From: Candidatus Thiodubiliella endoseptemdiera
GTDB lineage: Bacteria; Pseudomonadota; Gammaproteobacteria; PS1; Pseudothioglobaceae
Assembly: GCA_013416635.1 (NCBI GenBank)
Contig: JACCHT010000002.1
Location: 62,001-126,000 of the forward strand
Direction of reading: 5' to 3'
DNA: 64,000 nt
Position 1 is the first letter of the stretch; the number at the start of each line of letters is the position of its first letter. Below the pieces are notes generated by a model. It was not told the DNA's origin. It saw nothing but the letters and a program-made list of their open reading frames with translations, and made no database searches. The translations under genes and the position numbers were made by a program. This document shows, piece by piece, positions 1 to 64,000 of the stretch.

Positions 1-69
1 TTTTAAAAAGTTTGTAATTTGATGAAAGATGGCGTTTTGATGATTATTTATATTTATGCAAAGGTCTCT
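1..69 (-). repeat. Partial copy of the 161-bp miniature element, cut by the window edge
   Basis: This is the last 69 bases of the miniature inverted-repeat element that recurs through the window, ending in the terminal repeat gcaaaggtctct. The other end lies outside the window. It has one difference from the consensus near the end (tatttatatt instead of tattcatatt). Positions 70-140 after it show no gene. Confidence 0.85.
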
Positions 70-140
70 AATTATTAATTACCCCAATACATCACCCCAA
101 AACCTCTGACAACTTTTTAAAATTTCTTATATAGCAAACC

Positions 141-258
141 CTAAGAAACCCTCTTCTTTTTCTGATTTAATTTTATACTTTCTTGATACGCATCCATTGG
201 TTTTTTATATTTCAATGTTTCATGGAATCTTTGGTAATTATCTCTTTTTAGTGCCCCT
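141..258 (-). pseudogene. C-terminal remnant of an IS3-family-like transposase
   Basis: The minus strand reads a short tail containing RFHETLKYKKPMDAY, which matches the usual C-terminal end of IS3-family integrase-type transposases (an HxxLxYKxP motif after a conserved Y/N-rich stretch). Only about 38 codons remain. The reading frame runs on into antisense of a thioredoxin fragment and then into a miniature element, so the 108-codon open frame here is a chimera and not a gene. No terminal repeat of the original IS is visible. Confidence 0.55.
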
Positions 259-261
259 TGA

Positions 262-325
262 GGCGGTGAAAATTGTGGTGTGTGCCAAACCATTAAACCG
301 CAGATTGTTGCAAAATACTCAGAGA
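262..325 (+). pseudogene. 64-bp fragment of a thioredoxin-like gene
   Basis: These 64 bases are identical to 30194-30257 and include the CGVC redox motif of the thioredoxin-like pseudogene there. The match stops exactly where the miniature element begins (the shared bases agaga), so the fragment is joined to the element at its terminus. It is a displaced, non-functional piece. Confidence 0.75.
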
Positions 326-485
326 GACCTTTGCATAAATAGGGATGATTAGCAAAATGACAGATTTTATTAAATTGGAAATTTTTTAAATCCACTCCTA
401 GCAGGGCTAAGGGTGTTTTTAAAAAGTTTGTAATTTGATGAAAGATGGCGTTTTGATGATTATTCATATTTATGCAAAGGTCTCT
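323..485 (-). repeat. Miniature inverted-repeat element, full copy
   Basis: Full-length copy bounded by agagacctttgcataaata and its inverted partner. The flanks (tcaga and tctaa) do not form a 5-bp duplication, so this copy probably arrived or was rearranged by recombination rather than simple insertion. It separates the thioredoxin fragment from the 3' flank of giant gene A. Confidence 0.9.
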
Positions 486-532
486 CTAAGTTCAAGTTTT
501 TAAATTTTTAAATTTTTGGTTGATATTTTTCC

Positions 533-571
533 ATAAAAAAACCCGCTTTAATAAGGCGGGTTTTTGTTTTT
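533..571 (-). terminator. Rho-independent terminator of giant gene A
   Basis: An inverted repeat aacccgc/gcgggtt around a loop of about 9 bases is flanked by A and T runs, 15-50 bases past the stop codon of gene A on the minus strand. The same flank, inverted, follows gene C at about 42480. Confidence 0.8.
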
Positions 572-585
572 ATAGGTGTCTTACT

Positions 586-3500
586 TTATACAAGAATAAG
601 ATTATCAGTTATAAAGTGCCCTAATGCAACTGTGTCAGGAGTAGAGGAGCCACCAATACCAGAAACCCCTTGTAGATTGATAACCAAATCAGCAACATCA
701 TCTGTAACCGTGCCATCAGCATCAATCGTTAGTTTGGCACTACCTGCAGTGCCAGTATCTGACACTGTAATATATTTATCAATATTAGCAAAAAGTGTCG
801 CTTGGTTACCACTAGCGGTAATAAAATCTTTTAAATCTAATTTATCACCACCAGCACCAAATATGAAGCCAGTTATGGTGTCTTCGCCATTATCTGTACT
901 TGCATAAACAAAAATATCACTGCCTGCACCGCCATTTATAGTATCGTTGCCTGCACCGCCATTTATAGTATCGTCACCTGCACTACCCGTTATAGTATCG
1001 GCGTTATCGGTGCCGATATAAAAATTATATGCAAATGCCCAAGTTTTACCTGAGGTATTATCAATACCTGCAAAGTCATTACCCGAGGTGTCAGTTATAA
1101 CGCCTGATGCCATTTTGATGTAATAAACACCTGAAGTTAAACTACTTGGGTTAAGAGTGAGTGTTGTGTCGCTAATATTAGCATTAGTAATGCTAATAGT
1201 TGCAACTTTTTCTGCGCTATTCCAGATTTCAACAATGCCACCATTTGTTTTGATGTTTTCAGAAAACTCAATTACTAGATTTGAAGGCTCGCCTAAGACA
1301 TTGGTATCGCTGGTTTTTTCTGTAAAGGTTGGAACTTGTTCATCTACAGACAGAGGTTGTTGAGCTTGTCCATCTACAGAAGAAGGTTGTTGATTGTAGT
1401 AGTATTTAAGGGTGCCATCATTCTTACCCGCCACCAAATCTAGGTCGCCATCGCCATCAATATCGGCTAGGGTTGGTCTGGAAGAATATCCCACATCAAT
1501 GCCATTAAAAGGATTGCTGTCTCCAGTTTTTGCTTCATAAGCAGGGTTAGAAGTAGTGCCTGTATTTTGATAGTATTTAAGGGTGCCATAAACCTCACTC
1601 ACTACCAAATCTAGATCACCATCGCCATCAATATCAGCCAAGGTTGGTGTGGAATAATACCCCACATCAATGCCATTAAAAGGATTGTCATCTCCAGTTT
1701 TTGCTTCATAAGCAGGGTTAGAAGTAGTGCCTGTATTTTGATAGTATTTAAGGGTGCGATTCCCCTCACCCACCACTAAATCTAGGTCACCATCGCCGTC
1801 AATATCAGCCAAGGGTGTGGAAAAATACCCCACATCAATGCCATTAAAAGGATTGCTACCTCCAGTTTTTGCTTCATAAGCAGGGTTAGAAGTAGTGCCT
1901 GTATTTTGATAGTATTTAAGGGTGCCATTAAACTCACCCACCACCAAATCTAGGTCGCCATCGCCGTCAATATCGGCTAGGGTTGGTTTGGAGTGATGCC
2001 CCACATCAATGCCATTAAAAGGATTGTCATCTCCAGTTTTTGCTTCATAAGCAGGGTTAGAAGTAGTGCCTGTATTTTGATAGTATTTAAGGGTGCCATT
2101 ATTCTCACCCACCACCAAATCCAGGTCGCCATCGCCGTCAATATCAGCCAAGGTTGGTGTGGAGTAAAGCCCCACATCAATGCCATTAAAAGGATTATTG
2201 CCCGAACCTATTTTTTCAATATACTCAAGCTTAGTCAACACTACTCTATCAGCGGTAAATACTGGTGCATTACCTGCGACATCTGTTATATTATTTAGCG
2301 TAATATCGCTTGTTGGATTGTCAATATCAAAGTCTGTAGCGGCAATGCTATCTCCAGCTTGAACACTATATTTAAACACCAGTTTCTTATCACCTGCAGT
2401 TGTAGAGGCAGTTTTATCCAAAACAAAGTCTTTACCTGCAATGACCACTTTAGAGCCTGTGGTGTTGTTAAGTTTCAAGGTCTCACTCATTGTCAAAGTT
2501 AGGCTGATAACATCGCCTGTCTTAAAAGCAGATTGTCCTGCTGGAATATCGCTTAGAGTCCATGGATTGGTCGTGATTGGGGTTGGGGCTTGAGTATCTA
2601 CAGAAGAAGGTTGTTGATTGTAGTAATATTTAAGGGTGCCATAAACCTCACCCACTACCAAATCTAGATCACCATCGCCATCAATATCGGCTAGGGTTGG
2701 TTTGGAAGAATCCCCCACATCAATGCCATTAAAAGGATTGTCATCTCCAGTTTTTGCTTCATAAGCAGGGTTAGAAGTAGTACCTGTATTTTGATAGTAT
2801 TTAAGGGTGCCATAAAACTCACCCACCACCAAATCCAGGTCGCCATCACCGTCAATATCGACTAGGATTGGTGAGGAAGAATATCCCGCATCAATGCCAT
2901 TAAAAGGATTGTCATCTCCAGTTTTTGCTTCATAAGCAGGGTTAGAAGTAGTGCCTGTATTTTGATAGTATTTAAGGGTGCCATCATTCCCACCCACTAC
3001 CAAATCTAGGTCACCATCGCCGTCAATATCGACTAGGATTGGTGAGGAAGAATATCCCACATCAATGCCATTAAAAGGATTACTATCTCCAGTTTTTGCT
3101 TCATAAGCAGGGTTAGAAGTAGTGCCTGTATTTTGATAGTATTTAAGGGTGCCATTATTCTCACCCACCACCAAATCTAGGTCGCCATCGCCGTCAATAT
3201 CGGCTAGGGTTGGTGAGGCAGAATTTCCCACATCAATGCCATTAAAAGGATTGCTATCTCCAGTTTTTACTTCATAAGCAGGGTTAGAAGTAGTGCCTGT
3301 ATTTTGATAGTATTTAAGGGTGCCATAAAACTCACCCACCACCAAATCCAGGTCGCCATCGCCGTCAATATCAGCCAGGGTTGGCGCAGAAACAATCCCC
3401 ACATCAATACCCTCAAAAGGATTATTGCCCGAACCTGTTTTTTTAATATACTCAAGCTTAGTCTTAGCCAGCACTACTCTATCAGCGGTAAATACTGGTG

Positions 3501-6500
3501 CATTACCTGCGACATCTGTTATATTATTTAGCGTAATATCGCTTGTTGGATTGTCAATATCAAAGTCTGTAGCGGCAATGCTATCTCCAGCTTGAACACT
3601 ATATTTAAACACCAGTTTCTTATCACCTGCAGTTGTAGAGGCAGTTTTATCCAAAACAAAGTCTTTGCCTGCAATGACCACTTTAGAGCCTGTGGTGTTA
3701 TTAAGTTTCAAGGTCTCACTCATTGTCAGTGTTAGGCTGATAATATCGCCTGCCTTAAAAGCAGATTGCCCTGCTGGAATATTGCTTAGAGTCCATGGAT
3801 TGGTCGTGATTGGGGTTGGGTTAATGGTGTCATAAGTTACTGCTGTGCTAGTGCTAATTGTTGAATTGGTGCCATCACTAAGCGTTACTACAGCCGTGTA
3901 GGTTTTTCCATCGGCTAATTCAGATGGCATATTGGCATGTGCCAGTGTCCAAGTTTTATCATCCGCAATGGTTGGCAAACTTGAAACTGTAGCCACTGAA
4001 TTACTGCCTTCAAAAAATTCAATCTTAGTAATAGATAAGGTACCTGCTCCCGCTACTGTGCCTGAGAGTGTGGTTGCATCTTTCTCGTTATTATTAATGT
4101 AATTATCATCGGCACCTGCCCAAACAATGTCGGTAGTAAGAACGATGGTTTTAAATGCCCATTGGTTGCTGTTTTTAGCAATACCCAGTGCATCGTTGCC
4201 TACCATATCCGTTATAGCACCAGAGTTCATTTCTAAATAGTAACTGCCTACGGTAAGTTTATTATTGGTTAAACCTAATGCTGATACATCAATAGTAAGT
4301 TTATCATTGGTAATGCTAAATTTATTTGTATCACTAGCGATATTAATCGTTGCTACTGTTACATCGCTACTATTCTTGATGAGAATACTGCCCGTGCCTG
4401 CTTTAATATTTTCACTAAAGTCAAGCACTAGATCTGAGATTTCACCTAAGGTAACACTGGCTTGTGTTGTTAGAATTGGCGCTTGTCCATCTACAGAAGA
4501 AGGTTGTTGATTGTAATAATATTTAAGGGTGCCATTCTGCTCACCCACCACCAAATCTAGGTCGCCATCGCCATCAATATCGGCTAGGGTTGGTTTGGAA
4601 TAATCCCCCACATCAATGCCATTAAAAGGATTGCTATCTCCAGTTTTTGCTTCATAAGCAGGGTTAGAAGTAGTGCCTGTATTTTGATAGTATTTAAGAG
4701 TGCCATCACTCTCACCCACCACCAAATCTAGGTCGCCATCGCCGTCAATATCGGCTAGGATTGGTGAGGAAGAATATCCCGCATCAATGCCATTAAAAGG
4801 ATTGTCATCTCCAGTTTTTGCTTCATAAGCAGGGTTAGAAGTAGTGCCTGTATTTTGATAGTATTTAAGGGTACCATCACTCTCACCCACCACCAAATCT
4901 AGGTCGTCATCGCCGTCAATATCGGCTAGGGTTGGTGCGGAAAGATTCCCCACATCAATGCCATTAAAAGGATTACTATCTCCAGTTTTTACTTCATAAG
5001 CAGGATTAGAAGTAGTACCTGTATTTTGATAGTATTTAAGGGTGCCATAAGACTCACCCATCACCAAATCTAGGTCGCCATCGCCGTCAATATCGACTAG
5101 GATTGGTGAGGAAGAATATCCCGCATCAATGCCATTAAAAGGATTGTCATCTCCAGTTTTTGCTTCATAAGCAGGGTTAGAAGTAGTGCCTGTGTTTTGA
5201 TAGTATTTAAGGGTGCCATCATTCTCACCCACTACCAAATCCAGGTCGCCATCGCCGTCAATATCAGCCAAGTTTGGCGTGGAATAACTTCCCACATCAA
5301 TGCCATTAAAAGGATTATTGCCCGAACCTGTTTTTTCAATATACTCAAGCTTAGTCAACACTACTCTATCAGCGGTAAATACTGGTGCATTACCTGCGAC
5401 ATCTGTTATATTATTTAGCGTAATATCGCTTGTTGGATTGTCAATATCAAAGTCTGTAGCGGCAATGCTATCTCCAGCTTGAACACTATATTTAAACACC
5501 AGTTTCTTATCACCTACAGTTGTAGAGGCAGTTTTATCCAAAACAAAGTCTTTGCCTGCAATGACCACTTTAGAGCCTGTGGTGTTATTAAGTTTCAAGG
5601 TCTCGCTCATTGTCAGTGTTAGGCTGATAACATCGCCTGTCTTAAAAGCAGATTGTCCTGCTGGAATATTGCTTAGAGTCCATGGATTGGTCGTGATTGG
5701 GGTTGGGTTAATGGTGTCATAAGTTACTGCTGTGCTAGTGCTAATTGTTGAATTGGTGCCATCACTAAGCGTTACTACAGCCGTGTAGGTTTTTCCATCG
5801 GCTAATTCAGATGGCATATTGGCATGTGCCAGTGTCCAAGTTTTATCATCCGCAATGGTTGGCAAACTTGAAACTGTGGCTACTGAATTACTGCCTTCAA
5901 AAAATTCAATCTTAGTAATAGATAAGGTACCTGCTCCCGCTACTGTGCCTGAGAGTGTGGTTGCATCTTTCTCGTTATTATTAATGTAATTATCATCGGC
6001 ACCTGCCCAAACAATGTCGGTAGTAAGGACGATGATTTCAAATGCCCATTGGTTGCTGTTTTTAGCAATACCCAGTGCATCGTTGCCTACCATATCCGTT
6101 ATAGCACCAGGGTTCATTTCTAAATAGTAACTGCCTACGGTAAGTTTATTATTGGTTAAACCTAATGCTGATACATCAATAGTAAGTTTATCATTGGTAA
6201 TGCTAAATTTATTTGTATCACTAGCGATATTAATCGTTGCTACTGTTACATCGCTACTATTCTTGATGAGAATACTGCCCGTGCCTGCTTTAATATTTTC
6301 ACTAAAGTCAAGCACTAGTTCTGAGGTTTCACCTAAGGTAACACTGGCTTGTGTTGTTAGAGTTGGAACTTGTCCATCTACAGAAAAAGGTTGTTGATTG
6401 TAGTAATATTTAAGGGTGCCATCAACCTCACCCACTACCAAATCTAAATCACCATCGCCGTCAATATCGGCTAGGGTTGGTGAGGAAGAACGCCCCACAT

Positions 6501-9500
6501 CAATGCCATTAAAAGGATTGTCATCTCCAGTTTTTGCTTCATAAGCAGGGTTAGAAGTAGTGCCTGTATTTTGATAGTATTTAAGGGCGCCATAATACTC
6601 ACCCACCACCAAATCTAGGTCGCCATCGCCGTCAATATCGACTAGGATTGGTAAGGAAGAATATCCCGCATTAATGCCATTAAAAGGATTGTCATCTCCA
6701 GTTTTTGCTTCATAAGCAGGGTTAGAAGTAGTGCCTGTGTTTTGATAGTATTTAAGGGTGACATCACTCTCACCCACCACCAAATCTAGGTCGCCATCGC
6801 CGTCAATATCGGCCAGGGTTGGTGTGGAAAAATCCCCCACATCAATGCTATTAAAAGGATTGCTACCTCCAGTTTTTACTTCATAAGCAGGGTTAGAAGT
6901 AGTGCCTGTATTTTGATAGTATTTAAGGGTGCCATCATTCTCACCCACCACCAAATCTAGGTCGCCATCGCCGTCAATATCGGCCAGGGTTGGTGCGGAA
7001 AAATACCCCACATCAATGCTATTAAAAGGATTGCTACCTCCAGTTTTTACTTCATAAGCAGGGTTAAAAATAGTGCCTGTATTTTGATAGTATTTAAGGG
7101 TGCCATAAAACTCACCCACCACCAAATCCAGGTCGCCATCGCCATCAATATCAGCCAAGATTGGCGTGGAATAACTTCCCACATCAATGCCATTAAAAGG
7201 ATTATTGCCCAAACCTGTTTTTTCAATATACTCAAGCTTAGTCTTAGCCAACACTACTCTATCAGCGGTAAATACTGGTGCATTACCTGCGACATCTGTT
7301 ATATTATTTAGCGTAATATCGCTTGTTGGGTTGTCAATATCAAAGTCTGTAGCGGCAATGCTATCTCCAGCTTGAACACTATATTTAAACACCAGTTTCT
7401 TATCACCTGCAGTTGTAGAGGCAGTTTTATCCAAAACAAAGTCTTTGCCTGCAATGACCACTTTAGAGCCTGTGGTGTTATTAAGTTTCAAGGTCTCCTC
7501 ATTGTCAAGTTAGGCTGATAAATCCCTGCTTAAAAGCAGATTGTCCGCTGGATATCGCTTAGAGTCCATGGATTGGTCGTGATTGGGGTTGGGGCTTGAG
7601 TATCTACAGAAGAAGGTTGTTGATTGTAGTATATTTAAGGGTCCATCTCCACCCACCACCAATCTAGGTCGCCATCGCCGTCAATATCAGCTAGGCTGGT
7701 GAGGAATAACCCCACATCAATGCCATTAAAAGGATTGCTCTCCAGTTTTGCTTCATAAGCAGGGTTAGAAGTAGTGCCTGTATTTTGATAGTATTTAAGG
7801 GCGCCATAATCTCACCCACCACCAAATCTAGGTCGCCATCGCCGTCAATATCGGCTAGGTTGGTAGGAAGAATATCCCACATTAATGCCATTAAAAGGAT
7901 TGTCATCTCCAGTTTTTCTTCATAAGCAGGGTTAGAAGTAGTGCCTGTTTTTGATAGTATTTAAGGGTGACATCACTCTCACCCACCACCAAATCTAGGT
8001 CGCCATCGCCGTCAATATCGCTAGGTTGGTGGGAAAAATCCCACATCAATGCTATTAAAAGGATTGTACTCCAGTTTTTGCTTCATAAGCAGGGTTAGAA
8101 GTAGTGCCTGTTTTTGATAGTATTTAAGGGTGCCATCATTCTCACCCACCACCAAATCTAGGTCGCCATCGCCGTCAATATCGGCTAGGGTTGGTGCGGA
8201 AAAATACCCACATCAATGCTATTAAAAGGATTGTACCTCCAGTTTTTGCTTCATAAGCAGGGTTAAAGTAGTGCCTGTATTTTGATAGTATTTAAGGGTG
8301 CCATAAACTCACCCACCACCAAATCCAGGTCGCCATCGCCATCAATATCAGCCAAGATTGGCGTGGAATAACTTCCCACATCAATGCCATTAAAAGGATT
8401 ATTGCCCAAACCTGTTTTTTCAATATACTCAAGCTTAGTCTTAGCCAACACTACTCTATCAGCGGTAAATACTGGTGCATTACCTGCGACATCTGTTATA
8501 TTATTTAGCGTAATATCGCTTGTTGGATTGTCAATATCAAAGTCTGTAGCGGCAATGCTATCTCCAGCTTGAACACTATATTTAAACACCAGTTTCTTAT
8601 CACCTGCAGTTGTAGAGGCAGTTTTATCCAAAACAAAGTCTTTGCCTGCAATGACCACTTTAGAGCCTGTGGTGTTATTAAGTTTCAAGGTCTCGCTCAT
8701 TGTCAGTGTTAGGCTGATAACATCGCCTGTCTTAAAAGCAGATTGTCCTGCTGGAGTATCGCTTAGAGTCCATGGATTGGTCGTGATTGGGGTTGGGGCT
8801 TGAGTATCTACAGAAGAAGGTTGTTGATTGTAGTAATATTTAAGTTTACCACTCTGCCCACCCACCACCAAGTCTAGGTCGCCATCACCATCAATATCAG
8901 CTAGGACTGGTGCGGAATAATCCCCCACATCAATGCCATCAAAAGGATTGCTGTCTCCAGTTTTTGCTTCATAAGCAGGGTTAGAAGTAGTGCCTGTATT
9001 TTGATAGTATTTAAGGGTGCCATAAGCCTCACCCATCACCAAATCCAGGTCGCCATCGCCGTCAATATCGGCTAGGGTTGGTGAGGAAGAATATCCCACA
9101 TCAATGCCATTAAAAGGATTGTCATCTCCAGTTTTTACTTCATAAGCAGGGCTAGAAGTAGTGCCTGTATTTTGATAGTATTTAAGGGTGCCATTCCTCT
9201 CACCCACCACCAAATCTAGGTCGCCATCGCCGTCAATATCGACTAGGATTGGTGAGGAAGAATATCCCGCATTAATGCCATTAAAAGGATTGTCATCTCC
9301 AGTTTTTGCTTCATAAGCAGGATTAGAAGTAGTGCCTGTGTTTTGATAGTATTTAAGGGTGCCATCATTCTCACCCACTACCAAATCTAGATCACCATCG
9401 CTGTCAATATCGGCTAGGGTTGGTGCGGAATAAATCCCCACATCAATGCCATTAAAAGGATTATTGCCTCCAGTTTTTGCTTCATAAGCAGGGCTAGAAG

Positions 9501-12500
9501 TAGAGCCTGTATTTTGATAGTATTTAAGGGTGCCATCATCCTTACCCACCAAATCTAGATCACCATCGCCATCAATATCAGCCAAGGTTGGTGTGGAATA
9601 ATACCCCACATCAATACCCTCAAAAGGATTATTGCCCAAACCTGTTTTTCAATATACTCAAGCTTAGTCAACACTACTCTATCAGCGGTAAATACTGGTG
9701 CTTTACCTGCGACATTTGTTATATTATTTAGCGTAATATCGCTTGTTGGATTGTCAATATCAAAGTCTGTAGCGGCAATGTTATCCCCAGCTTGAACGCT
9801 ATATTTAAACACCAGTTTCTTATCACCTGCAGTTGTAGAGGCAGTTTTATCCAAAACAAAGTCTTTGCCTGCAATGACCACTTTAGAGCCTGTGGTGTTA
9901 TTAAGTTTCAAGGTCTCACTCATTGTCAAAGTTAGGCTGATAATATCCCCTGCCTTAAAAGCAGATTGTCCTGCTGGAATATCGCTTAGAGTCCATGGAT
10001 TGGTCGTGATTGGGGTTGGGGCTTGAGTATCTACAGAAGAAGGTTGTTGATTGTAGTAGTATTTAAGGGTGCCATCATCCTTACCCACCACCAAATCTAG
10101 GTCGCCATCGCCGTCAATATCGGCTAGGGTTGGTGAGGAATAACCTCCCACATCAATGCCATTAAAAGGATTATTGCCTCCAGTTTTTACTTCATAAGCA
10201 GGGCTAGAAGTAGTGCCTGTATTTTGATAGTATTTAAGGGTGCCATTCCTCTCACCCACCACCAAATCTAGGTCGCCATCGCCATCAATATCGGCTAGGG
10301 TTGGTTTGGAAGAATCCCCCACATCAATGCTATTAAAAGGATTGCTACCTCCAGTTTTTACTTCATAAGCAGGGTTAGAAGTAGTGCCTGTATTTTGATA
10401 GTATTTAAGGGTGCCATAATACTCACCCACCACCAAATCTAGGTCGCCATCGCCGTCAATATCAGCCAAGATTGGCACAGAAACATACCCCACATCAATG
10501 CCATTAAAAGGATTGTCATCTCCAGTTTTTGCTTCATAAGCAGGGTTAGAAGTAGTGCCTGTGTTTTGATAGTATTTAAGGGTGCCATTACCTTCACCCA
10601 CCACCAAATCTAGGTCGCCATCGCCGTCAATATCGGCTAGGGTTGGTGAGGAAGAATATCCCGCATCAATGCCATTAAAAGGATTGTCATCTCCAGTTTT
10701 TGCTTCATAAGCAGGGTTAGAAGTAGTGCCTGTGTTTTGATAGTATTTAAGGGTGGCATTACCTTCACCCATCACTAAATCCAGGTCGCCATCGCCGTCA
10801 ATATCAGCCAGGGTTGGCGCAGAAGCATTCCCCACATCAATACCCTCAAAAGGATTATTGCCCGAACCTATTTTTCAATATACTCAAGCTTAGTCAACAC
10901 TACTCTATCAGCGGTAAATACTGGTGCATTACCTGCGACATCTGTTATATTATTTAGCGTAATATCGCTTGTTGGATTGTCAATATCAAAGTCTGTAGCG
11001 GCAATGCTATCTCCAGCTTGAACGCTATATTTAAACACCAGTTTCTTATCACCTGCAGTTGTAGAGGCAGTTTTATCCAAAACAAAGTCTTTGCCTGCAA
11101 TGACCACTTTAGAGCCTGTGGTGTTATTAAGTTTCAAGGTCTCGCTCATTGTCAGTGTTAGGCTGATAACATCGCCTGCCTTAAAAGCAGATTGCCCTGC
11201 TGGAATATTGCTTAGAGTCCATGGATTGGTCGTGATTGGGGTTGGGTTAATGGTGTCATAAGTTACTGCTGTGCTAGTGCTAATTGTTGAATTGGTGCCA
11301 TCACTAAGCGTTACTACAGCCGTGTAGGTTTTTCCATCGGCTAATTCAGATGGCATATTGGCATGTGCCAGTGTCCAAGTTTTATCATCCGCAATGGTTG
11401 GCAAACTTGAAACTGTGGCTACTGAATTACTGCCTTCAAAAAATTCAATCTTAGTAATAGATAAGGTACCTGCTCCCGCTACTGTGCCTGAGAGTGTGGT
11501 TGCATCTTTCTCGTTATTATTAATGTAATTATCATCGGCACCTGCCCAAACAATGTCGGTAGTAAGGACGATGATTTCAAATGCCCATTGGTTAGTGTCT
11601 TTAGCAATACCCAGTGCATCGTTGCCTGACATATCCGTTATAGCACCAGAGTTCATTTCTAAATAGTAACTGCCTACGGTAAGTTTATTATTGGTTAAAC
11701 CTAATGCTGATACATCAATAGTAAGTTTATCATTGGTAATGCTAAATTTATTTGTATCACTAGCGATATTAATCGTTGCTACTGTTACATCGCTACTATT
11801 CTTGATGAGAATACTGCCCGTACCTGCTTTAATATTTTCACTAAAGTCAAGCACTAAATCTGAGGTTTCCTCTAAGATAACGCTGGCTTGTGTTGTTAGA
11901 GTTGGCGCTTGTCCATCTACAGAAGAAGGTTGTTGATTGTAATAATACTTAAGGGTGCCATCATTCTTACCCACCACCAAATCCAGGTCGCCATCGCCGT
12001 CAATATCGGCTAGGGTTGGTGCGAAAAATTCCCCCACATTAATGCCATTAAAAGGATTACTATCTCCAGTTTTTGCTTCATAAGCAGGGTTAGAAGTAGT
12101 ACCTGTATTTTGATAGTATTTAAGGGTGCCATAAACCTCACCCACTACCAAATCTAGATCACCATCGCCATCAATATCAGCCAAGGTTGGTGTGGAATAA
12201 TACCCCACATCAATGCCATTAAAAGGATTGTCATCTCCAGTTTTTGCTTCATAAGCAGGGTTAGAAGTAGTGCCTGTATTTTGATAGTATTTAAGGGTGC
12301 CATTACCTTCACCCATCACTAAATCCAGGTCGCCATCGCCGTCAATATCAGCCAAGGTTGGTGTGGAATAATACCCCACATCAATGCCATTAAAAGGATT
12401 GTCATCTCCAGTTTTTGCTTCATAAGCAGGGTTAGAAGTAGTGCCTGTATTTTGATAGTATTTAAGGGTGCCATTCCTCTCACCCACCACCAAATCTAGG

Positions 12501-15500
12501 TCGCCATCGCCGTCAATATCGACTAGGATTGGTGAGGAAGAATATCCCGCATCAATGCCATTAAAAGGATTGTCATCTCCAGTTTTTGCTTCATAAGCAG
12601 GGTTAGAAGTAGTGCCTGTATTTTGATAGTATTTAAGGGTGCCATTCTGCTCACCCACCACCAAATCTAGGTCGCCATCGCCGTCAATATCAGCCAAGAT
12701 TGGCGTGGAATAACTTCCCACATCAATACCCTCAAAAGGATTATTGCCCGAACCTATTTTTTCAATATACTCAAGCTTAGTCTTGGTCAACACTACTCTA
12801 TCAGCGGTAAATACTGGTGCATTACCTGCGACATCTGTTATATTATTTAGCGTAATATCGCTTGTTGGATTGTCAATATCAAAGTCTGTAGCGGCAATGC
12901 TATCCCCAGCTTGAACGCTATATTTAAACACCAGTTTCTTATCACCTGCAGTTGTAGAGGCGGTTTTATCCAAAACAAAGTCTTTGCCTGCAATGACCAC
13001 TTTAGAGCCTGTGGTGTTATTAAGTTTCAAGGTCTCACTCATTGTCAGTGTTAGGCTGATAACATCGCCTGCCTTAAAAGCAGATTGTCCTGCTGGAATA
13101 TCGCTTAAAGTCCATGGATTGGTCGTGATTGGGGTTGGGTTAATGATGTCATAAGTTACTGCTGTGCTAGTGCTAATTGCTGAATTGGTGCCATCACTAA
13201 GCGTTACTACAGCCGTGTAGGTTTTTCCATCGGCTAATTCAGATGGCATAGCAGAATGTGCGAGTGCCCAAGTGCCGTCAGCTGCAACAGCTGGTAATCC
13301 TGAAGTTATTGCTGTGCCTACTGTATTACTACCTTCAAAAAACTCAATCTTAGTAATAGATAAGGTACCTGCTCCCGCTACTGTGCCTGAGAGTGCGGTT
13401 GCGTCTTTTTCACTATCATTAATGTAGTTATCATCGGCACCTATCCAAGCGATTGTGGTAAAAAGTGCTTTGGTTGCAAATGCCCATTGGTTAGTATCTT
13501 TAGTAATGGCAGCAGCATCGTTACCCGCTATGTCAGTTACTGTGCCTGCATCCATGGTGATATAGTAACTGCCTTGGGTTAATTTATTATCAGTTAAACC
13601 TAATGCTGACACATCAATGGTGAGTTTATCGCCAGCAATGCTAAATTTATTTGTATCACTAGCGATATTAATGGTTGCTACTGTTACATCGCTACTATTC
13701 TTGATGAGAATACTGCCCGTACCTGCTTTAATATTTTCACTAAAGTCAAGCACTAAATCTGAGGTTTCCTCTAAGATAACGCTGGCTTGTGTTGTTAGAG
13801 TTGGCGCTTGTCCATCTACAAAAAAAGATTGTTGATTGTAATAATATTTAAGGGTGCCATCCTGCTCACCTGTCACCAAATCTAGGTCGCCATCGCCGTC
13901 AATATCGGCTAGGGTTGGTACGGAATAAAACTCCACATCAATGCCATTAAAAGGATTACTATCTCCAGTTTTTACTTCATAAGCAGGGTTAGAAGTAGTG
14001 CCTGTATTTTGATAGTATTTAAGGGTGCCATAATACTCACCCACCACCAAATCTAGGTCGCCATCGCCGTCAATATCGACTAGGATTGGTGAGGAAGAAT
14101 ATCCCACATCAATGCCATTAAAAGGATTGTCATCTCCAGTTTTTGCTTCATAAGCAGGGTTAGAAGTAGTGCCTGTATTTTGATAGTATTTAAGGGTGCC
14201 ATCACTCTCACCCACCACCAAATCTAGGTCGTCATCGCCGTCAATATCGGCTAGGGTTGGTGCGGAAAGATTCCCCACATCAATGCCATTAAAAGGATTA
14301 CTATCTCCAGTTTTTACTTCATAAGCAGGATTAGAAGTAGTGCCTGTATTTTGATAGTATTTAAGGGTGCCATCCTCATCACCCATCACCAAATCCAGGT
14401 CGCCATCACCGTCAATATCAGCCAAGGTTGGCGTGGAAGAACCTCCCACATCAATGCCATAAAAAGGATTGCTACCTCCAGTTTTTACTTCATAAGCAGG
14501 GTTAGAAGTAGAGCTTGTATTTTGATAGTATTTAAGAGTGCCATTAATCTCACCCACCACCAAATCCAGGTCGCCATCACCGTCAATATCAGCCAAGGTT
14601 GGTGTGGAATAATACCCCACATCAATACCCTCAAAAGGATTATTGCCCAAACCTATTTTTTCAATATACTCAAGCTTAGTCTTAGCCAACACTACTCTAT
14701 CAGCGGTAAATACTGGTGCATTACCTGCGACATCTGTTATATTATTTAGCGTAATATCGCTTGTTGGATTGTCAATATCAAAGTCTGTAGCGGCAATGCT
14801 ATCCCCAGCTTGAACGCTATATTTAAACACCAGTTTCTTATCACCTGCAGTTGTAGAGGCGGTTTTATCCAAAACAAAGTCTTTGCCTGCAATGACCACT
14901 TTAGAGCCTGTGGTGTTATTAAGTTTCAAGGTCTCACTCATTGTCAGTGTTAGGCTGATAACATCGCCTGCCTTAAAAGCAGATTGTCCTGCTGGAATAT
15001 CGCTTAAAGTCCATGGATTGGTCGTGATTGGGGTTGGGTTAATGGTGTCATAAGTTACTGCTGTGCTAGTGCTAATTGCTGAATTGGTGCCATCACTAAG
15101 CGTTACTACAGCCGTGTAGGTTTTTCCATCGGCTAATTCAGATGGCATAGCAGAATGTGCGAGTGCCCAAGTGCCGTCAGCTGCAACAGCTGGTAATCCT
15201 GAAGTTATTGCTGTGCCTACTGTATTACTACCTTCAAAAAACTCAATTTTGGTAATCGTTAAAGTACCTATTCCAGTTACTTTGCCTGAGAGTGCGGTTG
15301 CGTCTTTTTCACTATCATTAATGTAGTTATCATCGGCACCTATCCAAGCGATTGTGGTAAAAAGTGCTTTGGTTTCAAATGCCCATTGGTTAGTATCTTT
15401 AGTAATGGCAGCAGCATCGTTACCCGCTATGTCAGTTACTGTGCCTGCATCCATGGTGATATAGTAACTGCCTTGGGTTAATTTATTATCAGTTAAACCT

Positions 15501-17767
15501 AATGCTGACACATCAATGGTGAGTTTATCGCCAGCAATGCTGAATTTAGTTGTCTCAGTAATATTAATGGTTGCTATTACTCCATCATCACTACCTTTAA
15601 TAACAATACTACCTGTACTACCTGCTTGAATGTCTTCATTAAAATCAAGTATCAGGTCTGAGGTTTCACCCAATTCGGCCGAAGCTTGTGTTGTTAGGAT
15701 TGGGGCAGTGTTGTCCACTACCACATCATTAGATTCAGCTGAAATAAGTGCTGTTGCAGTGAGTGCATTTGGCGCAAGGGTATCAATAACCTGAATATCA
15801 TTTGCTGCAACCATATTTCTATTACCAGCAATATCTACAAATTTATCAGCAGCAACGCTAACTTCTAGATTGCCTTGAGTATCTGTATTGGGCACAACAA
15901 TTAAGGTATAGGCTTTATTGGCATTAACACCTGTGGTAACCAATACTAAATCAGCACCATTTTTAATAGCGCCATTAGTAATAACAATGTCCTCTTTGGT
16001 AAACTCTGTTACTACCTCGTTAAAGGTAAAGGTAAAGATGATTTCTTCACCTGCTTTGGCTGTAGCGTCTTCATTATCGGTAATGGTCAAGGTTGGTGCA
16101 ACCGTATCAACTTTAAAATCACCTATTTTCTCTATCGCTGGGTTACCAGCAGTATCTTTTATATTGACTTTATAGCTGTAAGTTTGTCCATGGGTTAATG
16201 CTTGTAAATCTGTGGCTGCAACAGTAATGGTTGCACTATTGTTGGTAACAGTACCTGTATAAGTTTTTTGGTTAATAACTAGTGAGACTTCTTGATTGTT
16301 TTCTACACCAGTTGTGGCAACTGTTACAGTGCCATTTCTGTTGTCTTCAATAGCGTTTAAAATATCTCCCCAATTTAGTGTAATGTCCCCAATAGTTGGC
16401 ACTACATCATCAACATTACGGTCTAATTCAATAGGATAAGTGCCTGTGGTGGCAACTATATTACCTGCTACATCGGTTACCCCTGTTAAGGCAATTGCAC
16501 TTGCACTGGTAATCTCAAAATCTGCTTTATTGATACTATCATCGACTTTGACAGTGTAGGTAAAGAATAATTGTTTTAACTCATCTGCTGATGCCCCTGC
16601 TTTGGCGGCACCTTTTCTGGTATCTAGTGTAAATTCCTTATTACCAATGGTCACTTTGCTACTTGTAGCATTGCTTAACGAGAGTGCTTCATTAGTTGTC
16701 ATGGTTAGCTCAATAACATCACCTACTTTAAAGCCTGATTGTCCATCTGTTGGTGAGTTGACTGCCCAGCCTGTTATGATTGGGGCAGCGGTGTCAATTA
16801 AAACAGGGGTGGTATTGCCACCTGTGCTTGTGCCACCACCTGCTGAAGATAAATTTATCTCAATCGTATAGGTCTCACCACTGACTAAAGTCGGTATTTT
16901 ACTATTGGCTAATGTCCATTCGGTACCATCGGCAGATGCAAAAGTGGGTAGATTACTGGTCTCTACAACTCTGTCATTGGCTGTTGTTCCACTGGTTGCT
17001 TTAAATGTAATAGCACTGATAACAACGCCTGCTGCACCGCCAGAATTTGTTAATGTGCCTTGAATGGCAAGTGTGCTAGATTCACTGGCATTGATGCCAT
17101 TGTCGCTAACAGAGTTGCCACTTGCATCTACCCATTGTGCTGTGGTGGTGAATGAATAGACCAGAAAGCCCCAACCACTATTGCTGTCAATACCCTCATA
17201 ATTATTACCTGCAGTATCTTTAAAAGTGCCTGCATCAATTTTGACATAGTAATTCTTATTGGCTATTAAATCACTACCTGGATTAATAGTGATAATTTTT
17301 TTGGTGCTATCAAGACTAACTTGGTTAGCTATATCAATCGTAATAAGAGTGTCAGAGTTGGCTTTATCATAAATGACAATACTGCCTGCTGTGTTTATTG
17401 TAACTGCCTCTAAAAAGGTCATCGTTAAGTTTGCATTAGGTGCCATATTGCCACTGAGTGTTGCTACCGGGGCTTTGGTGTCAATTGCTTGCTCGTTATT
17501 TGCTGCTGTTGTGCTGTAAGCATTGCCATCTAGTGTTTGTTCGTAGTTGTTAAAAGTGCCGGTTAAATAAATTGAATCATTGCCACCTGTTGAAGTAAGC
17601 CCTGTTGCATCGACTTTGGTGCCTTGTCCTATATAGACGGCATCGTCTCCACCATTGCCAGATGCTTTTAATGCTTGTCCGTGAGATTCAAGTCCGGTGA
17701 TATCGGAATACCAGTTGACGAAGAAGCCGTTGGTGTTGCTGATGAAGTATTTTGTTTGTCCTGGCAT
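586..17767 (-). CDS. Giant RTX / Ig-like / VCBS-repeat secreted protein, gene A (frame broken)
   Basis: One gene of about 5,700 codons, read from ATG at 17767 to the stop at 586. The frame is open in segments 17767-10868, 10835-9555, 9639-8263 and 7491-586. The N-terminus is [16 protein letters not shown], followed by several bacterial Ig-like modules. Nine five-blade VCBS/FG-GAP-like blocks (core [13 protein letters not shown], a Ca-binding DxDxDxD loop) then alternate with Ig-like modules. The C-terminus has RTX nonapeptides ([15 protein letters not shown]) and about 100 residues ending DNLILV, the layout of type I secretion substrates. It is probably a surface or secreted adhesin; no secretion genes are nearby. 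Breaks at about 10870 and 9647 are A6-to-A5 losses in the same tract (GAAAAAC). Block five (about 8.4-7.5 kb) is riddled with deletions. Compared with gene B, the N-terminal region carries an in-frame 816-bp deletion. The gene family and architecture are clear; whether the intact protein is made is not. Confidence 0.85.
1384..14650 (-). repeat. Nine five-blade VCBS-type blocks of gene A (45 blades)
   Basis: Blade period is 171 bp (57 residues). Each block starts near EYIEK and ends with LKYYYNQQ. Blocks from N to C lie at about 14.6-13.8, 12.75-11.95, 10.85-10.05, 9.6-8.8, 8.4-7.6, 7.2-6.4, 5.3-4.5, 3.4-2.6 and 2.2-1.4 kb. Variable residues per blade (site 1 after DVG / site 2 after LVVG). 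Block 1: YYST/EIN, GSST/DED, NLSA/ESD, YSSS/EYY, FYSV/EQD. Block 2: SYST/EQN, YSSS/ERN, YYST/EGN, YYST/EVY, EFFA/KND. Block 3: NASA/EGN, YSSS/EGN, YVSV/EYY, DSSK/ERN, GYSS/KDD. Block 4: YYST/KDD, IYSA/END, YSSS/ERN, YSSS/EAY, DYSA/GQS. Block 6: SYST/EFY, YFSA/END, DFST/ESD, YSSL/EYY, RSSS/EVD. Block 7: SYST/END, YSSS/ESY, NLSA/ESD, YSSS/ESD, DYSK/EQN. Block 8: IVSA/EFY, NSAS/ENN, YSSS/GND, YSSS/EFY, DSSK/EVY. Block 9: LYST/ENN, HHSK/EFN, YFST/EGN, YYST/EVY, YSSR/KND. Confidence 0.9.
7492..8270 (-). other. Dense cluster of single-base deletions in gene A (block five)
   Basis: Compared with the neighbouring copies, this stretch lacks a single base every few tens of bases (for example tccgctgg for tcctgctgg). 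The blade order otherwise copies block six, including the rare gtgacatcactctc variant at about 7967. Every frame is broken. The pattern is more like uncorrected long-read consensus in a repeat than natural decay. Confidence 0.75.
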
Positions 17768-17830
17768 GGGGTTGTCCTTGTGTTGTTATAACTGATTATT
17801 AATTATACATATTTACTTATTCCTTTAAGT
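17768..17830 (-). promoter_or_regulatory. Promoter and ribosome binding site of gene A
   Basis: On the minus strand a TATAAT hexamer (17802-17807) lies about 35 bases before the start codon, and AAGGA (17775-17779) lies 7 bases before ATG. The segment ggaataagtaaat...tataat...cagttataac is conserved upstream of genes B, C and the truncated locus at 42614. Only 85 bp separate gene A from the stop of gene B and no terminator is visible between them, so some co-transcription from B is possible. Confidence 0.65.
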
Positions 17831-17852
17831 TTAAGTTTTTTATTAGTTTACC

Positions 17853-20800
17853 TTATACAAGAATAAGATTATCAGTTATAAAGTGCCCTAATGCAACTGT
17901 GTCGGGAGTAGAGGAGCCACCAATACCAGAAACCCCTTGTAGATTGATAACCAAATCAGCAACATCATCTGTAACCGTGCCATCAGCATCAATCGTTAGT
18001 TTGGCACTACCTGCAGTGCCAGTATCTGACACTGTAATATATTTATCAATATTAGCAAAAAGTGTCGCTTGGTTACCACTAGCAGTAATAAAATCTTTTA
18101 AATCTAATTTATCACCACCAGCACCAAATATGAAGCCAGTTATGGTGTCTTCGCCATTATCTGTACTTGCATAAACAAAAATATCACTGCCTGCACCGCC
18201 ATTTATAGTATCGTTGCCTGCACCACCATTTATAGTATCGTCACCTGCACTGCCCGTTATAGTATCGGCGTTATCGGTGCCGATGTAAAAATTATATGCA
18301 AATGCCCAAGTTTTACCTGAGGTATTATCAATACCTGCAAAGTCATTACCCGAGGTGTCAGTTATAACGCCTGATGCCATTTTGATGTAATAAACACCTG
18401 AAGTTAAACTACTTGGGTTAAGAGTGAGTGTTGTGTCGCTAATATTAGCATTAGTAATGCTAATAGTTGCAACTTTTTCTGCGCTATTCCAGATTTCAAC
18501 AATGCCACCATTTGTTTTGATGTTTTCAGAAAACTCAATTACTAGATTTGAAGGCTCGCCTAAGACATTGGTATCGCTGGTTTTTTCTGTAAAGGTTGGA
18601 ACTTGTTCATCTACAGACAAAGGTTGTTGAGCTTGTCCATCTACAGAAGCAGGTTGTTGATTGTAGTAGTATTTAAGGGTGCCACCAACCTCACCCACCA
18701 CCAAATCTAGGTCGCCATCACCGTCAATATCGGCTAGGTTTGGTGCGGAATAACTCCCCACATCAATGCCATTAAAAGGATTACTATCTCCAGTTTTTAC
18801 TTCATAAGCAGGGTTAGAAGTAGTGCCTGTATTTTGATAGTATTTAAGGGTGCCATAAGCCTCACCCATCACCAAATCTAGGTCGCCATCGCCGTCAATA
18901 TCGACTAGGATTGGTGAGGAATAATTTACCACATCAATGCCATTAAAAGGATTGCTATCTCCAGTTTTTGCTTCATAAGCAGGGTTAGAAGTAGTACCTG
19001 TATTTTGATAGTATTCAAGGGTGCCATAAGTCTCACCCACCACCAAATCTAGGTCGCCATCGCCATCAATATCGGCTAGGGTTGGTTTGGAAGCATTTCC
19101 CACATCAATGCCATTAAAAGGATTGTCATCTCCAGTTTTTGCTTCATAAGCAGGGTTAGAAGTAGTACCTGTATTTTGATAGTATTTAAGGGTGCCATAA
19201 GCCTCACCCACCACCAAATCCAGGTCGCCATCGCCATCAATATCGGCTAGGATTGGTGCGGAATAATACCCCACATCAATGCCATTAAAAGGATTGTCAT
19301 CTCCAGTTTTTGCTTCATAAGCAGGGTTAGAAGTAGTACCTGTATTTTGATAGTATTTAAGGGTGCCATTCTCCTCACCCATCACCAAATCCAGGTCGCC
19401 ATCGCCGTCAATATCGGCTAGGGTTGGTTTGGAATAATCTCCCACATCAATGCCATTAAAAGGATTATTGCCCAAACCTGTTTTTTCAATATACTCAAGC
19501 TTAGTCTTGGTCAACACTACTCTATCAGCGGTAAATACTGGTGCATTACCTGCGACATCTGTTATATTATTTAGCGTAATATCGCTTGTTGGATTGTCAA
19601 TATCAAAGTCTGTAGCGGCAATGCTATCTCCAGCTTGAACGCTATATTTAAACACCAGTTTCTTATCACCTGCAGTTGTAGAGGCAGTTTTATCCAAAAC
19701 AAAGTCTTTGCCTGCAATGACCACTTTAGAGCCTGTGGTGTTATTAAGTTTCAAGGTCTCACTCATTGTCAAAGTTAGGCTGATAACATCCCCTACCTTA
19801 AAAGCAGATTGTCCTGCTGGAATATTGCTTAGAGTCCATGAGTTAGTAGCCGTTGGAGTTGGGGCTTGTCCATCTACAGAAGAAGGTTGTTGATTGTAGT
19901 AGTATTTAAGGGTGCCATTATTCTCACCCACCACCAAATCTAGGTCGCCATCGCCGTCAATATCGGCTAGGGTTGGTTTGGAAAAATCTCCCACATCAAT
20001 GCTATTAAAAGGATTGCTACCTCCAGTTTTTACTTCATAAGCAGGGTTAGAAGTAGTGCCTGTATTTTGATAGTATTTAAGGGTGCCATAAAACTCACCC
20101 ACCACCAAATCTAGGTCGCCATCGCCGTCAATATCAGCCAAGTTTGGCGTGGAATAATCTCCCACATCAATGCCATTAAAAGGATTATTGCCTCCAGTTT
20201 TGCTTCATAAGCAGGGTTAGAAGTAGTGCCTGTATTTTGATAGTATTTAAGGGTGCCATTATACCCACCCACCACCAAATCTAGGTCGCCATCGCCGTCA
20301 ATATCGGCTAGGGTTGGTTTGGAAAAATCCCCCACATCAATGCTATTAAAAGGATTATCATCTCCAGTTTTTACTTCATAAGCAGGGTTAGAAGTAGTGC
20401 CTGTATTTTGATAGTATTTAAGGGTGCCATCATCCTTACCCACCACCAAATCTAGATCACCATCGCCATCAATATCAGCCAAGTTTGGCGTGGAATAACC
20501 TCCACATCAATGCCATTAAAAGGATTATTGCCTCCAGTTTTTGCTTCATAAGCAGGGCTAGAAGTAGAGCCTGTATTTTGATAGTATTTAAGGGTGCCAT
20601 CATCCTTACCCGCCACCAAATCTAGATCACCATCGCCATCAATATCAGCCAAGGTTGGTGTGGAATAATACCCCACATCAATACCCTCAAAAGGATTATT
20701 GCCCGAACCTGTTTTTTCAATATACTCAACCTTAGCCAACACTACTCTATCAGCGGTAAATACTGGTGCATTACCTGCGACATCTGTTATATTATTTAGC

Positions 20801-23800
20801 GTAATATCGCTTGTTGGGTTGTCAATATCAAAGTCTGTAGCGGCAATGTTATCTCCAGCTTGAACGCTATATTTAAACACCAGTTTCTTATCACCTGCAG
20901 TTGTAGAGGCAGTTTTATCCAAAACAAAGTCTTTGCCTGCAATGACCACTTTAGAGCCTGTGGTGTTATTAAGTTTCAAGGTCTCGCTCATTGTCAGTGT
21001 TAGGCTGATAACATCGCCTGTCTTAAAAGCAGATTGTCCTGCTGGAATATCGCTTAAAGTCCATGGATTGGTCGTGATTGGGGTTGGGTTAATGGTGTCA
21101 TAAGTTACTGCTGTGCTAGTGCTAATTGTTGAATTGGTGCCATCACTAAGCGTTACTACAGCCGTGTAGGTTTTTCCATCGGCTAATTCAGATGGCATAG
21201 CAGAATGTGCGAGTGCCCAAGTGCCGTCAGCTGCAACAGCTGGTAATCCTGAAGTTATTGCTGTGCCTACTGTATTACTACCTTCAAAAAACTCAATCTT
21301 AGTAATAGATAAGGTACCTGCTCCCGCTACTGTGCCTGAGAGTGCGGTTGCGTCTTTTTCACTATCATTAATGTAGTTATCATCGGCACCTATCCAAGCG
21401 ATTGTGGTAGAAAGTGCTTTGGTTGCAAATACCCATTGGTTAGTATCTTTAGTAATGGCAGCAGCATCGTTACCCGCTATGTCAGTTACTGTGCCTGCAT
21501 CCATGGTGATATAGTAACTGCCTTGGGTTAATTTATTATCAGTTAAACCTAATGCTGACACATCAATGGTGAGTTTATCGCCAGCAATGCTAAATTTATT
21601 TGTATCACTAGCGATATTAATAGTTGCTACTGTTACATCGCTACTATTCTTGATGAGAATACTGCCCGTACCTGCTTTAATATTTTCACTAAAGTCAAGC
21701 ACTAAATCTGAGGTTTCCTCTAAGATAACGCTGGCTTGTGTTGTTAGAGTTGGCGCTTGTCCATCTACAAAAAAAGATTGTTGATTGTAATAATATTTAA
21801 GGGTGCCATCATTCTCACCCACCACCAAATCTAGGTCGCCATCGCCGTCAATATCGGCTAGGGTTGGTGAGGAATAATCCCCACATCAATGCCATCAAAA
21901 GGATTGCTGTCTCCAGTTTTTGCTTCATAAGCAGGGTTAGAAGTAGTACCTGTATTTTGATAATATTTAAGGGTGCCATTCTCCTCACCCACTACCAAAT
22001 CTAGGTCGCCATCGCCGTCAATATCGGCTAGGGTTGGCCTGGAAGAATATCCCACATCAATGCCATTAAAAGGATTGTCATCTCCAGTTTTTGCTTCATA
22101 AGCAGGGTTAGAAGTAGTGCCTGTATTTTGATAGTATTTAAGGGTGCCATTAGTCTCACCCACCACCAAATCTAGGTCGCCATCGCCGTCAATATCGGCT
22201 AGGGTTGGTTTGGAAAAATCCCCCACATCAATGCTATTAAAAGGATTGCTACCTCCAGTTTTTACTTCATAAGCAGGGTTAGAAGTAGTGCCTGTATTTT
22301 GATAGTATTTAAGGGTGCCATAAGCCTCACCCATCACCAAATCTAGGTCGCCATCGCCGTCAATATCGGCTAGGGTTGGTCCGGAATAAATCCCCACATT
22401 AATGCTATTAAAAGGATTGTCATCTCCAGTTTTTGCTTCATAAGCAGGGTTAGAAGTAGTGCCTGTATTTTGATAGTATTTAAGGGTGCCATCATTCTCA
22501 CCCACTACCAAATCAGGTCGCCATCGCCGTCAATATCAGCCAAGATTGGCACAGAAACATACCCGCATCAATACCCTCAAAGGATTATTGCCCGAACCTG
22601 TTTTTCAATATACTCAACCTTATCCAACACTACTCTATCAGCGGTAAATACTGGTGCATTACCTGCGACATCTGTTATATTATTTAGCGTAATATCGCTT
22701 GTTGGATTGTCAATATCAAAGTCTGTAGCGGCAATGCTATCTCCAGCTTGAACGCTATATTTAAACACCAGTTTCTTATCACCTGCAGTTGTAGAGGCGG
22801 TTTTATCCAAAACAAAGTCTTTGCCTGCAATGACCACTTTAGAGCCTGTGGTGTTATTAAGTTTCAAGGTCTCACTCATTGTCAGTGTTAGGCTGATAAC
22901 ATCGCCTGCCTTAAAAGCAGATTGTCCTGCTGGAATATCGCTTAAAGTCCATGGATTGGTCGTGATTGGGGTTGGGTTAATGGTGTCATAAGTTACTGCT
23001 GTGCTAGTGCTAATTGCTGAATTGGTGCCATCACTAAGCGTTACTACAGCCGTGTAGGTTTTTCCATCGGCTAATTCAGATGGCATAGCAGAATGTGCGA
23101 GTGCCCAAGTGCCGTCAGCTGCAACAGCTGGTAATCCTGAAGTTATTGCTGTGCCTACTGTATTATTACCTTCAAAAACTCAATTTTGGTAATCGTTAAA
23201 GTACCTATTCCAGTTACTTTGCCTGAGAGTGCGGTTGCTCTTTTCACTATCATTAATGTAGTTATCATCGGCACCTATCCAAGCGATTGTGGTAAAAGTG
23301 CTTTGGTTGCAAATACCCATTGGTTAGTATCTTTAGTAATGGCAGCAGATCGTTACCCGCTATGTCAGTTACTGTGCCTGCATCCATGGTGATATAGTAA
23401 CTGCCTTGGGTTAATTTATTATCAGTTAAACCTAATGCTGACACATCAATGGTGAGTTTATCGCCAGCAATGCTGAATTTAGTTGTCTCAGTAATATTAA
23501 TGGTTGCTATTACTCCATCATCACTACCTTTAATAACAATACTACCTGTACTACCTGCTTGAATGTCTTCATTAAAATCAAGCATCAGGTCTGAGGTTTC
23601 ACCCAATTCGGCCGAAGCTTGTGTTGTTAGAGTTGGGGCTTGTCCATCTACAAAAAAAGATTGTTGATTGTAATAATATTTAAGAGTGCCATTATTCTCA
23701 CCCACCACCAAATCTAGGTCGCCATCGCCGTCAATATCGGCTAGGGTTGGTTTGGAAAAATTCCCCACATCAATGCCATTAAAAGGATTACTATCTCCAG

Positions 23801-26800
23801 TTTTTACTTCATAAGCAGGGTTAGAAGTAGTGCCTGTATTTTGATAGTATTTAAGGGTGCCATCACTCCCACCCACCACCAAATCTAGGTCGCCATCGCC
23901 GTCAATATCGGCTAGGGTTGGTGCGGAAAAATTCCCCACATCAATGCCATTAAAAGGATTACTATCTCCAGTTTTTACTTCATAAGCAGGGTTAGAAGTA
24001 GTGCCTGTATTTTGATAGTATTTAAGGGTGCCATCATTCTCACCCACCACCAAATCTAGGTCGCCATCGCCGTCAATATCGACTAGGATTGGTGAGGAAT
24101 AATTTACCACATCAATGCCATTAAAAGGATTGCTATCTCCAGTTTTTGCTTCATAAGTAGGGTTAGAAGTAGTGCCTGTATTTTGATAGTATTTAAGGGT
24201 GCCATCATCCTTACCCACCACCAAATCTAGATCACCATCGCCATCAATATCAGCCAAGTTTGGCGTGGAATAACCTCCCACATCAATGCCATTAAAAGGA
24301 TTATTGCCTCCAGTTTTTGCTTCATAAGCAGGGCTAGAAGTAGTGCCTGTATTTTGATAGTATTTAAGGGTGCCATCATTCTCACCCACCACCAAATCTA
24401 GGTCGCCATCGCCGTCAATATCGGCCAGGGTTGGCGCAGAAGCTTTCCCCACATCAATACCCTCAAAAGGATTATTACCCAAACCTATTTTTTCAATATA
24501 CTCAAGCTTAGTCTTAGCCAACACTACTCTATCAGCGGTAAATACTGGTGCATTACCTGCGACATTTGTTATATTATTTAGCGTAATATCGCTTGTTGGA
24601 TTGTCAATATCAAAGTCTGTAGCGGCAATGCTATCTCCAGCTTGAACGCTATATTTAAACACCAGTTTCTTATCACCTGCAGTTGTAGAGGCAGTTTTAT
24701 CCAAAACAAAGTCTTTGCCTGCAATGACCACTTTAGAGCCTGTGGTGTTATTAAGTTTCAAGGTCTCACTCATTGTCAAAGTTAGGCTGATAACATCCCC
24801 TACCTTAAAAGCAGATTGTCCTGCTGGAATATTGCTTAGAGTCCATGAGTTAGTAGCCGTTGGAGTTGGGGCTTGCCCATCTACAGAAGAAGGTTGTTGA
24901 TTGTAGTAATATTTAAGGGTGCCACCAACCTCACCCACCACCAAATCTAGGTCGCCATCACCGTCAATATCGGCTAGGTTTGGTGCGGAATAACTCCCCA
25001 CATCAATGCCATTAAAAGGATTACTATCTCCAGTTTTTACTTCATAAGCAGGGTTAGAAGTAGTGCCTGTATTTTGATAGTATTTAAGGGTGCCATTATC
25101 CTTACCCATCACCAAATCTAGGTCGCCATCGCCGTCAATATCGACTAGGATTGGTGAGGAATAATTTACCACATCAATGCCATTAAAAGGATTGCTATCT
25201 CCAGTTTTTGCTTCATAAGCAGGGTTAGAAGTAGTACCTGTATTTTGATAGTATTCAAGGGTGCCATAAGTCTCACCCACCACCAAATCTAGGTCGCCAT
25301 CGCCGTCAATATCGGCTAGGGTTGGTTTGGAAAAATATCCCACATCAATGCCATTAAAAGGATTGTCATCTCCAGTTTTTGCTTCATAAGCAGGGTTAGA
25401 AGTAGTACCTGTATTTTGATAGTATTTAAGGGTGCCATAAGCCTCACCCACCACCAAATCCAGGTCGCCATCGCCATCAATATCGGCTAGGATTGGTGCG
25501 GAATAATACCCCACATCAATGCCATTAAAAGGATTGTCATCTCCAGTTTTTGCTTCATAAGCAGGGTTAGAAGTAGTACCTGTATTTTGATAGTATTTAA
25601 GGGTGCCATTCTCCTCACCCATCACCAAATCCAGGTCGCCATCGCCGTCAATATCGGCTAGGGTTGGTTTGGAATAATCTCCCACATCAATGCCATTAAA
25701 AGGATTATTGCCCAAACCTGTTTTTCAATATACTCAAGCTTAGTCTTGGTCAACACCACTCTATCAGCGGTAAATACTGGTGCATTACCTGCGACATCTG
25801 TTATATTATTTAGCGTAATATCGCTTGTTGGGTTGTCAATATCAAAGTCTGTAGCGGCAATGTTATCCCAGCTTGAACGCTATATTTAAACACCAGTTTC
25901 TTATCACCTGCAGTTGTAGAGGCAGTTTTATCCAAAACAAAGAGTCTTTGCCTGACCAACTGACCTGTGGTGTTTTAAGTTCAGGTCCGCTATTGTCGTG
26001 TAGTGATAAACTACCTAAGCGTGTCCTGCTGAATATCGCTTAAGTCATGGATTGGTCTGATTGTCGGGTTAATGGGTATAAGTTACTCTGCTAGTGCTAA
26101 TGCTGAATTGGTGCCATCACTAAGCGTTACTACAGCCTGTAGGTTTCCATCGGCTAATTCAGATGGATAGCAGAATTGCGAGTGCCCAAGTGCCGTCGCT
26201 GCATAAGTGTAATCCTGAAGTATTGCTGTGCCTCTTATTATTACCTTCAAAAACTCAATTTGGTATCGTTAAAGTACCTATTCAGTTACTTGCCTGAGGT
26301 GGGTTGCTCTTTCACTATCATTAATGTAGTTATCATCGGCACTATCAAGGATTGTGGTAAAAGTGCTTTGGTTTCAAATGCCCATTGGTAGTATCTTTAG
26401 TAATGGCAGCAGATCGTTACCTTGCATGTCGTACTGTGCCTGCATCCATGGTGATATAGTAACTCCTTGGTTATTTATTATCAGTTAAACCTAGCTGACA
26501 CATCAATGGTGAGTTTATCGCCATGAATGCTGAATTTAGTTGTCTCAGTATCATTAATGGTTGCTATTACTCATCATCCTACCTTTAATAACAATACACC
26601 TGTACTACCTGCTTGAATGTCTTCATTAAAATCAAGTATCAGGTCTGAGGTTTCACCCAATTCGGCCGAAGCTTGTGTTGTTAGGATTGGGGCAGTGTTG
26701 TCCACTACCACATCATTAGATTCAGCTGAAATAAGTGCTGTTGCAGTGAGTGCATTTGGCGCAAGGGTATCAATAACCTGAATATCATTTGCTGCAACCA

Positions 26801-29567
26801 TATTTCTATTACCAGCAATATCTACAAATTTATCAGCAGCAACGCTAACTTCTAGATTGCCTTGAGTATCTGTATTGGGCACAACAATTAAGGTATAGGC
26901 TTTATTGGCATTAACACCTGTGGTAACCAATACTAAATCAGCACCACCTTTAATAGTGCCATTGGTAATAACAATGTCCTCTTTGGTAAACTCTGTTACT
27001 ACCTCGTTAAAGGTAAAGGTAAAGATGATTTCTTCACCTGCTTTGGTTGTAGCGTCTTCATTATCGGTAATGGTCAAGGTTGGTGCAACCGTATCAACTT
27101 TAAAATCACCTATTTTCTCTATCGCTGGGTTACCAGCAGTATCTTTTATATTGACTTTATAGCTGTAAGTTTGTCCATGGGTTAATGCTTGTAAATCTGT
27201 GGCTGCAACAGTAATGGTTGCACTATTGCTGGTAACAGTACCTGTATAAGTTTTTTGGTTAATAACTAGTGAGACTTCTTGATTGTTTTCTACACCAGTT
27301 GTAGCAACTGTTACAGTGCCATTGCTGTTGTCTTCAATAGCGTTTAAAATATCTCCCCAGTTTAGTGTAATGTCTCCAATAGTTGGTACAACACCATCAA
27401 CATTACGGTCTAATTCAATAGGATAAGTGCCTGTGGTGGCAACTATATTACCTGCTACATCGGTTACCCCTGTCAAGGTAATTGCACTTGCATTGGTAAT
27501 CTCAAAATCTGCTTTATTAATACTATCATCGACTTTGACAGTGTAGGTAAAGAATAATTGTTTTAACTCATCTGCTGATGCCCCTGCTTTGGCGGCACCT
27601 TTGCCGGTATCTAGTGTAAATTCCTTATTACCAATGGTCACTTTGCTACTGGTAGCATTGCTTAACGAGAGTGCTTCATTGGTTGTCATGGTTAGCTCAA
27701 TAACATCACCTACTTTAAAGCCTGATTGTCCATCTGTTGGTGAATTGACTGCCCAGTCTGTTATGGTTGGGGCTATGGTGTCAATTAGAACAGGGGTAGC
27801 GTTACCACCTGTACTTGTACCACCACCTGCTGAAGATAAATTTATCTCAATCGTATAGGTCTCGCCACTGACTAAAGCCGGTATTTTACTATTGGCTAAT
27901 GTCCATTCGGTACCATTGGCAGATGCAAAAGTGGGTAGGTTACTGGTATCTACAACTTTGTCATTGGCTGTTCCACTGGCTGCTTTAAATGTAATAGCAC
28001 TGATAACAACGCCTGTTGCACCGCCAGAATTTGTTAATGTGCCTTGAATGGCAAGTGTGCTAGATTCACTGGCATTGATGCCATTGTCGCTAACAGAGTT
28101 GCCACTTGCATCTACCCATTGTGCTGTGGTGGTGAATGAAGAAACCAGAAAGCCCCAACCACTATTGCTGTCAATACCCTCGTAATCATTACCTGCAGTA
28201 TCTTCAAAAGTGCCTGCATCAATTTTGACATAGTAATTCTTATTGACTATTAAATCACTACCTGGATTAATAGTGATAATTTTTTTGGTGCTATCAAGAC
28301 TAACTTGGTTAGCTATATCAATCGTAATAAGAGTGCTAGGGTTGGCTTTATCATAAATGACAATACTGCCTGCTGTGTTTATTGTAACTGCCTCTAAAAA
28401 GGTCATCGTTAAGTTTGCATTAGGTGTCATATTACCACTGAGTATTGCTACCGGGGCTTTGGTGTCAATTGCTTGCTCGTTATTTGCCGCTGCTGTGCTG
28501 TAAGCATTGCCCACACTGTCTGTAATTGCAGGATTAGCAGACACTGACACTGTTAAGTTAGAACCTACATCTAGGTCACTGCTAGGTACAACGGTCAAGG
28601 TATAGACTTTACCTGCATCAGCAGGTGTTGTGCTGGCAATTAAGTCAGTACCTGTCTTAATAGCACCATTGCTGATGTTGATAACACTTTTATCAAAACC
28701 TGTTACTGCTTCACTAAAGGTAAAGGTATAGGTGATTGTATCGCCAGTTTTAAGGGTTAAAGTATCAGCCTTGTCATCGCTGATAATCAAAGTTGGGGCT
28801 TGAGTATCAAAACTTTGATTATTGCTGGCAGCAACTGATTTTAGTGCTGTGTTAACTTTAGAAGTAGCAGCATCAACGGCTACTGTAAGGCTTATTATGC
28901 CTTTGCTGTTTGCAGGAGGGGTTAGTTCTAAAGTATAGACACTTTCACTACCATTAACAGAGGTAAAAGTACCTTTTGTGCCGCCTGTAACTGTAATATC
29001 ATTTATATCAAAATCTGTAACTGCTTCATCAAAAGTAAAGGTATAGGTAATAACTTCACCAACTTTAGCGGTGTCGGACTTGTCATCAGTAATTCTTAAA
29101 CCAATCCCTAAACCTGGAGTTGACTCACTGTTGTCAATATCAGTGGATTCAATTCTCTTAAAAGCGCCTGTATTTAAATTTAATAGCCCATCATTGCCTG
29201 TTATATCAATCTTAACAAAACCATCTGCAAAATAAACCCTATCGCCATTAGAGGCTATGAAGGAGACTTCTTCTTGGTATTCAGTACCGTTAATATTAAC
29301 AGTTCTTTTGAAGGTGTAGGTATTGCCATCTAGTGTTTGTTCGTAGTTGTTAAAAGTGCCGGTTAAATAAATTGAATCATTGCCACCTGTTGAAGTAAGC
29401 CCTGTTGCATCGACTTTGGTGCCTTGTCCTACATAGACGGCATCGTCTCCACCATTGCCAGATGCTTTTAATGCTTGTCCGTGAGATTCAAGTCCGGTGA
29501 TATCGGAATACCAGTTGACGAAGAAGCCGTTGGTGTTGCTGATGAAGTATTTTGTTTGTCCTGGCAT
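17853..29567 (-). CDS. Giant RTX / Ig-like / VCBS-repeat secreted protein, gene B (frame broken)
   Basis: Paralogue of gene A, about 3,900 codons, with the same N-terminus and the same RTX tail. It is open in segments 29567-26574, 25715-23265, about 23086-22577, 22511-21858, 21828-20452, 20482-20111 and 20165-17853. Most junctions between segments are one-base losses; 25720 and 22604 are A6-to-A5 in the same tract hit in gene A. The N-terminal 700 residues carry the fullest Ig-like series of the three genes, including the segment deleted from gene A. Five five-blade VCBS blocks follow. The C-terminal 800 bp are almost identical to those of genes A and C. The role is inferred as a secreted or surface repeat protein exported by a type I system encoded elsewhere. 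Confidence 0.83.
18650..25710 (-). repeat. Five five-blade VCBS-type blocks of gene B (25 blades)
   Basis: Blocks lie at about 25.7-24.9, 24.5-23.65, 22.6-21.8, 20.7-19.9 and 19.5-18.65 kb. Variable residues (site 1 / site 2). B1: DYSK/EEN, YYSA/EAY, YFSK/ETY, NYSS/KDN, SYSA/EVG. B2: KASA/END, GYST/KDD, NYSS/END, NFSA/GSD, NFSK/ENN. B3: YVSV/END, IYSG/EAY, DFSK/ETN, YSSR/EEN, DYSS/END. B4: YYST/KDD, GYST/KDD, DFSK/GYN, DYST/EFY, DFSK/ENN. B5: DYSK/EEN, YYSA/EAY, NASK/ETY, NYSS/EAY, SYSA/EVG. B1 and B5 are copies of one block that differ almost only at two variable sites. Confidence 0.9.
25930..26590 (-). other. Dense indel cluster in gene B
   Basis: This Ig-like stretch matches 22.8-23.6 kb and 13.0-13.6 kb but has dozens of small deletions and a few insertions (for example caaagagtctttgcctgaccaactg near 25940). 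No frame survives. Flanking sequence on both sides is clean, so this is probably a poorly corrected piece of assembly. Confidence 0.7.
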
Positions 29568-29612
29568 GAGATTGTCTTTTGGGTGTTATAACTGATTATT
29601 ATTATACATAGA
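29568..29612 (-). promoter_or_regulatory. Truncated promoter of gene B
   Basis: The TATAAT hexamer and cagttataac segment are kept, but everything further upstream has been replaced by a variant miniature element starting at 29613. The ribosome binding site is altered from AAAGGACAACCCC to AAAAGACAATCTC before ATG. Expression of gene B may therefore differ from A and C. Confidence 0.55.
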
Positions 29613-29768
29613 GAGATCTCTGTATAAATATGAATAATCATCAAAATCCATTTTCATCCACTGGGCAATTTTTAAACCCTGCCTTAGCCTACTAAGGCTG
29701 ATTTTAAAAAATCACCCATTGAACAAAAATTGGATTTTGCTAATCACCCCTATTTATACAAAGGTCTC
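29613..29768 (+). repeat. Divergent relative of the miniature element
   Basis: The ends (gagatctctgtataaatatgaataatcatcaaaa and tttatacaaaggtctc) match the 161-bp element, but the interior is unrelated and includes ccttagcctactaaggctg. At 156 bp with no clear 5-bp duplication (ataga and atgat), it looks like a second subfamily sharing termini with the main one. Confidence 0.7.
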
Positions 29769-30120
29769 ATGATTTATGAAAATAATTTAATTACCGTAGA
29801 AATTGAACCCAGTGAAATCCCGTGGGTAAAAGTTTTTGCTAAGCGCAAGGTGAAAGAATTTAGTGAATGCACGCTTGAGGAAAAACGGAATTTTTCGAAT
29901 GATTGATATTGCTGAAAATTAATGCTGAATTATTTTAATGCAGACAAAATCAATATTGCATCTTTTGGCAATATGTTTGCCGCAGGTGCGATTGGCATAT
30001 GATGGCACGATTTGAGTTGACAGTTATTTCCTGAGCCAATGTGGGGTGAGAAGCAAAGAGACGCAAAATTAGAGTTACTTTCGATTTTGAAACTTTCTTC
30101 AATCAACTTAAAGAACAGTT
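29769..30120 (+). pseudogene. HIT-family (histidine triad) protein pseudogene
   Basis: The plus strand starts MIYENNLITVEIEPSEIPW and continues in shifting frames through DIAEK, NYFNADKINIASFGNM and FPEPMWGEKQRDAKLELLS. This is the pattern of a small HIT-like diadenosine-type hydrolase. At least three frame changes occur, the first near 29890, and the HxHxH motif survives only in part near 30000. The start codon abuts the variant miniature element. Confidence 0.6.
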
Positions 30121-30481
30121 ATGATTCAGATTGAAAATCAAGCACAATTAGACAGACTCAAGCAAGAACAAAAATGCGTTATTGGTATTATTTGGCGGTG
30201 AAAATTGTGGTGTGTGCCAAACCATTAAACCGCAGATTGTTGCAAAATACTCAGAGAAATTCCCCAATCTAAAAATGGTTTATATTGATTGCGAAGTATT
30301 GCAAAGAAGTCTGCCCAATACGGCGTGTTTTCACTACCCGTGGTGCAAGTATTTTTATGGGTCAGAAATTTATTGAAGAAGTGCGGGGTTTTAGTTTGTT
30401 GGCTTTAGAGCAAAAATAGAGCAAGTTTTACCAAATGAACCGCTAAGAAAAATCATCAAAATAGAGCGTCAAGCGGCATAA
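30121..30481 (+). pseudogene. Thioredoxin-like protein pseudogene
   Basis: ATG at 30121 overlaps the end of the HIT pseudogene. The frame reads MIQIENQAQLDRLKQEQ, shifts near 30180 to VLFGGENCGVCQTIKPQI (CxxC redox motif CGVC), and shifts again near 30328 to TTRGASIFMGQKFIEEVRGF, ending at the stop 30479-30481. Two one-base changes would restore a thioredoxin-fold protein of about 120 residues. Part of it is repeated at 262-325. 30482-30720 shows nothing I can identify. Confidence 0.65.
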
Positions 30482-30721
30482 GTCTTTATTTTGGTTCTTT
30501 TGAACCCTACATTAATTTCCATATTTTTTTTGCCGATAGGCGTTGTTTCTGTTACAATAATTGCCAATATTAATAAGTTAAAATCATGTAAGAAATATTT
30601 TTACTTGCAATATCGTATATTCAAGTAAAAACCTAGTTTCAGACTCAATGAAGTTGTAAAAATACAACATTTTACAGGATTTTATTTTTAATATCGGAAT
30701 ATAGAAATATGTCCTTATAAT

Positions 30722-30753
30722 GTTAGAGCCGACCGCAGAGCGGTCGCTCTAAC
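30722..30753. repeat. REP-like hairpin
   Basis: A 14-bp stem (gttagag + cgaccgc against gcggtcg + ctctaac) with one bulged C and a 3-base loop. It is GC-rich against an AT-rich background and lies upstream of a REP-associated transposase, so it may be one of that system's repeats. Confidence 0.5.
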
Positions 30754-30841
30754 GGCGTGGCAATAATGGATTAACCCCGTTATCCGCCTGCGGCGTCTAA
30801 CAAAACCAATCAACCCGACCTAGAGAATTTAAAATAGAGTA

Positions 30842-30922
30842 AACTCTAAATAAGAATAATGAGAATAATGGGGACAAAATAATGGGGGCAAAAATAATGG
30901 GGACAGAAAATAATGGGGACAG
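30842..30922. repeat. Short tandem array of aataatggggacaaa-type units
   Basis: About four to five imperfect 15-base units (core aataatgggg) stand side by side. The last one runs into ggacaggct, which matches inverted agcctgtccccatttatt at 33020-33037 on the far side of the REP-associated transposase. These look like end sequences of that element. Confidence 0.6.
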
Positions 30923-31055
30923 GCTGCGATTCCCCCACTTGACTGGACACCACTTCAATAAATTATACCCTTGTTCTTTTTGATTGAACAATGGGGTTTG
31001 GGGGCTTGCCCCCAAATTGGCGAAGCCAACCCAACTTAAGCCTAAAAGGCTTTTG

Positions 31056-31963
31056 TTAAGTTGGGTAATTCTCCTTATAAAACGCTTGTTCATAATCATT
31101 GGGTGAATAATAACCAATCGTTGAATGTCGTCTAATCTTGTTGTAAAACACTTCAATATATTCAAAGATTGCACTTGTTGCTTGTGCTCTGGTTTGGTAG
31201 GTTTGTTGATTGACTAGCTCGGTTTTGAGTGTGTTAAAAAGCTCTCAGCAACTGCATTATCATAGCATTCTCCTTTTCTACTCATGCTTTGGGTAATGTT
31301 ATTTGCTTTAAATAATGCTAAATACTCATAAGCCCTGTAAGTAGAACCTTGATCTGAATGCAGTAATACTTGCTGTTGTCTTGGCTTGTTTTTGATTGCC
31401 ATGCTCAGGGCGTCAATTACGAGCGCTGTGTCATTATTCTTGCCCATTGACCAACCAGCAACTTTGCGTGAGTATAAATCAATCACAGTTGCTAAATACA
31501 ACCAACCTTGCTGCGTCCAAACAAAGGTAGTGTCGCTTACCCATTTGCTATTGGGTGTTGTTGCAATAAATTCCTGTTCAGTATATTATTAGCAAAGTTA
31601 ATATTGTTTCTAGGTATTTTTGCCTTTTATGGCGAATACTAAAATGGGCATATATGTCGTTCTTGTTCATCAGCCTCGCCACTTTATTCAGGCTAACCTT
31701 AACGCCTTGGGCTTTTAGTTCGTGATAAATCCTAGGCGAACCATAGGTTTGCCTACTATTTTTAAAGGCTTGAATGATTTGTAATACGATTTTATCGTTC
31801 TGCCTACTTCTAGGGCTTTGTGGTGTATGCTTCCAGTAGTAGTATCCGCTCTTGGATACCTGCATACAGCGACACAAAACAGTGATTGGGTAGTTTATCG
31901 CCTCTGAGGCGATAAACTTAAATCTTAACTGTTTTGACCTTTGAAGAAGGCTTGAGCCTTTTT
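31056..31963 (-). pseudogene. IS3-family transposase OrfB, frame-broken
   Basis: The integrase-type catalytic half of the transposase. Pieces in order: CMQVSKSGYYYW and TYGSPRIYHEL (31877-31578), EFIATTPNSKWVSDTTFVW then VIDLYSRKVAGW and LLHSDQGSTY...[10 protein letters not shown] (31577-31214), and [20 protein letters not shown] to the stop at 31056. The D-D-E pattern (VSDTT, HSDQGS, NAVAESF) is present across the pieces. Frame breaks near 31585 and 31214 separate them, so it is inactive as read. Translation would start from orfA by frameshifting, because the frame is open upstream of 31877 as far as the slippery site. Confidence 0.75.
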
Positions 31964-32251
31964 TAGGATTTCTACCTCCATTTGAGCCAGTTTAAGGTCT
32001 TTTGCAAGTTGTTTGTTTTGCTTTAATAACGCCGAATGTGTTGCTTTGTGATGTGCTGTGTTGGCGGTATCGGCGGTTCTTTTAAAGGCTTTATCTTGTT
32101 TTTGATTCAATTCAATCCTCCATTTGTAGATCATGTTTCTGCGTAAACCTAAATCTCTTGCAAGCTGTGCAATGCAAGTATTTGGTTGATTTGCTAGTGC
32201 TAGGGTTTCTAGTTTAAAGGCTTTGGTGAAGGCTGTGTATTTTCTTGTCAT
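31925..32251 (-). CDS. IS3-family transposase OrfA
   Basis: A 108-residue DNA-binding subunit of an IS3-type element. The N-terminal half has a helix-turn-helix (ARDLGLRRNMIYKWR, about residues 30-45), and the C-terminal half is a Leu-rich coiled coil (LLKQNKQLAKDLKLAQMEVEILKKA) that normally mediates multimerisation. ATG at 32251 lies just inside the right inverted repeat. The family is certain; its activity depends on orfB, which is broken. Confidence 0.85.
   Translation of the reverse strand: MTRKYTAFTKAFKLETLALANQPNTCIAQLARDLGLRRNMIYKWRIELNQKQDKAFKRTADTANTAHHKATHSALLKQNKQLAKDLKLAQMEVEILKKAQAFFKGQNS
31958..31964 (-). promoter_or_regulatory. A AAA AAG slippery heptamer for -1 frameshifting, orfA to orfB
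   Basis: The minus strand reads ctAAAAAAGg near the end of orfA. The -1 frame from this point is open through KFIASEAINYP into OrfB, as in other IS3 elements that make an OrfAB fusion. A perfect 13-bp stem with a 1-base loop (31892-31918) lies about 40 bases downstream, further than usual for a stimulator. Confidence 0.6.
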
Positions 32252-32302
32252 TTTGGACTCCTAAATGTTAAAATTTAGTGTCCAGTTTATTGGGGGAGTT
32301 TC

Positions 32303-33024
32303 AGGCTACTTTTTATGATATAATTCCCCACTTTTACCCCAACACTAAAATGCCACGCATACCAAGAGGTCAAACCCAAGGCGGAATCTATCATATTATC
32401 AATAGAGGAAATATGCGTATGCAAGTTTTTGATGATGAGGATGATTACGAGTTTTTCCTAAAATTATTAAAAACAGGGCTAGAAAGAGAGAATATTGAGT
32501 TACACGCCTATTGCCTGATGCCTAATCACTTTCATTTATTACTTGTACCACAAGGTGAAAATAGTCTGAGTAAATTTATGCAATGGGTGATGACTTCTCA
32601 TGTGCGTTATTATCATAAGAAAAACAAAACCTCAGGACATATTTGGCAAGGTAGATTTAAAAGTTTTATTGTTGAAAAAGACAATTATTATCTAACTTTG
32701 ATGCGCTATATAGAGGCTAATGCGTTAAGGGCTGATTTAAGCAAAACAGCACAAGATTGGCAATACGGGTCATTATCAGAAAGAGTTTTTAGAAATAGAA
32801 AGATATTGAACAAGCCTTATGGAGAACTAGATAACTGGGTGGAATATGTCAATACGCCACAAACTCAAAAAGAAATAGATAAAATCAGAAACAGTATTAA
32901 TAGACAAGCACCACTTGGCAATGAAAACTGGGTTATAAAAATGGCAAAGAAGCATGGTTTGCTGTCAACTCTAAAGGCTAGAGGAATACCAAAAAATAAG
33001 AAAAAACTATGATAAAAGTAGCCT
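32303..33024 (+). mobile_element. REP-associated transposase unit with inverted ends
   Basis: The ends aggctacttttt (32303) and aaaagtagcct (33014-33024) form an 11-bp inverted repeat around the Y1-type transposase gene. Further matching bases (ggggac/gtcccc) extend it on the right and, beyond the IS3 element, on the left near 30905-30924. The original left end therefore appears to have been split by the IS3 insertion. Confidence 0.65.
32350..33012 (+). CDS. REP-associated tyrosine transposase (Y1/TnpA_REP family)
   Basis: A 220-residue protein starting MPRIPRGQTQGGIYHIINRGN, the usual family N-terminus. The HUH metal site is YCLMPNHFHLLL, and the candidate nucleophile tyrosine is in EKDNYYLTLMRYIEANALRADL. 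Such enzymes cut and move REP-type hairpins as single strands. An in-frame GTG 72 bases upstream lies inside the IS3 terminal repeat and is not the natural start. The frame is intact. The hairpin at 30722 and the ggggac units are plausible substrates. Confidence 0.85.
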   Translation: MPRIPRGQTQGGIYHIINRGNMRMQVFDDEDDYEFFLKLLKTGLERENIELHAYCLMPNHFHLLLVPQGENSLSKFMQWVMTSHVRYYHKKNKTSGHIWQGRFKSFIVEKDNYYLTLMRYIEANALRADLSKTAQDWQYGSLSERVFRNRKILNKPYGELDNWVEYVNTPQTQKEIDKIRNSINRQAPLGNENWVIKMAKKHGLLSTLKARGIPKNKKKL

Positions 33025-33033
33025 GTCCCCATT

Positions 33034-33162
33034 TATTTAATCAATGGCATTGTGCCAAAAGGTAAAGCGATTGTTTGGGGTTCAAACTTTGAAAGTTTTG
33101 ATTCTCGTTATTGGGGCTTTATTGATTATAAAAAATTAAAGAAGATGAAAATTATTTGGTAA
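33034..33162 (+). pseudogene. C-terminal fragment of an S26-type signal peptidase
   Basis: The plus strand reads VPKGKAIVWGSNFESFDSRYWGF before a stop at 33160. This matches the C-terminal box of S26/TraF-like peptidases (GDNPxSxDSRYxG). The catalytic Ser/Lys part is absent, so it is a remnant next to the transposase end. Confidence 0.55.
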
Positions 33163-33177
33163 TTATATATAATTACC
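33158..33177. repeat. Perfect 20-bp palindrome
   Basis: ggtaattata followed by its exact reverse complement overlaps the stop of the peptidase fragment. About 75 bp of AT-rich sequence separates it from the HipA-like remnant. It could be an operator or terminator; the sequence does not decide. Confidence 0.5.
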
Positions 33178-33244
33178 CAAATTAAAATAAGGTTATATAT
33201 AAACTATTATATTGATATAATGATAATTATGTTTTATATTTAAA

Positions 33245-33782
33245 CTAAAAATAATGATACGCTCAATAAAAGATTTAATCAAACAGTTGGATATCTTTCT
33301 CAAGATGGACCTGTGCTGTCTTTTATGTATGATGCAGATTTTTTAAATGGAAATATTGAATTATCACCTTTTATGCTTCCTAGGACATCAGGAGTGTATA
33401 AATTTAACAACAGAGAGGACGATTGATTCAATGGACTTCCTCATTTTATATCTGACGCATTACCTGATAAATTCGGCAATACAATCATAAACGCTTATTT
33501 TGCCAAGCAAGGTAGAAGCATTGATAGTATTACAATTTTAGAAAGACTATCTTATTTGGGCAAAAAGTCGATGGGTGCCTTGGAATTTGAGCCTGCATCT
33601 TTAAAAATTAATGGTAATGCTTTAAATGATATTTTAGAGTTGCAGACTTTAATCGGCGCTGCTAGAAAAAAATACATGGCGAACTTCCTGAAGTAGAAGA
33701 TATCTTAATTGAGACATCTTCTGGTGTCGGCGGAGCTAGAGCCAAAGCGTTAATTGGCTACAATAAAAAGAGTAAATTATTA
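33245..33782 (+). pseudogene. HipA-like toxin kinase pseudogene
   Basis: Recognisable HipA stretches read NQTVGYLSQDGPVLSFMYD, SPFMLPRTSGVYKF, FNGLPHFISDALPDKFG, ILERLSYLGKKSMGALEF and SSGVGGARAKALIGYN. The first half contains an in-frame TGA near 33423, and a shift occurs near 33695. The gene stops where a miniature element begins at 33783, so the kinase C-terminus is missing. No hipB-like partner is visible upstream. Confidence 0.65.
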
Positions 33783-33945
33783 AGAGACCTTTGCATAAAT
33801 ATGAATAATCATCAAAACGCCATCTTTCATCAAATTACAAACTTTTTAAAAACACCCTTAGCCCTGCTAGGAGTGGATTTAAAAAATTTCCAATTTAATA
33901 AAATCTGTCATTTTGCTAATCATCCCTATTTATGCAAAGGCCTCT
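33783..33945 (+). repeat. Miniature inverted-repeat element, full copy
   Basis: Full copy in the orientation whose open frame reads [11 protein letters not shown]. The right end is aaaggcctct, with one change from consensus. It lies between the HipA remnant and the promoter of gene C; the flanks attaa and ttaga do not form a duplication. Confidence 0.9.
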
Positions 33946-34005
33946 TAGAGGAATAAGTAAATTATGTATAATAATAATCAGTTATAACACCCAAAGGACA
34001 ACCCC
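33946..34005 (+). promoter_or_regulatory. Promoter and ribosome binding site of gene C
   Basis: TATAAT at 33967-33972 and AAAGGA at 33993-33998, 7 bases before ATG. The block from agaggaataagtaaatt to the start codon is repeated nearly exactly at 42551-42613. Confidence 0.7.
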
Positions 34006-37000
34006 ATGCCAGGACAAACAAAATACTTCATCAGCAACACCAACGGCTTCTTCGTCAACTGGTATTCCGATATCACCGGAGTTGAATCTCACGGACAAGC
34101 ATTAAAAGCATCTGGCAATAGTGGAGACGATGCCGTCTATGTAGGACAAGGCACCAAAGTCGATGCAACAGGGCTTACTTCAACAGGTGGCAATGATTCA
34201 ATTTATTTAACCGGCACTTTTAACAACTACGAACAAACACTAGATGGCAATACCTACACCTTCAAAAGAACTGTTAATATTAACGGTACTGAATACCAAG
34301 AAGAAGTCTCCTTCACAGCCTCTAATGGCGACAGGGTTTATTTTGCAAATGGTTTTGTTAAGATTGATATAACCGGCAATGACGGGCTATTAAATTTAAA
34401 TACAGGCGCTTTTAAGAGGTGAATCCACTGATATTGACAACAGTGAGTCAACTCAGGTTTGGGGATTGGTTTAAGAATCACAGACGATAAAAGTAACATC
34501 GTAAAAAATGGCGAAGACATCACCTACACCTTTACTTTTGATGAAGCAGTTACAGATTTTGATATAAATGATATTACAGTTACAGGCGGTACAAAAGGTA
34601 CTTTTACCTCTGTTAATGGTAGTGAAAGTGTCTATACTTTAGAACTAACCCCTCCTGCAAACAGTAAAGGCATAATAAGCCTTACAGTAGCCGTTGATGC
34701 TGCTACTTCTAAAGTTAACACAGCACTAAAATCAGTTGCTGCCAGCAATAATCAAAGTTTTGATACTCAAGCCCCAACTTTGATTATCAGCGATGACAAG
34801 GCTGATACTTTAACCCTTAAAACTGGCGATACAATCACCTATACCTTTACCTTTAGTGAAGCAGTAACAGGTTTTGATAAAAGTGTTATCAACATCAGCA
34901 ATGGTGCTATTAAGACAGGTACTGACTTAATTGCCAGCACAACACCTGCTGATGCAGGTAAAGTCTATACCTTGACCGTTGTACCTAGCAGTGACCTAGA
35001 TGTAGGTTCTAACTTAACAGTGTCAGTGTCTGCTAATCCTGCAATTACAGACAGTGCGGGCAATGCTTACAGCACAACAGCAGCAAATAACGAGCAAGCA
35101 ATTGACACCAAAGCCCCAGTAGCAGCACTCAGTGGCAATATGGCACCTAATGAAAACTTAACGATGACCTTTTTAGAGGCAGTTACAATAAACACAGCAG
35201 GCAGTATTGTCATTTATGATAAAGCCAACTCTGACACTCTTATTACGATTGATATAGCTAACCAAGTTAGTCTTGATAGCACTAACAAAATTATCACTAT
35301 TAATCCAGGTAGTGATTTAATAGCCAATAAGAATTACTATGTCAAAATTGATGCAGGCACTTTTAAAGATACTGCAGGTAATGATTACGAGGGTATTGAC
35401 AGCGATAGTGGTTGGGGCTTTCTGGTTTCTTCATTCACCACCACAGCACAATGGGTAGATGCAAGTGGCAACTCTGTTAGCGACAATGGCATCAATGCCA
35501 GTGAATCTAGCACACTTGCCATTCAAGGCACATTAACAAATTCTGGCGGTGCAGCAGGCGTTGTTATCAGTGCTATTACATTTAAAGCAGCCAGTGGAAC
35601 AGCCAATGACAAAGTTGTAGATACCAGTAACCTACCCACTTTTGCATCTGCCAATGGTACCGAATGGACATTAGCCAATAGTAAAATACCGGCTTTAGTC
35701 AGTGGTGAGACCTATACGATTGAGATAAATTTATCTTCAGCAGGTGGTGGCACAAGCACAGGTGGCAATACCACCCCTGTTTTAATTGACACTGCTGCCC
35801 CAATCATAACAAGCTGGGCAGTCAATTCACCAACAGATGGGCAATCAGGCTTTAAAGTAGGTGATGTTATTGAGCTAACCATGACAACCAATGAAGCACT
35901 CTCGTTAAGCAATGCTACCAGTAGCAAAGTGACCATTGGTAATAAGGAATTTACACTAGATACCGGCAAAGGTGCCGCCAAAGCAGGGGCATCAGCAGAT
36001 GAGTTAAAACAATTATTCTTTACTTACACTGTCAAAGTCGATGATAGTATCAATAAAGCAGATTTTGAGATTACCAGCAAGTGCAATTACCTTGACAGGG
36101 TAACCGATGTAGCAGTAGGTAATATAGTTGCCACCACAGGTACTTATCCTATTGAATTAGACCGTACGTTGATGGTGTTGTGCCAACTATTGGAGACATT
36201 ACACTAAACTGGGAGAAAATTTTAAACGCTATTGAAGACAACAGAATGGCACTGTAACAGTTGCACAACTGGTGTAGAAAACAATCAAGAAGTCTCACTA
36301 GTTATTAACCAAAAAACTTATACAGGCACTGTTACCAGCAATAGTGCAACCATTACTGTTGCAGCCACAGATTTACAAGCATTAACCCATGGACAAACTT
36401 ACAGCCCATAAAGTCAATATAAAAGATACTGCTGGTAACCCAGCGATAGAGAAAACAGGTAATTTTAAAGTTGATACAGTTGCACCAACTGTAACCATTA
36501 CTGACAATGAAGACGCTACAGCCGAAGCACTTTCTACCACAATCGCTTGGATAGGTGCCGATGATAACTACATTAATGATAGTGAAAAAGACGCAACCGC
36601 ACTCTCAGGCAAAGTAACTGGAATAGGTACTTTAACGATTACCAAAATTGAGTTTTTTGAAGGTAGTAATACAGTAGGCACAGCAATAACTTCAGGATTA
36701 CCAGCTGTTGCAGCTGACGGCACTGGGCACTCCATTCTGCTATGCCATCTGAATTAGCCGATGGAAAACCTACACGGCTGTAGTAACGCTTAGTGATGGC
36801 ACCAATTCAGCAATTAGCACTAGCACAGCAGTAACTTATGACACCATTAACCCAACCCCAATCACGACCAATCCATGGACTTTAAGCGATATTCCAGCAG
36901 GACAATCTGCTTTTAAGACAGGCGATGTTATCAGCCTAACACTGACAATGAGCGAGACCTTGAAACTTAATAACACCACAGGCTCTAAAGTGGTCATTGC

Positions 37001-40000
37001 AGGCAAAGACTTTGTTTTGGATAAAACTGCCTCTACAACTGCAGGTGATAAGAAACTGGTGTTTAAATATAGCGTTCAAGCTGGAGATAGCATTGCCGCT
37101 ACAGACTTTGATATTGACAATCCAACAAGCGATATTACGCTAAATAATATAACAGATGTCGCAGGTAATGCACCAGTATTTACCGCTGATAGAGTGGTGT
37201 TGACTAAGCTTGAGTATATTGAAAAAACAGGTTCGGGCAATAATCCTTTTGAGGGTATTGATGTGGGTATGTTTCTGTGCCAATCTTGGCTGATATTGAC
37301 GGCGATGGCGACCTAGATTTGGTGGTGGGTGAGAATTATGGCACCCTTAAATACTATCAAAATACAGGTACTACTTCTAACCCTGCTTATGAAGCAAAAA
37401 CTGGAGATAGCAATCCTTTTAATGGCATTGATGTGGGGAATTTTTCCGCACCAACCCTGGCCGATATTGACGGCGATGGCGACCTAGATTTGGTGGTGGG
37501 TGAGAATTATGGCACCCTTAAATACTATCAAAATACAGGCACTACTTCTAACCCTGCTTATGAAGTAAAAACTGGAGATAGCAATCCTTTTAACGGCATT
37601 GATGTGGGAAATTCTGCCTCACCAACCCTAGCCGATATTGACGGCGATGGCGACCTAGATTTGGTGGTGGGTGAGAATAATGGCACCCTTAAATACTATC
37701 AAAATACAGGCACTACTTCTAACCCTGCTTATGAAGTAAAAACTGGAGATAGCAATCCTTTTAATGGCATTGATGTGGGAGTTTTTTCTACACCAAACTT
37801 GGCTGATATTGATGGTGATGGTGATCTAGACTTGGTGGTGGGTGAGAGTAATGGCACCCTTAAATACTATCAAAATACAGGCACTACTTCTAACCCTGCT
37901 TATGAAGTAAAAACTGGAGGTAGCAATCCTTTTAATGGCATTGATGTGGGGGGTTTTTCCAAACCAACCCTAGCCGATATTGATGGCGATGGCGACCTAG
38001 ATTTGGTGGTGGGTAAGGATGATGGCACCCTTAAATACTACTACAATCAACAACCTTCTTCTGTAGATGGACAAGCCCCAACTCCAACGGCTACTAACTC
38101 ATGGACTCTAAGCGATATTCCAGCAGGACAATCTGCTTTTAAGACAGGCGATGTTATCAGCCTAACTTTGACAATGAGCGAGACCTTGAAACTTAATAAC
38201 ACCACAGGCTCTAAAGTGGTCATTGCAGGCAAAGACTTTGTTTTGGGTAAAACTGCCTCTACAACTGCAGGTGAATAAGAAACTGGTGTTTAAATATAGT
38301 GTTCAGTGGAATAGCATTGCCGCTACAGACTTTGATATTGACAATCCAACAAGCGATATTACGCTAATAATATAACAAATGTCGAGTAATGCACCAGATT
38401 TACCGCTGATAGAGTAGTGTTGACTAAGCTTGAGTATATTGAAAAAATAGGTTTGGGCAATAATCCTTTTGAGAGTATTGATGTGGGAAGTAATTCCACA
38501 CCAACCTTGGCTGATATTGACGGCGATGGTGACCTAGATTTGGTGATGGGTGAGCGTGATGGCACCCTTAAATACTATCAAAATACAGGCACTACTTCTA
38601 ACCCTGCTTATGAAGCAAAAACTGGAGATGACAATCCTTTTATGGCATTAATGTGGTATTCCTCACCAACCCTAGCCGATATTGACGGCGATGGCGACCT
38701 AGATTTGGTGGTGGGTGAGGAGAATGGCACCCTTAAATACTATCAAAATACAGGCACTACTTCTAACCCTACTTATGAAGCAAAAACTGGAGATAGCAAT
38801 CCTTTTAATGGCATTGATGCGGGAAGTGCTTCCTCACCAACCCTAGCCGATATTGACGGTGATGGTGACCTAGATTTGGTGGTGGGTGAAGGTAATGGCA
38901 CCCTTAAATACTATCAAAACACAGGCACTACTTCTAACCCTGCTTATGAAGTAAAAACTGGAGATAGTAATCCTTTTAATGGCATTGATGTGAGGAATTA
39001 TTCCACACCAACCCTAGCCGATATTGACGGCGATGGCGACCTAGATTTGGTGGTGGGTGAGCAGAATGGCACCCTTAAATACTATCAAAATACAGGCACT
39101 ACTTCTAACCCTGCTTATGAAGTAAAAACTGGAGGTAGCAATCCTTTTAATAGCATTGATGTGGGGGGTTATTCCTCACCAACCCTAGCCGATATTGACG
39201 GCGATGGCGACCTGGATTTGGTGGTGGGTAAGTATCGTTATGATGGCACCCTTAAATACTACTACAATCAACAACCTTCTTCTGTAGATGGACAAGCCCC
39301 AACTCCAACGGCTACTAACTCATGGACTCTAAGCAATATTCCAGCAGGACAATCTGCTTTTAAGGCAGGGGATGTTATCAGCCTAACACTGACAATGAGT
39401 GAGACCTTGAAACTTAATAACACCACAGGCTCTAAAGTGGTCATTGCAGGCAAAGACTTTGTTTTGGATAAAACTGCCTCTACAACTGCAGGTGATAAGA
39501 AACTGGTGTTTAAATATAGTGTTCAAGCTGGAGATAGCATTGCACTACAGACTTTGATATTGACAACCAACAAGCGATATTACGCTAAATAATATAACAG
39601 ATATGCGTAATGCACCAGTATTTACCGCTGATAGAGTAGTGTTGACTAAGGCAGTATATTGAAAAATAGGTTCGGGCAAGTAATCCTTTTGAGGGTATTG
39701 ATGTGGGAGGTTATTCCACGCCAAACTTGGCCGATATTGACGGCGATGGCAAGATGGATTTGGTGATGGGTGAGCTTATGGCACCTTAAATACTATCAAA
39801 ATACAGGCACTACTTCTAACCCTGCTTATGAAGCAAAAACTGGAGGTAGCAATCCTTTAATGGCATTAAGTGCGGGTTTTCCCAAACCAACCTAAGCGAT
39901 GATGGCGATGGTGATCTAGGATTTGGTAGTGGGTGAGAATGATGGCACCTTAAATACTATCAAAACACAGGCACTACTTCAACCTGCTTATGAAGCAAAA

Positions 40001-42456
40001 CTGGAATGACAATCCTTTAATGGCATAATGCGGATATTCTTCCTCACCAATCCTAGTCGATATTGACGGCGATGGCGACCTAGATTTGGTGGTGGGTAGG
40101 AGAATGGCACCCTTAAATACTATCAAAATACAGGCACTACTTCTAACCCTGCTTATGAAGTAAAACTGGAGATAGAATCCTTTAATGGCATTGATGTGGG
40201 AATCTTTCCGCACCAACCTAACCGATATTGACGGCGATGGCGCCATGATTTGGTGATGGGTGGGCTTATGGCACCTTAAATACTATCAAAATACGGCACT
40301 ACTTCTAACCCTGCTTATGAAGCAAAACTGGAAATGACAATCCTTTTAATGGCATTGATGTGGGATATTCTTCCAAACCAACCTAGCCGATATTGACGGC
40401 GATGGTGATTTAGATTTGGTAGTGGTGAGGCTAATGGCACCTTAAATATTACTACAATCAACAACCTTCTTCTGTAGATGGACAAGCCCCAACTCCAACG
40501 GCTACTAACTCATGGACTCTAAGCAATATTCAGCAGGACAATCTGCTTTTAAGGCAGGGATATTATCAGCCCAACACTGACAATGAGTGAGACCTTGAAA
40601 CTTAATAACACCACAGGCTCTAAAGTGGTCATTGCAGGCAAAGACTTTGTTTTGGATAAAACCGCCTCTACAACTGCAGGTGATAAGAAACTGGTGTTTA
40701 AATATAGCGTTCAAATTGGAGATAGCATTGCTACAGACTTGATATTGACAATCCAACAAGCGATATTACGCTAAATAATATAACAGATGTCGCAGGTAAT
40801 GCACCAGTATTTACCGCTGATAGAGTAGTGTTGACTAAGCTTGAGTATATTGAAAAAATAGGTTCGGGCAATAATCCTTTTGAGGGTATTGATGTGAGGG
40901 ATGTTTCTGCGCCAACCCTGGCTGATATTGATGGCGATGGTGATTTAGATTTGGTAGTGGGTGAGGGTGCTGGCACCCTTAAATACTATCAAAATACAGG
41001 CACTACTTCTAACCCTACTTATGAAGCAAAAACTGGAGATGACAATCCTTTTAATGGCATTGATGTGGGAAATTATTCCTCACCAACCCTAGCCGATATT
41101 GACGGCGATGGCGACCTAGATTTGGTGGTGGGTAAGAATGATGGCACCCTTAAATACTATCAAAATACAGGCACTACTTCTAACCCTGCTTATGAAGCAA
41201 AAACTGGAGGTGACAATCCTTTTAATGGCATTGATGTGGGATATTCTTCCTCACCAACCCTAGCCGATATTGACGGTGATGGCGACCTAGATTTGGTGAT
41301 GGGTAAGAATGATGGCACCCTTAAATACTATCAAAATACAGGCACTACTTCTAACCCTGCTTATGAAGCAAAAACTGGAGATGACAATCCTTTTAATGGC
41401 ATTGATGCGGGATACTCTTCCTCACCAACCCTAGCCGATATTGACGGCGATGGCGACCTAGATTTGGTGGTGGGTGAGAATTATGGCACCCTTAAATACT
41501 ATCAAAACACAGGCACTACTTCTAACCCTGCTTATGAAGCAAAAACTGGAGACAGCAATCCTTTTGATGGCATTGATGTGGGGATTTATTCCGCACCAAC
41601 CCTAGCCGATATTGACGGCGATGGCGACCTAGATTTGGTGATAGGTGAGATTGACGGCACCCTTAAATATTACTACAATCAACAACCTTCTTCTGTAGAT
41701 GGACAAGTTCCAACCTTTACAGAAAAAACCAGCGATACCAATGTCTTAGGCGAGCCTTCAAATCTAGTAATTGAGTTTTCTGAAAACATCAAAACAAATG
41801 GTGGCACTGTTGAAATCTGGAATAGCGCAGAAAAAGTTGCAACTATTAGCATTACTAATGCTAATATTAGCGACACAACACTCACTCTTAACCCAAGTAG
41901 TTTAACTTCAGGTGTTTATTACATCAAAATGGCATCAGGCGTTATAACTGACACCTCGGGTAATGACTTTACAGGTATTGATAATACCTCAGGTAAAACT
42001 TGGGCATTTGCATATAATTTTTATATCGGCACCGATAACGCCGATACTATAACGGGTAGTGCAGGTGACGATACTATAAATGGTGGTGCAGGCAACGATA
42101 CTATAAATGGCGGTGCAGGCAGTGATATTTTTGTTTATGCAAATACAGATAATGGCGAAGACACCATAACTGGCTTCATATTTGGTGCTGGTGGCGATAA
42201 ATTAGATTTAAAAGATTTTATTACTGCTAGTGGCAACCAAGCGACACTTTTTGCTAATATTGATAAATATATTACAGTGTCAGATACTGGCACTGCAGGT
42301 AGTGCCAAACTAACGATTGATGCTGATGGCACGGTTACAGATGATGTTGCTGATTTGGTTATCAATCTACAAGGGGTTTCTGGTATTGGTGGCTCCTCTA
42401 CTCCTGACACAGTTGCATTAGGGCACTTTATAACTGATAATCTTATTCTTGTATAA
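34006..42456 (+). CDS. Giant RTX / Ig-like / VCBS-repeat secreted protein, gene C (frame broken)
   Basis: Third paralogue, about 2,800 codons, oriented opposite to A and B. The main open segments are 34006-34422, 34459-36207, 36389-36757, 36948-37316, 37277-38278, 38417-39592 and 40828-42456. The Ig-like N-terminal region follows gene B, but near 36520 it jumps from the TDNEDATA module straight to [14 protein letters not shown], a deletion relative to B. Four five-blade VCBS blocks follow, then an Ig-like module, RTX nonapeptides and the common tail. It has the most frame breaks per kilobase of the three, clustered at 38.27-38.4 and 39.5-40.8 kb. The same secreted or surface role is inferred. 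Confidence 0.82.
37200..41690 (+). repeat. Four five-blade VCBS-type blocks of gene C (20 blades)
   Basis: Blocks lie at about 37.2-38.06, 38.42-39.28, 39.66-40.46 and 40.83-41.7 kb. Variable residues (site 1 / site 2). C1: YVSV/ENY, NFSA/ENY, NSAS/ENN, VFST/ESN, GFSK/KDD. C2: SNST/ERD, WYSS/EEN, SASS/EGN, NYST/EQN, GYSS/KYRYD (an expanded loop). C3 is too damaged to read in full. C4: DVSA/EGA, NYSS/KND, YSSS/KND, YSSS/ENY, IYSA/EID. Confidence 0.88.
39540..40480 (+). other. Dense indel cluster in gene C (third block)
   Basis: All five blades can be recognised, but small deletions and insertions occur every few tens of bases (for example ctaggatttgg and gcgccatgattt). A smaller cluster lies at 38270-38400. 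As in genes A and B, the damage is confined to repeated sequence. Confidence 0.75.
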
Positions 42457-42476
42457 AGTAAGACACCTATAAAAAC

Positions 42477-42510
42477 AAAAACCCGCCTTATTAAAGCAGG
42501 TTTTTTTATG
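42477..42510 (+). terminator. Terminator of gene C (one stem mismatch)
   Basis: Inverted counterpart of the hairpin after gene A, followed by a run of seven T. One stem base has changed (gcagg for gcggg), which weakens pairing. The surrounding 90 bp equal the 3' flank of gene A in reverse. Confidence 0.65.
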
Positions 42511-42550
42511 GAAAAATATCAACCAAAAATTTAAAAATTTAAAAACTTGA

Positions 42551-42613
42551 ACCTAGAGGAATAAGTAAATTATGTATAATAATAATCAGTTATAACACCC
42601 AAAGGACAACCCC
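42551..42613 (+). promoter_or_regulatory. Fourth copy of the giant-gene promoter
   Basis: It matches 33946-34005 nearly base for base: TATAAT at 42575-42580 and AAAGGA before ATG 42614. It lies directly after the terminator of gene C and drives only the truncated locus. Confidence 0.65.
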
Positions 42614-42969
42614 ATGCCAGGACAAACAAAATACTTCATCAGCAACACCAACGGCTTCTTTGTCAACTGGTATTCCGATATCACCGGACTTGAATCTCAC
42701 GGACAAGCATTAAAACTATTGATTTAACGGGTTCAGGCGACAACAATTTAAAACTCAATCTTGATGATTTGTTAGATATTTCTAGCGAAACTAATATCCT
42801 TAAAGTTGTTGGTAACTCAGGAGATAATGTTACGACTGGGTTGGGATTTAGTGATTCAATTGCAAATGAAACTGTTGACGGTGTTACTTATGATGTTTAT
42901 ACCCATAGTGATGCTAATACAGATGCCAAGGTGGCACTTTGGATAGAGCAAGGTTTGACAGTGCTTTAA
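42614..42969 (+). pseudogene. Deleted giant-gene paralogue: common N-terminus joined to a different secreted-protein tail
   Basis: The first 35 codons ([16 protein letters not shown]...HGQALK) equal genes A-C. After gcattaaaa the sequence switches to TIDLTGSGDNNLKLNLDDLLDI...VDGVTYDVYTHSD...KVALWIEQGLTVL, a tail of the kind found at the C-terminus of large Ca-dependent type I secreted proteins. As read, the frame stops after KLLI at 42724. One extra A at the junction would fuse the parts in frame into a protein of about 118 residues. It therefore looks like a large internal deletion of a fourth gene that carried a different C-terminus. Confidence 0.7.
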
Positions 42970-42994
42970 ATAAGAAAAGTAACTTACAAAACTT

Positions 42995-43028
42995 TAAAAC
43001 CCAATGCTTTTGTATTGGGTTTTTTGTT
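42995..43028 (+). terminator. Rho-independent terminator after the truncated paralogue
   Basis: Stem acccaat/attgggt with a loop of about 8 bases, followed by six T and then G. It lies 30 bases past the stop codon. Confidence 0.8.
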
Positions 43029-43121
43029 TCAAGCACAAAATACATAATTAATAGTTATAAATGAGCAAGAAATGAATTGGCTAAGTTAACAAAATTATTA
43101 AAAGGTAATTATGAGTAAAAA

Positions 43122-44478
43122 GAGAGCGTAAATTAAACTGTGTAAATCCGCCTTTTCACTCTTAACTATTTCTCGTATTTTTCCATAATCTCATCAAAAA
43201 ATATACATAATTGAGGGTAAATCTCACCCCAGTTTCTAACTCTAGTTCTTTGCCATTTTTCCTGTATTTGTTGTGTTGCCAAGTATACCATCTTAAGTGC
43301 TGACCCTTGCGTTGGGAACGAACCTTTGGATTTAGTTTTCTTCTTGATAATCGCATTTAATGATTCTATTGGGTTAGTTGTGTATATCAATGTTCTAACG
43401 CTTTGCGGATACTTAAAAAATGTTGATAGCTCACTCCAATGGTTATGCCATGATTTGGCAAAATTAGGGTATTTTTTATCCCAAATATGTTTAAATTCAT
43501 CTAGTGATAATAATGCCTGCTCTTCGTTTAAAGCCGTGTAAACAGCTTTTAAATCTTTAGCAACTGCCTTTCTGTCTTTCCAGGACACAAATCTTAGCGA
43601 TGAGCGGATTTGGTGAACAATGCAGCGCTGAACCTCAGCTTTTGGGTAAACAGCCTCTATTGCTTTATTAAAGCCATTTAATCCATCAATAGCAAAGATT
43701 AAAACATCGTTAATACCACGCTTTTTAATATCGTTTAACACTGTGAGCCAGTACTTAGATGTTTCGTTTTCACCTATCCAAAATCCAATAATCTCTTTTT
43801 TACCTTCAAGACTTACACCCAGCATAATATACACAGCAATGTTTTTAACCACAGAATCAATCTTGATTTTAAGTACGGTAGCATCCATAAATATGATGGG
43901 ATAAATCGCCTCTAAAGGACGATGCTGCCACTCATCTACCTTAACCATAATCTTCTCGGTAATGTTGGATATGGTGGTGGTAGATAGCTCATAACCATAC
44001 AAATCATCAAGATGATTTTGAATGTCTCTAACGCTCATGCCTTTGGTATAAAGAGACAAGATTAAATCCTCACTGCCGTCTAAAATGACTTCACGCTTTT
44101 TGACTAGTTGTGGCTCAAAACTGGCTTGCCTATCTTTGGGGATGGCGACATCTATATTGCCATACTTGGATTTTAAAGTCTTTTGTTATGCCCATTGCGA
44201 TAATTACGACCGTCGTTATCTTTTAGTGATAACTGATTTTTTGATAGCCAAGATGGCTTGATAGTTCTTCTTCGCTAGCAGTTTGAATAACCTCTCGCAT
44301 TATGTTTTAAATTCATCTACGATGTTATCAAGGGAGGTAAATTCCCCTGTTTGGATTTGTCTTTTTAGTTCGTTGTGGTTGATTAAACTCATTTGTGTTT
44401 CTCCTTGTATTTTTAATGCTTTTGATTTTATAGGATCAAAAGCTTTTTAAGGATTTACACAGTTTAATTTACGCTCTC
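43122..44478 (-). mobile_element. IS256-family insertion sequence, 1,357 bp
   Basis: Perfect 28-bp inverted repeats (43122-43149 and 44451-44478) beginning gagagcgtaaattaaactg enclose a Mutator-type transposase gene on the minus strand. No 8-9 bp duplication is seen (agtaaaaa and gtttgtgg), so the element has probably taken part in a deletion. It truncates the RhuM-like gene on its right. On its left, a short frame (MSKKRA, 43111) runs straight into the repeat. Confidence 0.85.
43166..44392 (-). pseudogene. IS256-family transposase, N-terminus frame-broken
   Basis: The catalytic part from MSLYTKGMSVRDIQNHL (44059) to EIMEKYEK is intact: 297 residues with the DDE-type motifs FMDATVLKIK, FAIDGLNGF and YTTNPIESLNAIIKK. 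The natural start is ATG at 44392 (MSLINHNELKRQIQTGEF). Between 44300 and 44170 at least three one-base losses break the frame (true reading IMREVIQTASEEEL, YQKNQL, NYRNGHNKKTLKSKYGNIDV). The full-length equivalent is about 409 residues. It may be active if the breaks are sequence errors. Confidence 0.8.
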
Positions 44479-44990
44479 GTTTGTGGGGTAATTTTTGACT
44501 GATAATCAAAACCACTTTGTTGTAAAAACCAAATAAAACTAAAAGCCCCTGATTGACACGATAGCCAACCGCTAGAATAATATCCAATGAGTAATAAGTA
44601 ACAGGCTTATCAGAATTTGCAATATGCATTTTTTGCATATTGCTTTTTTCATCAACTTCCCTATCTGCCAATATATTTTTAATATGTCTTGAAATAACCG
44701 ATTGGTCTTTGTCAAAAATATTAACAGAGACCTTTGCATAAATATGAATAATCATCAAAACGCCATCTTTCATCAAATTACAAACTTTTTAAAAACACCC
44801 TTAGCCCTGCTAGGAGTGGATTTAAAAAATTTCCAATTTAATAAAATCTGTCATTTTGCTAATCATCCCTATTTATGCAAAGGTCTCTAACAATATCTTT
44901 TTGCGATGCCCAAATAGTCTCAGTAGTTGAATCTGACTTTAATTCAATCGCTCCGTTTTCTGCTTGGTAAATTGTTAGATTTTTAGTCAT
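44479..44990 (-). pseudogene. RhuM-family gene split by a miniature element and cut by IS256
   Basis: It starts at ATG 44990 (MTKNLTIYQAENGAIELKS...TIWASQKDIV), is interrupted at 44888-44726 by the element, and resumes NIFDKDQSVISRHIKNILADREVDEKS...YYSLDIILAVGYRVN. Removing the element with one copy of its taaca duplication joins DIV to NIF in frame. The sequence then diverges just before the IS256 repeat, so the C-terminal half is gone. RhuM-like proteins often sit with Fic or restriction genes; a Fic gene lies directly upstream on the same strand. Confidence 0.7.
44726..44888 (+). repeat. Miniature element inserted in the RhuM-like gene
   Basis: Full copy whose core (gagacc to ggtctc, 161 bp) is flanked by a perfect 5-bp duplication, taaca. 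This copy and those at 52803, 53832 and 61933 define the element boundaries and duplication size. Confidence 0.92.
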
Positions 44991-45067
44991 TCTATTAATT
45001 GCGTCAGTGCAACAATATGTTTAGATAATTGCATAATTTGTTTGTTTTTTGAGTTATTTTACAGATT

Positions 45068-45928
45068 TCACTCAGAACACGCTTGCAAAAAATACGCCAA
45101 TGGGGTTGGGTTGATTTTTGCATATTCTAGCAAAATACAATACAACGCCTTGTTATGGTTGTTAATGGTTGGTGGCTTAATGCCGATTTGCAAACATTGT
45201 GCCAGCATAATCAATCGCCCGATGCGACCGTTGCCGTCGCTAAATGGGTGGATGATTTCAAAATGATAGTGTGATTGGGCAATATCGCTTAGGTGTTGGA
45301 TGTTGTTATATTTTTTTACCCATAATTCTAGTTCTTCTGTAATATCATCTGGATGGGTGAGTTGGGTATTGACATTTGGTAGAACTCTTTGCTTGGTGGA
45401 AAATTCGCCGGCATTATTTATCAAACCACGCATTAGCACTTTGTGCCAATTTTTAATTTGTTGTAGGGTAATCTCCGTTTGAAAATTTTGGGCGATTTCT
45501 TGGGTGATGTGGTGAATGTTTTGCACCGCTGCTACCGATGTCGCTTGGAAATTATTAGGCACGGTGTTATCAAGTACAATGGCATTAAAATCCATTTCTT
45601 GTGTGCCTGTTTCAATCTCAAGAGAGCCGGCTGCCATTTGTCTAAGTGTCTTGTCCATAATGGCGGGTTCAAACAAAAAATCACCCAATTTAATGCCTTT
45701 GACGACCTCGCTGATATTGCTTACATTGGGCAAAAATACATATTGACACCATAGTAAATCAATCTTATCTTGATTTTTAATTTTAATCTTTTGGGGGTTG
45801 TCATTCCATGCAACTAGCGTCATTCGGGTAATGCCTAGTGCTTGTGCAAAGGCCACTGAAGTTTGGTAATAATTCTGTAAATCACGCAACTTTTGAGTGT
45901 AAGAAATATTTTTGTAATTAAAATCCAT
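45068..45928 (-). CDS. Fic-domain protein (putative AMP-transferase)
   Basis: 286 residues. The Fic core motif is complete, HPFSDGNGRIGRL (about residues 229-241), with catalytic His and the anion-binding GNGR. It normally transfers AMP from ATP to a target protein. The first 60 residues (QTSVAFAQALGITRMTLVAWNDNP) look like a helix-turn-helix. A flap-like GEFSTKQRVLPNV precedes the core. I see no clear inhibitory [S/T]xxxE[G/N] helix, so self-inhibition is uncertain. No separate small antitoxin gene is evident. The RhuM-like gene follows on the same strand, and direct repeats lie immediately upstream. Confidence 0.85.
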   Translation of the reverse strand: MDFNYKNISYTQKLRDLQNYYQTSVAFAQALGITRMTLVAWNDNPQKIKIKNQDKIDLLWCQYVFLPNVSNISEVVKGIKLGDFLFEPAIMDKTLRQMAAGSLEIETGTQEMDFNAIVLDNTVPNNFQATSVAAVQNIHHITQEIAQNFQTEITLQQIKNWHKVLMRGLINNAGEFSTKQRVLPNVNTQLTHPDDITEELELWVKKYNNIQHLSDIAQSHYHFEIIHPFSDGNGRIGRLIMLAQCLQIGIKPPTINNHNKALYCILLEYAKINPTPLAYFLQACSE

Positions 45929-45929
45929 A

Positions 45930-46043
45930 GTGTGTATTTTTTTGTATAGTTTTTGTATAGTTTTTAATTATTATACACTTTGTGTATAGTTTTTTGTATA
46001 GTTTTTAATTATTATACACTTGGTGTATGGTTTTTAATTATTA
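45930..46043. repeat. Direct repeats with TGTATA/TATACA arms upstream of the Fic gene
   Basis: Two and a half copies of tgtatagtttttaattattatacact-type units lie end to end, plus two shorter tttttgtatag units. Each full unit contains inverted tgtata and tatac arms. They occupy the promoter region of the Fic gene and could be operator sites or iterons. Confidence 0.7.
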
Positions 46044-46053
46044 CGGTTTTTTT

Positions 46054-46216
46054 AGAGACCTTTGCATAAATAGGGATGATTAGCAAAATGACAGATTTTA
46101 TTAAATTGGAAATTTTTTAAATCCACTCCTAGCAGGGCTAAGGGTGTTTTTAAAAAGTTTGTAATTTGATGAAAGATGGCGTTTTGATGATTATTCATAT
46201 TTATGCAAAGGTCTCT
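46054..46216 (-). repeat. Miniature element next to the panB stop codon
   Basis: Full copy. The flanks tttta and tttaa match at four of five positions. Its right end abuts the panB stop codon (TAA, 46217-46219), so panB keeps its natural C-terminus but loses its original downstream region. Confidence 0.9.
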
Positions 46217-46993
46217 TTAATAACTGTGTTTATCGGTGGGGAAGGTTTGATTTTTGACTGCTTGAATGAAGTCGTTGGTAGCGGATTTTATGTTGCCGTT
46301 GGTGAGAAAGTTTTTGACAAATTTGGGTGGGTTTTGGGTGATTCCGAGCATATCATAACTGACCAATACTTGCCCATCACAGTCCACACCTGCTCCGATG
46401 CCGATGGTGGGGATGTTGAGTTGTTGGGTTATTTTGCGGGCGAGTGATGCGGGTATGCATTCAATGACAAGGGCTTGCACGCCCCAACTTTCGAGTGCTT
46501 TGGCATCGTCTAGAATGTTTTGAGCACTGTCTTTGTCTTTGCCTTGCACTTTATAGCCTCCCATTGCTATGACTGATTGTGGCTGCAAGCCGAGGTGTCC
46601 GCAAATGGGGATGTTATTTTCAACTAATATTTTAAAACACGCTTCGTGTTCTCGCCCACCTTCAAGTTTGACCATTTGTGCGCCCCCGTTGATTAATTGT
46701 TGTGCATTTTGTAGGGTTTGCTCGGCATTTGTGTAACTTTGATAGGGCATATCGGCAATTAATAACGCTTTACTCACGCCTTTTGCTACCGATTGCGTAT
46801 GGTAAACCATTTCCTCTGTCGTAACAGACAAGGTATTTTCATCACCTTGAATAACATTGCCGAGTGAGTCGCCTATTAGAATAATATCAATGCCACATTC
46901 GTTAAATATTTTGGCAAATGCGTTGTCATAGGCTGTTAAACAAGTGATTTTTGTGCCGGATTGTTTGTGGGTTTTTAATTGTTGGATGTTCAT
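46217..46993 (-). CDS. panB: 3-methyl-2-oxobutanoate hydroxymethyltransferase
   Basis: 258 residues, normal length. It makes ketopantoate from 2-oxoisovalerate and methylene-tetrahydrofolate in pantothenate synthesis. Family stretches include ITCLTAYDNAFAKIF, ILIGDSLGN (metal-binding Asp), CGHLGLQPQS and TIGIGAGVDCDGQVLV. The start codon overlaps the end of folK by 4 bases (ATGA type), giving a folK-panB pair on the minus strand, an arrangement seen in other gammaproteobacteria. The frame is intact. Confidence 0.95.
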   Translation of the reverse strand: MNIQQLKTHKQSGTKITCLTAYDNAFAKIFNECGIDIILIGDSLGNVIQGDENTLSVTTEEMVYHTQSVAKGVSKALLIADMPYQSYTNAEQTLQNAQQLINGGAQMVKLEGGREHEACFKILVENNIPICGHLGLQPQSVIAMGGYKVQGKDKDSAQNILDDAKALESWGVQALVIECIPASLARKITQQLNIPTIGIGAGVDCDGQVLVSYDMLGITQNPPKFVKNFLTNGNIKSATNDFIQAVKNQTFPTDKHSY

Positions 46994-47463
46994 AATTTAA
47001 TTAGCGTTGAGGTGTCTAGTTTGTCAATTAATGCCTGAATAGGGCCTAATACTGGCACTTTAAAATCGGGTTCAATTTCTGCGAGTGGCACCAATACAAA
47101 TGCACGGTTCATCATTTCTGCATGGGGTACCATTAATTGTTTAGAGGCAATCACTTGCACGCCATAAGTAATAATATCAAGGTCAATCGTCCTTGCCCCC
47201 CATTTTTTCTCACGCACCCGATGTTGTTTGGTTTCAATATTTTGACAAACATAAAGCAATTCCAACGCCGTAAGATGGGTATGCACTTCACATACTGCAT
47301 TAATATAATCGGGTTGTTTGGTGCCGTCAATCGGTGGTGATTGATACAAACTTGATAATGCCACTACTTTGACATCAGCTGTTGTGTTGAGTGCAATCAA
47401 GGCATCTTTAATTTGTTGTTTTGGGTTGTTTAGGTTTGAGCCTAGTCCGATGTATGCTAGCAT
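46990..47463 (-). CDS. folK: 2-amino-4-hydroxy-6-hydroxymethyldihydropteridine pyrophosphokinase
   Basis: 157 residues, typical length. It transfers pyrophosphate from ATP to the pterin precursor in folate synthesis. MLAYIGLGSNL opens the protein, and KWGARTIDLDIITYG carries the two Mg-binding aspartates. VPHAEMMNRAFVLVPLAEI is the usual C-terminal motif. It is coupled to panB by a 4-base overlap, and its start lies against the end of vapC. Confidence 0.94.
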   Translation of the reverse strand: MLAYIGLGSNLNNPKQQIKDALIALNTTADVKVVALSSLYQSPPIDGTKQPDYINAVCEVHTHLTALELLYVCQNIETKQHRVREKKWGARTIDLDIITYGVQVIASKQLMVPHAEMMNRAFVLVPLAEIEPDFKVPVLGPIQALIDKLDTSTLIKL

Positions 47464-47867
47464 TATTTAATCCAATTTTCAGTTTTTAGCCCTTCTACAC
47501 GGTCAAATTCTCTGAGGTTGTTACTGACTACTGTCGCCCCTAAACTGCGTGTGTGAGCGGCAATCCATAAATCATTATCGCCAATAATTTGACCTTTTTT
47601 AGATAAATCTGCTTTAATTTCCCCGTAATGCTTGGCGGCTTCTTTATCAACTTGAACAACTTGAGTGAGTGCGACAAAATTACTGACAACGGTTAATGAT
47701 TTGTGGCGATATTGACTTTTATTTGCACCGTATAATAATTCGCCATAAGTAATAGAGGAAATTGCCATACGATTAGAGGGAATATGGGAAAAACGGCTTA
47801 ATACTGCAATTGGTTTTTTCTTAATCAGGTAAATACAGATATTAGTATCTAAAATATAATCAATCAT
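47463..47867 (-). CDS. vapC: VapC-type PIN-domain ribonuclease toxin
   Basis: 134 residues. The PIN acidic residues are present: D7 in YILDTNICIY, E in SSITYGELLYG, and D in IIGDNDLWIAAH, with a further conserved N/D in VVSNNLREFDRV. Such toxins cut tRNA or rRNA. It overlaps the end of vapB by 8 bases, so the pair is translationally coupled. The frame is intact, and the stop abuts the folK start. Confidence 0.88.
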   Translation of the reverse strand: MIDYILDTNICIYLIKKKPIAVLSRFSHIPSNRMAISSITYGELLYGANKSQYRHKSLTVVSNFVALTQVVQVDKEAAKHYGEIKADLSKKGQIIGDNDLWIAAHTRSLGATVVSNNLREFDRVEGLKTENWIK

Positions 47868-48102
47868 CCAAACTTTCTCTTTCTATTGGTGGTGTATCGC
47901 CCCTTCCCTCTATCATAAAATCATCGGGCATGTCCATTAAAGCCATTAAAGCATCGGCAACACTGGGCTGTTTTTTCTTAATAGGTTTCATAATTAAATT
48001 ATCACCTTCTTTGGTAATATCTACTTCATTCACATCAAAACGCAAGGCTTTTGGTAAGCGAACGGCTTGGGAATTGCCTGATTGGAATACTTTTGCTAAC
48101 AT
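47860..48102 (-). CDS. vapB: VapB-type antitoxin (AbrB/SpoVT fold)
   Basis: 80 residues. The N-terminal swapped-hairpin domain reads KVFQSGNSQAVRLPKALRF, the signature of VapB antitoxins. The C-terminal acidic tail (IEGRGDTPPIERESLDD) is the likely toxin-binding part. It lies directly upstream of vapC and downstream of a palindromic operator. Confidence 0.88.
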   Translation of the reverse strand: MLAKVFQSGNSQAVRLPKALRFDVNEVDITKEGDNLIMKPIKKKQPSVADALMALMDMPDDFMIEGRGDTPPIERESLDD

Positions 48103-48118
48103 AATAAACTCCTAAAAA

Positions 48119-48138
48119 TATATACGGTTAAGTATATA
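48119..48138 (-). promoter_or_regulatory. Palindromic operator upstream of vapBC
   Basis: A perfect 7-bp inverted repeat tatatac/gtatata with a 6-base spacer lies 17 bases before the vapB start. Its position and symmetry fit an autoregulatory site for the VapBC complex. Confidence 0.6.
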
Positions 48139-48409
48139 CTATTTTAATGAAAAAATGCTGATTTAATTTTTTACCTGATTCAAAGATGGGGTGAATGGGT
48201 GTTAAGTCTTTTAATTGCAGTGTTTTCTATCTTTTTTTGGCTTGAATATTTCTCTATTTTTTTAATTAAAGTAAAGGCAAGTGTTTTTATATGGATTTAC
48301 TTACTAAACAATGCAGCCCACAATATAGCACCGCCAGCAATGGCTAAGCCAGTGAGAATACCTGAATCTCTTTGGCGTTTTTGACTTCATCCTAACCTCA
48401 TCTATTGTG
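48139..48409. other. Stretch without a clear gene; possible small membrane peptide on the minus strand
   Basis: The minus strand reads KRQRDSGILTGLAIAGGAILWAALFSK ending at 48297, a single hydrophobic helix. No good start is visible in the same frame; a one-base shift near 48380 would join it to upstream MRLG. The rest is AT-rich sequence in which I see nothing. Confidence 0.3.
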
Positions 48410-48563
48410 TTAAGTCAAGATTTTCATGTAATTTAACATTTCGGACTCGTTACCGCTTTGCACAATTAAATCTAAAAAGATTCCATTTCGTCAGATGTAA
48501 CCGTATCTAAAATAATCTTTTCTTTAATTCTTTCTAACTCTGAAAATCCTTTTCATAAAACAT
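48410..48563 (-). pseudogene. Small hypothetical protein, two one-base frame losses
   Basis: ATG at 48563 has GGGAG upstream. With one base restored near 48545 and one in a T5 tract near 48481, it reads MFYEKDFSELERIKEKIIL, DTVTSDEMESFLDLI, VQSGNESEMLNYMKILT. It would be about 51 residues, acidic and helical. I do not recognise the family. It follows the alarmone-synthetase-like gene by about 85 bases and could be its partner, but this is a guess. Confidence 0.4.
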
Positions 48564-48647
48564 TATTTTTAACTCCCAGTTAAACGACTCAAGTGTCGTT
48601 TTAAATATTACTATACATTTTTTAATCTTTACTTCATTTTTGAATCA

Positions 48648-49670
48648 TTAATTTTTTAAGTTCTGCATTGTATTTATTGTATTTATTGATTCAAAAACTT
48701 TTCTAAATTTTAATGAATCTATTGTATCCATAAAGTAGTTTGATAAGACTATGCTGTAATTTTTAATATCTTGTATTGATTAACAAACTTCAATAGCTGA
48801 TACCAAATTATCTAACTCCATTTGTAAATAACTTATTAGCCTGTTCAAATTTGGCTTTACCATACTGCGATATTTCAACAACCTTTTGTTTAAAATTCAT
48901 TTTCAATAAAACATATTGTCCTTGGATGTAGCCGCTACTACTAAGATGCTTAAGAACAATATTAAAATTTTGTAATTTATTCAACCTACATCTACAAATC
49001 TTTTGAACCCTGTTTTATAAGTTGTAACTATATCTTTTTCTTCTAGACTAACAAATAACTTACTAATGTTTTTGAATATATCTAAATATTTGTCATCACC
49101 AAGACTTTGTTTTAATGGTTGATTTAAACATGTACCTAACACTTCTACTGCTGTCGCCCAATAGTGTTGAAGTTTTGTTCTTATCTGTATTTCTAATCTG
49201 CACTGCTTCTCTAATTCAATATTTCTATTATATTTATATACCATATGAATGCTTCTATACCCACTATCGGGAGGATTTTTAATATAGTTCTTCTCATTTG
49301 CAAATGTAAACTTAAAATTTCCATGTTTTTCTACTTTCTTAATTTCATTTCTAACTAAATTAACCTCTTCCATGTTCTCCAAGACAATTCTTAAACCACC
49401 AATATCTTGCATTCTAGATAAATTCATATTTTTCTGGATTTTAAGTTTTTTAACAATTGATGGTATTCTTTTAAGCCTTTGAACAGGGGCGGCGTCAATA
49501 CTGTATTTTTTTAATTTTCTCCCTATTATATGACGAAATAGAGACATAGGGTGTTGGTGAATCAACCTAAATTCCTGAAGTATAGAATTTGCTTCTTGCA
49601 CTGAGAGTTGACTTTCTTTATTGATTAGTCTTCGCCCTGCTTGGTCAATTTTTTTATTACTAATTACCAT
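48648..49670 (-). CDS. RelA/SpoT-domain protein, small alarmone synthetase-like, C-terminus frame-broken
   Basis: The synthetase-type domain is intact from ATG 49670 to 48981: RLKRIPSIVKKL, MQDIGGLRIVL, YIKNPPDSGYRSIHMVY and LEIQIRTKLQHYWATAVE are the signature blocks of (p)ppGpp/pyrophosphotransferase folds without a hydrolase domain. After FVDVG a stop occurs, but an adjacent frame continues NFNIVLKHLSSSGYIQGQY, EISQYGKAKFEQANKLF and, after a further shift, NYSIVLSNYFMDTIDSLKF to 48648. This C-terminal extension is typical of phage/toxin-type RelA homologues. The restored length is about 340 residues. It may make an alarmone or modify RNA or nucleotides as a toxin. ATG 49670 is preferred over the TTG at 49688. 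Confidence 0.7.
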
Positions 49671-49743
49671 ATGACTGTTAGCAACCAATTAAAGTATAGA
49701 GAAAGTATAGTGAATAATGCATTTTTATCTGAAAATATAGAGA

Positions 49744-50500
49744 TTAACATTTAATTAGTGTGCCAATAACTTCACCTACATGTAAACGGGTAAGTACATC
49801 GTCAGTTTTACCTGAAGCAATGATAGTATTAGTGCTAGTTTTAGCAGCAGTTCTGGCAGCTAAAACTTTGGTGTACATACCGCCAGAGCCAAGTGATCCG
49901 CCTGTTCTGCCAGCAACTTGTTTCAGTTTTTCATCATCCACATGGATTTTATCGATTAACTTGGCATCGGCATTTTGGCGGGGGTCGGCATCATATACAC
50001 CGCCTTGGTCGGTCAAAATAACCAACTGATTTGCACCAACCAAATTTGCTACTAATGCGGCTAAAGTATCGTTGTCACCAAATTTAATTTCTTCGGTCGC
50101 AATAGTGTCATTTTCGTTGACAATTGGCACGGTACCCATTTCTAATAAGGCGTTTAGGGTGGCACTGATGTTGCTACTTTGCTCGGTATTGGCAAGGCTG
50201 TCGTGTGTTAGTAGCACTTGTGCGGTATGGATGTTGTGCTTGGAAAATAAAGATTCGTAAGTTTGCACTAAACCCATTTGCCCAACGGCGGCAGCGGCTT
50301 GTAATTGGTGAATATCTGTTGGGCGGGTTTCCCAGCCTAGGCGTTTCATACCTTCGGCAATGGCACCACTGGATACCAAAATTACCTCTATATTTTGTTT
50401 TTTAAGTTCGGCAATTTGTGCTACCCAGCCAGCAATGGCGGGTTTGTCTAAACCTTTGCCATCATTCGTAAGCAGGGCTGAGCCGATTTTAACAATCCAT

Positions 50501-50514
<14 letters not shown>
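49744..50514 (-). CDS. proB: Glutamate 5-kinase (short form without PUA domain)
   Basis: 256 residues covering only the amino-acid kinase domain: [49 protein letters not shown] and [12 protein letters not shown]. It phosphorylates glutamate in proline synthesis. Many homologues have about 370 residues with a C-terminal PUA domain; here the gene ends at [11 protein letters not shown], immediately after the kinase domain. The start overlaps the obgE stop by 14 bases, so it is coupled to obgE. Confidence 0.92.
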
Positions 50515-51512
<998 letters not shown>

Positions 51513-51559
51513 TTAAAATCACTAAAATAGACAATAACCCGACATTATACCTCTTATCA
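51513..51559. promoter_or_regulatory. Divergent promoter region between obgE and waaA
   Basis: Only 47 AT-rich bases separate the two start codons. A tattatacc stretch (51544-51552) could be a -10 element for waaA. I cannot fix -35 elements. Confidence 0.35.
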
Positions 51560-52804
51560 ATGAACCTAATCTCTTACAACTTAATCGGATATTTACTCCT
51601 GCCGGTGATGCTGTTGCGTCTGCTATTCAAAGGCTTTAAATCGATTGGCTACCGCCAAAGAATTGGCGAGCGATTGGGGTTTGTTAATGCCATTCAAGCG
51701 GATGTAATTTGGGTACATTGCGTTTCAGTCGGTGAATTTAGGGCGGCAATTGTCTTAATTGATGCACTGATTGCACAATATCCTAATGACAAAATATTGG
51801 TAACCAGCACCACGCCAACTGGTTCTAAGGCAATCATTGAGTATTATCAAAGTAAGGTGTTGCACTGTTATTTTCCTTTTGATTTACCGTTTATTATTAC
51901 TCGTTACCTGCGGAAAATCAATCCTAGAATTTGCCTTTTATTAGAAACAGAAATTTGGCCAAATCTTGTTTACAGCCTAAATAAAAATAATGTGCCAACT
52001 TTATTGGTCAACGCTAGACTATCATCTCGTTCATTGTCAAAATACCAAAAATTTGCACCCAAACTTGTTAAAAAAACCTTAAATAAATTTACCCTAATCG
52101 CAGCACAAAATAAAAACTCTGCTGATCGTTTTGCACAATTAGGGGTCAATAATAGCAAAATAACCATCGCTGGTAATATCAAATTCGACCAAAATACAAG
52201 CATAGATTTAGCTCTATCTGAGAAATTAAAAACCATTGCCGGTCATCGCAAAATCGTGGTATTCGCCAGTACCCACAAAGGCGAAGAAGCACAAATTATT
52301 AACGCCTATTTATCCAATCCTATTGATGCATTGATGCTGATTGTGCCACGACATCCTGAACGCTTTGGCGAAGTATATGACTTCGTCAAAAAAAGTGGCT
52401 TAAAAATCTACAAACGCTCCAACAATCAGTTTTGTGCGGATTGTCAGGTGCTATTAGGGGATTCTATGGGTGAGATGATGGCGTATTTTGCAGTAGCCGA
52501 TATTGTCTTTATGGGTGGTAGTTTGGTGGCAACTGGCGGACACAATATGCTAGAACCTGCTGCACTTTCTAAACCGATTTTATTCGCTTCAAATGTGTTT
52601 AATTTTAGTGAAATATCTGCCGACTTATTGGCACAAAATGCCAGTATTCAAGTGCAAAATGCAGATGAATTGTTAATAGAAATTGTCGAATTATTAAACA
52701 ATGAAGAAAAAGCCAAAACTTTGGGTGAGAATGCCAATCGGTATTTTAAATCTCAGCAAGGGGCGGTTGATAATTTAATTAAACAAATTAAATTATTACT
52801 GTGA
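51560..52804 (+). CDS. waaA: 3-deoxy-D-manno-octulosonic acid (Kdo) transferase
   Basis: 414 residues from ATG 51560 (MNLISYNLIGYLLLPVMLL); a longer frame reaching back to 51302 is antisense to obgE and is rejected. An N-terminal membrane anchor precedes the GT-B fold. VHCVSVGEFRA holds the catalytic Glu, followed by TSTTPTGSKA, LLETEIWPN and FMGGSLVATGGHNMLEPA in the CMP-Kdo-binding half. It adds Kdo to lipid A precursor at the inner membrane. The TGA stop spans the border of a miniature element; before insertion the stop would have been TAA at the same codon. Confidence 0.93.
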   Translation: MNLISYNLIGYLLLPVMLLRLLFKGFKSIGYRQRIGERLGFVNAIQADVIWVHCVSVGEFRAAIVLIDALIAQYPNDKILVTSTTPTGSKAIIEYYQSKVLHCYFPFDLPFIITRYLRKINPRICLLLETEIWPNLVYSLNKNNVPTLLVNARLSSRSLSKYQKFAPKLVKKTLNKFTLIAAQNKNSADRFAQLGVNNSKITIAGNIKFDQNTSIDLALSEKLKTIAGHRKIVVFASTHKGEEAQIINAYLSNPIDALMLIVPRHPERFGEVYDFVKKSGLKIYKRSNNQFCADCQVLLGDSMGEMMAYFAVADIVFMGGSLVATGGHNMLEPAALSKPILFASNVFNFSEISADLLAQNASIQVQNADELLIEIVELLNNEEKAKTLGENANRYFKSQQGAVDNLIKQIKLLL

Positions 52805-52961
52805 GACCTTTGCATAAATAGGGATGATTAGCAAAATGACAGATTTTATTAAATTGGAAATTTTTTAAATCCACTCCTAGCAGGGCTAAGGGTGTTTTTA
52901 AAAAGTTTGTAATTTGATGAAAGATGGCGTTTTGATGATTATTCATATTTATGCAAAGGTC

Positions 52962-52963
<2 letters not shown>
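52803..52963 (-). repeat. Miniature element inserted in the overlap of two stop codons
   Basis: 161-bp core flanked by a perfect 5-bp duplication, actgt (52798-52802 and 52964-52968). It separates the convergent ends of waaA and the hydrolase-like gene. Confidence 0.93.
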
Positions 52964-55867
<2,904 letters not shown>

Positions 55868-55898
55868 TGGTAGTATAATCCGTTAATTATTAATATAA

Positions 55899-56893
<995 letters not shown>

Positions 56894-57057
56894 CGTATCC
56901 TTCTCTCTATTCTAACCATATTGGAATAAAAAAAATATTTAGTCATATGGGTTTACTAAACCCTTATTATATTTTTAAAATCCGCTCTGTAAAATAAAAA
57001 ATACTTGCTATTTTCTAACTGTGCTGTTTAAATTGAACGATTAACTGAAATGATTTT

Positions 57058-57828
57058 CTAATTCTTTTGAGAATTATAGCTTTCCGAATAGAAAATTACT
57101 TGATCCTTGTTCCATTTAAGTACCAATTCTTTTAGCTTGTCTTTTTCTTTATATATTTCACCAAAATTATTTATTTGTTCTTCGGTTATTCTATACCCAT
57201 CTTTTCTTAAAGTTTCTCTTATTTTATATGGAAAAATAAAAGAGTCCTTACATATATTTGGGTAGACTAAATATTGAGCCATTAACTTATTAAGAGTCTT
57301 TGGTTTAACAAAATAAGGATTTAACCCACCTTGAAACATAACAATCATTTTTGAGGTATTTCTTAGCTTAGAATCATAAACTTGCATAAAATCAAAGAAA
57401 ATACCCAGTAAGACTCTTTCTACTATGGATGGGTTTTTCAATATAGTTTTTGCACCCTCCATACCGATACTTGCATCTCCTATTGGATGATACGTGTCAT
57501 TACTTTTGTTATGATATAAAACTTGCTTAGGTGAAGCGGCATGACCAATTCCTTCATACCACAAACATTCAATATTATCATCTTCCTTAATGTAGCTCTT
57601 AAGTATTCCATATTCACCACCATTTTTGTTAGTTGTACAATGTACATTGTATGCTCTAAAAACAGTCGCTACATCTTTTCTAGTTAACAGATATTCTTTC
57701 CTATCTTTTTGCAAAATAAGAACAATGTCATTTTTAAATGTTGTATCAAAATAATCATATATACATTTTAGATTATTACTATTTCTTCTATTCTTTTGTT
57801 GACTTTGCTCATAAAAACCCATATGCAT
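57058..57828 (-). CDS. Hypothetical protein, 256 residues
   Basis: I do not recognise the family. It is hydrophilic, rich in Lys/Asn/Tyr, with no membrane segment or signal peptide. Notable stretches are YGILKSYIKEDDNIECLWYEGIGHAASPKQVL, PIGDASIGMEGAKTI and VMFQGGLNPYFVKPKTLNKLM. Composition is more AT-rich than the core genes, suggesting an accessory origin. The exact start is uncertain (ATG 57828 or ATG 57822), because a small frame overlaps its 5' end. Confidence 0.6.
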   Translation of the reverse strand: MHMGFYEQSQQKNRRNSNNLKCIYDYFDTTFKNDIVLILQKDRKEYLLTRKDVATVFRAYNVHCTTNKNGGEYGILKSYIKEDDNIECLWYEGIGHAASPKQVLYHNKSNDTYHPIGDASIGMEGAKTILKNPSIVERVLLGIFFDFMQVYDSKLRNTSKMIVMFQGGLNPYFVKPKTLNKLMAQYLVYPNICKDSFIFPYKIRETLRKDGYRITEEQINNFGEIYKEKDKLKELVLKWNKDQVIFYSESYNSQKN

Positions 57829-57947
57829 TTTCCAATTATTGAAAATTCATGCATATCGTTATTTTTTAAATTTTTTACAGCATCTTGAAGTTCTTCGATT
57901 GAGTCTTTTAAATTATCAACAATCAATTTATCATGATTAAATTTCAC
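57768..57947 (-). CDS. Small hypothetical coiled-coil protein overlapping the next gene
   Basis: GTG at 57947 opens a 59-residue frame (MKFNHDKLIVDNLKDSIEELQDAVKNL...GKCIWVFMSKVNKRIEEIVII) that overlaps the start of the 256-residue gene by 61 bases in another frame. The N-terminal part is amphipathic helix. Either the two overlap as a coupled pair or one base has been lost and they form a single protein. Confidence 0.4.
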   Translation of the reverse strand: MKFNHDKLIVDNLKDSIEELQDAVKNLKNNDMHEFSIIGKCIWVFMSKVNKRIEEIVII

Positions 57948-58013
57948 AATGAGTACCTTGACTAAATTAGAATATCTGTAATTTTACAGAAAAAAATAAG
58001 GGGTGCCTTGAAT

Positions 58014-58063
58014 TCAGGGAAAATGGGAATGGGAATAAGAACGGAAAGAGGGGAAGGGGAGGT
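58014..58063. other. Polypurine tract
   Basis: About 50 bases are almost entirely A and G (gggaaaatgggaatgggaat...gaggggaaggggagg), between two accessory genes. No gene or hairpin explains it. Confidence 0.6.
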
Positions 58064-58083
58064 ACTACCCTTTTTTACTTTTT

Positions 58084-58344
58084 TTACCCAAAGGAGTTTG
58101 TAGTACTCTCTTTATTTTTGCTATCTAAATACAACACATCAGGACAAAAATCTTGACCATTTTTCCACTGAATACTATCCATAAAAGCTTTAACACTTTT
58201 AAAATAACTTTCATCTTTAAGTTGTTTAAAAAAACCTTTATTAAGGTATGGCGTTACATCAAAGACTTTAACTTCATCATTTGTAAAAGTTAAAATCAAT
58301 TTATAATCATCTGTTGGCACTACATTTTTTATTCTTGGATACAT
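58084..58344 (-). CDS. DUF2442-type protein
   Basis: 86 residues: MYPRIKNVVPTDDYKLILTFTNDEVKVFDVTPYL...FCPDVLYLDS, the usual DUF2442 pattern. These genes commonly follow a DUF4160 gene as a two-gene unit resembling a toxin-antitoxin module. Here the partner is reduced to its last 12 codons, 12 bases upstream. The function is unproven. Confidence 0.75.
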   Translation of the reverse strand: MYPRIKNVVPTDDYKLILTFTNDEVKVFDVTPYLNKGFFKQLKDESYFKSVKAFMDSIQWKNGQDFCPDVLYLDSKNKESTTNSFG

Positions 58345-58355
58345 ATATGCGCCTC

Positions 58356-58394
58356 TTATTTTAAAGGGTCAATTTTAAATATTTCTTCACCATT
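58356..58394 (-). pseudogene. C-terminal stub of a DUF4160-type gene
   Basis: Twelve codons, NGEEIFKIDPLK and stop, match the common end of DUF4160 proteins. The miniature element at 58396 cuts off the rest, and no remainder lies on its other side. Confidence 0.6.
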
Positions 58395-58395
58395 A

Positions 58396-58556
58396 GAGAC
58401 CTTTTCATAAATAGGGATGATTAGCAAAATGACAGATTTTATTAAATTGGAAATTTTTTAAATCCACTCCTAGCAGGGCTAAGGGTGTTTTTAAAAAGTT
58501 TGTAATTTGATGAAAGATGGCGTTTTGATGATTATTCATATTTATGCAAAGGTCTC
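58396..58556 (-). repeat. Miniature element ending the DUF4160 stub
   Basis: Full copy with one change in the left terminal repeat (cttttcata for ctttgcata). The flanks catta and atgca do not match, consistent with a deletion next to the element. Confidence 0.9.
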
Positions 58557-58607
58557 ATGCAGTTTATGCTATACTTTTAGTCAATTAACTCTCAATAATT
58601 TAAACCT

Positions 58608-59165
58608 ATGAATATAAATATTAGCATATGGGGCTGGAAAGGTCTTGGAGTCGTTTGGGGACATATTGGACATGTAATGATTTCTAATTTAGATAATGAA
58701 GTAATATTAAGCCAATATCCGCATAAATATGGACAAAAATTTACACCCAGAGGTCCAAACACTAAATTTTCATTTAAAGATACTTACAATGAAGAAAAAA
58801 GCACACCTGATGTTATATTTAGTTTGGTTATAAAAAAGAATTTTGTAGAAAGTTTTGTAGAAACTGTTAATAATCATACGGAAAGAAAAATATGGGATTG
58901 GGATCCAAAAAATCCCTCTGAAACACATTGTACCAGATCAGCTTATGAAGCCTTAAAAAGTGGTGGGGTTTTAATCGATCAAGACAATGTGTACAAAATT
59001 GAAAATAATGAAAGAAAAGAAATTTTGCCTAACTCAGTTTGGTACCTGCTAGACGATTTAGGCATAAAACCAATAATGCAGAAAAAAGACAACTTATTGC
59101 AAAAAATTATTGAGGATAATGAAAAAATTATTACATTTGCTAGACATCAAGATTTGTGGAATTAA
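58608..59165 (+). CDS. Hypothetical protein, possible papain-like (NlpC/P60-type) fold
   Basis: 185 residues from ATG 58608. GVVWGHIGHVMIS near the N-terminus and ETHCTRSAYEALKSGG in the middle give a His and a Cys in contexts reminiscent of circularly permuted papain-like enzymes (His-strand first, Cys-helix later). That family match is a guess. There is no signal peptide and no membrane helix. A TATACT hexamer lies upstream (58570-58575). It stands alone between the miniature element and the acs fragment. Confidence 0.55.
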   Translation: MNINISIWGWKGLGVVWGHIGHVMISNLDNEVILSQYPHKYGQKFTPRGPNTKFSFKDTYNEEKSTPDVIFSLVIKKNFVESFVETVNNHTERKIWDWDPKNPSETHCTRSAYEALKSGGVLIDQDNVYKIENNERKEILPNSVWYLLDDLGIKPIMQKKDNLLQKIIEDNEKIITFARHQDLWN

Positions 59166-59222
59166 ATTATTATTCAATCACTTGCAACCATTGACGCATT
59201 AGCTAAATTAAAATGTCGTTTA

Positions 59223-59370
59223 CTAAACTCTATTCTCAATCAAACTTTCTACCACTTCCAGTTCAGCCAAGGTTGAGGGTATCACTGAGATTATCATAAT
59301 CAGTTTCAGTAATTTTTCTCAAAATATGACGCATAATTTTATCGCTACGAGTTTTGGGTAACTTAGCTTA
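59223..59370 (-). pseudogene. 3'-terminal fragment of a second acetyl-CoA synthetase gene
   Basis: The minus strand reads LPKTRSDKIMRHILRKITETDYDNLSDT, then AELEVVESLIENRV and stop. It is clearly homologous to the end of the full acs gene at 59929 ([25 protein letters not shown]) but diverged. The rest of the gene is missing; the HPP gene begins right next to it. Confidence 0.75.
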
Positions 59371-59382
59371 GAAATAACCTTA

Positions 59383-59928
59383 CTAAAACCAATACTTTGG
59401 ATAATGTCGCTTAGGATTATTTGAAAGATTATTGATAAGCAATGCAATAATCAGCATTAGAAAAACACCAATACTTATCGGTGTCAAAACAAATAAATAC
59501 CCCATATGATGGATTTCTGCACCGCTGATAACAGTAATAAGTGCTGTTGCACCTCCAGGTGGATGCATTGTACGAGTTAAATGCATTAATACGATACTGA
59601 TTGAAACAGCCAATGCAGCTAATAGTGTGGTATCTAAAGGTAAATATTTATAAAGAGTTACACCAACTAGAGCAGAAACAATGTGCCCACCAACTAAATT
59701 TCTTGGCTGGGAAAATTCTGCATGGGGTGCACCATAAATCAAAGCAGCAGATGCGCCAAAAGAACCAACTAAAAACAATTTACTTAATAATTCTATATGT
59801 ATCAATTGGCTAAGAATTGATACAGAATAAATACCTAAAAATGCACCCAACCAAGACCATGCAATCTGATTTAATGGCATTCTTGGTGGAGATATTGAAC
59901 TACCTTTCATTCTTTTAAAATAAGACAT
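59383..59928 (-). CDS. HPP-family integral membrane protein
   Basis: 181 residues with about four hydrophobic segments and the family signature TRTMHPPGGATALI. It starts at ATG 59928, directly against the acs stop, so it is probably co-transcribed with acs. Some HPP proteins transport nitrite, but nothing here fixes the substrate. The frame is intact. Confidence 0.85.
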   Translation of the reverse strand: MSYFKRMKGSSISPPRMPLNQIAWSWLGAFLGIYSVSILSQLIHIELLSKLFLVGSFGASAALIYGAPHAEFSQPRNLVGGHIVSALVGVTLYKYLPLDTTLLAALAVSISIVLMHLTRTMHPPGGATALITVISGAEIHHMGYLFVLTPISIGVFLMLIIALLINNLSNNPKRHYPKYWF

Positions 59929-61841
59929 TTATCGAACTCTATTTTTAATCAAATCATCCACTGCTTCGGGCTCTGCCAATGTTGAAGTATCACCTAAGTT
60001 ACCGTAATCATCTTCGGCAATCTTACGCAAAATACGACGCATAATCTTCCCACTACGGGTTTTTGGTAGCACAGGTGCAAATTGAATTTTATCAACATTC
60101 GCGATTGGCCCAATTTCGTTACGGACTAATTTAACCAATTCTGCTTTGATTTTGTCGCTTGGATCTGTTCCTTTCATAATAGAGACATAAGCATAAATCC
60201 CCTGCCCTTTGATGTCGTGAGGGTAGCCGACAACTGCGGCTTCAGAAACACTTTTATGCAGGACTAAGGCAGATTCAATCTCTGCCGTCCCTAAACGATG
60301 ACCTGAAATATTGAGGACATCATCTACTCTGCCAGTAATCCAATAATAGCCGTCTGCATCGCGTTTAACACCATCGCCAGCAAAATATTTTCCAGGGAAG
60401 GTGGTGAAATACGCTTCCATAAATCGTTCGTGATTGTTATAAAGTGTACGCATTTGCCCTGGCCAAGAACGGGCTAAAACTAGGATACCTTCGGCTGCTC
60501 CTGTTAATACTTCGCCTTTTTCATTAACAACTTGTGGCTCAATGCCAAAAAATGGCTTGCTTGCTGAACCGGGTTTTAAAGCAGTGGCATAAGGCAAAGG
60601 GCTAATCACATGTCCGCCCGTTTCGGTTTGCCACCAAGTGTCAACGATGGGGCAATTGCCATTGCCGATTTTGTGATAATACCATTCCCAGGCTTCCGGA
60701 TTGATGGGCTCGCCAACGGTGCCGAGAATACGCAGGCTTGAACGGTCGGTTTTTTCTACAAAATCATCGCCTGCACCCATTAATGCACGGATTGCGGTCG
60801 GCGCTGTATAAAAAGTATTTACTTGGTGTTTGTCAATCACCTGCCAAAAACGAGCGGCATCGGGGTAAGTCGGAACGCCCTCAAACATCAGTGTCGTTGC
60901 GCCATTGGCAAGGGGCCCATAGACAATATACGAATGCCCTGTTACCCAACCGACATCGGCAGTGCACCAATAAATATCGCCCTGCTGATAATCAAACACA
61001 TATTTATGGGTGATGGCAGCATACAACAAATAACCGCCCATAGTATGCAACACCCTTTTGGCTTACCTGTTGAACCTGAAGTGTAAAGAATAAATAAGGG
61101 CGTTTCTGCGTCAAATGACTCACACGGGCAAATGTCATCCATCTCTGCCACTAAATCGTGATACCAAACATCTCGCTCACCCCACGCCACCTCGCCCTTG
61201 GTATTTTGCACCACAATCACGCTATCAACACAATCACAGGCGACAATCGCTTGATCAACATTGGCTTTAAGCGGCGTCGCCCGACCGCCACGCAAACCTT
61301 CATCAGCAGTAATCACAATTTGACATTTCGAATCAAGAATTCTATCTTTTAACGCCTCAGGTGAAAAACCCCCAAATACTACTGAATGAATTGCCCCAAT
61401 CCGTGCACATGCCAACATCGCATAACTCGCCTCTAAAATCATCGGCATATAAATACACACCCTATCGCCCTTTCTCACACCGAGTTTTTTCAAACCATTT
61501 GCTAATTTTGCCACCTCGTCGTGCAGTTCTTGGTAAGTTACTTTTTGACTGATTGCCGGATTATCCCCCTCCCAAATAATCGCTGTTTGATTGGCTCGTT
61601 GTGACAAATGACGGTCAATACAGTTATACGCCACATTCAACTCACCACCCTTAAACCACTCAATTAAGCCGGTGTTGTAATCCACTTTAGAAGTGGTTTC
61701 CCATTCCTTATCCCAATCTAAAAACTGTCTGGCCTGCGTTGCCCAAAACACATCAGAATTCTCAATTGAATCTTGATACATTGAAAGATATTTGGCTTCG
61801 TTAATAAGAGGGATTCTATCGGATTTTGCAATTGGATACAT
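59929..61841 (-). CDS. acs: Acetyl-CoA synthetase, one-base frame loss
   Basis: Activates acetate with ATP and CoA. ATG 61841 starts [18 protein letters not shown]. The ATP-binding motif [11 protein letters not shown] is followed by a frame loss near 61052 (a G4 tract now G3; true reading [14 protein letters not shown]). The remainder is open: [51 protein letters not shown], and [10 protein letters not shown] with the lysine often acetylated for control. The restored length is about 638 residues, normal. It is followed immediately by the HPP gene. Confidence 0.92.
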
Positions 61842-61932
61842 GGTCTTTATTTTAGTTGTTATAAAGGTATTGATAATACCTAAAAAAATACCTGTTTATT
61901 AAGACCTTGCACAATTGGTAAATTTATTCCTA

Positions 61933-62093
61933 GAGACCTTTGCATAAATAGGGATGATTAGCAAAATGACAGATTTTATTAAATTGGAAATTTTTTAAAT
62001 CCACTCCTAGCAGGGCTAAGGGTGTTTTTAAAAAGTTTGTAATTTGATGAAAGATGGCGTTTTGATGATTATTCATATTTATGCAAAGGTCTC
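61933..62093 (-). repeat. Miniature element upstream of acs
   Basis: 161-bp core with a perfect 5-bp duplication, tccta (61928-61932 and 62094-62098). It lies between the acs start and the pabB end. The remaining intergenic bases 62099-62238 show nothing else I can name. Confidence 0.93.
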
Positions 62094-62238
62094 TCCTAAT
62101 ATTAACCCTGCATTAACCTATACTCCTCAAGGGTAAATAAAATAGCACCTTTCTCGCCAAAAAAAAACTCGTCAAATAACCGTCTATTTTTTTAGATAGA
62201 AAATGTACTATTTCCTATATTCCCTACGACGCACTAGG

Positions 62239-63530
62239 TTATTCGGTAAATATCTTTAAGATACCTTGGGCTTTGTGTTCGGTTTCTGCCAGTTCGCGTG
62301 TGGCAATGGAATCAAAGACGATGCCACCGCCTGCCCGAAAAGTGAGAGTTTGATTTTGTTGGGTTAGAGTGCGGATGAGGATATTGAAGTCCATTTTGCC
62401 ATTACTACTGATGTAGCCGAGTGAGCCTGTGTAGGCTTGGCGGGGTTGTTGTTCAAGTTCGGCAATAATTTGCATACAGCGAATTTTGGGGCAACCAGTG
62501 ATAGTACCTCCAGGAAATAAGGCACGGATTAGATCTTTAATAGTGATTCCTTGTTTAAGTTTTCCTTGAATATTAGAAACGATGTGATGGACGAATGGGT
62601 AAGTTTCTAATGCCATTACTTCATTGACATGGACTGTGCCGTATTCACATACTCTGCCTAAATCATTGCGTCCTAAGTCGAGCAACATAATGTGTTCAGC
62701 TTGTTCTTTAGGGTGATTGATAAGTTCTGCTTTAAAGCGTTCATCTTCTTCGCCTTGCCCACGGGGGTGTGTGCCTGCGATTGGACGGGTTTCTACTTGC
62801 TTACCATTAACACTAAATAGGCGCTCTGGTGATGATGAGATGATACTAAAGCCATCAAATTGTGCCAAAGCAGCAAAAGGGGCGGGGTTGGATTTTTTTA
62901 ATGCTTGGTATATTTGAGTAGGTTTAAGTTCATCGTTTAACTGGTATTGCCATTGTCGAGATAAATTAACCTGAAATACATCACCTGCAATGATGTAATC
63001 CCGACTGCATTTAACACCATTAATAAATTTAGACGCTTGTTCTGATGTCAATTCGCCTTGAATAGGGCTTAGTGGGATATCTTGCAGTTGTGCAATGTCT
63101 GATAGCACTTGGTTTATGCGTTGTTGGTCGTCAAATTGATCTAGCAGATAGGTTTTCTGCTGTTGGTGGTCAATCACAATAGCAGTTGGGATTTTGACGG
63201 CAATAGCAATGGGTTGACTACCATTCAGTAAGTTGTCTTTAAGTATCGGCTCAATTTGTCCGATGAGTTCGTAGGATAGATAGACAAACCAACCTCCTGT
63301 GAAGGGTAAGTCGCTTTTCATGGTAGAGGATTCCGTCTTGCGTTCTAATTCAGAGAGAAAATCAAAATCAACTAAATTATTGAGTACGATTTGCTCAATG
63401 GGATGAGAAAAAGAATGGAATAACGATTATTTTTATTGTGATTGACGCTTTCTAATAAAAATGGATATCGTTGTGCGTTCAAATGACATAGACTGTCTAA
63501 CGCTACCTCAGGGATTTCTAAGGGGGACAC
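62239..63530 (-). CDS. pabB: Aminodeoxychorismate synthase component I, one-base frame loss
   Basis: Makes aminodeoxychorismate from chorismate for folate. The chorismate-binding domain reads RDYIIAGDVFQVNLSRQW, SSSPERLF, TRPIAGTHPRG, LGRNDLGRVCEYG, FPGGTITGCPKIRCMQII and FRAGGGIVFDSIATRELAETEHKAQG. The long frame begins at 63321, but homologous sequence runs on to GTG 63530 (MSPLEIPEVALDSLCHLN). The junction is a T5 tract near 63410, where T6 restores RYSILFSHPIEQIVLNNLVDFDF. The restored length is about 430 residues. Confidence 0.87.
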
Positions 63531-63546
63531 TACAGGTTTTTAAGAA

Positions 63547-64000
63547 TTATTTGTAAACAAACTCAACACGGCGGTTTTTTTGCCAGCCGATTTCATTATC
63601 TATTTTACTAATTGGCTTTTCTTCGCCATAACTAATTACCTTAATTCTATCGGCAATATGGTAAAGACTCATCACTTCTTTAACGCGTAAAGCACGATTT
63701 TCAGCTAAAGCTAAGTTGTATTCACGCGTACCACGAGCGTCTGCATGCCCTTCTAGATGCAATCTTATTTGTGGGTTGTCTTGCATAAATTGCACATGTT
63801 TGATGATTTCTTGGGTGGCATCCTTACTAATTTCATCTGCATTAAAATCAAAATACAAAGTAAAACTGACATCACTGGCTTCTAACGCTGATAATATTCT
63901 TTCTTTTTCCTGTTTTGGCATTGACGCTACTGATTTTTCTTGTGATTCTTGCCATTCAAAACTTGATTGTTCACCAATAATCGCAGGTATTTCGTTTTGC
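63547..64000 (-). CDS. pal: Peptidoglycan-associated lipoprotein (OmpA-like domain), 5' end outside the window
   Basis: The frame stays open to the window edge, so the N-terminus and lipobox are not seen. The OmpA-like peptidoglycan-binding domain is complete: LYFDFNADEISKDA, LEGHADARGTREYNLALAENRA, VKEVMSLYHI, VISYGEEKP and NRRVEFVYK. Pal tethers the outer membrane to the wall as part of Tol-Pal. The stop lies 16 bases before the pabB start, so the two may be co-transcribed. Confidence 0.85.
   Translation of the reverse strand, partial: QNEIPAIIGEQSSFEWQESQEKSVASMPKQEKERILSALEASDVSFTLYFDFNADEISKDATQEIIKHVQFMQDNPQIRLHLEGHADARGTREYNLALAENRALRVKEVMSLYHIADRIKVISYGEEKPISKIDNEIGWQKNRRVEFVYK

What the first reader, a model, noticed from the sequence alone, without database searches (positions are those of the whole stretch)
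42614..42969. Fourth locus: giant-gene N-terminus fused to a different secretion tail
The promoter and 35 codons equal those of genes A-C, then jump to a tail of another large secreted-protein type (TIDLTGSGDNN...). The fusion is out of frame by one base in an A4 tract. It records a fourth gene with a different C-terminus that lost its middle, or a cassette end available for exchange.
Basis: partly seen in the sequence, partly recalled or inferred. Interest (0 to 1): 0.5.

Follow-up and report, generated by a model that had tools for sequence, protein, structure and literature searches.

The report
Scar of a deleted giant gene
A short, out-of-frame leftover in a bacterium related to mussel-gill symbionts joins the start of one giant secreted-protein gene to the end of another kind; it is most likely the scar of a deletion, and not a working gene or an exchange cassette.

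Summary
At 42614 the 5' end of the giant-gene family (34 codons, not 35) is joined at 42708-42715 to the last 86 codons of another C-terminal domain, one base out of frame; translation would stop after 37 residues. At least 31 such 5' modules exist in this genome, not four; 28 continue into the family's own N-terminal domain. The A4 tract is normal for the family (23 of 31 copies), so the frame offset belongs to the joint and no local indel is indicated. The tail occurs once in this genome. Five same-genus genomes carry it 72 times, always in open frames of 202 aa or more. The joint cuts its domain in two, removing the RTX part. Two other modules are cut short similarly (C1:208475 at codon 32, C1:1170260 at codon 18); for the latter a matching tail end lies elsewhere in the genome. 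A paralogous locus (C1:998640) has the same flanking sequences without the minigene. Best explanation: a scar of illegitimate recombination, most simply the loss of the middle of a second giant gene standing in tandem. A cassette is not supported: the breakpoints vary and this one lies inside a domain. Ordinary genome decay; low interest.

The parts
40828..42456 (+). Last open frame (542 aa) of the upstream giant gene of the family: FG-GAP repeats, RTX repeats and a type I secretion C-terminal domain. The gene starts at 34006 and is broken into several frames.
42457..42613 (+). Intergenic stretch, with TATAAT 39 bases before the start. The stretch 42502-42715 matches C9:343187-343397 at 97%.
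42614..42727 (+). Short ORF: 34 codons shared with the family, then 3 codons and a stop (37 residues).
42708..42715 (+). Joint region CATTAAAA. The family side and the tail side use it in different reading frames.
42709..42969 (+). Tail: last 86 codons plus stop of a C-terminal domain, in another frame than the start; the only copy of this tail in the genome.
42996..43023 (+). Terminator-like hairpin after the tail.
43050..43121 (+). Right flank, 96% identical over 75 columns to C1:998801-998875, where the minigene is absent.
43119..44478 (-). Insertion element with a Mutator-type (IS256-like) transposase whose frame is broken; 98.7% identical over 1360 columns to C1:44182-45532. It lies downstream and not at the joint.

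Best explanation
The locus is a remnant and not a gene. The 5' end of a giant FG-GAP/Ig-type secreted-protein gene was joined to the 3' end of a gene with another C-terminal domain by illegitimate recombination at a short imperfect match around CATTAAAA. Most simply this was one large internal deletion in a second gene standing in tandem behind the 34006-42456 gene. The two partners use the short match in different reading frames, so the product is out of frame by construction and only a 37-residue peptide could be made. Shown: the two halves, the sharp joint, the family-normal A tract, the single-copy tail, the half domain, two other truncated modules, and the paralogous locus without the minigene. 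Inferred: that a single internal deletion did it (about 0.6) and not an ectopic join between two loci (about 0.3), and that the peptide has no function.
For: Start module 94.9-98.8% identical to its window paralogues up to 42715 and unlike them after it. A tract as in 23 of 31 copies. Tail found once in the genome by DNA and by protein, but 72 times in 5 same-genus genomes, always in long frames. The tail starts at residue 90 of a 175-residue domain, after the RTX part, between two modelled strands. At the residue after the first shared isoleucine the window has K where 16 of 16 relatives have E, as expected if that base came from the family side. Two other modules are cut short: C1:1170260 at codon 18, with a 96% identical end piece at C1:153007-153118, and C1:208475 at codon 32. 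C1:998640 has the same left gene end (97.9% over 780) and right flank with no minigene.
Against: No intact gene with both ends was found, so an internal deletion is not proved. The right parent is unknown; relatives match the 8-base joint at only 4 to 7 of 8 (read), and for C1:1170260 the exact overlap is only CTG, which 6% of random joints reach. For C1:208475 the donors read locally diverge just before the joint. The tail frame carries no stop over its 86 codons and keeps the conserved residues except the E noted above, so decay, if any, is recent. Parts of this assembly are of poor quality, and raw reads were not available.
Confidence: 0.8

Rival explanations
1. Ectopic join: the start module and the tail come from two different loci and were joined by recombination between them, so no single gene ever had both ends. 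This is a variant of the best explanation and not exclusive of its main claim.
For: No gene with this N-terminal domain and this tail was found in this genome or in 11 other genus genomes. The end piece shared with C1:1170260 lies at another locus, C1:153007.
Against: Tandem order favours loss inside one gene: 15 of 31 modules have an RTX-tail match within about 0.5 kb upstream on the same strand. The same flanks occur at C1:998640 without the minigene.
Confidence: 0.3
2. The fusion is a real short secreted protein and the frame offset is a base-calling error in the A tract.
For: The offset is a single base beside a run of A, and other stretches of this assembly look rich in indels. The tail frame itself is open over 86 codons.
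Against: Four A's is the family norm (23 of 31). The tail is half a domain without its RTX part. All 73 tail matches outside this genome lie in frames of 202 aa or more.
Confidence: 0.08
3. Assembly chimera: the two halves are not neighbours in the organism.
For: The joint lies at the end of a repeated module, and some stretches of the assembly have almost no long ORFs.
Against: Contigs of 0.69 and 1.33 Mb through many long repeats imply reads much longer than the shared stretch of roughly 215 bases (inference). Two similarly truncated modules exist, and the right flank occurs at a paralogous locus.
Confidence: 0.05
4. A silent cassette end kept as a donor for exchange of gene ends in a shuffling system.
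For: At least 31 near-identical start modules, more than one tail type, and several start-to-end joints in one genome.
Against: Breakpoints at codons 18, 32, 34 and about 82, with no constant boundary. The tail here is cut inside a domain and has no second copy in the genome.
Confidence: 0.05

Closest known systems
Truncated pseudogenes formed by illegitimate (short-homology) recombination in bacterial genomes (recalled as a general kind; no paper was read for it)
   Same: A start and an end joined at a short imperfect match, middle missing, frame lost.
   Different: It sits in an unusually large family of near-identical starts: at least 31.
Giant FG-GAP / bacterial Ig / RTX proteins with a type I secretion C-terminus
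   Same: The start module is that of such genes, and the tail type ends or interrupts such proteins in relatives.
   Different: Only 34 codons and half of a C-terminal domain are left, in different frames.
Toxin-related genes of Bathymodiolus symbionts (RTX, MARTX, YD repeat; PMC4612132, passages seen)
   Same: Same genus of symbionts, inferred from matching contig numbers and hits; large RTX-bearing genes in many copies.
   Different: The word FG-GAP does not occur in the main text of that paper, and this start module was found in none of the 11 other genus genomes searched. Whether these proteins are toxins was not tested.

Membership tests
Giant FG-GAP/Ig gene family of this genome | Shared 5' module (first 34 codons) | tested here: met
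Giant FG-GAP/Ig gene family of this genome | Continues into the family's N-terminal domain after codon 34 | tested here: not met
   28 of 31 copies continue, this one does not
Giant FG-GAP/Ig gene family of this genome | FG-GAP or Ig repeat body | tested here: not met
   the tail follows the joint directly and matches no Pfam model
RTX-type C-terminal domain of the tail family | Conserved residues of the second half of the domain | tested here: met
   except E at the second shared residue (K here)
RTX-type C-terminal domain of the tail family | RTX repeats in the first half of the domain | tested here: not met
   absent, the window tail starts at residue 90
Working gene | One open frame from start to tail | tested here: not met
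Exchange cassette | Constant boundary or recombination site | tested here: not met
   breaks at codons 18, 32, 34 and about 82
Deletion pseudogene | Intact parent gene with both ends in a relative | tested here: not met
   none found; strains of the same species were not available

The most novel reading that the evidence does not exclude
At least 31 near-identical start modules, more than one tail type and recurrent start-to-end joints are the products of ongoing recombination that reshuffles giant surface proteins in a bivalve-symbiont lineage. The minigenes would then be dead ends, or spare ends, of that process.
Probability: 0.07. Interest if true: 0.6.

Novelty: new member of a known kind. 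Interest (0 to 1): 0.2.

Why it matters
It shows that an amplified family of giant secreted-protein genes in a bivalve-symbiont genus is also losing members through start-to-end joints, and that counting start modules overcounts working genes. By itself it changes no view of how these genes work.

Tried and rejected
Chance similarity: rejected. A-tract indel as the cause of the offset: not indicated. An insertion element at the joint: none there; the transposase element lies about 400 bases downstream. A second copy of the tail in the genome: none by DNA or by protein. The joint itself in other genus genomes: 0 of 11 with up to 3 mismatches. The N-terminal domain elsewhere: 0 of 11 other genus genomes; in genome contigs, 69 stretches matched a pattern and none was a relative. 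The start-module DNA in 57 relatives gave only fragments of 26 to about 37 bases in two genomes. Ig-like pieces related to the body of a relative's tail gene exist in this genome, but they do not carry the tail. NCBIfam gave nothing for the tail.

Papers. PMC4612132, PMC9993606 and PMC10999363 were seen in passages only; the others in search listings with starts of abstracts. Bathymodiolus with symbiont and FG-GAP: no paper in the library. Four of the five terms gene fusion, internal deletion, microhomology, adhesin and endosymbiont: none. A search for MITE-like elements in these symbionts asked for 3 of 5 terms: 243 papers, 8 listed, none of the 8 titles on a Bathymodiolus symbiont, which is not a proof of absence. 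Host and species of the genome were not established.

Full report
What is there. At 42614-42969 the start of the giant-gene family is followed by the end of another gene. The first 30 bases occur exactly at 17767-, 29567-, 34006+ and 42614+. The shared stretch runs to 42715 and is 94.9-98.8% identical to the other three. After that the sequence is unlike the other members (median identity 98% over codons 1-34, 33-34% after, against 24 copies with readable sequence; 6 indel-rich copies were left out of that count). Frame 1 reads 37 residues and stops. The tail is open in the neighbouring frame to a stop at 42967-42969, followed by a terminator-like hairpin at 42996-43023.

Family. The window lies in a 2.37-Mb genome of 24 contigs, 87% complete. 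I found 31 copies of the start module on contigs C1 and C9, a lower bound because the first look was capped. Of these, 28 continue past codon 34 into a 139-residue N-terminal domain, several with frame breaks. One of the 28, at 17767-, changes body after about codon 82. Three leave the family earlier: this locus at codon 34, C1:208475 at 32 and C1:1170260 at 18. Members in the window carry FG-GAP or bacterial Ig repeats, and some carry RTX repeats; the gene upstream of this locus ends in a type I secretion domain. The N-terminal domain was found in 0 of 11 other genus genomes and, by a close-relative search, in none of genome contigs.

The tail. It occurs once in this genome by DNA and by protein. 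Of 58 genomes searched, 7 including this one have it. Outside this genome there are 73 matches: 72 in 5 same-genus genomes and 1 in a genome of the same class, all in open frames of 202 to 3476 aa. Of 19 matches in relatives that I read out, 9 end at or soon after the tail and 10 continue, mostly into FG-GAP-like sequence. It is therefore a domain used both inside and at the end of large proteins, and 'secretion tail' is only partly apt. Named carriers include symbionts of Bathymodiolus azoricus, B. brooksi and B. sp. 5 South; more distant relatives occur in other phyla (best 80 of 167 kept). One long carrier is a 2600-aa Ig/cadherin-type protein in a gammaproteobacterial MAG. Aligned with 16 others, the window tail begins at residue 90 of the 175-residue domain. 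The part it lacks holds the stretches that match RTX proteins of known structure (profile positions 3-82). The model, mean pLDDT 76, puts the cut between two strands; Foldseek found no convincing PDB match.

The joint. Family copies read CAAGCATTAAAAGCATCTGG, four tails of relative G011 read CAAGACATTGAAATCATTGATTTAAC, and the window reads CAAGCATTAAAACTATTGATTTAAC. The two sides use the short match in different reading frames, so a joint there is out of frame by construction. At the residue after the first shared isoleucine 16 of 16 relatives have E and the window has K, as expected if that base came from the family side. The A tract has four A's in 23 of 31 copies, three in 3, five in 1 and was not scorable in 4. 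Random joints between such sequences reach 7 of 8 matching bases with a frequency of 0.004. Relatives match the joint at 4 to 7 of 8 and the true right parent is unknown, so short-homology joining is suggested and not shown.

Other truncated modules. C1:1170260(-) keeps 18 codons, then runs into an end piece that is 96% identical over 112 bases to C1:153007-153118, whose frame ends in SDITALSDFSASNLILS-stop. The parents share CTG exactly at the joint and 9 of 11 bases loosely; 6% of random joints share three or more bases. That end piece is itself a fragment near copies of a palindromic element. C1:208475(-) keeps 32 codons and runs in frame into an FG-GAP piece, 55 residues in all; the donors read locally are 81-90% identical and diverge just before the joint. 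The three would make peptides of 37, 18 and 55 residues with only the start in common.

Neighbourhood. Upstream stands a gene with an RTX tail in the same direction; 15 of 31 modules have such a tail match within about 0.5 kb upstream on the same strand (counted from its rows; some tail matches are weak or frame-broken). Downstream, 43050-43121 matches C1:998801-998875 at 96%. There an RTX-tail gene 97.9% identical over 780 bases is followed by a 162-base palindromic element and then this flank, with no minigene. The flank leads into a 95-residue reading frame (it looks like a helix-turn-helix antitoxin, recalled and not tested). In the window a Mutator-type insertion element stands at that place. 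This fits a second gene lost in part here and wholly there, but the direction of change was not tested.

Reliability. Several fetched stretches have almost no ORFs of 150 aa or more (L031 8%, L011 5%, L034 5%, L035 0%), and several module copies carry scattered indels, so frame breaks in this assembly need care. The window stands at 59-97% per 8 kb. No reads were available.

Conclusion. The finding is real but ordinary: a scar of illegitimate recombination in an amplified giant-gene family. The 'lost its middle' reading is supported though not proved, the 'cassette' reading is not.

Noticed in passing
window 44726-44888 and 46054-46216; C1:917490-917651; many other places: A palindromic element of about 162 bases with ends GAGACCTTTGCATAAATA: 47 distinct copies in the sequence I held of this genome, about 295 end matches per strand in the whole genome with up to 1 mismatch, and end matches in 11 of 12 genus genomes. 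It is MITE-like.
   Followed up: partly
start modules, for example C1:917670, C9:95982, C1:935940: 12 of 31 start modules have a copy of this element within 60 bases upstream of the matched start. At C1:917490-917651 it stands at the -10-like site between two copies of TATGT, while the 42614 locus has the empty site (read by eye). It may change the expression of the giant genes.
   Followed up: partly
G000 C1:957000-976900, C1:357501-363999, C9:321700-332800, C21:3000-14000: Stretches with almost no long ORFs (0-8% in ORFs of 150 aa or more), as in poorly polished long-read sequence; part of the family's frame breaks may be sequencing errors.
   Followed up: no
G011 contig 1, about 49500-119300: A same-genus genome of 2.8 Mb carries 47 copies of the tail domain, about 20 of them in one stretch of genes with frames of about 1340-2060 aa: an amplified array of giant genes.
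   Followed up: no
window 34006-42456: The upstream giant gene is split into several frames in the order of an intact gene; decay or sequencing error was not resolved.
   Followed up: no
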